Source of the DNA: an uncultured Alphaproteobacteria bacterium | Lineage (GTDB): Bacteria > Pseudomonadota > Alphaproteobacteria > HIMB59 > GCA-002718135 | DNA: 64,000 bases | Assembly (NCBI GenBank): GCA_902601455.1 | Contig: CACKNC010000003.1 | Coordinates: 1-64,000 of the forward strand | Reading direction: 5' to 3' | Shown: positions 1-64,000 of the stretch, one piece after another | How the letters are laid out: each line of letters begins with the position of its first letter | Numbering within the stretch: position 1 is the first letter of the stretch | Translations under genes and position numbers: made by a program | Notes under the pieces: generated by a model | The model's database searches: none | What the model was told of the DNA's origin: nothing | The model's input: the letters and a program-made list of their open reading frames with translations, nothing else

Positions 1-2
1 TA

Positions 3-773
3 AGAATAGGTACTGAAGGAGCTTACCCTCCATGGAATAATCTTAACTCAGCAGGAGAGCTAGAAGGAGCTGAAATTGATTTTGGTAACGAAGCTTGTGC
101 AAGAATGGGCGTCGATTGTGAGTGGGTAACTCAGGATTGGGATGGTATTATTCCTGCCTTACTTCAAGGAAAATATGACATCATAATTGCCGGGATGTCT
201 ATTACTGAAGAGAGAAAGGAAAAGGTAAACTTTACTAATGGTTATATGACTGATGGTGCTCGTTTTGCTGTTTTAAAAGGAAGTGGGCTTGAAGGTTTAT
301 CAGTTGCAAAATTTACAGGTGGAGTTAACAAGGTAAATCTTAACAACGCTGGTGGAAAAGAACAGGCTGCAATTGGTCAACTAATTGCTGCTATGAATGG
401 TGCTACTGTTTGTGTTCAATCATCAACTATTCATCAAAATTTTTTAGAGAAACATATGTCTGGTGCTGTAAAAGTGAAATTGTATCAGAGTGTTGATGAT
501 CACAATTTGGATTTAGCAGCTGGTAGATGTGATGCAATTCTTGCTGATGTAGGTTCTATAATTGATTTCATGGAATCTGATGGAGGTATTGATGTTGCTT
601 TCACTGGCCCAACATTTTCTGGAGGTGTTTTTGGAGATGGTGTTGGTGGTGCTGTGAGAAAAGAAGATGCTGATATTGTAGATATGTGGAATGAAGCTAT
701 TGCTGAAATGTCTGCAGATGGCACAACTGCTGAAATCACAAAAAAATGGTTTGGAAGAGATATTTCTATGTAA
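3..773 (+). CDS. ABC transporter substrate-binding protein, amino-acid type (5' truncated by window edge)
   Basis: Frame stays open to the window start (RIGTEGAYPPWNNLNSAGELEGAEIDFG...); SBP family 3 motifs such as GKYDIIIAGMSITEERKEKVNFT. Confidence 0.9.
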   Translation, partial: RIGTEGAYPPWNNLNSAGELEGAEIDFGNEACARMGVDCEWVTQDWDGIIPALLQGKYDIIIAGMSITEERKEKVNFTNGYMTDGARFAVLKGSGLEGLSVAKFTGGVNKVNLNNAGGKEQAAIGQLIAAMNGATVCVQSSTIHQNFLEKHMSGAVKVKLYQSVDDHNLDLAAGRCDAILADVGSIIDFMESDGGIDVAFTGPTFSGGVFGDGVGGAVRKEDADIVDMWNEAIAEMSADGTTAEITKKWFGRDISM

Positions 774-797
774 GAAATAATATAATATTTATAAAAT

Positions 798-822
798 AAG
801 GCGGCATATGCCGCCTTTTTTA
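798..822 (+). terminator. Rho-independent terminator
   Basis: Perfect stem AAGGCGGC-ATAT-GCCGCCTT followed by a T tract, just after the SBP stop. Confidence 0.9.
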
Positions 823-878
823 ATTTTTATTTAAAAGTTATAGTTGAGTAAATTGCTCAATACAATAATAGCTAATTT

Positions 879-1160
879 ATGAATTCACTTTTAGGATTAA
901 TAATTCAAATAATAAATCTCTATCAATTTATTTTGTTAATCTACATAATTACAACTTGGCTACTGAATTTTAATATTATCAATGCTTCCAATCGTTTTGT
1001 CTATAGTGTTATGGAAGCAATGTACCGACTTTGTGAACCTAGTCTAAATCTAGTTAGAAGATTTATTCCTAACTTTGGAACACTTGATATATCACCAATA
1101 GTTGTTTATTTGGGACTGTGGTTTATAAAAAGTTTACTGATTGAATATTGGCCGAGGTAA
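879..1160 (+). CDS. YggT family membrane protein
   Basis: 93 aa, two hydrophobic segments, [24 protein letters not shown] motif. Confidence 0.85.
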
Positions 1161-1161
1161 T

Positions 1162-2049
1162 ATGACTACTTTGATAAATGGAAAAGAGATTGCTCAGAAC
1201 TTAAGAAATGAACTAAAACAAAAAATAAATAGTTTAAAAACTAAAACTGGAAAAGTGCCTGGACTGGCTGTAGTTCAAGTGGGTGACGTTGCAGCTAGCA
1301 GTGTTTATGTAAAAGCTAAAACAAAAAGTGCAATTGAAGTTGGTATTGAAGTTTTTGATCATCATTTACCTGAAGAAACTACTGAGGCAGAATTGCTGCA
1401 GATAGTGGATTCTCTAAATAATCAAGATAATGTTAATGGAATACTTGTTCAACTCCCATTGCCAAAACATATCAATGAGCAAATTGTACTAGACTCAATT
1501 CATCCTGACAAAGACGCTGACGGGTTTCATCCCTTAAATGTAGGAAAACTTTCAATTGCCAGTCATAATGATGACAATCTTCTTATACCCTGCACCCCTT
1601 ATGGATGCTTAATTATGCTAAAAGGATTAGGGGTTGATTTGTCTGGAAAAAATGCAGTTGTGATAGGAAGATCGAATATTGTTGGTAAACCAATGGCTCA
1701 ATTATTATTAAAAGAATCATGTACTGTAACAATAGCTCATTCAAGAACTAAGGATATCGAAAATGTCTGTAAAAAAGCTGATATTATTGTTGCAGCAGTT
1801 GGTAGACCTGAAATGGTAAAGGGTAATTGGATAAAAAAAGATGCGATTATTATTGATGTAGGAATAAACCGAATTGAGGTTGAAACAAATGGTGAATTGA
1901 AAAACAAATTAGTCGGTGATGTTGATTTTAATGACGCATCTGAAATAGCTTCTGCTATAACACCTGTTCCTGGAGGTGTTGGACCTATGACAATCGCATG
2001 TCTTTTAAGAAACACGACAATCGCTTTTGAAAACAAAGAAGTTAGATAA
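1162..2049 (+). CDS. folD: Bifunctional methylenetetrahydrofolate dehydrogenase/cyclohydrolase FolD
   Basis: [59 protein letters not shown] at 1162 preferred over the upstream TTG at 1141. Confidence 0.95.
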
Positions 2050-2052
2050 CTG

Positions 2053-3234
2053 TTATTTTTTTAATCTCAAAGAGGTAATTTTTATAAATCCTTCAGCATC
2101 TCTTTGATCATAATCTCCAGCTTCATCGAAAGATACTAATGATAGTTTATATCTGCTAAAAGGAGATCTTCTTCCGGTTACAATAACATTTCCTTTAAAT
2201 AATTTTAACTTAACATCTCCACAAACATTTTTTTGGGTGTGGTCAATCATCTGTTGCATTGATTCTCTTTCTGAAGAGAACCACAAACCATTGTAGATAG
2301 TTTCTGCATATTTTGGCATAATTTCATCTTTTAAATGGGCTTCTCCTTTGTCGAGAGTTATACTTTCAATTGCTCTATGAGCTTTTGATAAAATAGTGCC
2401 GCCTGGTGTTTCGTATACACCTCTTGATTTCATTCCAACAAAACGATTTTCAACTATATCTTCTCTTCCAATACCGTGCTCATATCCATATTGGTTTAAT
2501 CTACTCAACAGCTCGTGTGGTTTTAGTTTATTTTGATTTATTGCCACGGCATCACCTTTATCAAATGAAATAATAATTTCATCTGGGTCGTTTTTAGAAT
2601 TTTCAATTGATTTAGTTCTCGAATAAACATATTCAGGTGCTTCTTCCCATGGATCTTCTAACACTTTTCCTTCTGAGGATGTATGGAGTAGGTTTGCGTC
2701 AGTACTAAAGGGAGCCTCGCCTTTTTTATCTTTGGCAATGGGTATCTGGTGCTTTTCAGCGAATTCAATTAATTCATTTCTGGTATTTAATTCCCATTCC
2801 CTCCAAGGTGAAATAACTTTTATATCAGAGTTGTTTGCGTAATAGCCAAGTTCAAATCTAACTTGATCATTACCCTTACCTGTTGCACCATGAGCAACTG
2901 CATCGGCACCAACCTCTTTAGCAATTTCAATCTGTCTTTTCGCAATTAACGGTCTAGCAATGGCTGTACCCAAAAAATATGTTCCTTCATAAATTGCATT
3001 TGCTCTAAACATAGGAAAGACATAATTTTGCACAAAGTCATACTTTAAGTCTTCAATGAAAATCTCTTTTACACCTAAATTTTCTGCTTTACCTTTTACT
3101 GGAGATAACTCTTCTCCCTGCCCTAAGTCAGCTGTGAAAGTTACAACTGGGCATCTGTATTTTTCTTGAAGCCATTTTAATATCACGCTGGTATCAAGAC
3201 CACCGGAATAAGCTAAAACAATTTTTTTTGGCAT
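2053..3234 (-). CDS. argG: Argininosuccinate synthase
   Basis: [21 protein letters not shown]-terminus; [15 protein letters not shown]. Confidence 0.97.
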
Positions 3235-3235
3235 T

Positions 3236-3709
3236 TCAACAATCTTTGTTTAACTTATTAATAGCTGACGTAAATCCTTTTAGAGTATAAGTATCGTTAG
3301 TGGTTGTTCCTCTGCTTGACTCACCACTTAGAACTAATTCTAATCCTTTCTTCATTGCAAAAATAACTTTATTATCATCGTTAGTCCAAGCTGTATCTGA
3401 AGAGTCTTCTGTCGAATAAAAATCAAAAACAGTGTTATCAATTTTTACAACTATCTTTTTATCTAAGTTATATTTATATCCTGCTTCAATCTGAATAATA
3501 TTTTCATCATTACCAATAATTTTATAGACAAGAATATAATTTTCACCTCTTTTTTTTGTCTCTGGTAAATCAGAGTTTATGGGTAATGACCCTATATAAC
3601 ACCAATTATTATCTTTTGTTAGAGTCCAAGACCCTTTTTCTAAAGCATATAAGTTAAAGGTAAAAATTGTAAGAAAAATAGTTGTAAATATTAATAAGAT
3701 TTTTTTCAT
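3236..3709 (-). CDS. IalB-like (invasion-associated locus B family) secreted protein
   Basis: Signal peptide; [14 protein letters not shown]...; overall layout resembles the IalB family. Confidence 0.5.
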
Positions 3710-3782
3710 GAATTTATATTTATTTTTGTTTTTATATTATTCTACTATAGTAATAAATTTTAAGATTGTTAATATAATATAT

Positions 3783-4307
3783 ATGGAAAACTCAAAAATT
3801 ATTGATCTTGTAAAAAAAATATCTAAAAACAGAGATGAGTTGGCATTTTCTGAAATATTTGATTTCATATCACCAAAAATAAACGCTTATTACATAAAAA
3901 ATAATTTAAGTAATGAACAAGCTGAAGAGTTAACTCAAGAGGTTTTAAGTACGATATGGACAAAGGCTGAGTTTTTTAATCCAGAAAAATCAAAATTTAC
4001 AACCTGGTCTTTCACAATTGCCAGAAATAAAAAAATTGATTTTCACAGGAAAAATAAAAGAAATGATGTCAATGAAGAGGATATAAGGGATTTCTTATAT
4101 GAAAATAATAAATCCGATGATTATGAAATAGAATCTACAATCAACAAAATAACAGAAGAATTAGACCAAAATCAGAAAAAACTGATTAAAATGAGCTTTT
4201 TTGAGCAAAAAAGTCATAAAAATATTGCCACAGAGCTTGAAATTCCATTAGGTACAGTTAAATCTAGAATAAGAGCTACTTTAAGTAAAATGCAGAAACA
4301 TATTTGA
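3783..4307 (+). CDS. ECF-type RNA polymerase sigma factor
   Basis: sigma2/sigma4 organisation (LTQEVLSTIWTKAEFFNPEKSKFTTWSFTIARNKKIDFHRK; IATELEIPLGTVKSRIRATLSKM); internal ATG at 3783 preferred to 3708. Confidence 0.9.
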   Translation: MENSKIIDLVKKISKNRDELAFSEIFDFISPKINAYYIKNNLSNEQAEELTQEVLSTIWTKAEFFNPEKSKFTTWSFTIARNKKIDFHRKNKRNDVNEEDIRDFLYENNKSDDYEIESTINKITEELDQNQKKLIKMSFFEQKSHKNIATELEIPLGTVKSRIRATLSKMQKHI

Positions 4308-4942
4308 TGAATACTTCAACACAAAAAAACGAACTTATATTCGGTTATGCAAGTGGTAACCTTGGAGAGGCTAAAAGCTTATTTACCTCAATGTACCTTT
4401 TTTTAAATGGTGCTGCCGCTAAAAAATCTTCCATATTCGATAATTTGCTTGCCGAAGATTTTAACAAGCTTGAAGGCATAAAGCCTAATAAACTTAAATT
4501 TTCAGACTGTATTAAAACCACTAAAGATACCGAAGTTCCTATTAGAAATAAAAATTTAGTCAGCCCACTTAGCAAAATTATAGGTGATATAGGTAATATA
4601 AACTGGAAATCTGTATATAAGGGCTTCAAGGAATTTAGTATACCTGTTTATGACAATGACTCAGTAAAGCTTATTCAAATGGATCCCGGCACATCTGTTC
4701 CTCTTCACTCTCATAACGGTAAAGAATATATTTTAGTCTTGGAAGGAAGCTTCTGTGATGAGTATGGTGAATATAATAAAGGTGATATTCAAATTAATGA
4801 TCAGAAAATTAAACATAATCCAACTGCATGTAAAAATGATGGTTGTATTTGCTTAACAATCACTGAAAATGACGTAGTGTTTTTTGGAAAGTTTGGTTCA
4901 ATTCTAAATCTTTTTACATTTATTAAATCTTTTTTTAAATAA
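4304..4942 (+). CDS. ChrR-like cupin anti-sigma factor, N-terminal zinc ligands missing
   Basis: Overlaps the sigma gene by 4 nt; N-terminal FGYASGNLGEAKSL resembles the ChrR anti-sigma domain; cupin motif VPLHSHNGKEYILVLEGSFCDEYGEYNKGD. Confidence 0.8.
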   Translation: MMNTSTQKNELIFGYASGNLGEAKSLFTSMYLFLNGAAAKKSSIFDNLLAEDFNKLEGIKPNKLKFSDCIKTTKDTEVPIRNKNLVSPLSKIIGDIGNINWKSVYKGFKEFSIPVYDNDSVKLIQMDPGTSVPLHSHNGKEYILVLEGSFCDEYGEYNKGDIQINDQKIKHNPTACKNDGCICLTITENDVVFFGKFGSILNLFTFIKSFFK

Positions 4943-4967
4943 TATTTTTTTTGCTCTATAAGAAACT

Positions 4968-5963
4968 ATGAGCAAAATTACCACATATGTAACTCGAGGA
5001 AATATATTAGAGAGTAAACATGAAGTTAACTGTTACCTAGGCTCTACAAGTGGAGATAATATATTTTCAACTGACAGTAAAAATAACTTAATTTACCCAA
5101 GATCATCAATCAAAATTTTTCAAGGTATACCCTTTTCATTATCAAAAGCTGCAGAAAAATACAGTTTAAATAAAAAACAAATTGCTTTGTCTTGTTCATC
5201 TCATTGTGGTGAAGAATTCCATGTTAAAGAATTAATGAATTGGCTGGAAAAAATTAATCTAAAAATCACCGATCTGAAGTGTGGTATTCACAATCCTTTA
5301 CATCCAATGTCATCCAACAAGTTACTTTTATCTGGAAGGTTGCCTACTCAAATTCACAACAATTGTGCAGGAAAACATTTAGCAATGCTGACAAGTTGTA
5401 TCATAAATAACTTTCCCATTAAAAACTATGTCGACTTTAACCATCCTCATCAAATAAACATAAGAAAAGTTTTCTCAGTATTTACAGAGAATATAATCTC
5501 TAAAAAAAATTATGGTATTGATGGTTGTAGCGCCCCACAATATGCTTTCACAATTAAAGACCTTAGTAACGCATTGTCCAACTTGTTGAAAAGTTACAAT
5601 GGTGCTTTTGAATATTCTAAAAATATTCAACTAATGATTAGAGCCATACTTACCAATCCTAAATTTATTGGTGGAAGTAATAATTTAGATAGCAATTTAA
5701 TAAAAATTTCTAATAAAAAAATATTTTGCAAAGGTGGTGCCGAAGGTGTTTTTTTATTTGCCCATCTAAAGAAAAATATTTTTGGAATTTTTAAGGTTAA
5801 AGATGGAAATGAGAGAGCATTACCATCTGCTATTTATGCTTTGTTTAAAGAATTTAAAATTTTAAATTCTGAAGAATTAAAAAAATTTAAATCATGGAAT
5901 AAAATTTCATTATTTAATCATGCAAAAATAAAAGTCGGTAGTATCAAGACTACAATTGAATAA
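4968..5963 (+). CDS. L-asparaginase II family protein (R. etli type)
   Basis: PRSSIKIFQGIPF, SCSSHCGEEFHV, IHNNCAGKHLAML motifs. Confidence 0.88.
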   Translation: MSKITTYVTRGNILESKHEVNCYLGSTSGDNIFSTDSKNNLIYPRSSIKIFQGIPFSLSKAAEKYSLNKKQIALSCSSHCGEEFHVKELMNWLEKINLKITDLKCGIHNPLHPMSSNKLLLSGRLPTQIHNNCAGKHLAMLTSCIINNFPIKNYVDFNHPHQINIRKVFSVFTENIISKKNYGIDGCSAPQYAFTIKDLSNALSNLLKSYNGAFEYSKNIQLMIRAILTNPKFIGGSNNLDSNLIKISNKKIFCKGGAEGVFLFAHLKKNIFGIFKVKDGNERALPSAIYALFKEFKILNSEELKKFKSWNKISLFNHAKIKVGSIKTTIE

Positions 5964-6366
5964 GAATTAAACTACAAAGTATAGATAGGGTTAGTGGAAT
6001 TCTTAATTTATAGAAAACATCCCTGTTTTTTTCTTTATAATTATATTTATCCAACATGAGTTGAATAATAAAAAAAAACATTAGATACCAAATCACTTGA
6101 TAAGAATATAAAAACATTATTATTAGAAAAACAGAAACTAAACTAGGGATAAAACCAATAAAAACATTAAAAAATGATATTTTTTTTTTTAGGTTCCAAT
6201 TAACAGCTCCAATAAAAACAAAAATAATTATTGAATAAAAAATAGCAAAATCTTTGACTATATTATAATCAAAGTATTTAAAAAAAAACTTATTTAATAA
6301 AATAAGAAAAAATGGAAAAAGACCTAAATAAGAAAAGATATGTTGTAAGTTTATTTTTTTGAACAT
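5950..6366 (-). CDS. DUF3429-like small membrane protein
   Basis: Hydrophobic, several TM segments; internal ATG (MFKKINLQHIFSYLG) preferred because the longer ORF overlaps the divergent kinase gene. Confidence 0.5.
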   Translation of the reverse strand: MFKKINLQHIFSYLGLFPFFLILLNKFFFKYFDYNIVKDFAIFYSIIIFVFIGAVNWNLKKKISFFNVFIGFIPSLVSVFLIIMFLYSYQVIWYLMFFFIIQLMLDKYNYKEKNRDVFYKLRIPLTLSILCSLILIQL

Positions 6367-6367
6367 T

Positions 6368-7240
6368 ATGAATTTAGGATACCATATAAAAGAAATTGAA
6401 AATTTATTAAATAAAGAAAAGATAATTAAATATAAGTTATTACAAATTTCATTTAATATTGCTTGTCTAAAATTTGAATTGTTAGATGGTAAACAATATA
6501 TTGTAAAATTTAGCACTGATACATCTAAAGAATTTAACGCAATAAAATCAGAAGCCAATACTCTCTTATACCTAAATAAAAGGTTTAAATTCTTCCCTCA
6601 GATAATATGTTATAATGATAGTTATCTTGTCATTGAATATTTTGAAAATGATAATCACAAGCCCAAAGAAACAAACTTGGATTTTTTAAAGTCAATTATT
6701 GCAGTTCATTCAATATCAAATGAGTTATACGGTTTTGATTTCAACACTCAAATTGGTGCGCTAGAGCAAATTAATAATTTTGAAGACAGTTGGTCAAATT
6801 TTTATTCTGAGAAAAGACTAAATCCAATTTATGAATTAGCAAACAAAAAAGAAAATATGGGAAATTTTATTAATAAAAAAATTAATCATATTTTGAAAAA
6901 TATCAAAGACTTTATACCAGATAATCCAGGAGCGGTTTTACTTCATGGTGATCTTTGGGATGGTAATATTCTTTTTAAAAATAATAAATTTGTAGGTTTT
7001 ATAGATCCTGGCTCTTTTTTTGGACATAATGAAATGGAAATAGCTTATTTAAGGTGGTTCAACCCTTCTTTTGTTGATTCTAATTTTTTAGAAAAATATA
7101 ATGAATATATTAAGATTGAAAAAAATTACATTAACTACGAAATAATTTATCAGATATATTATGCACTATGTAATGTAGCTTTGTGGGACAAATCTTACAT
7201 AAAAGAAACTGAAAGACTTTTAAAAAAATTGAAATTATAA
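6368..7240 (+). CDS. Fructosamine kinase / aminoglycoside phosphotransferase-like kinase
   Basis: LLHGDLWDGNILF catalytic loop, FIDPGSFFGHNEMEIAYL. Confidence 0.85.
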   Translation: MNLGYHIKEIENLLNKEKIIKYKLLQISFNIACLKFELLDGKQYIVKFSTDTSKEFNAIKSEANTLLYLNKRFKFFPQIICYNDSYLVIEYFENDNHKPKETNLDFLKSIIAVHSISNELYGFDFNTQIGALEQINNFEDSWSNFYSEKRLNPIYELANKKENMGNFINKKINHILKNIKDFIPDNPGAVLLHGDLWDGNILFKNNKFVGFIDPGSFFGHNEMEIAYLRWFNPSFVDSNFLEKYNEYIKIEKNYINYEIIYQIYYALCNVALWDKSYIKETERLLKKLKL

Positions 7241-7242
7241 AT

Positions 7243-8295
7243 TTAGACACATGGGTTTGGGTTAGATAAATGAACTTCTTCAATTTCTTTGAGCATATCT
7301 GCTGTTAAGGTTATATCAATACTATCTATATTTTCTTTTAATTGATCCATTGAGGTTGCTCCTATGATGTTGCTTGTTACAAATGGACGGTCATTAACGA
7401 ATGCGTTTGCAAAAGTTGAAGGAGGAATTTCAAATTTATTTGCAATATTAACATATCTTTCTATTGCTTTTTCTCCTCTTTCGGTATGGTGTCTTGAAAA
7501 ACGCCTTGGCCAAATAGTGTATCGAGAGTTTTTTGGGTTAATACCACCTATGTATTTTCCACTCAGCCTTCCTCCGGCTAAAGGTGAATAGGCTAATAGG
7601 CCAAAATTTTCTGAAATTGATATTTCCGAATGACCAATATCAAAAACTCTATTAACCAAACTATAAACATTTTGAATAGACATCATCCTTGGCAAGTTTT
7701 TTTCTTTTGCTACTTGCAAAAATTTCATCATTCCCCAAGGTGTTTCATTAGATAATCCAGCATAACGAATTTTGCCAACTTTAACTAACTCATTTAAATT
7801 ATAGAGAACCTCTTCAATAGAAGTCCAAGAATTATCACTTGGATCATATTCAAAGTCAAGTTGACCAAACTTCGGTACTTTTCTTTCAGGCCAGTGAAGT
7901 TGATATAAATCTATATAATCTGTCTTAAGTCTTTTGAGGCTAGCATCAATAGCAGAATTTATGTTAATCTTATCAAAGCCTAAACTTTTTGCACCGCCTC
8001 TTATCCAGTCCAAATCATCAGATTTTGAAGCAATTTTTGAAGCCAAAATAATTTTTTCTCTGTTTTTTTTTTCCTTGAACCAATTACCAATTATTTCTTC
8101 TGTCTTACCATAAGTTTCTTTTCTTGGCATAACAGCATAAAGTTCAGCTGTGTCAAAAAAATTAACCCCTCGTTCAAAGGCATAATCCATTTGCTCAAAA
8201 CCATCCTGCTGAGAATTTTGCTCACCAAATGTCATAGTTCCTAAACAAATTACACTAACATTTAAATCTGTAGTTCCTAATTTTCTGTATCTCAT
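7243..8295 (-). CDS. Aldo/keto reductase (Tas-like)
   Basis: MRYRKLGTTDLNVSVICLGTMTFGEQN, FFDTAELYAV, DYIDLYQLHWPER. Confidence 0.93.
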   Translation of the reverse strand: MRYRKLGTTDLNVSVICLGTMTFGEQNSQQDGFEQMDYAFERGVNFFDTAELYAVMPRKETYGKTEEIIGNWFKEKKNREKIILASKIASKSDDLDWIRGGAKSLGFDKININSAIDASLKRLKTDYIDLYQLHWPERKVPKFGQLDFEYDPSDNSWTSIEEVLYNLNELVKVGKIRYAGLSNETPWGMMKFLQVAKEKNLPRMMSIQNVYSLVNRVFDIGHSEISISENFGLLAYSPLAGGRLSGKYIGGINPKNSRYTIWPRRFSRHHTERGEKAIERYVNIANKFEIPPSTFANAFVNDRPFVTSNIIGATSMDQLKENIDSIDITLTADMLKEIEEVHLSNPNPCV

Positions 8296-8366
8296 AAATA
8301 TTTAATAGAAATGCCTTGAATTTGTCTGATTTATAGCGATATTAGTAATAATTAAAAGGAGAATTT

Positions 8367-9119
8367 ATGGCTTTAGATTTTAATCAACGATCATTAACTA
8401 AAACAGCAGATCAAGCAGCTATAGATGAGGGCTTGAGAGCATATATGCTTAAAGTGTATAATTATATGACTACTGCTTTGTTAGTAACTGGTGGTGTTGC
8501 TTACTTTTTTGGTAAAGCATCTATGATAACTAATGAGCAAGGTGGGATTGAAAGCTATACACCTTTGGGAATGACTCTTTTTTCTTCACCTTTAGCTTTT
8601 GTTATAATGTTTGCACCGCTAATTATGATTTTTTTTGGATTTAGAAATATTGCGACTATGAGTCTTAGTAAGGCACAATCAATTTTTTGGACTTTCTCAT
8701 TCTTAATGGGGCTTTCGATGGCTTCGATATTCATCGTATATACAGACGCCTCTATAGCAAGAGTTTTTTTTATAAGCGCTGCAACATTTGGAGCTACAAG
8801 TATTTATGGATATACAACTAAAAGAGATCTTACTGGTTTAGGCAGCTTTCTTTTTATGGGCTTAATTGGTCTTATTATAGCAATGATAGTTAATTGGTTT
8901 TTGCAGAGTCCACAATTATATTACTTGATTTCTGCTGCGGGAGTTCTGATTTTTGTTGGACTTACAGCATATGATACTCAAAAAATTAAAAATATTTACA
9001 ATTCTTTCGACTCAAGTGAACAGAGTGGTAAAAAAGCTGTTATGGGAGCATTAACGCTTTACCTAGATTTTATTAATTTGTTCATAATGCTTTTAAGATT
9101 ATTTGGTCAAAGAAGATAA
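8367..9119 (+). CDS. Bax inhibitor-1/YccA family membrane protein
   Basis: Seven-TM pattern, C-terminal GALTLYLDFINLFIMLLRLFGQRR. Confidence 0.93.
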   Translation: MALDFNQRSLTKTADQAAIDEGLRAYMLKVYNYMTTALLVTGGVAYFFGKASMITNEQGGIESYTPLGMTLFSSPLAFVIMFAPLIMIFFGFRNIATMSLSKAQSIFWTFSFLMGLSMASIFIVYTDASIARVFFISAATFGATSIYGYTTKRDLTGLGSFLFMGLIGLIIAMIVNWFLQSPQLYYLISAAGVLIFVGLTAYDTQKIKNIYNSFDSSEQSGKKAVMGALTLYLDFINLFIMLLRLFGQRR

Positions 9120-9145
9120 TAATAGTTTTATTTAATTTAATTACG

Positions 9146-9174
9146 ACCCAGTCTTTGATAGACTGGGTTTTTTT
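9146..9174 (+). terminator. Rho-independent terminator
   Basis: ACCCAGTC-TTTGATA-GACTGGGT followed by T7. Confidence 0.88.
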
Positions 9175-10962
9175 ATGCAAAATTTTAAAGAACAAATAAA
9201 TTCAGTTTTAAATTTATTCAATACCGGTGGAAAAAAAGAAGCGCTTAATAAATTAAACTATTTGCTATCTACAAATAAGGAAAATAAAAATTTATTATTT
9301 TTGCAGGCAAAAATTTACATAAGCTTAGATCAAATTGATAAGGCAAATATCAGCTTAAAGAATATCTTAAAAATTGATTTGAATAATTATGAAGCATTGA
9401 GTTTAATTTATTTAAATTACCTTAAAAATAATGAAATTGATTTAGCAAAAAAATATGTTGATAAATTGCTAGATATAAAAGATGACAATTATGTACATTT
9501 AAGAGACAAGGCTTACATTGAATACCTAAATAAAAACTATTTAGTTTCAGAAAAATATATTAGAAAAGCAATAAGCTATAACTCAGAGGAGGTTTTTGGA
9601 TTAAATATTTTTGGTTTATTATATTTAGAAAATAAGGAAACACTTAATGCAATCAAGCTATTTAAAAAAGCAATTTTAATTAACCCAAATTATACTGATA
9701 GTTACAATAATCTAGGTAAATGCTATATTGACTTGGAGAAACTAACTTTAGCCTACTTTAATTTCAAAAAAGCCTATAAAATTAATCCTAACTCTGATTT
9801 ACCCTTGGTAAATATTGCTAATATTTTATCATTAAAAGATAAAAATGATTTAGCCTTAAGGTTTTATGAGAAGGCAAAGCAAATCAACCCCCAAAATCAA
9901 CAAGTAGATGAAAATATAATTATATGTAATGTTAGATTAAAAAACTTTGAGTGGGTTGAAAAGAGATTTTTAAGTCAAGAAAAATTAGGTAATACAAGTA
10001 ATGAATTAAAATTGAGTTACTCTTATTTGCTTTTAAATAAAAAAAAGTTCGTCTCAGCATTTAATTATTTTGACGCAAGATTAAATACCAGAGAATTTCC
10101 TGAAAAAAATAAGTATCATTTCAATCTAACCAAAAATATAAATTTTAACAAAAATTTACAAACTGATAACAAGATACTTATTGTCAAAGAGCAGGGTGTT
10201 GGGGATGAAATACTATTTAGCAGTATTTATCAAGATTTGATTAAAAATAACTTTTCTAATGTAAAGATTGAGTGTGATGAAAGATTAATAAATATTTTTA
10301 AAAGATCATTTGATCGCATTGAATTTTTTCCTTATGGTCATTATTCTTCATCCCAAAATATTAATCAATTTGATAATATTTTATATGCTGGCAGTTTGGC
10401 AAAATTTTTTAGGCGAAGTGAAAGAAATTTTATTACCAAACCATTTATTAAAACCTCAGACGATTTAGATAGAAAATTTAATCAAACATTTAGCAACTTT
10501 AAAAACATAAAAAAAATTGGTGTATCGTGGAAAAGTGTTTTCAATATATTTGGTGGATTGAAATCTTTAAAGTTAAATGATTTTAAAAAAATATATTCAG
10601 ATAAAAGATTATTTTTTAATCTTCAATATGGAGACACTTATATAGAGGTTAAGAAATTTAAAGACAGCGGAAAAGATATTTTTAATTTTGATAATATAGA
10701 TTTGTTTAATGATTTTGATAGCCTTATTAGTATTTTGAAAAAATTAGATGTTTTTGTTACGGTAAGCAATTCAACTGCACATTTTGCTGGTGCGCTTGGA
10801 GTTCCCACCATATTAATCTGTCCAAAAAAATCATCTACTTATTATTATTGGGATTATGAAAATGGAAAAACACCCTGGTACAAAAGTATATCAATTATTA
10901 AATACAAATATTCACTTAATTATACAATGAAACTTGTAGATGAGTTAATAGATAAAATATAA
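9175..10962 (+). CDS. TPR protein with C-terminal GT9-like glycosyltransferase domain (paralogue 1)
   Basis: TPR repeats then LIVKEQGVGDEILFSSIYQDL and VFVTVSNSTAHFAGALGVPTILI. Confidence 0.85.
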   Translation: MQNFKEQINSVLNLFNTGGKKEALNKLNYLLSTNKENKNLLFLQAKIYISLDQIDKANISLKNILKIDLNNYEALSLIYLNYLKNNEIDLAKKYVDKLLDIKDDNYVHLRDKAYIEYLNKNYLVSEKYIRKAISYNSEEVFGLNIFGLLYLENKETLNAIKLFKKAILINPNYTDSYNNLGKCYIDLEKLTLAYFNFKKAYKINPNSDLPLVNIANILSLKDKNDLALRFYEKAKQINPQNQQVDENIIICNVRLKNFEWVEKRFLSQEKLGNTSNELKLSYSYLLLNKKKFVSAFNYFDARLNTREFPEKNKYHFNLTKNINFNKNLQTDNKILIVKEQGVGDEILFSSIYQDLIKNNFSNVKIECDERLINIFKRSFDRIEFFPYGHYSSSQNINQFDNILYAGSLAKFFRRSERNFITKPFIKTSDDLDRKFNQTFSNFKNIKKIGVSWKSVFNIFGGLKSLKLNDFKKIYSDKRLFFNLQYGDTYIEVKKFKDSGKDIFNFDNIDLFNDFDSLISILKKLDVFVTVSNSTAHFAGALGVPTILICPKKSSTYYYWDYENGKTPWYKSISIIKYKYSLNYTMKLVDELIDKI

Positions 10963-12746
10963 TGGATATCTCTCATAAACTTAACTCCATTTTAAAAGAT
11001 TTTTATGCTGGAAACAAAGAGTCAGCATATAAAAAATTCAAAAAAATTTATCTTCAAAATAATAAGGATATTAAATTAAGGTATAATTTAGCTGTAATGC
11101 AACAAGAGTTAGGCTTACTGGATGAAGCTGAGGCTAATTACATATCTTTATTAGAAAATAATGATGAAACAAAATATAAAATCAATCTATATAATATTTA
11201 CATTAACAAAGGTTATTATCAAAAAGCATTAGACATAATAAATTCAATTCAGTTAAATAAATTATTTTTATTACAAGTAAACCAAGATAAAGCTTATATT
11301 TTATACTTATTAAAAAGTTATAAAGACTCAATAAATCAATGTTATAAGGTTTTAGAAATTGATAATAAAAATGTTAATGCACTAAATACTCTTGGTCTGT
11401 GTTTTTTACATTTAAAAAAATATGATGAGGCAGATAAGGCTCTTCTAAGTGCACTAAGCCTTGATAATAACAATATAAAAATACTTAATTCATTAGGAAG
11501 ATTAAAGCACGAATTAAGAATATCGAAAGAGGCAAAAACTTACTTTGAAAATGCTTTTAAATTGTACCCAAACAGTTTTGAAACTTTAAACAATATGGCT
11601 GGATTTTATTTAGAAGAAGGAGAGTACAAAAAGGCAATTGAATACTTTAAAAATGCTGAAAATCTTAAACCTAATAATCCCATTCTTTTAAATAATTTAG
11701 CAAAGACTTTAATGTGTCTTCATAAAATTAAAGAAGCAGAAAAACACTGTAGAAAAGCTATATCGATAGACCAAAATAATGATGAGTTTAAAAAAACATT
11801 ATCTTTAATTTTACTTAAAAAATATGATTTTAAAAATGCTTGGCTATATTTTGATGGTAGACTTGGTTTGTCAGATTTTAATGAAAAAAACCCTACACTC
11901 AAATTAATAGAAAATAAAATTCCAAAAAATAATATTTTAGATAAAAACTCAAAAATTCTGGTTTTAAGAGAGCAAGGAATCGGTGATGAAATTTTGTATG
12001 GAACTATGTATTCAGATTTATTAAATAGATTTCAAAATCTAGTTATTGAGTGTGATGAAAGATTAATACCTCTATTTAAAAATTCATTTAATTCTCATAA
12101 AGATAAATTTGTAAAACTAGGAACCTATTCATCTAATATTAATAGAGTAAATAATTTTGAATACATCATTTATGCTGGTAGCTTAGGAAAATATTTCAGG
12201 AATGATTTAAATTCTTTTTCACAAGATTCTTACTTAAAAAATATAGAAAACTATGAAGATTTGGAATTAGATAAAATATTAAATAAATTTAATGGCCTTA
12301 AAATTGGCATTTCTTGGAAAAGTTTTAAAAATAGGTATTCATCAGAGAAATCTATGTCACTTGATGATTTTAAAAATATATTTGAAATAAAAAATTCTTT
12401 AATTTTTAATTTACAGTATGGTGATGTAAAAAAAGAGATAGATTATTTTACAAAAAGGCAAAATTTAAAAATAATCACACTAAAAAGTTTAGACTTATTT
12501 AATAATTTTTCTGGTTTAGCCAATCTATTAAAGGAGCTAGATTTGTTTATTACTGTTAGTAACAGCACAGCTCATTTAGCAAGTGCTCTAGGTGTAAAAA
12601 CAATATTAATCAAACCTGAAAATCATGCTTCTTTTCATTATTGGGATTATGAAAATGGCAAAACTCCATGGTATAAATCTGTTAATATAATTTCAAAAGA
12701 AAACTTGAAAGACAATAAGTTTATAAATGATTTCTTTAAATCGTAA
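10962..12746 (+). CDS. TPR protein with C-terminal GT9-like glycosyltransferase domain (paralogue 2)
   Basis: Same architecture; shared HYWDYENGKTPWYKS-type C-terminus with the preceding gene. Confidence 0.85.
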   Translation: MDISHKLNSILKDFYAGNKESAYKKFKKIYLQNNKDIKLRYNLAVMQQELGLLDEAEANYISLLENNDETKYKINLYNIYINKGYYQKALDIINSIQLNKLFLLQVNQDKAYILYLLKSYKDSINQCYKVLEIDNKNVNALNTLGLCFLHLKKYDEADKALLSALSLDNNNIKILNSLGRLKHELRISKEAKTYFENAFKLYPNSFETLNNMAGFYLEEGEYKKAIEYFKNAENLKPNNPILLNNLAKTLMCLHKIKEAEKHCRKAISIDQNNDEFKKTLSLILLKKYDFKNAWLYFDGRLGLSDFNEKNPTLKLIENKIPKNNILDKNSKILVLREQGIGDEILYGTMYSDLLNRFQNLVIECDERLIPLFKNSFNSHKDKFVKLGTYSSNINRVNNFEYIIYAGSLGKYFRNDLNSFSQDSYLKNIENYEDLELDKILNKFNGLKIGISWKSFKNRYSSEKSMSLDDFKNIFEIKNSLIFNLQYGDVKKEIDYFTKRQNLKIITLKSLDLFNNFSGLANLLKELDLFITVSNSTAHLASALGVKTILIKPENHASFHYWDYENGKTPWYKSVNIISKENLKDNKFINDFFKS

Positions 12747-13434
12747 ATTTTTTTGTTAGATATTCATCTCTTTCGTTTATCCAATCTTTAGCAAACTCTA
12801 CATCTTGCCACTCATCAAACCACGGTCCTCCTCGGGTATAATGAACTGCATATGGAGATTTGTTATTATGACCTGATGTCCATCCCTCTAGCCAATTCCA
12901 TCTTTCATCCAATGAACCTATCTCGTCATCCTCTAACCATTTAAACTGATGTAAAAAAGCACCTGTTTCTCTGTTAACTAAATCGGGCGAAAGAGTTTTG
13001 TTTTTAGAATGTGAACAATTAAATAAAATAAAACTTGACCAATTTTTTCTTGGATAAATAGTTTGTTTTTGACCATCCATCTTATGTTTTTCTTTAGGTG
13101 TATAATCATGTTTGACACAATATACTGCCTTTGTTTCATCCAAGTTTTCAGTAATTTTAGCTATATCATCCAAAAAAATGAAATCACAATCACAAAATAC
13201 TGCCCAGCCTTTAAAGTTCATTAATGCAGGAACCAAAAATCTTGAATAGGTAAACTGTGTTGATGCTAATGGATCAATATCTCTATAATAAAATTTTTTG
13301 GCTACTAATTCATCTAACTTTAATGAAAAAATTTTTACGTTTATTGAAGCTCTTTTAAGTATAGAATATTTACACACCCTATATGCAATATCTTCTTTAG
13401 AATCATAACCAACAAAACATGTTAAGTTTTTCAT
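12736..13434 (-). CDS. Glycosyltransferase, GT8-like
   Basis: MKNLTCFVGYDSKEDIAYRVCKYSI..., WAVFCDCDFIFLDDI (DxD); internal start preferred. Confidence 0.75.
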   Translation of the reverse strand: MKNLTCFVGYDSKEDIAYRVCKYSILKRASINVKIFSLKLDELVAKKFYYRDIDPLASTQFTYSRFLVPALMNFKGWAVFCDCDFIFLDDIAKITENLDETKAVYCVKHDYTPKEKHKMDGQKQTIYPRKNWSSFILFNCSHSKNKTLSPDLVNRETGAFLHQFKWLEDDEIGSLDERWNWLEGWTSGHNNKSPYAVHYTRGGPWFDEWQDVEFAKDWINERDEYLTKKFTI

Positions 13435-13436
13435 AA

Positions 13437-14732
13437 TTACAATACGCTTAACATTTTTGGCTGCATCCATTCAAGAGAATTAAAGTGACCGGACTCAGAT
13501 AGTGCGGACCAATTTTTTTGAGGGTTATTTGTGTATTTACAAACCCAGTAATAATCGAAACCAGCATTGTTAGCTCTTAGTTTCCAACCTTCACTTTTTT
13601 GAATATCATTAAATTCTCCTAACTCAATTTCAGACATAAACAAACAAATTTCTCTTGAAGGATTTGATCCGATTATTCCTTTTATATTATCTCGAGCTAC
13701 GGACCAATCGTTAAAATAAATTGCAAAATCAATTAATAATTTTTTTGACTCTTCATTGCTTTGGTTTTTAGAAATTATAATTTTTATAGATTCTATTTGA
13801 TTAATTTTATTCTCTTTTAAAACCTCAGTTATTGATGATCTAAGTAAGCCACTTGGATTTTGACTCCAGTATTTCTTCAAAACTTTTAGAGCTTTAAAAC
13901 TATTATTAGCTGTAAATAACATCTGAGCATACAATTTAATATATGGAGAAAAATCACCTTTATAAGAAATTGCTTTTTCAATTAATTTAGTTGCTTCTTT
14001 TAAATCACTTTTCATTTTAATTTTTGCAATTTCATAAAAAGCTATTGATTTATTTTCAAATGCCTCATCTTTTTTTATAATTTTATTTGAATACGCTCTA
14101 TCTGTAATATTAATTAATTGATTCCAATTTTTTGTTTTAGCAATTACATTTAATAATGTGTGATAAAGTTTTTCAATTCTTGGGTTTAATAAAAATAATT
14201 TTTCACCATAAACAAAAGCATGGTGATAATCTTGTTCTTTTAAACTTTGTTCCATGAGCCCTCTATAACCAAGTGTTTTTGTTTTATCATTTTTTACCAT
14301 TAGGTCATATATACCAACTAATTCATTTGATTTTTTCTCGATTTTAAGTATTTCAGATTGTAGGAGTAAATTAAGACTTGTTTCTTCCTTTAATATCCCC
14401 TTCATCTTTCTGGCTGAATTTATTGCAGCTTTATTATCCTTATTTAGTAAAGCAATCATTGACTCAACAAAAAAGTCGTATCCTTTTTGTGTTCTAGCTA
14501 ATTTATTGGCAAGAGAATATTTTTGAAAAACAAATTTTGTTTTAAAATAAATAAAATTAATCAAGACCACTATCGTAATCAAAATAGAAAAGACTATTAT
14601 CAATAGATTTGAGCTAAAATTGTAACTAAAATCACCTATATCAAAAGATATATTAAAAGAATTTATTATTAAAAATATTGTGACTGATAGTATTATAATT
14701 AGTTGTAGTAAAATTATTAAAAATCTTAACAT
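13437..14732 (-). CDS. HemY-like membrane/TPR protein
   Basis: Two N-terminal TMs, TPR repeats, RANNAGFDYYWVCKYTN C-terminal region as in alphaproteobacterial HemY. Confidence 0.75.
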   Translation of the reverse strand: MLRFLIILLQLIIILSVTIFLIINSFNISFDIGDFSYNFSSNLLIIVFSILITIVVLINFIYFKTKFVFQKYSLANKLARTQKGYDFFVESMIALLNKDNKAAINSARKMKGILKEETSLNLLLQSEILKIEKKSNELVGIYDLMVKNDKTKTLGYRGLMEQSLKEQDYHHAFVYGEKLFLLNPRIEKLYHTLLNVIAKTKNWNQLINITDRAYSNKIIKKDEAFENKSIAFYEIAKIKMKSDLKEATKLIEKAISYKGDFSPYIKLYAQMLFTANNSFKALKVLKKYWSQNPSGLLRSSITEVLKENKINQIESIKIIISKNQSNEESKKLLIDFAIYFNDWSVARDNIKGIIGSNPSREICLFMSEIELGEFNDIQKSEGWKLRANNAGFDYYWVCKYTNNPQKNWSALSESGHFNSLEWMQPKMLSVL

Positions 14733-15617
14733 CTAACTAACTTTGTTAATTAATTTCATAAAATCTAATGCAATTTGGATCTGTTTTAATGTTTCTGAGA
14801 AATAAGTTTGATGATCTTTAATAGTAACAATTTTTGCATAAGACATTTTATAGCTTCTCTCTTCTATAAGAATACTAATTTCTTTTAATACAAGAGTTTG
14901 ATTGTTCTTTATAGTATTTGTTTTTGATGGCTGTATTGCAACAAAATTCATTACAGATTTGGTAATAATATTATTGAGTTTATTGTTAAATTTTTCCTTT
15001 AAATATAAGTCTAATTCCCTAAAATAAATGTCTTTTAAATATTTATTACCTCTATAATTTTTCGATTTTATTAAATTTAATTTTTCAAATATGTGCTGGT
15101 TATTGTTATTATTTAAATTTTGCAAGATATCTAATTCTTCACTAAAATCTAAACTATTTTCAAATTTATAATTAATTAGCTTTGTTATCTCTTTTTTGTT
15201 TTTATCAATAACTGGATTCAAAATGTTATTGGATGAACTTTTATTTAACTCTGAAGTATTTACTATTTTAATCTCTTTTAATATTCCTGAAATATTTTTA
15301 AGATTTTGATCAAGCTCTCCTATTTTGTTATTTAATAATACAATTTCTTTGGATTGATCAGAGTTGTTAATGCCTTGAATAGATATTTTAATTTCTTCGA
15401 TCGAATTTTCAGTAAATTCAATTTTTTCATATAATTTAGATAATTTTTGCTCATTTTGGTCTAGTTTATTTAAAAGTTCTAATTTTTGATTGTCAGATGT
15501 TTCTTGATTCTTAAAACTAACATAAAAAATATATCCAAAAATTAATATTATAAATAACAATATAAAAGATGTGCTTAGTTTTGAGAAAATATATAAATAA
15601 TCAAGTGTTTTTTTCAT
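14733..15617 (-). CDS. Mitofilin/HemX-like single-TM coiled-coil protein
   Basis: N-terminal TM, long coiled coil, position directly upstream of the hemY-like gene. Confidence 0.6.
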   Translation of the reverse strand: MKKTLDYLYIFSKLSTSFILLFIILIFGYIFYVSFKNQETSDNQKLELLNKLDQNEQKLSKLYEKIEFTENSIEEIKISIQGINNSDQSKEIVLLNNKIGELDQNLKNISGILKEIKIVNTSELNKSSSNNILNPVIDKNKKEITKLINYKFENSLDFSEELDILQNLNNNNNQHIFEKLNLIKSKNYRGNKYLKDIYFRELDLYLKEKFNNKLNNIITKSVMNFVAIQPSKTNTIKNNQTLVLKEISILIEERSYKMSYAKIVTIKDHQTYFSETLKQIQIALDFMKLINKVS

Positions 15618-15678
15618 TAAGACTTTTTATCATTATTGTTCAGTTGTTTAACAGAAGAAATTAATATACGAAAAAAAT

Positions 15679-16677
15679 ATGCTTGTTTTTTCTGTTGAAA
15701 CCTCTTGTGACGAAACATCAGTTTGCATAATGAAGGAAGATAAGACTATTATTTCTCATATTGTTTATTCACAAGAAATTCATCAAAAACATGGGGGTGT
15801 AGTGCCTGAATTAGCCTCAAGAGCCCATCTTGAGATAATTCAAGATATTACCCAAAGAGCTTTTATAGAATCAGGTATATCATTAAGAGAGATTGATTTG
15901 TTTTCTGCCACATGTGGACCGGGTTTAATTGGAGGTTTGCTAATAGGATCTACTTTTACAAAATCACTATCAATTGGAACTGGTAAGCCATTTGTTCCTA
16001 TTAATCATTTAGAGGGACATATTTTATCTAGCTTTTACAATAATGAAATTAAGTTTCCACATTTATGCCTTCTAATAACTGGTGGTCATACACAAATATA
16101 TTTTTTAAAAGACTTAAATAATATAAAATTAATAGGTGAAACAATAGATGATGCAATAGGAGAAGCATTTGATAAAGTTGCTAAAATATTGGGCCTTTCT
16201 TATCCTGGTGGTCAAGAAATTGAAAAAAAAGCATTAAAGGGTGATGAAAGTTATTTTAAGCTTCCCCTTCCTTTAGTCAAGGAAGATAATTTTAACTTTT
16301 CATTTTCAGGACTAAAAACCTCGATTAACTTAATGGCAAAAAAAAATATAGTTGATGAGGCATTTATTAAAAATATTTCAGCATCTTTTCAAAAATGTTT
16401 AGGTACTATTCTTGTTTCAAAATTAAATAAGGCTATTAAAGAATTTTACAAAGATACTTCTAAAAATTTAACAGTGTCAGTTGTTGGTGGTGTAGCAAAT
16501 AATGATTATTTAAAAAAATGTTTTAAAAACACCGAAAAAAAAGAAAATATCAAATTTATTTACCCACCAAAATATATGATGAATGATAATGCCGCAATGA
16601 TTGCGTGGGCAACTATTTTAAAGCAGACAAATAATCACGATCTTTACTTTAGGCCAAGTCCAAGATTAACGATTTAA
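15679..16677 (+). CDS. tsaD: tRNA N6-adenosine threonylcarbamoyltransferase TsaD
   Basis: SVETSCDETSVCIM, HQKHGGVVPELASRAHL, LLITGGHTQIYFL, NDNAAMIAWA. Confidence 0.96.
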   Translation: MLVFSVETSCDETSVCIMKEDKTIISHIVYSQEIHQKHGGVVPELASRAHLEIIQDITQRAFIESGISLREIDLFSATCGPGLIGGLLIGSTFTKSLSIGTGKPFVPINHLEGHILSSFYNNEIKFPHLCLLITGGHTQIYFLKDLNNIKLIGETIDDAIGEAFDKVAKILGLSYPGGQEIEKKALKGDESYFKLPLPLVKEDNFNFSFSGLKTSINLMAKKNIVDEAFIKNISASFQKCLGTILVSKLNKAIKEFYKDTSKNLTVSVVGGVANNDYLKKCFKNTEKKENIKFIYPPKYMMNDNAAMIAWATILKQTNNHDLYFRPSPRLTI

Positions 16678-16723
16678 TCAAGTAATTTTTGACATGAGAA
16701 ATATAAATATTTAATATAAGTTA

Positions 16724-17140
16724 ATGAAAATTAAATATTGGTTATTAAAATCAGAACCATCAACATGGTCTTGGGATGACCAAATTAAGTCAGGTATAGA
16801 CATGTGGGATGGTGTAAGAAATTATCAAGCAAGAAACAATTTAATGTCTATGAAGAAAAAAGATCTTTGTTTTTTTTATCACTCAGTTTCTGAAAAACTA
16901 ATAATTGGAATTGTTGAAGTAATAAAAGAATACTATCCAGATCCTACTGATAAAACTGAAAGATTTGTTGTTGTAGATGTGAAGGCAAAGAAAAAGCTAA
17001 AAAGACCAGTTTCGCTTAATGAAATAAAATCAACTCCAAAGCTATCAAACATTGCTCTAATTAAACAATCAAGATTGTCGGTAATGCCATTAACAAAAAA
17101 TGAGTGGGATACTATTATAAAAATTTCAGAAATAAATTAA
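16724..17140 (+). CDS. EVE domain-containing protein
   Basis: YWLLKSEPSTWSWDDQ...WDGVRNYQARNNLMSMKKKDLCFFYHS. Confidence 0.93.
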   Translation: MKIKYWLLKSEPSTWSWDDQIKSGIDMWDGVRNYQARNNLMSMKKKDLCFFYHSVSEKLIIGIVEVIKEYYPDPTDKTERFVVVDVKAKKKLKRPVSLNEIKSTPKLSNIALIKQSRLSVMPLTKNEWDTIIKISEIN

Positions 17141-17212
17141 TAAACTCAATTTTATTGTTTATTTAAAATAAAAGATTGAATTTTCATAATTTTAGAATTA
17201 GTTTATCTTTGT

Positions 17213-19135
17213 ATGGAAATAAAAGAAAACTGGATAAAACAAGCTAAGGTTGACTCAGAGACCTATAAAAAAAAATATAAAAACTCTATAGAAGATAATG
17301 ACGGATTTTGGAGAAAAGAAGGCAAAAGAATAGATTGGATAAATAACTATACGAAAATCAAAGATATTAAATACTCTAGAGATGAGGTTAATATAAAGTG
17401 GTATTATGATGGTACTCTTAATGTTTCATATAATTGTATTGATCGACATGCAAAAAATAATCCTGATAGGATTGCAATAATATGGGAAGGGGATGACCCA
17501 AATAATGTTAAAAAAATTAGTTATAAAGAATTATTAACTAATGTTTCAAAGGCGGCAAATGTTCTTAAAAAACTAGGTGTCAAAAAGGGTGATAGGGTAA
17601 CAATTTATTTAACAATGATTCCTGAGCTTGCATATATGATGCTTGCATGTGCTAGAATTGGTGCAGTACATTCAATTATTTTTGGTGGTTTTTCAGCAGA
17701 CTCTATATCTGGAAGAATATTAGATTGTAAATCAGAATTCATCATAACAGCAGATGAGGGTGTTAGAGGTGGCAAAAATATTCCTCTAAAAAATATTACT
17801 GATAAAGCTTTAGAAAGTTGTCCGGGAGTAAAAAAATGCCTTGTAGTGAAAAGAACGGGGGGAAATATTAATTTAGTTGAAGGCCGTGATGTTTTTTATA
17901 ATGATCTAGTTAAGGATGTTGATGAAGTTTGTGAACCTGAAGTAATGTCAGCAGAAGACCCTTTATTCATTCTTTACACCTCTGGGTCCACAGGAAAACC
18001 AAAAGGTGTTCTCCATACATCTGGTGGTTATTTGGTCTATGCATCGATGACTCATGAATATATTTTTAATTACAACCAAAATGATATTTATTGGTGTACG
18101 GCTGATATTGGGTGGGTAACTGGCCATAGTTATATTATCTATGGTCCACTAAGTAATGGAGCAACAACATTAATGTTTGAAGGCGTTCCAAATTATCCAG
18201 ACTTTTCAAGATTTTGGCAAATTATAGATAAACATCAAGTAAATATTTTTTACACTGCACCAACCGCAATTAGAGCTCTTATGAGAGAAGGGGATAAATA
18301 TGTAACTAAAACTAAAAGATCTTCTCTAAAACTATTAGGTACAGTTGGTGAACCGATAAATCCGGAAGCATGGAATTGGTATTATGAAATTGTAGGAAAC
18401 TCTAAATCACCAATTGTTGACACATGGTGGCAAACCGAAACAGGTGGTATTTTAATTTCTCCCCAGACAGGAGCTATTAAACTCAAACCCGGTTCAGCCT
18501 CAAAACCTTTCTATGGTATCGAGCCAATTATTGTAGATAAAAAAGGAATGGTTTTAGAGGGAGAATGTGAGGGAATGTTATGTATAAATAAATCTTGGCC
18601 TGGTCAAATGCGAACAGTATATGGTGATCACCAAAGATTTATTGATACTTATTTTTCACAATTCGATGGTAAGTATTTTACTGGGGATGGCTGTAAACGA
18701 GATAGTGATGGTTACTACTGGATTACAGGCAGGGTAGATGACGTTATAATAGTTTCTGGTCATAATTTAGGAACAGCTGAAATTGAAAGTGCATTCGTGA
18801 GTCATCCAAAAGTTTCTGAGGCAGCTGTTGTTGGTTATCCACATGAAATAAAAGGAAATGGACTTTATTGTTATGTTTCACTTAAAGTTGGGGAGAAATA
18901 CACGGAAAATCTCAAAGATGAATTAAAACAAGTAGTTAGAAAAAAGATTGGACCAATTGCAACTCCAGATTTAATACATTTTACAGCAGGATTACCAAAA
19001 ACCAGATCAGGAAAAATTATGAGAAGAATTCTTAGAAAAATTGCAGCTAATGAGCATGAGCAACTTGGTGATACAACCACTTTAGCTGACCCAAGTGTTG
19101 TTAAGGAATTAGTTGAGAATCGATTAAACAAATAA
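17213..19135 (+). CDS. acs: Acetyl-CoA synthetase
   Basis: [79 protein letters not shown]. Confidence 0.97.
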
Positions 19136-19136
19136 A

Positions 19137-19688
19137 TTATCTTGGGGTCCAGTGCTTCAAGCAACGAGGTTCGTAAATATTGGCTGCACCAACTTGTGTC
19201 CTTCCACCACCTTCTTGCTTACGATACGTTTTTGTTGCTTCCATCCCACAAACATTACAAAACCCATAAATTTTAATAATTTTGTCCGAAAGACCTAAGA
19301 TCATTGAAGAAGTTTCCCAAGGCTTACCTCTAGAATCTTGATCGAGACCAGCGCAAACAACGTCAATACCTTTGTTTAAAATTATTTCAACGTTATGAAG
19401 GGTGTCTGAAGTATCCATAAACTGTATTTCGTCCAAAAATACCATATCAATTATCTCTTTTTCAAAAGTATATTCTCTTTTAACATCTCTCCAGTTGTTC
19501 ATTGCAAAACATTCATGACTTAAATCATTGTGTGTAATTATTTTAGACTCTGAATAACGATTATCTAGTCCTGGTTTTATAACAACAATTTTTTTATTCT
19601 GATGATTTGCCCACAATATTCTTTTTAGTAATTCACTGGTTTTGCCTGCAAACATTGCACCAACAATTGTTTCTAGAGAACCTCTCAT
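19137..19688 (-). CDS. tdk: Thymidine kinase
   Basis: VGAMFAGKTSELLKR P-loop, FLDEIQFMD, AGLDQDSRGKPW, zinc-site CNVC...CLKH. Confidence 0.95.
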   Translation of the reverse strand: MRGSLETIVGAMFAGKTSELLKRILWANHQNKKIVVIKPGLDNRYSESKIITHNDLSHECFAMNNWRDVKREYTFEKEIIDMVFLDEIQFMDTSDTLHNVEIILNKGIDVVCAGLDQDSRGKPWETSSMILGLSDKIIKIYGFCNVCGMEATKTYRKQEGGGRTQVGAANIYEPRCLKHWTPR

Positions 19689-20830
19689 TAAAATTCCTTT
19701 AGTTTAATATTTATAGAATTAATTATACTTTCTATATCAATTTTTTCAATGCATCCAACTGGATTTAAAATAAATTGAGAATTTTTTTCCTCCTTATTCC
19801 ATCTTTGTAAGTTTTTTAAATGTTTGATTTTTTCAAAATTTGTTTTGTTTGTTTCATAGCAACCTATGTTATTCTCTAAAGAAAAAATGTCTACCAATCC
19901 ACAAGGACCTGAACAATAATTAGACGTGTAGTTGTTGTTGATAACTTCTATTTTTTTTGAGTTACTTAGAAGTACTTTACTGGAAACACTAGTCTCAACA
20001 AATATACCTTTTTTGTCAAATATTTTTGCAATATGCAAAGGCCCAGAATCTACAAATACTCCAAAACTGATCTTTGAAATATATGAGATTAATTTGTCTA
20101 CATTATTTGGTTTTATAAATAAGATATTTGTTTTTTTATTTAACTCTTGAAGGTGTTTAGAAAAACTTGAATTATCAATAAATACTTCAATTTCATACTT
20201 GTTCTTAAAATTATTTACTAATTCTTGAATTACTTTGTTAGGTAAACTTCTTATTGTAGATGTAGATACAGGAAAAATAGAAATTTTTTTAGAATTAATA
20301 TTTGTTTGTTTTTTATTAGATGCTTTATAGTCACAAAAAGGTACTTCAAAAAAATTACAAATTTCAATAGCTATATTTGATCTTTTGTATTTCTGGTACT
20401 TAAGTGACTCTATTTCCAAAGTAATATGAAAAACCGTATCATATTTAGACATTTGTTTTTCTGATATAAGTAAAGGGTATACATTTGAAAATTTAAATAG
20501 ATTTTTAAAAATATATAAATGATCACTACAGAAAGCAATACCGACATCTTTGAATTTTTTACTTACAATTATAGATTTGATTGCAATACTATATTCAATT
20601 GCGTCACCCAAACCAAATCTTGGCGGTAGGCATATTAATATTTTTTTCCCAATAAAATTTATTTTAGAACGATTTTCATACTTGATCTCATATGAATATT
20701 TTTTTTTATTTCTATTGTTCAACTCCTTCCATAAAGTTATATCTTTAGAATAATATTTTTGATTTGGCACAATTTGCTTAGAAGAATATGTAAATGAATT
20801 ATCTAACGATAAAAAACTAAAATATGCCAT
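19688..20830 (-). CDS. GT9/heptosyltransferase-like glycosyltransferase
   Basis: LPPRFGLGDAIEYSIAIKSII, FGVFVDSGPLHIAKIFDKKGIFVETS. Confidence 0.65.
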   Translation of the reverse strand: MAYFSFLSLDNSFTYSSKQIVPNQKYYSKDITLWKELNNRNKKKYSYEIKYENRSKINFIGKKILICLPPRFGLGDAIEYSIAIKSIIVSKKFKDVGIAFCSDHLYIFKNLFKFSNVYPLLISEKQMSKYDTVFHITLEIESLKYQKYKRSNIAIEICNFFEVPFCDYKASNKKQTNINSKKISIFPVSTSTIRSLPNKVIQELVNNFKNKYEIEVFIDNSSFSKHLQELNKKTNILFIKPNNVDKLISYISKISFGVFVDSGPLHIAKIFDKKGIFVETSVSSKVLLSNSKKIEVINNNYTSNYCSGPCGLVDIFSLENNIGCYETNKTNFEKIKHLKNLQRWNKEEKNSQFILNPVGCIEKIDIESIINSINIKLKEF

Positions 20831-20849
20831 TGGGGGTATATATCTTAAA

Positions 20850-22112
20850 ATGAAAAAGAGTGTTAAAATTAGGAAATTAATTTTTGAAATTCTATATGAA
20901 ATTTATAACAAAAGCGTTAATTTTGACGAAAGTTTTTTAAAACAGACAACAAAGATCATAATTAGTGATCAGGACAAATCCATGATCTATAATGTTGTAC
21001 TTAACAGTATTAGATATAATTTTTTTATTAAGAATATTTTAAATAAATATTTAAAAAAAAAAACAAGTATAAAAATTAAAATCTTATTACTTTCAGCAAT
21101 TACGCAAATATTTTATTTAAACTTTAAAGATTATGCAGTAACAAATGATAGTGTTGAAATTGCAAAATTAAAAAAACTCAACCCTGGACTAATAAATGGT
21201 TTGCTAAAAAATTTAATAAAAAACGAAGCAAAGATTAACAAAAGAGACTTTAATATATCAGATTTTCCACATTGGTTTTTAGACGAATTAAAAAAAAACA
21301 AAACTAATCCAATTAAACTTCTAAACAATATATGCTGTGAACCTTCTTTACATCTAGTATTTAAAAATAAAAAACTTTTAGACAGTTTTAAAACTAATAA
21401 TCATAAAACTTCTGAACAATCTACATTTATTAAAGATAAAAATAAAATACAAAAAATAGAAGGTTATGAAAATGGTATTTGGTGGATTCAGGATTTCTCA
21501 TCTATGCTTCCTATTTATTTAAGCCCTGAGATTAAGTCTAAGAATGTACTAGACATGTGTTCAGCTCCAGGAGGAAAGGCTTTTCAACTTTTATCAACAG
21601 GATCTGAAGTAACGTTAAATGATATTAGTATAAAAAGATCTTATGTCCTTAAAAACAATTTAAAAAGGCTTGGTTTTAAAGAAAAAATTTTAAATTTAGA
21701 TGCAAATGATTTATGTGAAAAACAAAAATATGATGTAGTAATTTTAGACTCACCTTGCTCAGGGGTTGGTACATTAAGAAGAAACCCAGATATTTTATTT
21801 AAAAAAAATGCACCTAACTTGAACAAACTCTCTAAAATACAAAAAAATTTGATTAATAAGGCAGGTAAACTCTTAAACAAAAATGGTATATTAATTTTCA
21901 TGGTTTGTTCAATTTTAAATTTAGAAACCAAAAACATAAAAAAATTTTTTTTAAGGGAAAATTCTAATTTTTCTCAACTAAAATTCAATGTAAACGATAA
22001 AAAATTATCAAAATTTATTGATGACCAGGGTGATATTTATTGCACTCCTTCAGAATTTAATAGTTTCATGATTGATGGATTTTATTCAGTAAAATTTATA
22101 AAAAATGATTAA
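20850..22112 (+). CDS. rsmB: 16S rRNA m5C methyltransferase RsmB-like
   Basis: NusB-like N-terminus; WWIQDFSSMLPIYL, VLDMCSAPGGKAFQLL, VVILDSPCSGVGTLRRNPDI. Confidence 0.9.
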   Translation: MKKSVKIRKLIFEILYEIYNKSVNFDESFLKQTTKIIISDQDKSMIYNVVLNSIRYNFFIKNILNKYLKKKTSIKIKILLLSAITQIFYLNFKDYAVTNDSVEIAKLKKLNPGLINGLLKNLIKNEAKINKRDFNISDFPHWFLDELKKNKTNPIKLLNNICCEPSLHLVFKNKKLLDSFKTNNHKTSEQSTFIKDKNKIQKIEGYENGIWWIQDFSSMLPIYLSPEIKSKNVLDMCSAPGGKAFQLLSTGSEVTLNDISIKRSYVLKNNLKRLGFKEKILNLDANDLCEKQKYDVVILDSPCSGVGTLRRNPDILFKKNAPNLNKLSKIQKNLINKAGKLLNKNGILIFMVCSILNLETKNIKKFFLRENSNFSQLKFNVNDKKLSKFIDDQGDIYCTPSEFNSFMIDGFYSVKFIKND

Positions 22113-23655
22113 AACAATAACAAACTCAATTTCTAAATTTTTTTTTATATTTTTTTTAAGAATTAATTTTAAAAAAAATTTTCATACAAATTTTAATGAT
22201 TTGAATTTTAAACAAAATGATTTTACTAACTATAAACTTATTCGGCATTATATTTTCAAAGAAAAATTTATTTATAATATTTCAATATCAGACATACATA
22301 CTTTTAATTTTTTATTTTATTTTCAAAAAATTGGAGGTAAAAAAGGAGTGGATCTATCAAAAAAAAATATTTTTTCATGGTTTAATCAATATAAGTTTTA
22401 TAAAAATTTTCCTTGGTCTAATGATTATTCATCAAAGAGATTTATAAATCTTATATATAATTATGATTTCATTTGTTCAAACTCAAGTAGTAAAGAAATA
22501 ATTCTTTTAAATTACATATTAAATTTTCATATAAATAGAATCACGTTTGATAATCAAAAAAAATTAAAAGAAAATACATCGTCATATGATTTGTTATCTA
22601 ACGTATTGATAAATTGTATAAAAAAAACCAATGCAACTAAAACATTGAATGAAATTAAAAATATAATTAATGCTCAAGTTGATGAAAACTCAGTACACAA
22701 AAGTTACAATATTTTAGAGCATTCAAAATTTTTAAATAACTTAAATGAGATTAAAAATATTTTATTATTTTTTGAAATAAAAATACCTAGAAATCTTAAT
22801 AACACAATTTTATCAATGACATCTTTACTTGGAACTTATATGCACAATGATTTATCATTACCTCTTTTTAATGGCTGTAACAATAATCATAACACACAGA
22901 TTAAAAAAATCATTGAAAAAGAACAGTTCTTAAAAAATGTTATTTTTAAAGAGTTTAAAAATGGAATTGCGGTCTACAAAGATATTTCAAAAACTCTTTT
23001 TTTTGATGTTGTCCAACATACAGGATTGGGTATTTGTAAAGAGTTAAGCGCTGGAACTTTATCAGTAGAAATAAGCGCAGATAATGAAAAAATAATAACA
23101 AATTGTGGGGGTGCGGAAATCAGTGGTAAAAATCCAAGTTATCTCAAATATAGTGCGGCACACTCAACTATAATTATAAATAATACTAATATAAGCCAAA
23201 TAGGTGGAATTAAAGAAAATACAAATTTTCCAAACCAAGTAAAATATGAAGAAAAAGATAATGAAGATGAGGCCTTATTATCGGGAACTCACAATGGATA
23301 CACAAGAAATTATAAAAAAATATGTAAGAGAGAATTACGCTTAAACAAGAAAAAAAACTTATTTCAGGGTGAAGACACAATAATTTCAACAAAATCAAGT
23401 GTTGATAAAATTATTTATCATATAAGATTTCATTTAATGCCCGGCATATCAACAACAATAACTAAAAATAAAAAAAATATTATAATAAAAACAAAAAAAA
23501 ATAATATATGGATGTTTAAATCAGACAGTGAAATTATGATTGAGAAAAGTATATATGTAAATAATGATTTAGCTATAGAAACATCTCAGATTGTAATTAC
23601 CGGATTAACATCATCATTAAAAAATAAAATTCAATGGTCACTAGAAAAAATTTAA
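22105..23655 (+). CDS. Heparinase II/III family protein
   Basis: Located between rsmB and purH; C-terminal heparinase-like beta region (HSTIIINNTNISQIGG, HNGYTRNYKKICKRELRLN). Confidence 0.75.
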   Translation: MIKTITNSISKFFFIFFLRINFKKNFHTNFNDLNFKQNDFTNYKLIRHYIFKEKFIYNISISDIHTFNFLFYFQKIGGKKGVDLSKKNIFSWFNQYKFYKNFPWSNDYSSKRFINLIYNYDFICSNSSSKEIILLNYILNFHINRITFDNQKKLKENTSSYDLLSNVLINCIKKTNATKTLNEIKNIINAQVDENSVHKSYNILEHSKFLNNLNEIKNILLFFEIKIPRNLNNTILSMTSLLGTYMHNDLSLPLFNGCNNNHNTQIKKIIEKEQFLKNVIFKEFKNGIAVYKDISKTLFFDVVQHTGLGICKELSAGTLSVEISADNEKIITNCGGAEISGKNPSYLKYSAAHSTIIINNTNISQIGGIKENTNFPNQVKYEEKDNEDEALLSGTHNGYTRNYKKICKRELRLNKKKNLFQGEDTIISTKSSVDKIIYHIRFHLMPGISTTITKNKKNIIIKTKKNNIWMFKSDSEIMIEKSIYVNNDLAIETSQIVITGLTSSLKNKIQWSLEKI

Positions 23656-25151
23656 AAAGTAATGCTTTGATATCTGTTTATGATAAATCACATTTAACTA
23701 AAATATGTGCAGTATTGTCTAAATATAATATTGGTATCATTTCTACAGGAGAAACTGCAAAAAAAATAACCTCTTTAGGATATAAATGCAGAGAAATATC
23801 AAAAATTACTAAATTTAAAGAAATTCTAGAGGGTAGAGTTAAGACTCTTCATCCTAAAATTTATTCATCTCTTTTATTCAAGAGGGATAAATTAGAACAT
23901 GTACAAATGTTTGAAAAATTAAATTTCCCAAAGATAGATTTTGTTATTGCAAACTTTTATCCATTTTCTAAAATTTCAAAAGGAGATAAAATTCAAAAAA
24001 TTGAAATGATAGATATCGGGGGACCCTCAATGATAAGATCAGCAAGTAAAAATTTTAATTTTGTAACTACGATATGTTCACAAAAATATTATAGCTCTTT
24101 TATAAGTGAATTAGAAAAAAATAATGGAAAGACCTCATTAAAATTTAGGGAAAAAATGGCTAAAGAAAATTTTAAAATTACTAGTGAGTATGACTTATCA
24201 ATTCATAAATGGTTTAATGATAAAAACTATAAAACCGCCACTTCCAATAAAATCAAAATAAAATATGGCGAAAACCCCAATCAAAAAGCCTTCTTTATAA
24301 AAAATACTAAAAATAATATCTTTGACAATCAAATAAATGGAAAAGAAATTAGTTATAATAATATTTTAGATATAAGTGAAGGGTTAGCATGCTTGTATGA
24401 GTTTAGTGAACCAACATGCGTAATAATTAAACATAATAATCCATGTGGTGTAGCTTCTTCCAAAAGTATACGAAAAGCATATTTAAAAGCTTATGAATCA
24501 GATCCCATGAGTGCTTTTGGAGGAGTAGTTTTGTTTAATAAAAAAATTGATCCTAAACTTGCAAAAATTATAAATAAAAAATTTACTGAAGTTATAGTTG
24601 CGCCAGAAATAAATAAAAAAACATTAAATGTATTAAATCTGAAAAAAAACTTAATTATTATTGACTCAAAAAATTTGAAACAAAATAAAAATATTCTTTT
24701 TAAGTCTGTTAACTCTGGTTTATTATTACAAGAACAAAATTTAACAAAAATAATAAAATCAAAACTAAAAAAAATGTCAAGTTGTGCTGCACCTATAAAG
24801 ATTATTGATGATTTAATTTTTGCTTTAAAGGTATCTAAACACGTAAAATCTAACTCTGTTGTATTGGCAAAAAATAAACAAACGTTGGGCATTGGAGCTG
24901 GTCAAATGAGTAGATTGGACTCAACAAAATTTGCAATAATGAAGTATAGAGATCGCTTTAAAAATAAAAAATGTGTTTGTGCGTCTGATGCATTTTTTCC
25001 ATTTACAGATAGCCTCAAACTATTGAACAAAAATAATTGTGTTGCTATAGCACAGCCTGAGGGATCAAAGAATGATCCTAAAATAATTGACTACGCTAAT
25101 AAAAACAAAATACCTTTATTTTTTATTAAGAATAGATTGTTTAAACATTAA
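23634..25151 (+). CDS. purH: Bifunctional AICAR transformylase/IMP cyclohydrolase
   Basis: ALISVYDKSHLTKIC, EGRVKTLHPKIYSSLL, KYGENPNQKAFF, IIKHNNPCGVASS. Confidence 0.97.
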   Translation: MVTRKNLKSNALISVYDKSHLTKICAVLSKYNIGIISTGETAKKITSLGYKCREISKITKFKEILEGRVKTLHPKIYSSLLFKRDKLEHVQMFEKLNFPKIDFVIANFYPFSKISKGDKIQKIEMIDIGGPSMIRSASKNFNFVTTICSQKYYSSFISELEKNNGKTSLKFREKMAKENFKITSEYDLSIHKWFNDKNYKTATSNKIKIKYGENPNQKAFFIKNTKNNIFDNQINGKEISYNNILDISEGLACLYEFSEPTCVIIKHNNPCGVASSKSIRKAYLKAYESDPMSAFGGVVLFNKKIDPKLAKIINKKFTEVIVAPEINKKTLNVLNLKKNLIIIDSKNLKQNKNILFKSVNSGLLLQEQNLTKIIKSKLKKMSSCAAPIKIIDDLIFALKVSKHVKSNSVVLAKNKQTLGIGAGQMSRLDSTKFAIMKYRDRFKNKKCVCASDAFFPFTDSLKLLNKNNCVAIAQPEGSKNDPKIIDYANKNKIPLFFIKNRLFKH

Positions 25152-25157
25152 TTTAAA

Positions 25158-25310
25158 ATGAGTAAAAATTACGTTAAATTACTTATAAAAAAATTTCCTG
25201 ATATTGCTAGTGGCAGGAAAAACTTCCAATATTTTGAAAACAGAATAAAAAAAAACCTTATCTTAACCAAGAAATATCTCAAAAAGTCAAAAACTTCTAA
25301 ATCTAAATAA
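25158..25310 (+). CDS. Hypothetical small basic protein (50 aa)
   Basis: ATG-initiated uninterrupted ORF MSKNYVKLLIKKFPDIASGRKNFQYFENRIKKNLILTKKYLKKSKTSKSK just after purH; not in the supplied ORF list. Confidence 0.35.
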   Translation: MSKNYVKLLIKKFPDIASGRKNFQYFENRIKKNLILTKKYLKKSKTSKSK

Positions 25311-25351
25311 ATATATGTAATTTTAATAAAAATTATAATAAATAACTTATT

Positions 25352-25939
25352 ATGCATTTATTTTTTTCTACACCTGTTTGGGCATCTAAAATCGATGATT
25401 ACAAGAAAGTTAATCTTGAATTGCTTAACTATATATCTGAACTAAGAAAGAATGATCCTGAAGGTATTGTTAAAAGTAATTTTATAGGATGGCATTCTAA
25501 AGATTTTAACTTAAACGATCAGATATCAAAAAACTTTATTCAAGCAATTAAAAAAAATATTAACACAGCATTGAGTGATATGAATTGGGATTTATCTAAA
25601 CAGGATGTTAAAATTAAGAGTTTGTGGGCGATTGTAAATGAGGAGGGGGCTTTTAATCAACGCCATCATCATGGTAATAGCGATATAAGTGCTGCATACT
25701 ATGTAAGCGCTTACGAAAACTGTGGTGAAATAGTATTTTATGATCCAAGACCAGCTCCTGTATATAAACACCCCATTTCTAAAAGTCCTAATATACTTAA
25801 TGCTTCAGTTAATTCTATAAAACCTGAAGAAGGTCTTTTAGTATTATTCCCAAGCTATTTAGAGCACTCAGTAAACCCAAATAAATCTAAACATAAAAGA
25901 ATTGTAATCAGCTTTAATATAAGTTTAGAAAAAAATTAA
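25352..25939 (+). CDS. Putative 2OG-Fe(II) oxygenase (TIGR02466-like)
   Basis: FFSTPVWASKI start, FNQRHHHGNSDISAAYYV, LLVLFPSYLEHSVNPN. Confidence 0.88.
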   Translation: MHLFFSTPVWASKIDDYKKVNLELLNYISELRKNDPEGIVKSNFIGWHSKDFNLNDQISKNFIQAIKKNINTALSDMNWDLSKQDVKIKSLWAIVNEEGAFNQRHHHGNSDISAAYYVSAYENCGEIVFYDPRPAPVYKHPISKSPNILNASVNSIKPEEGLLVLFPSYLEHSVNPNKSKHKRIVISFNISLEKN

Positions 25940-25941
25940 AA

Positions 25942-26757
25942 ATGGGTGTTGGTGATGCTCTCATGGCAAGTGGTGAAATAAGAGAGCTAAGGTTAAAAAA
26001 TCCAGACTTTAAATTTATTGTTGGAGATGGAATAAGATCTTATTGGAATGAAGTTTTTGATTTTAACCCATATATTATTAGGGGTTCTGAAGCAAAAAAA
26101 TATAAAAATGTGGTTTGGATAGATAACTATGAAGGCAATAGACCTTATAGAAATTATGGAATAAGTTTACCAAAAGATAATTATAATTGGAAAAAGGAAT
26201 TCACACCGAAGAGGGGGGAAATTTTTTTTTCTGAAAATGAATTAAAAATAGCAGAACAAGTAACATCAAATATTAGACAAAAAATAGGTAGACAAAAGAA
26301 ACTTATCTATGTTGAACCGCATGTTAAAAAAAGATTGGGTTATCAAAATAGAGATTGGGGATTTAGTAGATGGCAAAAAGTAGTAAACGAACTTAGTTAT
26401 AAATATGAATTCATTCAAATATCATATGGGGAAAACAAACAGCTTGAAAACTGTATAAATATTCATGGACTTAACTTTAGAACTAGTGTGGCTATTTTAT
26501 CAAAATGTGATTTTTTTATAGGCCATGAAGGAGGCATGCATCATGCAGCAGCCGCAACAAATTTGAAAGCGGTTGTAGTTTTTGGAGGGCACATTAGCCC
26601 AAAAATTACAGGATATAACTTCCATAATAATATTTATGTGGAACTAGATGAATCTCCATGTGGGATGAAAAATATCTGTAATCACTGTTTAAAATGTATG
26701 AGTTTGATCACTACTGATGAAGTTATTAAAAGCATTAATAGTTCACTTGCCAATTAA
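25942..26757 (+). CDS. GT9-like glycosyltransferase
   Basis: MGVGDALMASGEIRELR, CDFFIGHEGGMHHAAAATNLKAVVVFGG. Confidence 0.75.
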   Translation: MGVGDALMASGEIRELRLKNPDFKFIVGDGIRSYWNEVFDFNPYIIRGSEAKKYKNVVWIDNYEGNRPYRNYGISLPKDNYNWKKEFTPKRGEIFFSENELKIAEQVTSNIRQKIGRQKKLIYVEPHVKKRLGYQNRDWGFSRWQKVVNELSYKYEFIQISYGENKQLENCINIHGLNFRTSVAILSKCDFFIGHEGGMHHAAAATNLKAVVVFGGHISPKITGYNFHNNIYVELDESPCGMKNICNHCLKCMSLITTDEVIKSINSSLAN

Positions 26758-26761
26758 TAAT

Positions 26762-27604
26762 TTAAATGTTTATGTTTAGTTTTTTCTTAAAATTGTCATA
26801 AAATATAATTTTTTCAAATTGAAAATTATTTTTACTAAGGTCTTTAATTTTTTTCTTTAATAAAGAATTAATTTTTTTAAGCTCTTCATAATTTTCAAAA
26901 TTATTTTTATAATTCATATTATTTTTTTTTATTACTGGTTTTTTAAATAAAACGGTGTTTAGTTCTTCAAGTGATATTTTTAAAAAGTTTGATAGTTTTG
27001 GTAAACTTTTATTAATGTCTTCATATTTTATATTTAAGAATTGGTTTTTGTTTTTTAAAGATAAAGAAAGTACATCATTTATAAAAAGATTTATTATATA
27101 ACTCTTTGCTGCATTGAAGGTGATTGGCTTATTATTATTGTTGTTTGAATTCTTGATATTTTTTATATAATCTTCTTGCTTACTTAAAATAGTATTATCT
27201 ATGACTCTTTGACTTTTCAAATTTTTCGGTTCAATTAAATGAACCACTCTTCCGAAAATTTTAGATTTTAAAATATCTATGTAATCCCTATCAATATGTA
27301 TAACTTGAAAATTTTCAAACTTATCCAAAAATTTATTGTATTCATTATGGGGAAAGGGTTTATAAAAATCAAAAACGAATTTAGTCCCTAATGTTTTGTG
27401 GTTTACAGAGGTTGGAAATTTTTGGAAAACATCCTTGAAGTTCGTATTTTTTAAAAATAGGTGATATGGTGAAGCCTTTCCTATTAGCAGATCTTGAGAC
27501 CACTTAATCTCATAATCTGTAGCAAAACTTTTACAATTGCCTAGTGATGTGACTAACCATGTGCTCCCACATCTTTGATTTGAAACTAATATAACGTTAT
27601 TCAT
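26762..27604 (-). CDS. Sulfotransferase-like protein
   Basis: N-terminal VSNQRCGSTWLVTSLG (5'-PSB-like loop). Confidence 0.65.
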   Translation of the reverse strand: MNNVILVSNQRCGSTWLVTSLGNCKSFATDYEIKWSQDLLIGKASPYHLFLKNTNFKDVFQKFPTSVNHKTLGTKFVFDFYKPFPHNEYNKFLDKFENFQVIHIDRDYIDILKSKIFGRVVHLIEPKNLKSQRVIDNTILSKQEDYIKNIKNSNNNNNKPITFNAAKSYIINLFINDVLSLSLKNKNQFLNIKYEDINKSLPKLSNFLKISLEELNTVLFKKPVIKKNNMNYKNNFENYEELKKINSLLKKKIKDLSKNNFQFEKIIFYDNFKKKLNINI

Positions 27605-27686
27605 AAAATTATTTTAATTAAGTCTGTAAAATATTATTAATGATTTTATTAAAAACTTTATATAAAAAAATATAATACATAAATCC

Positions 27687-28292
27687 ATGCTTATAAGTCA
27701 CAAATATAAATTTATTTTTATAAAAACAAAAAAAACAGCCGGAACTTCAATAGAAATCGAACTCAATAAAATAATGAGTGAAACTGATGTAGTTACACCA
27801 ATCAAGCCAGGTCATCCCGACCATAAGCCAAGAAACTACGTTTATGGTAATAAAAAATTATTTAATCATATTATGATAAAAGATTTAGAGAAAATAATAC
27901 CTAAAAATATATATCAAAATTATTTTAAATTCTGTGTAGAAAGAGAACCAGTAGAAAAATGTTTGAGCGATTTTTGTATGCAAAAAAACAGTGAGTATCA
28001 CAATAAAAATAAAGAAAACCTAAGTTGGAAAGAATATTTAAAAATTGGTAATTTCCCCATAGATACAGAAAAGTATACTGATAATAAAAATAATTTATGT
28101 GTTGATAGAGTATTAAAATATGAAAAATTAGAAGATGAGCTTTATGAAATTTCTAAAATATTAAAATTTGATTTTAAGGGGTTGAAAATTAAAGCAAAAT
28201 CAGGTTTTAGGGAAAAAATATATGTATCTGAAAAAGAAAAAAAACTAATCTATAAAGCTTTTTTGAATTCAAATAAATTTACAGGATATTAA
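27687..28292 (+). CDS. Sulfotransferase family protein
   Basis: MLISHKYKFIFIKTKKTAGTSIEIEL (5'-PSB-like), FKFCVEREPVEKCLSDF (3'-PB-like). Confidence 0.75.
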   Translation: MLISHKYKFIFIKTKKTAGTSIEIELNKIMSETDVVTPIKPGHPDHKPRNYVYGNKKLFNHIMIKDLEKIIPKNIYQNYFKFCVEREPVEKCLSDFCMQKNSEYHNKNKENLSWKEYLKIGNFPIDTEKYTDNKNNLCVDRVLKYEKLEDELYEISKILKFDFKGLKIKAKSGFREKIYVSEKEKKLIYKAFLNSNKFTGY

Positions 28293-28342
28293 TTAATATA
28301 TTTCAATTTTTACTGACCTTTATACACTATAAGATATTAAAA

Positions 28343-28484
28343 TTATTTTGAAAAATTATTTTTAATTTTATTTTCATATAGTTTTAAGGCCGCTGATATA
28401 GTCATATCCAAATACAAGATCTTCAAAATATTCTAGAAGTTTATTGCTCTCTTTAGATTTAGTATAAGTTATTACAAATAGATA
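28343..28484 (-). pseudogene. Possible 3' gene remnant split by a frameshift
   Basis: Minus strand reads FVITYTKSKESNKLLEYFEDLVFGY then, in another frame, DMTISAALKLYENKIKNNFSK*, both coding-like with no start codon. Confidence 0.3.
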
Positions 28485-28491
28485 TTAAAGT

Positions 28492-28887
28492 TTAAAATTT
28501 CGAACATTTACCGTAGGACAAAATCAGATCATCTGTATTTTTTTTATCATGAACATATCCAAATCCTTGAGAATATACAAAGTTTAAGTTTTTTTTATTA
28601 AATACAATACTTGCTCCCTCACCATTCATACATTGCATAAAATTATTTCTCCAGCCATTCACACAAACTTCGTTAGCGAACATTGTTGTGTTAAAAATAA
28701 GATCTTTTGATTCAAAAATTAGTTTTTCAAAGTCTATTTTTCCAGTAAATTTTATTTCATCAAAAACGGTATTTTTATAATTGTTACCACCGTCAAAACC
28801 AGTAGCATTTTCTTCTACACAGTAATAGACTTCTGCAAACAAAGTAGATGAGAAAAACAAAACAAGGAGTGTAAATAGAGTTTTCAT
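28492..28887 (-). CDS. Hypothetical secreted protein
   Basis: Signal peptide MKTLFTLLVLFFSSTLFA, several cysteines. Confidence 0.65.
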   Translation of the reverse strand: MKTLFTLLVLFFSSTLFAEVYYCVEENATGFDGGNNYKNTVFDEIKFTGKIDFEKLIFESKDLIFNTTMFANEVCVNGWRNNFMQCMNGEGASIVFNKKNLNFVYSQGFGYVHDKKNTDDLILSYGKCSKF

Positions 28888-28910
28888 AATTCTTTATAAT
28901 ACTAAAGTAC

Positions 28911-28932
28911 ATTGCAAGTGCATTGCAAATAA
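28911..28932. repeat. 11-bp tandem direct repeat (attgcaagtgc/attgcaaataa) next to a tRNA fragment
   Basis: Direct reading; 11-bp periodicity. Confidence 0.6.
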
Positions 28933-28962
28933 TTTTTAAAATTTAAAGGTGGAATTGAAATT

Positions 28963-28993
28963 TGGAGCGGGCGAAGGGATTCGAATTCTCGAC
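28963..28993 (-). pseudogene. 3' fragment of tRNA-Gly (att-like core)
   Basis: tggagcgggcgaagggattcgaaTTctcgac matches the 3' 31 nt of the intact tRNA-Gly at 30741 with 2 mismatches. Confidence 0.85.
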
Positions 28994-29038
28994 CCGCTTA
29001 ATCTATTTTTTATAGGGTCCCAAAAATTTAAAAACTTA

Positions 29039-29060
29039 ATTGCTACTTAATTGCAAATCT
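29039..29060. repeat. 11-bp tandem direct repeat (attgctactta/attgcaaatct)
   Basis: Direct reading; same motif and periodicity as 28911 and 29920. Confidence 0.5.
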
Positions 29061-29267
29061 TTAATCAAAAAATAAATTAAAATAATAAATCAAATAATTA
29101 ATGCTACACCACCGCATAACAAAGATATAATTGCTAATTCTATTTAAAATTTTATATTATTAAAATTAAAGTTAATGAAATATCAAAAATTGATTCAAGT
29201 TTAAGTTGTCTAAATCTTAGATGGTGATATATTTATATCAATCCTAACACTTTATTATGATTATATA

Positions 29268-29864
29268 ATGAAAAATACTATTACTTTATTTTTACTATTA
29301 ATATCATTTAATATATTTGCAAAAGAATATAGTAGTATTCATAATATCAATTTAACTATCCCAGAAAATTATTTTACTATTAACAATTTAACAGTTGATG
29401 AAATTACTGAGTATGAGCAAGAAACAGGAAACGAAATTTATAATAATTATTTGATTAAGAATATTTTGGATCAATTAGGTGATTTAAAGGTTGATTATCT
29501 AATACCAGATTATGCATTTTCACAATTTAAGGATGATATTGTTGATAATATAAACATTATTGCCAAAGAAGAAATTTTTGAAACTTCTGATATTGAAGTA
29601 GAATGTAAAGAATTAAATAATGCTTTTAAGACGATGTTTGGTGATGCTTATAATCAAATTTTATGTAGAAATACAAATTATATTAATAATACTGTATATG
29701 AAAGAAGGAGAATAAGTGAAATTGGATTGTATGTTCAACAAGATCAATTTACATTTTACCTAAATAATGGAAAAAAGTATGCTATTACTCTAACTTGTCA
29801 CAAAGAAAGTTGTAGTAAAGTCGAAAAAGATTTTATAAATATTATTCAGTCTATTAAAAGATAA
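29268..29864 (+). CDS. Hypothetical secreted protein
   Basis: Signal peptide MKNTITLFLLLISFNIFA; lies between two tRNA-Gly fragments. Confidence 0.65.
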   Translation: MKNTITLFLLLISFNIFAKEYSSIHNINLTIPENYFTINNLTVDEITEYEQETGNEIYNNYLIKNILDQLGDLKVDYLIPDYAFSQFKDDIVDNINIIAKEEIFETSDIEVECKELNNAFKTMFGDAYNQILCRNTNYINNTVYERRRISEIGLYVQQDQFTFYLNNGKKYAITLTCHKESCSKVEKDFINIIQSIKR

Positions 29865-29919
29865 AAGCATTAAAATAAGACTATATTCTCTCATATTATT
29901 TTTTATAACATAAAACTGT

Positions 29920-29941
29920 ATTGCAACTATATTGCAAATAG
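29920..29941. repeat. 11-bp tandem direct repeat (attgcaactat/attgcaaatag)
   Basis: Direct reading; near-identical to 28911-28932. Confidence 0.6.
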
Positions 29942-29971
29942 AATTTAAAATTTGAGAGTATGGTTAAGATT

Positions 29972-30037
29972 TGGAGCGGGCGAAGGGATTCGAACCCTCG
30001 ACTTCAACCTTGGCAAGGTTGCGCTCTACCCCTGAGC
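29972..30037 (-). pseudogene. Truncated tRNA-Gly(GCC), lacking the 5' acceptor strand
   Basis: 66 nt identical to the intact tRNA from CCA end through the D-arm; 5' GCGGGCGTA replaced by unrelated sequence, so the acceptor stem cannot form. Confidence 0.9.
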
Positions 30038-30097
30038 CAATCCTAAACGTTGTGTTTCCTAAGTTTTTAAAAATGAAAATTTAATTTTTTGAATATC

Positions 30098-30119
30098 AAT
30101 TGTGCCGTAATTGTGCCGA
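30098..30119. repeat. 11-bp tandem direct repeat (aattgtgccgt/aattgtgccga)
   Basis: Direct reading; same period as the other att-flanking repeats but different sequence. Confidence 0.6.
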
Positions 30120-30146
30120 GAAATTTAAATAAAAATTTTTTTTGTC

Positions 30147-30632
30147 TTATAGTAAAGAAGCAAATGAAAGATATGAACAATCACCGACCATTAAGTTTAC
30201 TTTTCTAATAGGAACATCGCCCATCTTTGATTGTTGAAGGCTATATTTTGTTTTTCCATTATCTTCTCTCCAAAAAGAATAGACCTCGATAGTTTGTGAA
30301 GGCCAATATACAATTAAACTAATTGAGCTTGGAGAAACCAAAAGAGGTAAAATACTAGCTCCGTCTTGTTTACTTGAGGTTATTGACCCCAAAGCATCAT
30401 AGTAAAGTATATCAAACTCATTTTTTTCTTTATTCAATAGCTTTAAAGAGGTTTTACCTTTTGAAATATAATCATCAGCCATACCGGATTCATTACTAGG
30501 CACCAATCCATAGTTTAGATAATAAGCATAACCATCAAGACTTTCACAATTAGCGATATCTTTTGCTATTAGTGTTGAGCTAAAAATAAACGGTATTAAT
30601 AATAAGATTATTTTTAATAATAATTTTTTCAT
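30147..30632 (-). CDS. Hypothetical secreted protein
   Basis: Signal peptide MKKLLLKIILLLIPFIFSSTLIA; lies between the tRNA-Gly and its fragment. Confidence 0.65.
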   Translation of the reverse strand: MKKLLLKIILLLIPFIFSSTLIAKDIANCESLDGYAYYLNYGLVPSNESGMADDYISKGKTSLKLLNKEKNEFDILYYDALGSITSSKQDGASILPLLVSPSSISLIVYWPSQTIEVYSFWREDNGKTKYSLQQSKMGDVPIRKVNLMVGDCSYLSFASLL

Positions 30633-30740
30633 TAAGTTTATTTTAGCATTAATGTTAAAAATTGTAGAGGTTTAAAAGTGATATTTTTAAACACTTATTG
30701 ATTCGAGATAGTGTCGAAAATAAATAAAACTAGGAAAATT

Positions 30741-30815
30741 TGGAGCGGGCGAAGGGATTCGAACCCTCGACTTCAACCTTGGCAAGGTTGCGCTCTACCC
30801 CTGAGCTACGCCCGC
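30741..30815 (-). tRNA. tRNA-Gly (anticodon GCC), CCA encoded
   Basis: GCGGGCGTAGCTCAGGGGTAGAGCGCAACCTTGCCAAGGTTGAAGTCGAGGGTTCGAATCCCTTCGCCCGCTCCA folds as a cloverleaf with complete acceptor stem. Confidence 0.97.
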
Positions 30816-30870
30816 AATAGATTTTTTTCTCTATCATGATACAATATGAAAGTATAATAAAAAAAAATAA

Positions 30871-31386
30871 ATGTTGAGTGTTTTGAATTTTATAAATATT
30901 TTAAAGACAAGTGGTTATCAGTACAAGTTACACGAACACGATCCTCTATTCACAGTTGAAGACTCAAAAAAAAACAGGGGTGAAATGAATGGTTCTCACA
31001 GTAAAAATCTCTTTTTTAAAAATAAAAAAAATAAATTTTACCTTATCTCTTGCGAAGAAAATACTAACATAAATATAAAAAAAATTTCTAAAGAACTTAA
31101 TCTCGGAAACATTTCTTTTGCAAAAGAAGAGTATCTTTTAAGTTATTTAGGTATAAAACCAGGATCCGTATCACCTTATGCTTTATTAAATGATACACAA
31201 AACGTAGTCGATTTTTTTTTAGAGAAAAAATTATATGAAAGTGAATTTGTTAATTTTCACCCACTATCCAATAAAGCAACAATTACCATGCTAACAAAAA
31301 ATTTTATTAATTTTATGATTGAAAATAATAAAAAAATACATATTTTTTCAACAGAAAATGGATCTATAATTAAAACCTATGAATAA
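30871..31386 (+). CDS. YbaK/ProX-type aminoacyl-tRNA deacylase
   Basis: HEHDPLFTVEDSKKNRGEMNGSHSKNLFFKNKK, LGIKPGSVSPYALLND. Confidence 0.9.
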   Translation: MLSVLNFINILKTSGYQYKLHEHDPLFTVEDSKKNRGEMNGSHSKNLFFKNKKNKFYLISCEENTNINIKKISKELNLGNISFAKEEYLLSYLGIKPGSVSPYALLNDTQNVVDFFLEKKLYESEFVNFHPLSNKATITMLTKNFINFMIENNKKIHIFSTENGSIIKTYE

Positions 31387-32239
31387 TATAAATATAATTG
31401 ATGTAAATGAAGTTGATTTTGAAAAAAAAGTTCTTGAGGATAGTGAAAAAAAACTCATAGTTGTAGATTTTTGGGCCCCTTGGTGTGGCCCATGTAAACA
31501 ACTAACACCGGTTTTAGAAAAAATTATTTCTTTATCTCCAGATAAAATAACATTAGCAAAAATAAATATTGATGAAAACCAACAAATAGCAGCTCAATTA
31601 AGAATTCAGTCAATACCAGCTGTATTTGCTTTTAAAGAAAAGCAATTAGTAAATGCGTTTCAAGGTGTAATTCCTGAAACAGAAATAATAAGTTTTTTAG
31701 AAAAAGCACTTGGTGGAAAATTAAATAATAATTTTGATGATTTTTATTTAGAAATAGATACGCTTTTGAAAAATCAAAATTTTAATGAAGCACAGAAGAA
31801 ATTAGAAGATTTTGTTTCAGAGAATTCTGAGGAGATTAAGGGGGTCTGTCTTTATGCCAATTGTTTAATTGAGAACAACCAACATGATAAAGCAAAAGAG
31901 CTTATAGATGCTTTAGATGATGAGTCTCTGAATAACGCTGATGTACAAAAAATTCTTAAAAGGATAAAAATTGTTGATGCTAAAGATACCAACTCTATTG
32001 AAAGCCTTAAAGCCAAACTCCACAAATCCCCAAAAGATACGAAATTGGTTTTAAAAATTGCTGATACATATTTTGCAACAAATAGATTTAATGAAGCTTT
32101 TGAGATTTTACTAAGTTATTACCCTGGAAATGAAAAATTAATTAAAGAAAAGTTACTAACTTTTTTTGATGTTCTGGGCTTTGGCCATGAATCAGTTATC
32201 CTTTATAGAAAAAAACTATCAAGTATTATGTTCTCGTAA
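31379..32239 (+). CDS. Thioredoxin-TPR protein (CnoX/YbbN-like)
   Basis: VVDFWAPWCGPCKQLTPVLEK, IQSIPAVFAFK plus C-terminal TPR region. Confidence 0.92.
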   Translation: MNNINIIDVNEVDFEKKVLEDSEKKLIVVDFWAPWCGPCKQLTPVLEKIISLSPDKITLAKINIDENQQIAAQLRIQSIPAVFAFKEKQLVNAFQGVIPETEIISFLEKALGGKLNNNFDDFYLEIDTLLKNQNFNEAQKKLEDFVSENSEEIKGVCLYANCLIENNQHDKAKELIDALDDESLNNADVQKILKRIKIVDAKDTNSIESLKAKLHKSPKDTKLVLKIADTYFATNRFNEAFEILLSYYPGNEKLIKEKLLTFFDVLGFGHESVILYRKKLSSIMFS

Positions 32240-32829
32240 TGAATATTCCTATTTTTCCACTAAATGGAGCTATTTTATTTCCAGGCACTAATCTACCACT
32301 AAATATTTTTGAAAACAGGTATATTGATATGGTAGATTATGCACTTTCTAATAATCGTATAATAGGAATGATACAAACAAAAGAAAATGATAATTTTTAT
32401 AAAACTGGATGTATGGGAAAAATTACAAGCTTTACTGAAACTGAGGATGGAAGATATCAAATTAATTTGCAGGGAACAAATCGTTTTTTTTTAAAAAAAA
32501 TAATAAAAAATAAATATAAATTTATTACAATTGATGCAGAGTCTTTAGAGACAATAAATGATCTTGAAAATGACCCTAACGAAAGTAAAAATTTATTAAA
32601 TTTGTTTACTAAATTTTTAAAAAATAAAAAAATAAGTTTTGACACTTCTGGTTTTCAAGATTTAGACACATCAAGTCTCGCTAAAATTATATGTGTTATC
32701 TCACCATTAGATTATTTAACAAAACAAATGTTTTTGGAATTTAAAAGCTCTAAAGATCTTTGTAAAAATCTTTTAGTGGCATTAGAGATAGAAATTCAAA
32801 ACTTAGAGAAAAACTATAAAATTAATTAA
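32239..32829 (+). CDS. LON N-terminal (substrate-binding) domain protein
   Basis: IPIFPLNGAILFPGTNLPLNIFENRYIDMVDYAL. Confidence 0.92.
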   Translation: MNIPIFPLNGAILFPGTNLPLNIFENRYIDMVDYALSNNRIIGMIQTKENDNFYKTGCMGKITSFTETEDGRYQINLQGTNRFFLKKIIKNKYKFITIDAESLETINDLENDPNESKNLLNLFTKFLKNKKISFDTSGFQDLDTSSLAKIICVISPLDYLTKQMFLEFKSSKDLCKNLLVALEIEIQNLEKNYKIN

Positions 32830-34007
32830 AACCCCATAGCGTAGTTTGCAATTTTATTTTTTAAAAATTTATTATTTTCAATCAAGCTAAAGCCGACATT
32901 ACTTAAAAACCTATATGGTTTATTCCTAATTTTAAAACCGTAATTAAGTTTATCTGTGATTTGATATAACTGAAAAGCATTTTTATATGATAAAGAATTA
33001 TATCTTTTACAAAAACTATTATCACCAATATCTTTTTTATTAAGAATATACTCAGCACAAATGAAATTTAAATTTTTTATATCTTTAACACCAAGATTCC
33101 AGCCTTGGCCAGCAATGGGATGAATAGAATGAGCTGAGTCTCCTAAATATATAAGCCTGTTATTATAAAATTTATCATTTATGTGAGCAGAAAGAGGGAA
33201 TTTTTGTTTTGTGATTATTTTACTTATTGCACCAGTAATTTTACCAACCTTTTCAGTGAGTATATGTTTTAAGAATTCATCATTACTCTCTATCATTTTA
33301 GTTGCAAACATATCAGAGCTTGACCAAATTATAGAACTTCTAAATAATTTATTTATAGATTTAGTTGGAAGTATTGCTAATGGCCCAGTGTTGTAAAAAA
33401 TTTCGTAAGCAGTATTTCTCAAACTGTTTTCGTGCAAAAAATTTATGACCATAGCACTATCTGAGTAATTTTTTTTGAAAATTTTATTTCCTGCAATTTT
33501 TCTTATTGCACTATTTTTTCCATCAGCAGCTATAATTAATTTTGATTTTAGTAAAAAGTTTTTAAGATAAATACTTGATTGATTAGTATTTGTTTCAATT
33601 TTTTTCAATTCAGACCCAAACAAAAACTTAACGTTTTTTTTATTTTTTAATTTGTTAAAAATTAAGTTTGAAAACTTTGAATTTTCAATCACATAACCTA
33701 ATTTTTTTTCAATATCACTATTTTCAAATAAGATTTTGTTTGATGAATTTCTATCAAAAACCATAATTTCTTTTATTGGTTCAATATATTCTTTTAAATT
33801 ATCCCACAAAGATAGGTTATCCAAAAATTGTTTTGAGCCTTCTGAAACAGCAACTGTTCTGGTGTCAGCTCTGTTTGTCTTAAATATTGTGGAATTTCTT
33901 CTCTCAACAACTATGATATTATATTTTAACAAAGAAAGACAATGTGCTGTTAAAAGGCCTATGAGACCGGCTCCCACGATTACTATATCAACCTTTAATT
34001 CTTTCAT
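32826..34007 (-). CDS. UbiH/UbiF-type FAD-dependent hydroxylase
   Basis: DIVIVGAGLIGLLTAHCLS, LIYLGDSAHSIHPIAGQGWNLGVKDI. Confidence 0.93.
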   Translation of the reverse strand: MKELKVDIVIVGAGLIGLLTAHCLSLLKYNIIVVERRNSTIFKTNRADTRTVAVSEGSKQFLDNLSLWDNLKEYIEPIKEIMVFDRNSSNKILFENSDIEKKLGYVIENSKFSNLIFNKLKNKKNVKFLFGSELKKIETNTNQSSIYLKNFLLKSKLIIAADGKNSAIRKIAGNKIFKKNYSDSAMVINFLHENSLRNTAYEIFYNTGPLAILPTKSINKLFRSSIIWSSSDMFATKMIESNDEFLKHILTEKVGKITGAISKIITKQKFPLSAHINDKFYNNRLIYLGDSAHSIHPIAGQGWNLGVKDIKNLNFICAEYILNKKDIGDNSFCKRYNSLSYKNAFQLYQITDKLNYGFKIRNKPYRFLSNVGFSLIENNKFLKNKIANYAMGF

Positions 34008-34060
34008 AATTTTCTTCGAATTACCTTATTCTAAATGTATTACAAAACATAATATTAATT

Positions 34061-36295
34061 ATGTTTAACTACGGCAGTTTCAAATTATTTCTAATAAAGA
34101 TCATTACCGGGTCTATATTAATGACTTTTTCAATCTTTTTATTGGTCAGTCTATTTACCTACAGCCCAGCAGATCCAGGATTTGGTAAACTGGTTTCGTA
34201 TACTGAAATATCAAATTTTTTTGGTTTTTTTGGAGCTATAATTTCAAGTTTTTTCATTTTATTATTTGGAAGTCTGTCCTTTATTATACCTGCCTACATA
34301 CTTGTTGTGAGTTTTTTTTTGATGACAGGTATTAAGAATAATTTAATACTTTTGAAATTAGTATTAATTGTTTTTTCAATCATAATAATAAATTTTTCCA
34401 TATTAATAAAAGATTTTAATTTTCTTGAAACAGGTTTCATTGCTCAATTTTTTTTAGACGTATTTGTCAAAATTTTTCCAAACTTTATTGATTTTTATTT
34501 ATATAAAAATGTAGCAGTTATTATTTTATTTTTTACTGCTTTTGTTTCAATTTTAATGTGTTTTTCTGTTAGAATTAATTTTATAAAAAAAACCCTAACT
34601 AGTTTTCTTAAAATAACTTCTTTTGTTATTTTAAAACCAATTAATTATTTAAAATCCTTTAAATCAAAAGAAAACAAAACTAAAGTAAGAAAAGTTAAGA
34701 TAAAAAATGAACCAACTATCAATAAAAGAACAAAACTTTTTAAAAAAGATAATGACTATACTAATGATAAAATTGGATTGGATGATGTTGAAAACGATCT
34801 AGTGTTTAAATTACCCGACTCAAGTTTTTTATTAAAATCTAAAACAAAAAAATCACAAAAGAAAGAAGTTGAAATAAATAATAAAATTTATGCTGAAAAA
34901 CTAAAAAAAGTTTTAAGTGAATATGGGGTTGAGGGGGAAGTAACAGGTTTTAGAACTGGCCCAATAGTAACCTTGTATGAATTTGTGCCTAACGCTGGAA
35001 TTAAAGCAAGCAAAATTATTGGTCTTTCTGATGATATAGCTAGAGCAATGTCATCAGTATCTGCGCGAATTTCCTCTCAACCTGGAAAAACTAGTCTTGG
35101 TATTGAAATACCAAACCTTCAAAGAGAGAATGTAATGTTTGGGGACCTAATAGAAAATCATAGATTTGAAACATTAAATAAATCTCTTACACTTGCACTT
35201 GGAAAAGATATATCTGGCCAAGAAGTTTATGCTGATTTAGAAAAAATGCCCCATTTGCTAATAGCAGGTACAACTGGTTCAGGAAAATCGGTTGGAATTA
35301 ATACGATTATAATGAGTATTTTGTATAGATTTAAGCCTGATGAATGTAAGCTAATACTTATTGATCCCAAAATGCTTGAACTAAGCATATACGAAGACAT
35401 ACCTCATCTTTTAACACCCGTGGTAACCAACCCAAACAAAGCCGTCTTTGCACTTAAGTGGGTAGTAAGAGAGATGGAAAATAGATATAAATTAATGAGC
35501 TCGCTAAATGTAAAAAATATAAATTCTTACAATGAAAAATCAAAAAAAATACTATCCTCTGGAAAAAAACATTTTAGAGAAGTTCAGACAGGTATTGATA
35601 GCGATACAAAAAAACCAATAATTGAAAAAAGAGAAATACCTCTTGAAAAAATGCCATTTATAGTTGTTGTTATAGATGAAATGGCAGATCTAATGATGGT
35701 TGCAGGAAAAGAAGTGGAAAATTTAGTACAAAGACTGGCACAAATGGCAAGAGCTTCCGGTATACATTTAGTAACTGCCACTCAAAGACCTAGTGTGGAT
35801 GTAATTACTGGAACAATAAAAGCAAATTTTCCCAGCAGGCTTAGTTATAAGGTTGCAAGTAAGTTTGATAGCAGAACAATATTAAATGAAATGGGAGCAG
35901 AACAACTACTTGGGAGTGGAGATATGTTATTCTTGGAAAATGGATCAAGCCTTAAAAGGCTTCATGGTGGCTATATCTCTGAAGCTGAAATAGAAAACAT
36001 TGTAAATCATATAAAAAACCAAGCAAGATTTGATCCAAGAAAAGAAATCTCAATTGAAGACCAGTCTGAAGAAAGCTCAATGGCTTTCAAGTTTGATGAT
36101 GGCGGGGTTGATGCGCTTTATACTAAAGCTATAGATATTGTAATAGAACAACAAAAAGTGTCAACGAGCTATATTCAGAGATATTTACAAATAGGTTATA
36201 ATAGGGCTGCTCGGATTGTAGAAAAAATGGAAGAAGAAGGAATAATAACTGAGGCAAATAATGCAGGCAAAAGACAAGTTCTTAGAAAAAACTAA
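34061..36295 (+). CDS. ftsK: DNA translocase FtsK
   Basis: TM N-terminus, LLIAGTTGSGKSVGINTIIMSILY, TATQRPSVDVITGTIKANFPSRLSYKVASKFDSRTILNEMGAEQLLGSGDML, gamma-domain C-terminus. Confidence 0.96.
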   Translation: MFNYGSFKLFLIKIITGSILMTFSIFLLVSLFTYSPADPGFGKLVSYTEISNFFGFFGAIISSFFILLFGSLSFIIPAYILVVSFFLMTGIKNNLILLKLVLIVFSIIIINFSILIKDFNFLETGFIAQFFLDVFVKIFPNFIDFYLYKNVAVIILFFTAFVSILMCFSVRINFIKKTLTSFLKITSFVILKPINYLKSFKSKENKTKVRKVKIKNEPTINKRTKLFKKDNDYTNDKIGLDDVENDLVFKLPDSSFLLKSKTKKSQKKEVEINNKIYAEKLKKVLSEYGVEGEVTGFRTGPIVTLYEFVPNAGIKASKIIGLSDDIARAMSSVSARISSQPGKTSLGIEIPNLQRENVMFGDLIENHRFETLNKSLTLALGKDISGQEVYADLEKMPHLLIAGTTGSGKSVGINTIIMSILYRFKPDECKLILIDPKMLELSIYEDIPHLLTPVVTNPNKAVFALKWVVREMENRYKLMSSLNVKNINSYNEKSKKILSSGKKHFREVQTGIDSDTKKPIIEKREIPLEKMPFIVVVIDEMADLMMVAGKEVENLVQRLAQMARASGIHLVTATQRPSVDVITGTIKANFPSRLSYKVASKFDSRTILNEMGAEQLLGSGDMLFLENGSSLKRLHGGYISEAEIENIVNHIKNQARFDPRKEISIEDQSEESSMAFKFDDGGVDALYTKAIDIVIEQQKVSTSYIQRYLQIGYNRAARIVEKMEEEGIITEANNAGKRQVLRKN

Positions 36296-36851
36296 TTTTT
36301 TTTGTTTGGTTTTTTTAACCTTCATTAGCTTTGAAATATTTGCGAGTGAAATAAAGGATGAATTAAAAAAACACAGTGAAGAACTTAAAAATCTTTCAGT
36401 AAATTTTATACAAAGTGATGGGTTATCAATAGAAGAGGGGATTATACATATTGGTGGTGAAAGGCTTAAGGTTGACTACCTGGTACCAAATAATATTTCA
36501 ATTACAATGTCAGAGAAAAAAGGAATGTACGTAAACCACCAGTTAAGAGAGGTGCAATTTTTTAACACCAAAAGAAGTTTTGTTAAGATCTTTCTCTCTC
36601 TTTTTTTAGAAAAAGATTATTATGAAAATGCAAATATTGCCATAAAAGAAAACACTGTTGAGGCTACAAAGGTTTTCATAATTGATGACAAAAAACATAT
36701 TATTAATTTGTTGTATGAATTCAAGCCGTTAAAATTGAAAAAAATAAAAGTACATTTTGATGGGGGTATTTTTGAAATAGCATTTTTTAACTATCAAAAA
36801 AATAAAGAATTTACGAAAAATTTTTTCACGTTAATAAGCCCATACCTTTAA
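36261..36851 (+). CDS. LolA-like outer-membrane lipoprotein carrier protein
   Basis: Signal-like N-terminus, LKNLSVNFIQSDG..., located after ftsK. Confidence 0.75.
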   Translation: MQAKDKFLEKTNFFCLVFLTFISFEIFASEIKDELKKHSEELKNLSVNFIQSDGLSIEEGIIHIGGERLKVDYLVPNNISITMSEKKGMYVNHQLREVQFFNTKRSFVKIFLSLFLEKDYYENANIAIKENTVEATKVFIIDDKKHIINLLYEFKPLKLKKIKVHFDGGIFEIAFFNYQKNKEFTKNFFTLISPYL

Positions 36852-37468
36852 AAAGGAAATTCTAGAAAAAAAATATTTTCTTTTGAAGATATTCTTACAT
36901 TACTCTCTATTTGATAAAGTTTTTTTCTTATTCGTGTAAGGTGACTTTCAATAGTTTTTGTTTCAGTTTCTTTATTAAGATTTAAAATTGTTTCTAAGAA
37001 ATAATCTCTATCTATTTTTTTATTGTTAATTAACTCTAAGATTATTTTATTTTCAATATGGGTTAGGTTGCAATATTTATTATTTTTTTTATTAATAATC
37101 TTTTCTTCAACAAGTTGAAAATCATTAAAATTAATTGTTTTTTTATTAAAAAAACCTTCGGCTAAATTTTTCAAACGATTTATTTTTATTGGAATAGGGA
37201 CAAATTTTACATTTTCATTTTGAGAAATGTTGTTTGGTTTATTGAATTGTTTATCTAAACAAACATACATGATGTGATTGGTGTTATTTTCACTTTCAAA
37301 GACAAAGTTGGGAGGTTTTTTTTTAGTAATTATTAATAGGTTTTCATATGTAAATTTATTGATGTTTGAACTTTTCAAATCTAAATTTAGAATTCTAAAG
37401 TTTACAAAAAGCTCTTCTATTAAATTTATTTTTAAAAAATCAGTATAAACAAAGATTAAGTTTTTCAA
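36848..37468 (-). CDS. Atypical OmpR/PhoB-type winged-helix protein
   Basis: C-terminal LTHIENKIILELINNKKIDRDYFLETILNLNKETETKTIESHLTRIRKKL; N-terminus lacks recognisable receiver motifs. Confidence 0.6.
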   Translation of the reverse strand: MKNLIFVYTDFLKINLIEELFVNFRILNLDLKSSNINKFTYENLLIITKKKPPNFVFESENNTNHIMYVCLDKQFNKPNNISQNENVKFVPIPIKINRLKNLAEGFFNKKTINFNDFQLVEEKIINKKNNKYCNLTHIENKIILELINNKKIDRDYFLETILNLNKETETKTIESHLTRIRKKLYQIESNVRISSKENIFFLEFPF

Positions 37469-38103
37469 TTTCTTTTACCAAACAACATAGTTCCAATTCT
37501 AACATAGCTTGGATTAAATTCTAATGCATCTAAATAATCACCGCTCATTCCTATGCTTAGCTCTTTAAGACCGTTTTGTTTTAACATTTCACTTAATTGG
37601 TAAAAGTGTTTTTTAGGGCTCTCGTTAATCGGCGGTATGCACATTAATCCTACTATATTAGGAATGTTATGACTGGCACATTTTTCTAGAAAGTCTCCGA
37701 GCATCTCTGGGTGCACACCACTTTTAGACTCTTCCTTCCCTATATTTACCTGAACAAAAAAAGATTTATTTTTTATAATATCAGGATATTTGGAAAATTC
37801 TTTTAAAAGACTGTCTCTATCGAGTGTGTGAAAAACACTAAATATCCTTAGAGCTTTTTTAACTTTATTGGTTTGAAGTGGCCCAGTTAAATGAAGTTTA
37901 ATGGATTTGTTGTTTTTTAATATATTTTCAAACTTATTTTCAGCTTCTTGAACCCTGTTTTCTCCAAAAATCCTTATTTTATGGGAAATTGCTATGTTTA
38001 TATCCTCAAGACTTTGATTTTTTGAAACAGCTATAATTTTTGTTCTAAGCTTGTTTTTTTCAATAATTTCTTCGATTTTTTGATATTTATCAATATTAAA
38101 CAT
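37465..38103 (-). CDS. YggS family PLP homeostasis protein
   Basis: KIIAVSKNQSLEDI, FGENRVQEAENK, VNIGKEESKSGV, LSIGMSGDYLDALEF. Confidence 0.93.
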   Translation of the reverse strand: MFNIDKYQKIEEIIEKNKLRTKIIAVSKNQSLEDINIAISHKIRIFGENRVQEAENKFENILKNNKSIKLHLTGPLQTNKVKKALRIFSVFHTLDRDSLLKEFSKYPDIIKNKSFFVQVNIGKEESKSGVHPEMLGDFLEKCASHNIPNIVGLMCIPPINESPKKHFYQLSEMLKQNGLKELSIGMSGDYLDALEFNPSYVRIGTMLFGKRN

Positions 38104-38199
38104 ACTAATTTGTTGTATATTTACAACAGCTTATTATAAAAATAAGAAATTTATAAGCTTTTTTTGTAATTAATGCAATTTTTCAATAATTAGAACTTC

Positions 38200-38220
38200 G
38201 ATAAAAGACAAACTTTTATC
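38200..38220. promoter_or_regulatory. Hairpin-forming inverted repeat in the porin leader
   Basis: GATAAAAG-acaaa-CTTTTATC perfect 8-bp arms. Confidence 0.6.
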
Positions 38221-38221
38221 A

Positions 38222-38239
38222 TTAATGAATATTCATTAA
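38222..38239. promoter_or_regulatory. 18-bp perfect palindrome in the porin leader
   Basis: TTAATGAATATTCATTAA, directly before the RBS aaaaggag and ATG at 38256. Confidence 0.65.
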
Positions 38240-38255
38240 CTCAAAAGGAGTAATT

Positions 38256-39320
38256 ATGAAAAAAGAACTATTAATGGCTTCTGCTCTTGTATCAACTCTT
38301 GGTGTAGCTTCTGTTGCACAAGCGGTTACTGCTACAATGAGTGGTAGTTTAAAAATTGGTGCTGAGTTTGAAAGCGCTGATGACACTACTACTGATACTA
38401 ATAACGTTAAAGATCAGTCAAACTTCTCAGTTTCTCTAAGTGAAACTACTGATGGTGGTACTACAATTTCTTCAAGCTTTATGCTTACTAATGAAGGTGG
38501 TAGTGCTCCTGATGATGATAATGCTATCAAGCTTACATTCTCAGATGGATCAGCTTTAGAATTATTAAATGCTGGTAACGCGTCTTCAACTCACGCTGTT
38601 TCTGTACCTGGTGCAAGTGGTGAGCAAGGTGTTGGTGGAACTACTACTAACAACGCTCCAACTGGTGTTGACTTTGGTGCTGGTTCAACTGCTCTAGGTG
38701 TAGAGTGGCATTCTGCTGCTGACTTCATGGCTGATGGCCTTAAAGTTTCAGCTTCTTACAGTACTGACAACGGTGCTGCTAAAACTGCTACTGCTAAACT
38801 AGATAGCGCATGGGGTGTTGGTGCAACTTATGTAACTTCTGCTGGTGATACAGCACTTACTATTGGTGGTGGTCTTTCTGGATCTGAAGTTAAAATGACT
38901 GGTACTCAACTATCTAATGCTAAAGAAGGTTTCCATGTTGGTGTTTCTGCAGTAACTGGTGACTTAACTGTTGGTATTGGTTTTGGTGATGGTGACAGCT
39001 TTGATGATGATGGTGCTGGTACTACAAACACTCCAACAGAAATTGATGGTAGTGTTGTAAAAGCTGGTATTAAATATGTAACTGGTGATATCACATTAGC
39101 TGTGGGTACAGTAAATGGTGAAGCAAAAGATAGTGCTACTCCTGGTACTCCAGATACTACAGATGACTCACACGATGCAGCTAGCGCAAGCGTAACTTAC
39201 GCTGTAGCTTCAGGTGTATCTGCAGTTGTTGGTTATACTACTGTTGATCAAAACAACGATGGTGTATCTTCAACTGACGGTGGATCAGCTTGGTACATTG
39301 GTGCTAATATGTCATTCTAA
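38256..39320 (+). CDS. Outer-membrane porin
   Basis: Signal peptide MKKELLMASALVSTLGVASVAQA; Gly/Thr/Asp-rich beta-strand repeats; C-terminal aromatic SAWYIGANMSF. Confidence 0.9.
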   Translation: MKKELLMASALVSTLGVASVAQAVTATMSGSLKIGAEFESADDTTTDTNNVKDQSNFSVSLSETTDGGTTISSSFMLTNEGGSAPDDDNAIKLTFSDGSALELLNAGNASSTHAVSVPGASGEQGVGGTTTNNAPTGVDFGAGSTALGVEWHSAADFMADGLKVSASYSTDNGAAKTATAKLDSAWGVGATYVTSAGDTALTIGGGLSGSEVKMTGTQLSNAKEGFHVGVSAVTGDLTVGIGFGDGDSFDDDGAGTTNTPTEIDGSVVKAGIKYVTGDITLAVGTVNGEAKDSATPGTPDTTDDSHDAASASVTYAVASGVSAVVGYTTVDQNNDGVSSTDGGSAWYIGANMSF

Positions 39321-39341
39321 TCAAGTATTAGAATTTTTTCC

Positions 39342-39374
39342 AAAACGGCACTTTTTTGAAGTGCCGTTTTTTTT
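39342..39374 (+). terminator. Rho-independent terminator
   Basis: AAAACGGCACTT-ttttg-AAGTGCCGTTTT plus T tract after the porin. Confidence 0.92.
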
Positions 39375-39414
39375 ATGTTTTACTTTTCATCATCAATGGA
39401 ATAATTAAAGTTAA

Positions 39415-40014
39415 ATGTTAAAATCTTACTTGTTAATAATTCTCTTTTCCATTTTTATTGTTTCTTGTAACAAAAATCTAAGTGATGACGAAAGAAAAGA
39501 GTTGTGGGATCAAGCACAAACACAGGGTGAAATTATCAGACGTTCAGGGACGCCATTTAACCTAGCAACTGATCCTGAGCTAGCTATGCGTGACGCGGAA
39601 AACAGACTTATCACAGGAGGTGGGTTACTTGGAAATGCGGCTACTTTATCCTGGGGTGGTGACAAAGAAGAAGAACAACAGAATATCACTGGGGTAGGAA
39701 TGCCAATTAATCCATATCTATGGAGAGCGACCTTGGAAACTATAAACTTCATGCCTTTATCTTCAACCGATCCTTTTGCAGGAACTATCATTACTGACTG
39801 GTATACATCAGAGAACAATATTGGGGAAAGGTGTAAGCTAAATATTTTTATCAATGGTCAAGATTTGAAAACAGGCAACCTAAGAGTTTCATCTTTTTGT
39901 CAAACACTTAAAAAAAACCAATGGGTAAACATGATTTCAGATGAAGAGAACAATCTTAAATTGGAAAACGCTATATTAAACAAAGCTAAAAAACTTAAAT
40001 TAGGTTCTAGTTAA
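39415..40014 (+). CDS. DUF3576 family lipoprotein
   Basis: Lipobox IVSCNK; IGVGMPINPYLWRATLETINFMPLSSTDPFAGTIITDWY-like core (seen as VGMPINPYLWRATLETINFMPLSSTDPFAG). Confidence 0.88.
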   Translation: MLKSYLLIILFSIFIVSCNKNLSDDERKELWDQAQTQGEIIRRSGTPFNLATDPELAMRDAENRLITGGGLLGNAATLSWGGDKEEEQQNITGVGMPINPYLWRATLETINFMPLSSTDPFAGTIITDWYTSENNIGERCKLNIFINGQDLKTGNLRVSSFCQTLKKNQWVNMISDEENNLKLENAILNKAKKLKLGSS

Positions 40015-40020
40015 TAAATA

Positions 40021-42540
40021 GTGTCTGATAGATACAATCACAAAACAGCTGAAAAAAAGTGGCAAAGTAAATGGATAGATAATGAAATATTCTCTTCTGA
40101 AAAAAACAAAGATAAAAAAAAATACTATGTTCTAGAGATGTTTCCTTACCCATCTGGAAAAATACATATGGGACATGTTAGAAATTACACTTTAGGAGAT
40201 GTGGTTGCAAGATATAAAAAATTAAAAGGTTATAATGTTATGCATCCTATGGGTTGGGATGCTTTTGGTTTACCAGCAGAAAATGCAGCTATTACAGAAA
40301 AGAAAAGCCCGGAAGAATGGACTTACAATAATATAAACATAATGAAGGGGCAATTGAAAAGTATGGGGTTTTCGTTTGATTGGAAGAGGGAGCTAGCCAC
40401 TTGCCACCCTGAATACTACAAACACGAACAGGAGTTCTTTATAGAAATGTTTAAAAAAGGACTGGCTTATAAAAAAGAATCAGAAGTTAATTGGGATCCT
40501 GTTGACAAAACTGTTTTAGCAAACGAACAAGTAATTGATGGTCGTGGTTGGAGGTCTGGAGCAGAAATAGAAAAAAAATATTTATCTCAGTGGTTTTTGA
40601 AAACAAGCAAGTACTCTGAGGAGTTGCTTAGCGGCCTAGATGAGCTGGACGAATGGCCTGAAAAAGTAAAAACAATGCAAAAAAATTGGATTGGAAAATC
40701 TTTTGGAGCAGAAATAGATTTTACTTTAATTAACAAAGACACAAATGAAAAAAAAATAAAAATTTTTACAACAAGACCTGACACCATATACGGTGCAACA
40801 TTTATAGCCATTTCTGCCAAACACCCACTTTCCAAAGAACTCTCTAACAAAAACAATAATATAAAAAAATTTATTAGTAAGTGTGAGGCTTCAAACTCGG
40901 AAAAAGAAAAGTTAGGATTAAACACTGGCCTTGAGGTTGAGCACCCTATCACAAAGAAACCGCTACCTGTTTACATTGCCAATTTCGTATTAATGGATTA
41001 TGGCCTTGGAGCTATCTTTGGTTGTCCAGCACATGATCAAAGGGATCTTGATTTTGCAAATAAGTTTAATTTAGAAGTAATAATGGTCGTAAAGCCTGAT
41101 GACAACAGTGTTAAGGAAATTAATACCGAGGCTTTCGTCGGAAGTGGAAAAATTATAAACTCAGACTTTTTAAATGGACTAGATGTAGAAAGAGCAAAAA
41201 TAGAAATTTTAAATTTTTTAGAGTCTAAAGGGCTTGGTTCTAAAAAAACAAATTATAAACTTAGAGATTGGGGGGTTTCACGACAAAGGTATTGGGGCTG
41301 TCCAATTCCTATTTTATACAGAGAAGACGGAGAGGTTGTGCCTGTTGATGAAAGTGATCTTCCAATTATTTTACCAAAAAATAAAAAAGGTGGTGAGTTA
41401 ATAACATCCTTAAAGGATGTTCAAGAATGGAAAACAACCATTTGTTCCCAAACTGGTTTAAAGGCAATTAGAGAAACTGATACTTTTGATACATTTTTTG
41501 AATCCTCTTGGTATTTTTTAAGATTTTGCAATCCAAGATTAAATAAGGCTATTGATTTTGATGAAATTAAATACTGGCTTCCGGTTGATCAATACATAGG
41601 TGGAATTGAACACGCTATATTACACCTGCTTTATTCTAGATTTTTTACAAAAGCACTAAGAGACCTAAATTATATAGATGTAAGGGAGCCTTTTAGAGGC
41701 CTTTTTACTCAAGGAATGGTTACCCACAAAACATTTAGAAATGATAAAAACCAATGGATAGAACCAGGTGAGGTGGTTGCAAAAAAAGATAAAATTTTTG
41801 ACTCAGATGGTAATATTGTATTTGCTGGCAGCGTAGAAAAGATGAGTAAATCAAAAAAAAATGTCATAGATCCTACAGAAATAATTGAATTATATGGGGC
41901 TGATACAGCTAGATGGTTTATGTTGTCTGACAGCCCTCCTGATAGAGATTTAGAATGGTCTGAAAGGGGTGTTCTAGCATCTTACAAGTTTTTAAATAAA
42001 ATCTGGGACATATCAAATAAATCAAAAGTTTATAAATCTGGTTTGAAAAACATTGATAGGGGCTACGTAGATAAATTTGAAGAAAAAATTCATGAAATCA
42101 CATTAAATATTGAGAGTTTTCATTTTAACAAATCAGTCGCAAAAATTTATGAGTATGTTAATCTTTTGTCCACACTTATAAACGAAAAAAAATTAAAAAA
42201 CGAAGATGTTAGTGTGATAATAAAAAATCTAACAATTGTTATACATCCATTTATACCACATATAAGTGAAGAAATTTGGAATAAACTTGGCTTTGAAGGT
42301 TTTTGTGCTGCTACAAGTTGGCCAGTTGTTAGAAAAAGTTTTAAAAAAGAATCCCTTAGAATGCCAATTCAGATAAATGGCAAAACCAGATCTTTAATAG
42401 ATATTAATGCTAATGAAGAAGAAGATAGTGTTTTACAAAAAGCTATGAATGACCCAAAGGTTATTAAACACACAGAAAATAAAAAAGTATTGAAAAAAAT
42501 ATTTGTCAAAAACAAAATAGTAAACATAGTTGTCAAATGA
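40021..42540 (+). CDS. leuS: Leucyl-tRNA synthetase (GTG start)
   Basis: [55 protein letters not shown]. Confidence 0.97.
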
Positions 42541-43022
42541 TTAAAGCTATTTTTTTAACAATATTTTTTTTTGGACTAGTTTCTTGTGGTAGTGTTGAAT
42601 TTGTTCTTAATGAAAACGACCTAGAAAATAAATATAAAAACAACACGTTGGTTATTTTACTTGGTAAAAATGAGGAAAAATTTTCCCAAGAACTCTTTTC
42701 ATATTTTGGAAGTCAAAATAATGGAGACTATATTTTAAAAGCCTCGTTTTCTGAAAAAAAAGAAAACAGGCTTGTTAAGACAAATCAAGTAGCAGAAAAA
42801 ATTGATTATGAGCTAACTGTTAATTACCAGCTTTATTACAAGAATAATGACTGTAATATTTTTAACAAAAAGGTATTAACAAAATTTTCCTATGTTCCCA
42901 AATCGTTTGGCTATAATTTTGGCTCCTCTAGATCTTTAGATAAATTATATAACAGCAGTATAAGAAAAAACATAAATAATTTTATAAAGTCTGCTCCAAA
43001 ATCAGTCGCCTGCATACAATGA
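42537..43022 (+). CDS. LptE-like LPS-assembly lipoprotein
   Basis: Lipobox LVSCGS; between leuS and the holA-like gene, the usual lptE position. Confidence 0.65.
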
Positions 43023-43945
43023 AAATAAAACCTGAAGTTTTTTTAATCCAAAAACAAAAAGTAGATTTTAAAAAAATATTAGTTACTGGAAATGATGAAA
43101 CCTTTATAAACTACACAACACAATATTTAATTGACCATTATAAAATGAATGGTTTTTTCATAGAAGACTCAGGGGATATAAGAAGTGGTGTTTTAGGAAA
43201 CCTTTTTTCAGAAAAAAAAGTTTTGTTTTTTTTTAAAAACCCCTCTTCTAAAAATATTGATGAATATTCTAATACAAATGAAAATATTTTGGTTTCTTCA
43301 AACAATGCAAAGAGTGTGAAAAACTTAAAACTTAACCTAACTAAATCTAAAGATTCTGTGGTTTTTGATTGTTATCCTTTGAGCAGAGCTGGTAAGGAAC
43401 TTGTTGTAAAGGGGTTTGTAAATGTAAATAAAATAAAAATTTCATCAGATGTTTATTGGTATATTGTTGAAAATTTTGAGAATGAGTATGTTTTTTTAAT
43501 TAACCAACTTCATTCGTTGCTACTTTTTAACAAAGACATTGTTTATATTTCTGATGTTGAAAAAATAGTATTCATTGAAAACAAAATAGAAATTAATAAA
43601 ATTTTTTTTCAAATTTTAAAAAATAATAAATTGTTAATAACCTTTTTTAATAAAAATATTTTTACTAACAGTGATTTTTATATTTTTTTAAACTCAATAA
43701 AGTTATATCTCTCTATTATTAGTTCGTCAAAAAATCAAGATGAAGCGGTTTTAAAATTTCCTAAATATATGTTTAATGAAAAAGATGTTTTTTTAAAAAT
43801 TTATAATTACTTAAACAAAACAAAAATAAAAAAGATTTATAAAAATATCTTTAGGGCTGAAAGGTTGTTAAGATCAAACTCGAGTTTATTTTCTGTAATA
43901 GGCCTAAGGTTCTTAATTAATACTAAAAAAATTATTATTTCTTGA
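43019..43945 (+). CDS. holA: DNA polymerase III subunit delta-like
   Basis: Divergent HolA-like size and context (leuS-lptE-holA); 4-nt overlap with the preceding gene. Confidence 0.7.
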   Translation: MKIKPEVFLIQKQKVDFKKILVTGNDETFINYTTQYLIDHYKMNGFFIEDSGDIRSGVLGNLFSEKKVLFFFKNPSSKNIDEYSNTNENILVSSNNAKSVKNLKLNLTKSKDSVVFDCYPLSRAGKELVVKGFVNVNKIKISSDVYWYIVENFENEYVFLINQLHSLLLFNKDIVYISDVEKIVFIENKIEINKIFFQILKNNKLLITFFNKNIFTNSDFYIFLNSIKLYLSIISSSKNQDEAVLKFPKYMFNEKDVFLKIYNYLNKTKIKKIYKNIFRAERLLRSNSSLFSVIGLRFLINTKKIIIS

Positions 43946-44768
43946 GTCTTTTCATTATTTCATCAAGTTGATTTAAATCTGAATAATATAGTTTTAGGGA
44001 GCCACTTGATCCATTTTCATTAAATTGAATTTCTGTTTTCAGTCCAATTTTATCAGAAAGCTCCTTCTCTAAATCTAAAATATTAGGGTCTTTCAATGGG
44101 CTTTTCTTTTTAGATGATTTGTATTTTGATGTAGATTTTTCAACATCTCTTACGCTTAGCTTTTTTTCAAATATTTCTTTTGCCTTCTCTAGAGCGTTTG
44201 GTACACCTATTAATGCTCTTGCGTGTCCCATACTTATCTTTCCATCAATAATCATTTCATGAATTTCTTCCTCAAGCTCTAATATCCTAATGAGATTAGA
44301 AATGTGACTCGTGCTTTTTCCTATTTTCTTAGCAAGATCTTCTGTTTTCAAACTATTTAACTCTATTATGTTTTTGTAAGCCTTTGCTTCCTCTACAATA
44401 TTAAGGTTTTCTCTTTGAATATTTTCAATTAATGCTAGCTCATAAACATTTTCTTCAGAAACAGACATTATAACACAACTAACCGAGTGTATTCCCGCCA
44501 CTTGACATGCGCGCCACCTCCTTTCACCAGCTATTATCTCGAACTCATCATTAGAAAGCTCTCTAACGACTATAGGTTGAATTAACCCTTGGTTTTTAAT
44601 TGAGTTTGCAAGCTCGTTTATTTCTTTTTCATCAAATTTTTTTCTTGGTTGTTTTTTATTGGGTGAGATCTTTGAAATATCAATTTTATTAATATTGCTT
44701 TTGCTATTATTTTTAGTGCTTAATAAGGCACCTAATCCCATACCTAATTTTTTATTGTCTTTATTCAT
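43935..44768 (-). CDS. parB: Chromosome partitioning protein ParB
   Basis: LGMGLGALLS, PNKKQPRKKFDEKEINELANSIKNQGLIQPIVVR, IAGERRWRAC, KIGKSTSHISNLIRIL. Confidence 0.97.
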   Translation of the reverse strand: MNKDNKKLGMGLGALLSTKNNSKSNINKIDISKISPNKKQPRKKFDEKEINELANSIKNQGLIQPIVVRELSNDEFEIIAGERRWRACQVAGIHSVSCVIMSVSEENVYELALIENIQRENLNIVEEAKAYKNIIELNSLKTEDLAKKIGKSTSHISNLIRILELEEEIHEMIIDGKISMGHARALIGVPNALEKAKEIFEKKLSVRDVEKSTSKYKSSKKKSPLKDPNILDLEKELSDKIGLKTEIQFNENGSSGSLKLYYSDLNQLDEIMKRLKK

Positions 44769-45534
44769 TTGTCGCGCCTTGTTTGTTTATGATTTCACGA
44801 GCCAAACCTATATATGCCATAGATCCCGAACAATTAACATCATATAATATTGCAGGCTTTCCATGACTCGGGGCTTCAGAGATTTTTACATTTCTAGGAA
44901 TAGTTGTTTTATAAACAGTATCACCAAAATGCTCTCTAACATCTTTTTCAACAAGAGAACTAAGTGAGTTTCTTTTATCAACCATCGTTAAAAGAATTCC
45001 TTCAATAACAAGCTGGGGGTTAAAGTTTTCTTTGATAAGGTGGATGGAGTCAATTAGTGAAGAAATACCCTCAAGTGCAAAAAACTCAGATTGCAAAGGT
45101 ACTATTACAGAATTTGATGCCACTAATGAGTTAATAGTTAAAAGACCAAGTGCCGGTGGACAGTCTATTATCACAAAATCATAACTGTTGGTTTTAGATA
45201 ATATTTTTGCAATAACAAATTCTCTTTTTTTAATGTTTGCAAGCTCAATTTCTGACGCTGCCAGATTTGTGTTAGCTGTAATTATGTCTAAACCAGGAAC
45301 CAAAGTGTTTTTAATAGCATTTTGATAAAAAGTTTCATTTACTATTAGGTCATATAGGTTTGGATTTCTATCACTATAAGAAAGGCCTAAGCCAGTACTG
45401 GCGTTTCCTTGTGGGTCAGCATCAACCAACAAAACCCTTTTGTTAACGGCGGATAAAGACGTTGCTAAGTTTATAGATGTTGTTGTCTTTCCAACACCAC
45501 CTTTTTGATTTGCAATAGATATAATTTTAGTCAT
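44761..45534 (-). CDS. parA: Chromosome partitioning ATPase ParA
   Basis: IISIANQKGGVGKTTTSINLATSL, DADPQGNASTGLG. Confidence 0.97.
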   Translation of the reverse strand: MTKIISIANQKGGVGKTTTSINLATSLSAVNKRVLLVDADPQGNASTGLGLSYSDRNPNLYDLIVNETFYQNAIKNTLVPGLDIITANTNLAASEIELANIKKREFVIAKILSKTNSYDFVIIDCPPALGLLTINSLVASNSVIVPLQSEFFALEGISSLIDSIHLIKENFNPQLVIEGILLTMVDKRNSLSSLVEKDVREHFGDTVYKTTIPRNVKISEAPSHGKPAILYDVNCSGSMAYIGLAREIINKQGATNE

Positions 45535-46138
45535 TTATAGTTTTAATGTTTCTTACTAAAAGTATACCGCCGTCACCAGAGCTTACACTTTTAATTTGCT
45601 TATAATCAAAATGAAATTCTTTCATAGCTATCTTAATTTCACTATTAACATTTCTGCCTTTTAAAAAAAGCGATGTTGTGTTTTTATTAGAATACATTCG
45701 TGCATAAGTTAGAAGCTTGGTTAGGGGGGCCAAAGCTCTTGACACAACAACGTCGTGGGTTGATATGGGTATTTTTTCTATTCTTTTATTTTGTATTTTT
45801 GCTGACAAAGAAAGTTCTTTGATTATTTTTTTCACAAAATCTGTTTTTTTTTTTACTGAATCAATCATAAGTACTTTTTTATAACCGACTATTGATAATA
45901 AAATACCAGGTAATCCAGCACCTGTTCCCAAATCAAGAATTTTTAATTTTTTACTTTGAATATGTTTTGTCAATTGCAAACAATCTAACACATGCCTGTC
46001 CCATATATTTTCTATAGTTGATCTTCCTATGATGTTTGTGTGTGTGTTGTAATTTATAACTGAGTTTATAAAAAACTCAGTTTTTTCAACTTGTAACTTG
46101 GTAAGATTCAAATAAGAAATTATCTCTTCTTTGTTCAA
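45527..46138 (-). CDS. rsmG: 16S rRNA m7G methyltransferase RsmG
   Basis: IWDRHVLDCLQLTKHI, ILDLGTGAGLPGILLSIV; context mnmG-rsmG-parA-parB. Confidence 0.95.
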   Translation of the reverse strand: MNKEEIISYLNLTKLQVEKTEFFINSVINYNTHTNIIGRSTIENIWDRHVLDCLQLTKHIQSKKLKILDLGTGAGLPGILLSIVGYKKVLMIDSVKKKTDFVKKIIKELSLSAKIQNKRIEKIPISTHDVVVSRALAPLTKLLTYARMYSNKNTTSLFLKGRNVNSEIKIAMKEFHFDYKQIKSVSSGDGGILLVRNIKTIND

Positions 46139-46139
46139 G

Positions 46140-48011
46140 TTAAGCAGCCTTTTTGTTTTTTTGCTTTTTTAAAAATCTCATAATAGCAATTATTGCCGCA
46201 GGAGTAACACCTGAAATTCTAGAAGCAGCTCCAAGTGTTTGGGGTCTTATTTTTGATAGCTTTTCTACAATTTCGTTGGATAGACTCCCCACATCTCTGA
46301 AATTTGTATTTTTTGGAATAATCAAACCCTCTTCTTTTTTGAAATCATCAATATCAGCCCTTTGTCTTGAAAGATAACTTGAATAAATAGATTCTATCTC
46401 GATTTGTTCTTTAACCAAAGGGTCTAGAGATTCAAGTTCGGGCCATATTTTTTCTAATTTTTTAAAATTGATATTTTTATAAGAAAGAAGGTCCATGACT
46501 GACCTTTTTTTTCCATCAAGTTTAATTTTTATATTTTTTTTATGTAATTGATTTGGTGATAATACGAGTTTTTTAGCAATATCAAAACCGCTGATTAGCA
46601 TTTTGTTTTTTTTGTTAAACTCTTTTTTTCTATAAAATGAAACACAACCTATATCGATACCTAAAGGTGTTATTCTTTGATCGGCATTGTCCGACCTTAA
46701 TAAAAGCCTGTATTCTGAGCGAGAAGTAAACATTCTATAAGGTTCTTTTGTTCCTTTTGTAACAAGATCATCTATTAAAACACCTATGTATCCTTGCGAC
46801 CTATCAACAACAAACGGCTTGCCAGATTTGTTTTTAACAGCAGCGTTTATTCCAGCAACAATCCCTTGTGCTGCCGCCTCTTCATACCCAGTTGTTCCAT
46901 TTATTTGTCCAGCGAAATAGAGGTTTTCTACCTTTTTTGTTTCTAATGTGTGATATAGCTCTCTTGGGTCTACATAATCGTATTCAATTGCATATGCTGG
47001 TTGTGTTATAATTGCTTTTTCTAAACCCTTAATAGACCTTACAAACCTCTCCTGAATATCTTCAGGCAAAGAAGAAGATATGCCGTTTGGGTATATTATA
47101 TCGCTTTCCAAACCCTCTGGCTCTAAAAAAATTTGATGGTTATTTTTGTTTGGAAATTTTGTGATCTTGTCTTCAATTGATGGGCAATATCTTGCGCCCA
47201 TAGAAGTAATAGCACCTGAGTACATTGGTGAAAGTTTAATATTATCTGATATTATTTTGTGCGTATTGCTGTTTGTGTGTGTGATAAAACAAGAGATTTG
47301 TGGGGTGTGGATAGACTTGTTGATAAAAGAGAATGGTACAGGTTTAGGATCAGGTAATTGCTCTTCTAAGTTGTTGAAATTTATAGATTTTTTAAGTATT
47401 CTTGGTGGAGTTCCGGTTTTTAATCTACCTATTGAAAACTTTAGTTTTTCTATTTTTTTTGCCAGCATTATAGATGGTTTGTCACCAACCCTACCTGCTG
47501 GAGAAGTTTTTTTACCAAGCCTTATTAACCCCCTAAGAAACGTGCCTGTTGTTAAAACAACTGTTGAACACTTGATTATTAAACCATTTTCTAACTCAAC
47601 ATGTGTAATTTTTTTATTTTTAATACCTATATCCTCGACAGACCCCTCAATAATATCAAGGTTTTTTTGGTTTTTTACTATATCGTATACTGCATTTTTA
47701 TAAAGATCTCTGTCTGCTTGGGCTCTTGGCCCCCTTACCGCAGCACCCCTACTTTCATTTAACATTCTAAATTGAATACAACTTTTATCAATTGCAGAGC
47801 CCATAACACCATCTAGGGCGTCAATTTCTCTAACGAGGTGGCCTTTTCCAAGACCGCCAATCGCAGGGTTGCATGACATTTCTCCTATTTTATTAATTTT
47901 ATGAGTAATTAGAGCAACATCAACCCCGATCCTTGCTGCCGAGCATGCGGCCTCAACTCCGGCGTGACCACCACCTATAACAACAACAGAATATTTTTTA
48001 TAACTTTTCAC
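46140..48011 (-). CDS. mnmG: tRNA U34 carboxymethylaminomethyl-modifying enzyme MnmG (GTG start)
   Basis: [66 protein letters not shown]. Confidence 0.97.
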
Positions 48012-48017
48012 GTGAAA
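48006..48017. promoter_or_regulatory. parS site 1 (ParB-binding core)
   Basis: TTTCACGTGAAA palindromic core of the parS consensus; overlaps the mnmG GTG start codon. Confidence 0.8.
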
Positions 48018-49313
48018 TTACTTTCCTATACAAAAATCTCTAAATATTATATCTAAAATATTTTCTATATCAAATTTTTGGTTAATTTCCAATGAAAGCC
48101 TTAATGCTTCCCTATATTTGAAGGCCTGTATATCTAGGCTTTCCTTTGGTTTAATAGATTTTAATTCTAACAACACACCATTCATTATTTTTATATGTCT
48201 TTCACGTGAAAAGATTGGTTCATTTTTTTGTTTTTTAATCAGCTTTTGCTTTATTTTTCTGATTAGCAACCCCACTCCCTCACCTGTAAAAGAGGAAATA
48301 TTTGTGGTATTTTTTTGATTTTTTCTATTTTTTCTTTTATCAAGTTTTGATCTAACAAAAATTTTATTCTTAATTTGATCATAATTAAGGGTTTCATTTT
48401 TATCCAAAAAAACAAGACTTAAATCAGAAGTAGAAATAACTTCTTTTGTTTTTTTTATACCTATTTCTTCAATTTTATTTCTGTGTTTTCTTAAGCCTGC
48501 AGTATCAACAAATGTAAACTTATACCCATCTATGTCTATAACAGATGATACATTGTCAGTTGTTGTTCCAGGAATATTTGTAACAATCGATACATCTTTT
48601 TTAGAAATATAATTAATAAAAGAAGACTTTCCTGTATTAGGTTTCCCCACTAACGAGATAAGAAAACCACCCCTTATTGATTTGGATATTTTTGAGTTTA
48701 CAAGCTCAGTCTCTATTTTTTTTATTATGTTCTTATTTTGTTCTAAAACAATACTTTGGGTTTCTTTTGGTAGGTCTTCGTCAGAAAAATCAATTAACGC
48801 CTCAGTGTTGGCCAGAAGATCTTTTAAATCCGAGTTTAGTGTTTCTACAAAACCACTTAACTTTCCAGAAAGTCCTGATATTGCTAAGCTTCTCTGTTTT
48901 TCTGTTTCAGAGTTTATTAAGTCTGATAGACTCTCAGTTTGTAAAAGATCAATCTTATCATTTATTAAAGACCTCTTTGTAAACTCTCCTGGCTCAGCCA
49001 ATCTTAATCCTAACAACTCTAATGTCTTTGATATTTTTAAAATTATTGCAGAACTGCCGTGACAACTAATTTCAACCATTTCCTCCCCCGTAAACGAGTT
49101 TGGTTTTCTAAAATAAGTTACTATAACCTGGTCTATTACTTTTTTTTCAAACTTTAAAATAGTTAGTTTTGTTTTGTTTGGTATAATTTTTTTTATAGAT
49201 GATATTTTTTTTAAAACTGAAAGACTGTTTTTTCCAGATAAACGGATTAAGGCTATTGCTGACTTGCCGGTTGGTGTAGATAGGGCATAAATAGTGTCAT
49301 TAAATTTAGACAT
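48018..49313 (-). CDS. mnmE: tRNA modification GTPase MnmE
   Basis: DTIYALSTPTGKSAIALIRLSG, SLVGKPNTGKSSFINYI, DTAGLRKHRNKIEEIGIKK, C-terminal IFRDFCIGK; ATG at 49313 preferred over the upstream TTG. Confidence 0.96.
   Translation of the reverse strand: MSKFNDTIYALSTPTGKSAIALIRLSGKNSLSVLKKISSIKKIIPNKTKLTILKFEKKVIDQVIVTYFRKPNSFTGEEMVEISCHGSSAIILKISKTLELLGLRLAEPGEFTKRSLINDKIDLLQTESLSDLINSETEKQRSLAISGLSGKLSGFVETLNSDLKDLLANTEALIDFSDEDLPKETQSIVLEQNKNIIKKIETELVNSKISKSIRGGFLISLVGKPNTGKSSFINYISKKDVSIVTNIPGTTTDNVSSVIDIDGYKFTFVDTAGLRKHRNKIEEIGIKKTKEVISTSDLSLVFLDKNETLNYDQIKNKIFVRSKLDKRKNRKNQKNTTNISSFTGEGVGLLIRKIKQKLIKKQKNEPIFSRERHIKIMNGVLLELKSIKPKESLDIQAFKYREALRLSLEINQKFDIENILDIIFRDFCIGK
48200..48211. 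promoter_or_regulatory. parS site 2 (ParB-binding core) inside mnmE
   Basis: TTTCACGTGAAA, encodes FSRER in mnmE; 194 bp from site 1. Confidence 0.8.
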
Positions 49314-49464
49314 TTTTGGCAAATAAACCTAATGCTCAACTAAGTCTAGAATTTCAATAAAAAACTTAACTTAATCATCAATTGGTTAGGGTTTTCTTAT
49401 AATATATGTTTTTAAATAGTTATTTTTTTTTGCGGTCTTAGGCTTTTTTATTTAAGTTAACCTT

Positions 49465-50547
49465 TTAAATAAATCTTTTTTCTAAATATTTATGTGAAAT
49501 ATGTGCAAGAAAAACAACAATAACGACACCAACCAAAGATATTAGGTCTGACAAAAAGATGTTTTTAGTTACAGCTGTTGCTTTTCCACCCAAATCTATA
49601 CTTACAGGAACTTGAAAAACAAAGCGCAAAAACATACTGGAAAACCACCAAACCAAAGCATGAATTAAATATATCCCATAACTTATGGTTCCTAAATAAA
49701 CTAAGTGTTTGTTGTTTAATAACCTAACAATAAAAGCCTTATCCTCTGTTAGAACAAGCAATAAAATAGTTAATGCAAAAACAAAAGGCATAAAAACAAT
49801 AAAGCCATTATTTTGATGGCCAAAAACAGTAATTAAAAAAATTATGGTTAAAAACATTAACACAGATGGTGTTGATAGAATTTTTATATTTGATTTATTA
49901 AAAAAAACATACGATCTCTGTGTTAATACTCCTATAAAAAAAGAGTAAACACATCGAGCAGGTCCGGTTATATTATCACTTTCAAAACCTGTAAAAAACA
50001 GAACGTAACCCAAGATAAAGATTAAAACAAGAGCAATAAAATAAAAAAATAGTTTTGATTTCTTTGTTATTAAAATAAAAATACCAAAAAATGCATATGT
50101 AAAAAACTCTGCTGATATGGACCAACTAGGATAATTAAAAGTGGGTTGTGGAATAACCAAGTTATGAACCATAAACAGATTTGCTACAAATGCGGTAGTG
50201 TTGTTATTAAAAAAAGCTCTGTTATTAGCAACCAAACCAAATCTAATCTCAACAAAAAGTTTTAAAAATTCGATTCCTAAAAAAATCATTAACATTAAAA
50301 AATGTAATGGGTAAAGCCTTAAAAATCTCTGTTTTTGGTAAAGATAAAAAGTGTTTATTGATGAAATTTTTTCTGAATAATTTAGTGAAATAACGAAACC
50401 ACTTAGTACGAAAAAAAAATCTACCGCTAACCAAGCGTTTTCAAAGAAATAACTTATGTAACCGTTGTTGTTTAAGTGAAAAAAAGCTATTGAGATAGCC
50501 GCAACACCCCTTAAACTTTGTAAGCTTAAAATCTTATCTTTTTTCAT
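49465..50547 (-). CDS. Acyltransferase 3 family membrane protein
   Basis: LQSLRGVAAISIAFFHLNN, FFFVLSGFVISLNY, YPSWSISAEFFTYA. Confidence 0.93.
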   Translation of the reverse strand: MKKDKILSLQSLRGVAAISIAFFHLNNNGYISYFFENAWLAVDFFFVLSGFVISLNYSEKISSINTFYLYQKQRFLRLYPLHFLMLMIFLGIEFLKLFVEIRFGLVANNRAFFNNNTTAFVANLFMVHNLVIPQPTFNYPSWSISAEFFTYAFFGIFILITKKSKLFFYFIALVLIFILGYVLFFTGFESDNITGPARCVYSFFIGVLTQRSYVFFNKSNIKILSTPSVLMFLTIIFLITVFGHQNNGFIVFMPFVFALTILLLVLTEDKAFIVRLLNNKHLVYLGTISYGIYLIHALVWWFSSMFLRFVFQVPVSIDLGGKATAVTKNIFLSDLISLVGVVIVVFLAHISHKYLEKRFI

Positions 50548-50625
50548 TTTTAGATATTAACTATATTAAAAAAACAATAAGACAGTATATTTATATTGGT
50601 GTTTTTATAGAGAAATTTATATAAA

Positions 50626-51888
50626 TTAATTAGTTTTGGTTCCCATACTTTGAAAAAACTCGTTGTTTGTTTTGGTATCTTTAATTTTATCTAATAAAAA
50701 TTCCATTGCTTCGGTTGTTCCCATTGGTGCTAAAATTTTTCTTAAAATGAAAATTTTTCCTAGCTCATCCTTATCCAATAATAATTCTTCTTTTCTTGTT
50801 CCTGATTTAGCTATGTCAAACGCCGGGTATGTTCTTTTTTGACTTAGTTTTCTATCTAACATCATTTCACTGTTACCCGTCCCCTTAAATTCTTCAAAAA
50901 TTACTTCATCCATTCTACTACCAGTATCAATTAGAGCTGTTGAAATAATTGTAAGAGATCCTCCATTTTCTACATTTCTTGCTGCACCAAAAAATCTTTT
51001 TGGTCTCTGTAATGCATTTGCATCAACACCCCCTGTTAAAACTTTTCCACTTGATGGAACAACAGTATTATAAGCTCTTCCTAGCCTTGTTATTGAGTCT
51101 AAAAGAATAACAACGTCGTGTTTGTATTCAACTAATCGTTTAGCTTTTTCAATTACCATTTCTGCAACCTGTACATGTCTTTGAGCGGGTTCATCAAAAG
51201 TCGAGCTTATTACTTCACCCTTCACTGATCTTTTCATATCAGTTACCTCTTCTGGTCTTTCATCAATTAATAAGACAATTAGTTTTGTTTCTGGGTTGTT
51301 TGCAGTAATAGCATTTGCAATTTTTTGCATAATAATTGTTTTACCTGTGAATGGTTGTGCCACTATTAATTGTCTTTGTCCTTTACCTAAAGGAGCTATA
51401 ATATCTATAATTCGTTCAGTTTGATCAGGCATAGGTTTTTCTTGCTCTAACTTAAATCTTGATTCAGGATATAGTGGTGTTAAATCCTCAAAATTTACCC
51501 TGTGTTTAACTACGTCTGTTTTAGCATCATTAATTTTGTTAATTTTAGTAATAGCAAAATACCTCTCTCCTTGCTTTGGAGCTCTTATTTCTCCTTCAAC
51601 AATATCACCCGTTCTCAAACTAAATTTTTTTATCTGAGAAGGTGATACATAAATATCATCTGGACCTGGTAAGTAATTTGATTCAGATGATCTTAAAAAA
51701 CCAAAACCGTCTTGCATTATTTCTATAACTCCTGAACCAGTTATAATTTCACCGTCAGTGGCTATCTGTTTAAGTATTGCAAACATTAAATCTTGTTTTC
51801 TTAGAGATGAGGGATTTTCTATTTCAAGTTTAGTAGCTTCTTTTAAAAGCTCTTCAGGTTGTTTATTTTTTAAATCTTGCAAATTCAT
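50626..51888 (-). CDS. rho: Transcription termination factor Rho
   Basis: [70 protein letters not shown]. Confidence 0.98.
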
Positions 51889-52302
51889 AGTTTTTTGTTG
51901 TGGTTGGGGGTTGGAAAGTAAAGAATAATTTTAATTACATAAAATGATCCCTAGTGTCAAAATATATATTTATTATATTAATAAGTAGTTTTAGTAGTTG
52001 TAAGGTGAATCATATTAATTCCTACATTTCTTATATTTATTAACAAATAATTAAAATTGTATAAACTTATTATTTTATTATTAAAAACAAATAAAAGTAA
52101 AAAAAACCAATAATTTCAACAAAACCAATAACGTAAATTAAATAACAACATGTTAATAAAATTTAATAAATACTTAAACACAGCATTCTAACTCTTTTCA
52201 AAACCTTTTAATTTCTTGTTGATTAAAAAAAATAATTTTTAATTAATTCAATAATAAATTTAAAAAATAATAATTATGTTTATAACTATGTTTGTTGTAC
52301 AC
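51889..52302. other. Candidate chromosomal replication origin (oriC)
   Basis: AT-rich gap between divergent rho and maf; inverted DnaA-box-like 9-mers TTATTAACA (52037) and TGTTAATAA (52151); nearby parAB/parS; leading-strand gene orientation diverges here. Confidence 0.5.
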
Positions 52303-52893
52303 ATGTTTTTAAACAAACCATTTATTTTAGCTAGCAAAAGCAAATCAAGACACGCCCTTCTAAAAAATGCAGGTTTGAATTTTACTACAACAAGCCCACT
52401 TTGTGACGAGGAGCTTGTAAAAAAAAATTTGTTAAAAAAAACAATTAACAAAAGGAATCTTGCAATTCAATTGGCAAAAGCGAAGGCCCTAAGTGTAAGC
52501 TTAAAACAACCCGATTGTTTGGTGGTTGGTTCTGATACAATAATTGTCTTTAAAGATAAAATAATTAATAAAGCTAAGAATATAAACGATGCAAAAAAAA
52601 AACTACAAAAACTTTCCGGAAACAAACACCAAATTATATCTGGGGTTTCTGTTTGTTATGAAAAAAAACAGATTTGGTCTTCACAACAAACATCAACAAT
52701 ATATTTAAAAAAAATTGACCAAAAACAAATTAATAATTATTTAAAAAAAACAGGAAAAGACATTTTATCTTCCGTTGGTTGTTATCAAGTAGAAAGGTTA
52801 GGACCCCAGATTATAAAATCTATAAAAGGCGACTTCTTTAATGTTTTGGGCTTTCCACTGTTTCCATTTTTATCTTTTTTGTCTAAGGTGTAA
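52303..52893 (+). CDS. maf: Maf-like nucleotide pyrophosphatase
   Basis: FILASKSKSRHALLKNAGL, VVGSDTIIVF, SSVGCYQVERLGPQIIKSIKGDFFNVLGFPLF. Confidence 0.92.
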   Translation: MFLNKPFILASKSKSRHALLKNAGLNFTTTSPLCDEELVKKNLLKKTINKRNLAIQLAKAKALSVSLKQPDCLVVGSDTIIVFKDKIINKAKNINDAKKKLQKLSGNKHQIISGVSVCYEKKQIWSSQQTSTIYLKKIDQKQINNYLKKTGKDILSSVGCYQVERLGPQIIKSIKGDFFNVLGFPLFPFLSFLSKV

Positions 52894-52896
52894 AAA

Positions 52897-53682
52897 ATGA
52901 AACATTTTTTTGTTATTGGAAACAAAGCATCTAGCAGTCTATCACCTTTGATTTTCAACCACTGGTTTAAAAAATATAATATTCAGGCTAAATATACTTT
53001 TTTAGAGGTCTCTAAAAACGAATTTGACAGAACAATAATTGACAAGTTAACAGATGGTAAAACATGCGGTTTTAATATTACAATTCCATTTAAAAAAAAT
53101 ATTTTAAAACACCTTAATAATAAAAACACTCATGCAGAAAAGATTGGAGCCGTTAACTGTGTAACAATTGGAAAAAAAATAAAAGGAATTAACACTGACT
53201 GGATGGGCTACTTAAGGTCTATTAAAGATAAAGGAATAGATAAAAAAACCAACATATTAATAATGGGTTATGGGGGGGCGGCTCAGGCAATTTATTATGG
53301 TCTTAACTTAAAAGGGTACACAAATATAATTGTGTTTAATCGCTCAAAGAGGGTAATAAATATTAATAATGTTAAAAAATTTACTAAAAAATACTCTTTA
53401 ATAAACACCTATTTAAAAAAAGCAGATTTAATAATAAACACAACACCCACCACCCCATTATCAAATAAACAAATTAATCTTGTTCGCAAAAACACCATTA
53501 TAAGTGACATTGTTTACAAACCCAAAAACACCAACTTCCTTAAAAAGTTTAAAGAAAACAAAAAAATATTTGGGATTTCAATGCTTCTTCAACAGGCCAT
53601 ACCCTGTTTTCAACAATGGTTTGGTTTTGTTCCTAGTATTGATGAGGCTTTAATTAAAAAGCTTAATAATAAAACAAAATGA
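52897..53682 (+). CDS. aroE: Shikimate dehydrogenase
   Basis: GFNITIPFKKNIL, IGAVNCVTIG, GINTDWMGYLRS, LIMGYGGAAQAIYYGL. Confidence 0.95.
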   Translation: MKHFFVIGNKASSSLSPLIFNHWFKKYNIQAKYTFLEVSKNEFDRTIIDKLTDGKTCGFNITIPFKKNILKHLNNKNTHAEKIGAVNCVTIGKKIKGINTDWMGYLRSIKDKGIDKKTNILIMGYGGAAQAIYYGLNLKGYTNIIVFNRSKRVININNVKKFTKKYSLINTYLKKADLIINTTPTTPLSNKQINLVRKNTIISDIVYKPKNTNFLKKFKENKKIFGISMLLQQAIPCFQQWFGFVPSIDEALIKKLNNKTK

Positions 53683-54275
53683 CTAAGGTTGTTGGTATAA
53701 CTGGGGGAATAGGTTCGGGAAAAACCACGCTTTCTAATCACTTGAAAAAATTAGGTTATTTGGTCCACGAATCAGATGTTGTTGTTTCAGAAATGTATAA
53801 TAAAAAAAACACTTCTTTTTTTAATTTTATAAAGAATAAAATTTCAAACAGAGCCATAAAACATAATAAAATAGATAAAAAAGAAATAGCAAAATTAATT
53901 TTTAACAATAAGAAAATAAAAATTATTTTAGAAAAGTATATTCACAAAAAGGTTCAGGCCTCAAGAGAGGTTTTTGTTAAAAAAAACAAAAAAAAGAAAA
54001 AAAAAATAATTTTTGTTGACATCCCACTTATGTTTGAAAATAAATTAGAAAAAAATTTTGATTTAGTCATTTGTGTAATTTCTTCAAAAAAAAATAGGAC
54101 TAATAGGGTTTTAAGAAATAAGAAGTTTACAGTTAAAATTCTTAATAAAATATTTAGATTACAAACCTCAGACAAAGAAAGAAGAAAACGCTCTAATATA
54201 ATAATTACTAACAACAGAACAAAAAAAGACTTTATTTTTAATGCTGAAAAAGCTTTAATGGGTTTGATAAAATGA
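53679..54275 (+). CDS. coaE: Dephospho-CoA kinase
   Basis: VVGITGGIGSGKTTLSNHL, VDIPLMFENKLE. Confidence 0.94.
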   Translation: MTKVVGITGGIGSGKTTLSNHLKKLGYLVHESDVVVSEMYNKKNTSFFNFIKNKISNRAIKHNKIDKKEIAKLIFNNKKIKIILEKYIHKKVQASREVFVKKNKKKKKKIIFVDIPLMFENKLEKNFDLVICVISSKKNRTNRVLRNKKFTVKILNKIFRLQTSDKERRKRSNIIITNNRTKKDFIFNAEKALMGLIK

Positions 54276-54952
54276 GAGAAGTAGTAATAGACACGGAGAC
54301 CACGGGCCTGAGTTATAAAACAGGCGATAGGGTAATAGAAGTTGGGTGTGTTGAACTTATAAATCACGTTGCTACAAAAAATTCTTTACAGTTTTATTGT
54401 AGGGTTGATAAAAAAATATCTGAAAGCGCACAAAAGATAACAGGTATAACAGAAAGGTTTTTGAGTGATAAAAACACTTTTGGTGATCATTGCGAAGAGT
54501 TTTTGGCTTTTATTGCTGATGATCCCCTAATTATACATAACGCAGATTTTGATGTTGGTTTTATTAATAATGAATTATCGTTATTGGGTAGGCCGACCCT
54601 CTCAAACCCTGTAGTTGATACTGTTTCGATGGCAAGAAGTGTTTTAAATACACGAGTTGCTAACCTAGACTACTTATGTAGAAGGTTTAAGGTTGACTTA
54701 TCAGAGAGAGAATTACACGGAGCTTTATTAGACTCAAGATTGTTGGCAGAAGTTTATTTGGAGTTAAAAGGGGGCAAACAGTTCTCAATGAACCTCTCTA
54801 AAAGAGATGTTGAAAAAAACAAAAAACAAAGCAACGAAACAAATAAAAACAAAACCATTGTTAGTTTTGTTGCTTCAGACAAGGAAATAGCTTTACACAA
54901 TAAAATGCTAGATGAAATAAAACAACCTATTTGGAAAAAATATAACTATTAA
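54272..54952 (+). CDS. dnaQ: DNA polymerase III epsilon subunit
   Basis: REVVIDTETTGLSYKTGDRVIEVGCVEL, IIHNADFDVGFINNEL, LHGALLDSRLLAEVYLEL. Confidence 0.95.
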   Translation: MREVVIDTETTGLSYKTGDRVIEVGCVELINHVATKNSLQFYCRVDKKISESAQKITGITERFLSDKNTFGDHCEEFLAFIADDPLIIHNADFDVGFINNELSLLGRPTLSNPVVDTVSMARSVLNTRVANLDYLCRRFKVDLSERELHGALLDSRLLAEVYLELKGGKQFSMNLSKRDVEKNKKQSNETNKNKTIVSFVASDKEIALHNKMLDEIKQPIWKKYNY

Positions 54953-54981
54953 AATACAAAAAAGTAATTATATAATAATAT

Positions 54982-55563
54982 ATGGTTTATGGAGATTTAC
55001 AGTTTTTCGATATCATAATTTTTGCTGCAATAGCTGCTTTTGTAATTTATCGATTAAGAAGTGTTCTAGGTAAAAGAACAGGGTTTCAAAAAAAATCAAA
55101 CGAAGAACAACAAACAAAAGAACAACCCCTTCCAGAAAAAAGAACAACCCCACAACTTAAGGATAGTGAACAAAAACTCGAAGCAGTATATAAAAAAACA
55201 AACTCTTTTGACCATAAAGTTTTTTTAGAGGGCGCCAAAAAGGCTTTTGAAATCATTATTACAGCTTTTAACAAAGGTGATAAAAATACTTTAAAAAGCC
55301 TTGTATCAAAAGATGTTTTTAATGCTTTTGAAACAGCTATTAATGATGGTCAAAACAACCCAAACATGCAATTTTATTCATTAGTAATAGATGGAATTAA
55401 TGATGCAAAAGTAGAAAACGGAAAAATAACAATAGGGGTCAATTTTATAAGTGAGCAAATTTTAAGTGATAATGAGGAAGATATAATTAAAAACAAAGAT
55501 ACCTGGGTCTTTGAAAAACCAGAAAAATCAAGCGGACCAGCGTGGACACTTATTTCAACTTAA
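54982..55563 (+). CDS. Tim44-like domain protein (TimA-like)
   Basis: N-terminal anchor FFDIIIFAAIAAFVIYRLRSVLGKRTGFQ; C-terminal Tim44 domain. Confidence 0.88.
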   Translation: MVYGDLQFFDIIIFAAIAAFVIYRLRSVLGKRTGFQKKSNEEQQTKEQPLPEKRTTPQLKDSEQKLEAVYKKTNSFDHKVFLEGAKKAFEIIITAFNKGDKNTLKSLVSKDVFNAFETAINDGQNNPNMQFYSLVIDGINDAKVENGKITIGVNFISEQILSDNEEDIIKNKDTWVFEKPEKSSGPAWTLIST

Positions 55564-55567
55564 AAAA

Positions 55568-55999
55568 TTGGGTTATTATAGTTTAAAAAAAAGAATTAAG
55601 CAAAACGAGGGCTTTTCTTCTAAACCCTATAAAGATCAGCTAGGATATTTAACAATTGGTTACGGCCACTTTATTTTATCAAGTGAAAAAACCTTACTAA
55701 CAAATCAAACAAATAAAAAAGAGCTTGAAAAAATATTTGAAAGAGATTTTAATAAAGCAATAAATGACTTTAACAAAACATTAAAGCCTTTTACTTCAAA
55801 TAAAAAAGAAGCCGAGCTCTTAATTGAAATGATTTTTCAACTTGGAATAAAAGGCTGCCTTAAATTTAAAAACCTTTTAAAAAATATGAGAAAAGGCAAC
55901 AAATACCTTGTTTGCTTTGAAATGATGAATAGTCTTTGGTATAAACAAACACCTCACAGGGTAAAAACCTTGATTAAAAATTTTTTAAACAATGAATAA
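55568..55999 (+). CDS. T4-type phage lysozyme (GH24 endolysin-like), likely TTG start
   Basis: EGFSSKPYKDQLGYLTIGYGH keeps E-x8-D-x5-T spacing; MIFQLGIKGCLKF and SLWYKQTPHRVKTLIKNF correspond to T4 lysozyme MVFQMGETGVAGF and SRWYNQTPNRAKRVITTF. Confidence 0.9.
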   Translation: MGYYSLKKRIKQNEGFSSKPYKDQLGYLTIGYGHFILSSEKTLLTNQTNKKELEKIFERDFNKAINDFNKTLKPFTSNKKEAELLIEMIFQLGIKGCLKFKNLLKNMRKGNKYLVCFEMMNSLWYKQTPHRVKTLIKNFLNNE

Positions 56000-56534
56000 C
56001 AATAATGATGTTTTTTTAAAACAAATGAAGGGTGTGAGCCCAATAAAAAAAAATAATAGAATAAAAAAAGAAGATCCTAAAATAAACTACAAATCTGGAA
56101 AAAAAAATACAGTAAAAAAACAAGAAGTTATAACCCCAAATGTTAGCACAACAATAAAAAACAGCGAGTTTTCTCTAGAAAAAATAGATTTAAAAAAGGG
56201 GATTAAAAAAGGTTCTTTTCATATAGATAAAAAAATAGACTTTCACGGTAAGTCACTTTTAAAGTCAGAAGAGCAGTTTAATGATTCCATCATAGACAGT
56301 TATAATAGCGGACAAAGGTGTTTGTTATTTGTAACAGGAAAAGGTCTTTTTAAATCAAAAAACTTTGAAGAAAGTAATAAGCCAAAATTATATCACGGTA
56401 TTATCAGAGCCTCTTTTGTTGAATGGGCAAGATCAAAAAAATTTTCCAAATATATTCTTTCGTTTGAACAAGCTTCGATAGAACATGGAGGAGATGGGGC
56501 TTTTTACGTCTACCTAAGAAAAAACAAAAACTAA
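55992..56534 (+). CDS. Smr domain protein
   Basis: IDFHGKSLLKSEEQFNDSI, CLLFVTGKGLFK, EHGGDGAFYVYLRK. Confidence 0.92.
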   Translation: MNNNNDVFLKQMKGVSPIKKNNRIKKEDPKINYKSGKKNTVKKQEVITPNVSTTIKNSEFSLEKIDLKKGIKKGSFHIDKKIDFHGKSLLKSEEQFNDSIIDSYNSGQRCLLFVTGKGLFKSKNFEESNKPKLYHGIIRASFVEWARSKKFSKYILSFEQASIEHGGDGAFYVYLRKNKN

Positions 56535-57202
56535 TTTTCTTCTAACTTAAAAACCCTTCCATCAAAGTGAATAATTATTTCTATTGGTAATAAAATTCCA
56601 TCTTTTTTTTCAAAACTGATTTGTTCAAACTTACTTCTTTTGTGATCAGCCCATAGATTAGAGTATTCTGAAATATTTATAACAGTTTTATTTTCTTCTT
56701 TATCAAACGTCGCGTTCATGGTGTATATTCTTCGCCCATCAACCACTAAAGAACTGGCTTCACCCATTATAATTTCTAGAAAAGAACTAAGCGGGTCTTT
56801 GGTTTGTTTAATATTGAATACATCAATCCTTAATTTTTCTTTTTCATATGGTGTTTGATTTAATGTACTAAGTGTATTATTTTCAAAGCTAAGATTCATA
56901 GTCTTTTCCGTTTTATTTGTTTTCCAAACATGATTATAAGTGTGAGGTTTTAGTTTATTGTTTGCAACTATACCTTTTGAAAAGTAATTACCCTCAAATG
57001 TATAAATTGCAGATAAAAGCCCTTTACTTTTTAATCTTATATCGTTTGAATAATTATTATTATCAATTTCTAATACCCAAACAAGCTCACCTATTTTTAA
57101 CCCAGAAACTTTTATAGAAAATTTTTTGTAAAAACTCTCAGCATATAGAGGGCTGCTTATAAAAAACAAAAGAATAAAAAAATTACTTAAAATTAATCTC
57201 AT
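56531..57202 (-). CDS. DUF3108 domain secreted protein
   Basis: Signal peptide; YKKFSIKVSGLKIGELVWVLEI...SAIYTFEGNYFSKGIV. Confidence 0.7.
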   Translation of the reverse strand: MRLILSNFFILLFFISSPLYAESFYKKFSIKVSGLKIGELVWVLEIDNNNYSNDIRLKSKGLLSAIYTFEGNYFSKGIVANNKLKPHTYNHVWKTNKTEKTMNLSFENNTLSTLNQTPYEKEKLRIDVFNIKQTKDPLSSFLEIIMGEASSLVVDGRRIYTMNATFDKEENKTVINISEYSNLWADHKRSKFEQISFEKKDGILLPIEIIIHFDGRVFKLEEN

Positions 57203-58586
57203 ACAATTTTAACGGTTCTGAGCTAAACGGAACATCAAATTCTTTTATTAATTTACTTTTTTTCTTATTCGATAAGTAAGAGATATTACTTATATCACCA
57301 AGAAGAAAAAAATCATTTTTTCTATCAATGTTTAATGCTGAGCTCATTTGAAAATGATTTGTAATCGAAGAATCTGTTTTGTGTGGCATTAAAATTAAAT
57401 TTTGTTTGTTGCGAAACTGATATGCAATGTTTGAGAAAATAATACGATCAGACACAACAATATCTTTTTCTTTAATTATATCAGAAAGGGTGTTAGAAAA
57501 TTTCCCCACACCAGTTATTCTGTCAAAAACTTTATTATCTGACGAATTTAAAATAGAAAAAAATAATAAAAACGCAATTAGGTAATTAAAAATAAAATTT
57601 AGTTTTAAAACAGAACTTCTGTTAACTAATCTAAATAAAAACACAAAAATAGAAATTAGAGCTGGAGCAGCCCAGTTAGCATTAGCTCTTACAAGAAAAC
57701 TTTCTACCAAAACAATTAAGATTATTGGTAAAGAAAATATTAATAAAAACTTATTTTCATAATCCAAACGAAAATTTTTGAGAAAAAAAATAACAAAAAC
57801 AAACAACAAAGGCCCCACCATTAATATCTGTGACCCTAAAAATTTTATTGGTTCATAAAAGTTTAGGTTTAAGTTTTGTAAATTTGCATTATCAGATGTG
57901 TGAGAAAAGGTTATCCACCCATTATTAAAGTTCCAAAAAATATTAGGCAACAAGACCACAATAAAAGACAATAAAAAAACCAAAACACCCACAGGGTTGT
58001 TTTTAAAACTTTTGAAACTTGTTTTGTCTAAAAACAATAATAGTAAAAGACTTAATAAAAAATAAATAGCAGCATATTTTGCAAGAAATCCTAGGCCCAA
58101 AAACAAACCTAATAAAAAAAAATTTATAGTAAGGTTAGTTTTTACTACTTTTAAAAGTAGCACCATTGATATTCCCCAAAATAATAAAAGCAATAAATCT
58201 GTTGATATTAAAAAAGAAGATAGACTAGCCGCAGGAATAATTAAAAAACTTAACGCACATAACCGTGCTTTTTTCTTATCAAATGATAAATTTAAGCAAA
58301 GTTTATAAATTGCATATGAAATAAAAAAATAAATAACAATAGGGAACATTTTTAAAGAAATAAAAGAATCACCAAACAAAATAGAATAACCACCTAAAAA
58401 CCACGCAAGTAAAGGGGGTTTGGAATAATATCCTAAGTCAAGAGTTTGTGACCACAACCAGTATTGAGCTTCGTCACCATAAAGACTAAATTCTGTGAAA
58501 TAGATAGCTGTAATTTTAAAAACTATAAGTAAAAAGATGGCTAAACCTAATATTTTATTTGTCATAAAATTTTTTATATAAAACAA
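57183..58586 (-). CDS. GT39/ArnT-like membrane glycosyltransferase
   Basis: LYGDEAQYWLWSQTLDLGYYSKPPLLAWFLGG motif and multi-TM topology. Confidence 0.88.
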   Translation of the reverse strand: MFYIKNFMTNKILGLAIFLLIVFKITAIYFTEFSLYGDEAQYWLWSQTLDLGYYSKPPLLAWFLGGYSILFGDSFISLKMFPIVIYFFISYAIYKLCLNLSFDKKKARLCALSFLIIPAASLSSFLISTDLLLLLFWGISMVLLLKVVKTNLTINFFLLGLFLGLGFLAKYAAIYFLLSLLLLLFLDKTSFKSFKNNPVGVLVFLLSFIVVLLPNIFWNFNNGWITFSHTSDNANLQNLNLNFYEPIKFLGSQILMVGPLLFVFVIFFLKNFRLDYENKFLLIFSLPIILIVLVESFLVRANANWAAPALISIFVFLFRLVNRSSVLKLNFIFNYLIAFLLFFSILNSSDNKVFDRITGVGKFSNTLSDIIKEKDIVVSDRIIFSNIAYQFRNKQNLILMPHKTDSSITNHFQMSSALNIDRKNDFFLLGDISNISYLSNKKKSKLIKEFDVPFSSEPLKLYEINFK

Positions 58587-59889
58587 AAGACACTAAGATT
58601 GTAACAGTTACTACTATTTGAGAAAAAATTATATCGCTAAAAAAATGCCCTCCTGCAGCAATTCTTATAAAACCCAATAAAGAACCTAAAATTAACCCTA
58701 AATAAACATATACATTTTTCTTTGTTATAAAATAAAAGACAATTAGTAAGAACCCAACAGAAGAATCACCAGACACAAACGAGCAATTTGAGGAACATGC
58801 ATCACTAATTTTATACCACGGATTAAAATCTTGAAAACCATTAAAATATGAAACATCATTAGGTCTTGCTCTACCCCACATGTTTTTTAACAAAAAATTT
58901 ACAACCAGCAACATTGTAATTGCTCCAGAAACCCAAATATAAACAATCTCTGATATTGAAAACCTATAACCAAAATAAATCTTTTTTAATGGAAAAAATC
59001 GCAAAACCAAAGGAAGAACAAAAATATATATTAATATAAATGGAAGCAGAATTTTTCTAAAAAATATTGAAACAGGATAATAACTTTGAATTAAGAATTG
59101 TTTATCCCCATAGTAAAAAAGACCACTTATATAAAGATCTAGTGAAGGACCAGCAGTTACAAATGTAGCTAAAATAAAAAAAATTATTAATACTTTTGTT
59201 ACCATTGAAATTTGTGAAATCTTTAAACTTCCCCAATAGATGTTTGGATAATTAATTTTAATAAAATAATCAAATACCTTATAAACACTAATTGCAATTA
59301 TCACCCCCCCAATAACGTCAGTTAAAAAATGTGCCCCAACAACAACCCTGCTTAATGCTATAAAAAAACCAAAAAAATAAAAAAAATATCTTAAGTTAGG
59401 AATGGCCAATGCTGTAATTATGGTAATTGCTATAATTGTTGAGGAATGACCTGATGGAAAAGAGTGGAAAGACGACTCAGTAGAAAAAAAATTAAACTCA
59501 AAACTACCATCTAATTGAGAATGGTTTGGTCTAGGTCTTCCTACTAGGTGCTTAATTATTTGGGTAATTAGACCAACAAGAAGTAAATATGAAAAACTAA
59601 AAATACTAAATTTTTTTAGATAAAAATACTTCTCTTCATTTATTATGTTTAAAGTTTTTATTAAATAAGAAGAAAAGAAGAGAAGAATAAAAAATAAAAA
59701 ATACCACAACGAGTCACCTAAATCAGTTATTCCAATAAAAAAATCTTTAAGATAAACTGATCCAATGCCATAATTAATTTTTGTGAAAAGGCTGTTTGCC
59801 CAAAGATCAAACTTGTTAGTAAATAAAACTGATATTAGTAAAAGAATAAATAAACTTAACTCAATCTGTATTTTTTTAATCACAAACAA
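58555..59889 (-). CDS. Tandem double PAP2 phosphatase
   Basis: Two full motif sets: KHLVGRPRP/FPSGHSS/SRVVVGAHFLTD and KNMWGRARP/FVSGDSS/IRIAAGGHFFSD. Confidence 0.9.
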   Translation of the reverse strand: MFVIKKIQIELSLFILLLISVLFTNKFDLWANSLFTKINYGIGSVYLKDFFIGITDLGDSLWYFLFFILLFFSSYLIKTLNIINEEKYFYLKKFSIFSFSYLLLVGLITQIIKHLVGRPRPNHSQLDGSFEFNFFSTESSFHSFPSGHSSTIIAITIITALAIPNLRYFFYFFGFFIALSRVVVGAHFLTDVIGGVIIAISVYKVFDYFIKINYPNIYWGSLKISQISMVTKVLIIFFILATFVTAGPSLDLYISGLFYYGDKQFLIQSYYPVSIFFRKILLPFILIYIFVLPLVLRFFPLKKIYFGYRFSISEIVYIWVSGAITMLLVVNFLLKNMWGRARPNDVSYFNGFQDFNPWYKISDACSSNCSFVSGDSSVGFLLIVFYFITKKNVYVYLGLILGSLLGFIRIAAGGHFFSDIIFSQIVVTVTILVSFVLYKKFYDK

Positions 59890-59921
59890 TCGTTAGGTAA
59901 GGTTGATATTAAAATCAATCT

Positions 59922-61235
59922 TTAAAGTATGAATTTAGAGAGATCTTGACTTTTTATTAAATCAACCAGGTTGGTTTCAACAAATTTTTTATCTATTGTT
60001 ATTGTGGTCGGGCCAATATCAGAAGCATTAAAACTCACTTCTTCTAAAAGTTTTTCCATAATTGTATGTAATCGTCTAGCGCCTATATTTTCAACATTTT
60101 GGTTTATTTCAGTAGCTAAAGAAGCAATTGAGTCTATGCCATCTTCTTTAAATTCTAAATCTACTTTTTCAGTACCAAGAAGGCCAACATATTGTTTAAT
60201 AAGGCTATTTTGTGTTTCAGTAAGAATAAGTTTAAAATCATCTTTTGATAAACTCTCAAGCTCAACACGTATAGGAAGTCGTCCTTGAAGCTCAGGTAAC
60301 ATGTCAGATGGTTTTGATAAATGAAAGGCACCAGAAGCAATGAACAAAATATAATCTGTTTTTACTACACCATGTTTTGTGGATACCGCAGTTCCCTCTA
60401 TGAGAGGCAATAAATCTCTTTGAACACCCTCTCTAGATACATCAGCCCCACTTCTTTCACTTCTAGAGGTTATTTTATCAATTTCATCTATGAACACTAT
60501 TCCATTCTGTTCAACATCTTCCAAAGCCCTAGAGTTAATTTTATCTTGATCTAATAGTTTTTCAGTCTCCTCTTGAAGAAGATAATCATGAGATTCACTG
60601 ACTGTCATCTTTTTCATTTTTTTTTGCTTACCAAAGTTTTTTCCAAACATATCACCAAGGTTTATCATCCCCATTTGTGAGCCAGGCATACCCGGTATAT
60701 CCATTGTTGGTAAACTCATTGATGAGTTTGCTGCAACAGGAATTTCAACTTCTTTATCATTTAGTTCACCGCTACGAAGTTTTTGTCTAAAACTATCTCT
60801 TGTTGACTCGCTTGAGGTTTTAGAGACTAGTATGTCTAAAATTTTTTCTTCTGCATTTTTTTCTGCCTTCGCCTTCACCTCTTTGCCCATTTTTTCTTTT
60901 GTGCTGTTGATGCTAATTTCGACTAAATCTCTTATAATTTGTTCAACATCTCTTCCTACATATCCCACCTCTGTAAATTTAGTTGCTTCTACTTTTACAA
61001 AAGGAGCTTCTGCTAATTTTGCAAGACGACGTGATATTTCGGTTTTACCACAGCCAGTTGGTCCAACCATTAGGATATTTTTAGGAACTATTTCATCTCT
61101 TAGAGATTGATCTAATTGTTTTCTTCGCCACCTATTTCTTAGAGCTACTGATACTGCTCTTTTTGCATTTTTTTGACCGATAATAAACTTATCTAGTTCA
61201 GAAACTGTTTCTCTTGGGCTAAAATTAGATTCCAT
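59922..61235 (-). CDS. hslU: HslU ATPase subunit
   Basis: [54 protein letters not shown]. Confidence 0.98.
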
Positions 61236-61762
61236 TATAGCTCAATTGTTTCTGATATAATGTTATGATTGGTATAAATACATATATCAGCGGCAATATT
61301 TAAAGACTCAATAGCTATATCTTTTGCGTTCATTTCAGTGTTTTTCAAAAGAGCTTTTGCAGCACTGTTTGCAAACGGTCCACCTGATCCAATAGCTAAA
61401 ATACCATCATCTGATTCTATAACATCACCCGTTCCAGATAATAGCAAACTTACATCTTTATCCGCAACAATCATCATCGCCTCTAATTTTCTAAGGTATT
61501 TGTCAGATCTCCAATCCTTAGCTAGCTCAACACAAGCTCTCATTAATTGATTCTTGTATTGATCTAGTTTTCCTTCTAATCTTTCAAACAAAGCAAATGC
61601 ATCAGCTGTTGAGCCTGCAAAACCTGAAATTACTGTGCCATCATTACCCAATCTTCTAATTTTTTTAACGTTTGACTTCATTACAGTATTGCCAAGACTA
61701 GCCTGACCATCACCAGCAATAACTACTAAATTATCTTTTCTAATACCTATAATTGTTGTCAT
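61235..61762 (-). CDS. hslV: HslV peptidase subunit
   Basis: [38 protein letters not shown]. Confidence 0.98.
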
Positions 61763-61865
61763 TTTAACTTTTTTTTATTTTACACATTTAAAAATGGCTA
61801 CTTAATTCTTTTAATCAAGTGATTTGCCTAGAATATTTTATATATCACTGATATTAGGCGTTTTT

Positions 61866-62453
61866 ATGAGAACCGCAAAAGTAAACAGAAATACAAAAGA
61901 AACAAATATCTCTTGTGAAATCAATATAGATGGAACAGGCAAAAATGAAATTTATACAGGGATAGGGTTTTTTGATCATATGTTGGAAATCTTTTCCCAC
62001 CATAGTCTTATTGATTTAAAACTTAAGGCCAAAGGAGACACTCATGTTGATTTTCATCATACTGTAGAAGATACCGCATATGTACTTGCGGACGCTATTA
62101 ATAGAGCAATAGGAGAAAAAAGAGGAATTAATAGATATGGTTTTTTTTATATAACTATGGATGAAAGTTTATCTCGAACAGTGATTGATTTTTCTGGTAG
62201 ACCTGAATTTATTTGGAAGGTTAAACTTGGTCTTAAAAAAATAGGTGAAATGGACACAGAGCTTTTCCATGAATTTTTTAGAGCTTTTTGCAATGAATCT
62301 AAATGTAATCTTCACATTGAAAATTTCTATGGTGATAACAACCACCACATAATAGAGTCATGTTTTAAATCATTTGCAAGAAGTATTAGACATGCACTAA
62401 CTGTAGACGAAAGAATAAAAAACATAATACCATCTTCAAAAGGTATGCTATAA
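61866..62453 (+). CDS. hisB: Imidazoleglycerol-phosphate dehydratase
   Basis: TGIGFFDHMLEIFSHHSLIDL, VDFHHTVEDTAYVLADAI; ATG at 61866. Confidence 0.97.
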   Translation: MRTAKVNRNTKETNISCEINIDGTGKNEIYTGIGFFDHMLEIFSHHSLIDLKLKAKGDTHVDFHHTVEDTAYVLADAINRAIGEKRGINRYGFFYITMDESLSRTVIDFSGRPEFIWKVKLGLKKIGEMDTELFHEFFRAFCNESKCNLHIENFYGDNNHHIIESCFKSFARSIRHALTVDERIKNIIPSSKGML

Positions 62454-62457
62454 ATTA

Positions 62458-63087
62458 ATGAAAAAAAACATAACCATAATTGACTATGGTTCTGGAAATA
62501 TTTTATCTGCAAAACAATCATTTGCTAGAGTAATAAAAACAGAAAATATTAACGCCAATGTATGTATCTCTAGTAAACCCGAAACAATAAAAAACTCAAC
62601 TCACATTGTGCTTCCTGGTCAGGGAGCATTTGAAACATGTATTAATGGACTTAAGGGCATTCCAGGAATGATAGATGAGTTAAATAATTTTGTAATTGCT
62701 AAAAAGAAACCATTTTTTGGTATTTGTGTTGGAATGCAGCTCCTTGCAAATAACAGCCTAGAAAATGGAGATCACAAAGGACTGGGTTGGGTGGACGGAA
62801 CTATAGAAAAGCTTCCCGCTGAAAAACTCAAAATGCCTCATATGGGCTGGAATTCAATCAGGGTTTTGAAAAAAAACCTCAAAATTAATCCGAGAGAAAC
62901 AGATTATTATTTCGTTCATAGCTTTTATTTTAACTGCAAAAACAAAGAAAATGTTCTTGCTATTACAAATTATGGGATAGATTTTCCTTCTATTGTTAAC
63001 AAAGAAAATATATATGGCCTTCAGTTCCATCCTGAAAAAAGTTCTGATCAAGGTTTGGATATAATAAAAAGTTTTATTAAAATATGA
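62458..63087 (+). CDS. hisH: Imidazole glycerol phosphate synthase glutaminase subunit
   Basis: ITIIDYGSGNILSAKQSF, FFGICVGMQLLA, GLQFHPEKSSDQG. Confidence 0.97.
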   Translation: MKKNITIIDYGSGNILSAKQSFARVIKTENINANVCISSKPETIKNSTHIVLPGQGAFETCINGLKGIPGMIDELNNFVIAKKKPFFGICVGMQLLANNSLENGDHKGLGWVDGTIEKLPAEKLKMPHMGWNSIRVLKKNLKINPRETDYYFVHSFYFNCKNKENVLAITNYGIDFPSIVNKENIYGLQFHPEKSSDQGLDIIKSFIKI

Positions 63088-63623
63088 ATAGTTTAGCTAA
63101 AGAAAATATGAATATAGCTGTAGAAAGCTTAATTAAAGTTTCTGAAACTGATCTTGCCGATCTTTGTAATATTACTGAGCAGGCAATAAAGGCTGGAGGA
63201 GGTTTTGGTTGGTTAACAATTCCACCCATTGAAAATCTAAAAAAATATTGGAACGGATTAGTTTTGATTAAATCTAACATATTAATTGTTGGAAGATTAA
63301 ACGGAACAATTGCTGGTGCTTCACAAATCTCTTTTTACCCACCCAATAATGAAGCTCAAAAAAACATTTCTAGAATTCAATCTCATTTTGTTGCACCTTG
63401 GGCTAGGGGCTATGGTTTAGCAAAAGCCATGATTGATCAAGCAATAGAAATTTCAAAAGAAAATAATAAAAAAAGCATTCAACTAGATATCAGAGAAACC
63501 CAATCAGCAGCTATTAAACTTTTTGAAAATAAAGGCTTTGCTAAATGGGGTGAAAATCCATCATATGCCTTCATTAATGGAGCGCGAATAAGGGGTTATT
63601 ATTATCACAAAGATCTGCAGTGA
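63084..63623 (+). CDS. GNAT family N-acetyltransferase
   Basis: IQSHFVAPWARGYGLAKAMIDQAIEIS, LFENKGFAKWGENPSYAF. Confidence 0.88.
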   Translation: MNSLAKENMNIAVESLIKVSETDLADLCNITEQAIKAGGGFGWLTIPPIENLKKYWNGLVLIKSNILIVGRLNGTIAGASQISFYPPNNEAQKNISRIQSHFVAPWARGYGLAKAMIDQAIEISKENNKKSIQLDIRETQSAAIKLFENKGFAKWGENPSYAFINGARIRGYYYHKDLQ

Positions 63624-64000
63624 AAATTTTTCCAGCAATTGATCTTAAACAAAATAAATGTGTAAGACTGAGCAAAGGAGAGGACAGCAGTAGTGTTGTT
63701 TTTAATGAAAATCCAATTGATCAAGCTAAGTTTTTCGAAGATCAGGGTTGTACGCGATTACACCTTGTTGATCTTGACTCCGCTTTTGGAAGAAATAATA
63801 TAAATAATAAAACAATTCAAAAAATTAGAGAAAGTATTTCAATTCCAATTCAGATTGGTGGTGGAATACGATCTGAAACTATTGCCAGAAATTATTTTGA
63901 TTTAGGCGCTGATTTTTTAATTATCGGATCTTATGCTGTAAGCAATAGCCAAGAAGTGAAAAATTTAGCAAAAAACTTTGAACAAAAAATATACGTTGCT
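63620..64000 (+). CDS. hisA: HisA phosphoribosyl isomerase (3' truncated by window edge, GTG start)
   Basis: VKIFPAIDLKQNKCVRLSKGE, LHLVDLDSAFG, IPIQIGGGIRSE; 4-nt overlap with GNAT gene. Confidence 0.96.
   Translation, partial: MKIFPAIDLKQNKCVRLSKGEDSSSVVFNENPIDQAKFFEDQGCTRLHLVDLDSAFGRNNINNKTIQKIRESISIPIQIGGGIRSETIARNYFDLGADFLIIGSYAVSNSQEVKNLAKNFEQKIYVA

Follow-up and report, generated by a model that had tools for sequence, protein, structure and literature searches.

Stacked integrase-less islets with matched 11-bp repeats at the tRNA-Gly 3' end of SAR11-type bacteria

Results

The 3' end of the tRNA-Gly(GCC) gene in the 64,000-nucleotide stretch of DNA analysed here (the window) carries an array of small islets separated by partial copies of the tRNA, and this array is one case of a genus-wide pattern. 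The islets have a common anatomy and matching tandem repeats at their two ends. They fall into families with distinct repeat motifs, share these ends with integrase-bearing elements and have recently moved between species. Judged from these sequence features, the array probably consists of att-bounded, integrase-less cassettes that would be moved by integrases acting in trans.

The tRNA-Gly locus of the window

The features of the locus are collected in Table 1. ARAGORN places an intact tRNA-Gly(GCC) on the minus strand, exactly where the initial annotation had it, and both partial copies described there are present with revised extents. The nearer copy measures 68 nt rather than 66 nt at 29972-30037. 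The farther one, given before as 31 nt at 28963-28993, is a 33-nt match at 94% identity (28961-28993), of which the 25 nt listed in Table 1 are identical. All four tandem 11-bp repeats quoted earlier (at 28911, 29039, 29920 and 30098) were found again. However, they do not flank each copy, as had been thought, and instead form the two ends of each islet: 29920 and 29039 are the proximal and distal repeats of islet 2, 30098 marks the distal end of islet 1 and 28911 the proximal end of a third islet. Each interval between copies does contain one gene for a protein with a signal-peptide-like N-terminus, and an integrase is indeed absent from the locus.

Table 1. Features of the tRNA-Gly islet array in the window
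Feature	Position	Strand	Sequence or description	Remark
Intact tRNA-Gly(GCC)	30741..30815	-	integration target	ARAGORN
Islet 1 proximal repeat	30700..30718	-	TTCGACACTATCTCGAATC (tRNA orientation), about +21 from tRNA end	diverged, weak; partial match to distal pair
Islet 1 cargo	30147..30632	-	161 aa, signal-peptide-like N-terminus	no Pfam, PHROG or PADLOC match
Islet 1 distal 11-bp tandem repeat	30098..30119	-	TCGGCACAATTACGGCACAATT (tRNA orientation)	
Islet 1 distal att core	29970..30037	-	tRNA-Gly partial copy, tRNA positions 10-77, 68 nt	100% identical
Islet 2 proximal repeat	29920..29940	-	TTTGCAATATAGTTGCAAT (tRNA orientation), about +32 from core	CAAT family
Islet 2 cargo	29268..29864	+	198 aa, signal-peptide-like N-terminus	no family match
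Islet 2 distal repeat	29039..29060	-	TTGCAATTAAGTAGCAAT, about -70 from core	CAAT family
Islet 2 distal att core	28961..28985	-	tRNA-Gly partial copy, T-loop to 3' end, tRNA positions 53-77	
Third islet proximal repeat	28911..28931	-	TTGCAATGCACTTGCAAT	CAAT family
Third islet cargo	28492..28887	-	131 aa, signal-peptide-like N-terminus	homologous to L087 CAAT-islet cargo, 29-53% identity

The core of islet 1 is of the anticodon-region type, its copy starting at position 10, and its repeats are CGGCACAATT; islets 2 and 3 belong to the CAAT family. The distal block of islet 2 (94 nt, 28963-29056) shares 86% identity with a block in genome G085. With at most one mismatch, ATTGCAANNNNATTGCAA occurs three times in the window against 0.21 expected, a number reached in none of 100 shuffles. 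Exact copies in the whole 1.42-Mb genome are found at 28911 and 29920 only, i.e. the motif is confined to the locus rather than common genome-wide.

The cargo proteins of islets 1 and 2 have no relative in other tRNA-Gly loci of our set, and PADLOC and Pfam returned nothing for the three window cargo proteins. The window genome is distant from all others of the set: its best flank identity is only 73%, which precludes a direct comparison of its islets, including one with an empty site. Between the islets and the conserved purH side (26762-28292) lie genes for a 201-aa protein with a weak Sulfotransfer_2 match and for a 280-aa sulfotransferase-like neighbour without a Pfam match; no tRNA copy was detected between the two.

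Survey of tRNA-Gly islets across the genus

When the tRNA was used as query, most of a further 100 genomes from the genus, taken here as Pelagibacteraceae, SAR11-type, proved to contain additional partial copies. We assembled 86 loci of at most 20 kb, oriented on tRNA-Gly(GCC), which together with the window make 87 loci; the genomes are incomplete single-cell or metagenome assemblies. In 64 of the 87 loci a total of 120 islets, from 428 bp to 13.7 kb in size, lie between successive copies, each downstream of the tRNA and terminated by a partial 3' tRNA copy. Their number (0 to 5), order and cargo vary across loci, and related genomes thus do not all carry the three copies of the window. The copies start around tRNA position 25 (anticodon loop) or 53 (T-loop), both of which are reportedly known att sublocations of integrases (Williams 2002, as cited in PMC11389934).

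A full-length integrase is present in nine of the 120 islets (4.9-13.7 kb) and a detectable N-terminal fragment in eight; such remnants were seen in none of the CAAT islets or of several other families. No integrase was detected in the other 103 (median 1.18 kb), and 66 of these contain exactly one ORF of at least 80 aa. Other genera of the family have similar copies: in G106 a 12.8-kb element is followed by a second tRNA-Gly copy, and partial copies are present in G104 and G109. In L047_5 and L076_2 the cargo genes C2 and C0, elsewhere found in separate islets, share one islet from which the intervening core is lost; array boundaries therefore erode with time.

Repeats at the two islet ends

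An unbiased scan detected an 11-bp period in the tandem repeats beside the cores; the two ends of one islet match, and islets differ from each other. T-loop cores are accompanied by CAATATAG-type repeats. The motifs found with anticodon cores are TCCGACA, GTCCCAC, GGGACA, GGGGGACA, TGTGACA, GCAGTAGT, AGTAGCC, ATCGGCA, ACGCTCC, GCGTCTCC and others. In islets with intact ends, repeats of the same motif stand on both sides of the core, as for arm-type att sites.

We first tested for an identical tandem 7-mer at both ends. This was found in 25 islets, compared to 2.1 expected and a maximum of 7 in 1000 pairing permutations, and interior pairs used as a control gave none. Because the repeats have often diverged, a four-site score was added. 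By this score 54 of the 120 islets lie above the 95th percentile of permuted pairings where 6 are expected, a null that is conservative in that permuted pairs may join one family, with an opposite effect from related islets not being independent. About half of the islets are without a clear four-site match, and many are therefore eroded, a point against the cassette reading. The proximal repeats lie at offsets of +21, +33, +44 and +66 and follow a period close to 11 bp (25 motif/offset groups, not fully independent; Rayleigh p about 5e-5 at 11, with periods of 10.5-12 fitting too). The distal offsets of the 25 groups give no period-specific phasing signal.

The C0 sulfotransferase cargo, often in the tRNA-distal islet, occurs with two repeat families, GTCCCAC and GGGGGACA (L036_2, L048_3 and L049_2 compared with L044_3, L063_1 and L083_1), which suggests that ends have been exchanged around one cargo.

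The CAAT family

CAAT islets have about 57 nt of the proximal and about 70 nt of the distal end in common, with unrelated cargo between them that often starts some 20 nt behind the repeats. The distal block is AAGCGGGTCGAGAATTCGAATCCCTTCGCCCGCTCCA, and the distal end finishes in AAGCGGGTCGAGAA|TTCGAATCCCTTCGCCCGCTCCA or a GCGAGTGATGAA variant. Among the 87 loci none of the CAAT islets contains an integrase or integrase fragment. A single T-loop islet, L076_1, does have an integrase, but the proximal end of this islet is not of the CAAT type and it looks composite. Throughout the genus, strong CAAT distal blocks are confined to tRNA-Gly arrays and to fragments that carry tRNA-Gly copies.

We looked for a CAAT integrase among the other tRNA-linked integrases of the genus and found only other motifs. 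A viral origin was considered as well: the exact 25-nt core is present in 71 IMG/VR stretches, of which only L146 matches the tRNA of the lineage in full, and no contig has a matching repeat pair. Neither the core with CAAT repeats nor the CAAT distal block occurs in IMG/VR, and phage records gave tRNA-like or chance matches only. A search of IMG/VR for sequences related to both integrase classes and to two cargo proteins confirmed none. The cognate integrase for CAAT and for most other small families was not found, which counts against movement in trans.

Integrases that share the repeats

For most integrases of the tRNA-proximal class in the genus, at any tRNA, the start codon is preceded at about 45-58 bp by a tandem 11-bp repeat specific to that integrase. 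The nearest solved chain is 5c6k, listed as Integrase, which we take to be the integrase of phage P2. Several motifs are common to islets with and without the enzyme. TGTGACA is found in members with a full-length integrase (L039_2, L069_1, L074_1 and others) and in the integrase-less L033_2, L085_1 and L086_1. TGTCGA repeats stand at both ends of the G106 element, which encodes a full-length integrase; L036_1 and L056_1, both integrase-less, show this motif with unchanged spacing, and their integrase start is in a broken frame. TCCGACA occurs at the proximal end of the integrase-bearing L080_1 and in the integrase-less L041_1 and L072_1, which match it at 39/40 and 39/41 positions from the tRNA through the second repeat and are unrelated beyond. 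In this comparison the first 40 nt match at 39 positions, the next stretch at 25 of 80.

The L080 element (also L189; G074, at tRNA-Gly) encodes a natural hybrid integrase whose N-terminal 31 aa, together with the proximal repeat, come from another family. Compared to the ACGCTCC-family fragments its identity is 61% over aa 1-31 and 89-97% over aa 32-93. The proximal repeat is TCCGACA and the proximal DNA is unrelated to ACGCTCC, whereas the distal 110 nt are identical to an ACGCTCC element at 107 positions. The break at aa 31/32 together with the foreign proximal repeat shows that N-terminus and repeat changed as a unit, as expected if the N-terminal domain reads the repeat. As L080_1 is a chimera with unmatched ends, TCCGACA is left without a full-length-integrase element matched at both ends, which also counts against the cassette reading.

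Since cognate full-length integrases share the repeats and the hybrid swapped its N-terminus along with one, the 11-bp repeats are most likely arm-type sites of a tyrosine integrase. Arm binding by the N-terminal domain is established for this integrase class (PMC8138268, PMC2951348). The core and arm-site reading put forward in the initial annotation is thereby strengthened on three counts, i.e. the match of motifs at both islet ends, the recurrence of these motifs on either side of elements with a full-length integrase, and the joint swap of N-terminus and proximal repeat.

The genome that contains the window has integrase genes elsewhere. A full-length one of 326 aa lies beside tRNA-Val (contig C2, L104:1125-2105) and shares about 56% identity with the TGTGACA-family integrases; no clear tandem repeat was found upstream of it. 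An N-terminal fragment near tRNA-Leu (contig C13, L229:7937-8236) follows a partial copy of the tRNA-Leu 5' part and is accompanied by TACAACGCT tandem repeats, and similar islets therefore exist at other tRNAs. A further integrase fragment is located near tRNA-Asp.

Movement between genomes

Integrase-less islets are 96-99.9% identical between species, whereas the adjacent flanks, i.e. the 2.3 kb beside the same tRNA, are 77-87% identical. L019_1 and L020_1 share 99.9% identity compared to 82.2% in the flank, L044_3 and L098_1 99.6% compared to 81.6%, L060_1 and L071_1 99.3% compared to 86.5%, and L053_2 and L068_1 99.4% over 2.3 kb compared to 77.4%. The same holds for the 505-bp AGTAGCC islet (98-99%, flank 82-85%) and for L019_2 and L053_1, both with an integrase fragment (98.0%, flank 78.6%). 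Identity rises at the tRNA and drops at the distal copy, with sharp edges at the cores. Recent mobility of integrase-less DNA is thus a historical fact. This agrees with part of the earlier proposal of mobilisation in trans; no helper was found for CAAT, the family of islets 2 and 3. The moving agent would be a helper integrase or RecA after DNA uptake.

One and the same islet can open one array and follow an 11-kb element in another. Single islets are common to different species without their array neighbours, which suggests independent movement. Other pairs show the opposite pattern, such as C0 sulfotransferase islets 72-77% identical between flanks of 88-99% identity; some islets are therefore old or have been replaced. 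Neither an excised circle nor a pair of empty and filled sites was seen in the assemblies, which counts against the explanation we prefer.

Cargo

Many cargo genes encode small proteins with signal-peptide-like N-termini. Among the Pfam and PADLOC matches are Sulfotransfer_1, alternative oxidase, DsrE, PDC-S11, PLD, MFS and a LexA-like DNA-binding domain, as well as restriction-modification genes, namely a C5 DNA methylase alongside a type II restriction enzyme and genes of the type IIG/I-like kind. In a 2-kb islet of L033_2, L078_1, L079_1 and L081_2, with more than 95% identity in several pairs, the alternative oxidase gene is accompanied by two ORFs read from the sequence alone, one oxidoreductase-like and one small and monooxygenase-like; L060_2 has two of the three genes. 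The islets L020_2, L088_1, L037_1 and L062_2 each amount to either a restriction-modification unit or one candidate defence gene, PDC-S11, which makes them candidates for defence systems carried as cassettes.

Discussion

In each cassette the cargo, often a single gene, is bounded on the proximal side by about 40-95 nt that hold the att core and two repeats spaced by 11 bp, and on the distal side by about 70-120 nt with a matching pair of repeats and the att core. We propose that the repeats are bound by the N-terminal arm-binding domain of the cognate tyrosine integrase, which may be supplied in trans by an integrase-bearing element or an infecting phage. An incoming cassette would enter at the intact tRNA and displace older ones outward, and under this proposal tandem copies therefore accumulate. 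The families are distinguished by crossover region, which is the T-loop in CAAT and the anticodon loop elsewhere, and by repeat motif, and would accordingly need different helpers.

The array could also have arisen by transfer through natural transformation and homologous recombination, in which the tRNA and its copies serve as short anchors and the repeats are inherited and idle. SAR11 has genes for DNA uptake and competence, as cited in PMC7542561, and the identity step coincides with the 25-77 nt of identity that bound each islet. However, idle repeats would not be expected to match across islet ends and differ between families, nor would T-loop and anticodon families be expected to retain distinct cores. 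Moreover, anchors as short as 25 nt are poor RecA substrates. We therefore regard this route as unlikely. Local duplication of tRNA fragments with chance repeats, without any site-specific recombination, is refuted: many short repeats are expected in AT-rich DNA, but not more than 100 islets with one layout and two fixed core start points, nor the outcome of the permutation tests and the sharp-edged transfer between species.

A further alternative is that the islets are stranded remnants of autonomous elements which lost their integrase by deletion and became immobile, as in classical CIME accretion. In favour of decay, eight islets begin with an N-terminal integrase fragment whose breakpoints differ (47-130 aa), the TGTCGA islets retain an integrase start in a broken frame, repeats are degenerate in many islets and some neighbouring islets look fused with loss of the core (L047_5, L076_2). 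As the whole account it is quite unlikely. Integrase-less islets, including some with fragments, are nearly identical (96-99.9%) across species with diverged flanks, the ends are conserved with cargo beginning close behind the repeats, and CAAT islets have neither integrase nor fragment, the T-loop exception L076_1 having a non-CAAT proximal end. Movement of integrase-less cassettes in trans is hence the reading we favour.

The layout of the islets partly fits the definition of CIMEs and tRNA accretion (reviewed in PMC5704250): they are integrase-less, att-bounded and stacked at one tRNA, without their own integration or transfer genes (integrase undetected in 103/120). By definition, however, CIMEs derive from ICEs or IMEs by decay and are moved in cis along with a neighbour (PMC5704250), whereas the tRNA-Gly islets often hold one gene, in many cases have no integrase remnant, and recur nearly identical in other species and array positions. 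Additive flexible genomic islands of Ca. Actinomarinales are likewise small cassettes at the tRNAs of streamlined plankton, and a piece of the tRNA recurs at the cassette end (PMC7771536); fGI-2 of Ca. Methylopumilus is described with repeats of the last 20 nt of tRNA-Lys and with sizes of 330 bp-42 kb (PMC10872708). Variable cassettes at a tRNA with direct repeats of a tRNA fragment are what we find too; matched arm-type repeats, integrase-specific families and hybrid integrases are not described in the accessible parts of these two sources. CALINs (integron cassette arrays lacking an integrase; PMC11389934) are similar in being arrays of mostly single-gene cassettes that would need an integrase from elsewhere, but the sites of the tRNA-Gly islets are tRNA cores with paired direct repeats. 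In SAR11 hypervariable regions the integron model has been looked for, and attC sites were reported absent (PMC2217521).

In phages and ICEs, arm-binding tyrosine integrases recognise accessory sites close to the core through their N-terminal domain, and their gene lies beside the tRNA with overlapping att and promoter regions (PMC8138268, PMC2951348), whereas the att sites of the window bound cargo without an integrase gene. Tycheposons (PMC10872708), VEIMEs and PICMIs (named in PMC11389934) resemble the islets as tRNA-anchored, helper-dependent cargo elements of marine bacteria. Tycheposons are described as larger, however, at 4-200 kb (PMC10872708), and phage satellites as packaged by phages; two cargo proteins and the att blocks gave no match in IMG/VR or phage records. 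Compared to the open-access literature, a matched, family-specific arm code on compact integrase-less cassettes appears to be new, as does the evidence for cassettes travelling singly.

SAR11 bacteria have small, streamlined genomes with large differences in gene content, and the route by which single genes enter is not settled. Cassette boundaries, a presumed recombinase-recognition code of motif and spacing, and recent transfers can all be read from the sequence, and the exchange route therefore becomes testable, with search keys for the helper element or phage. The presence of near-identical inserts in distantly related species makes it seem that they spread by the borrowed enzyme of another element. 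Beyond this, we tentatively consider it possible, if somewhat short of an even chance, that SAR11-type bacteria have a tRNA-anchored, integron-like system. In it, families of compact, often single-gene cassettes, above all CAAT at the T-loop, with integrase-specific pairs of arm sites and no autonomous chromosomal parent would be shuttled by phage or element integrases. This may provide streamlined genomes with a route for gene-by-gene exchange.
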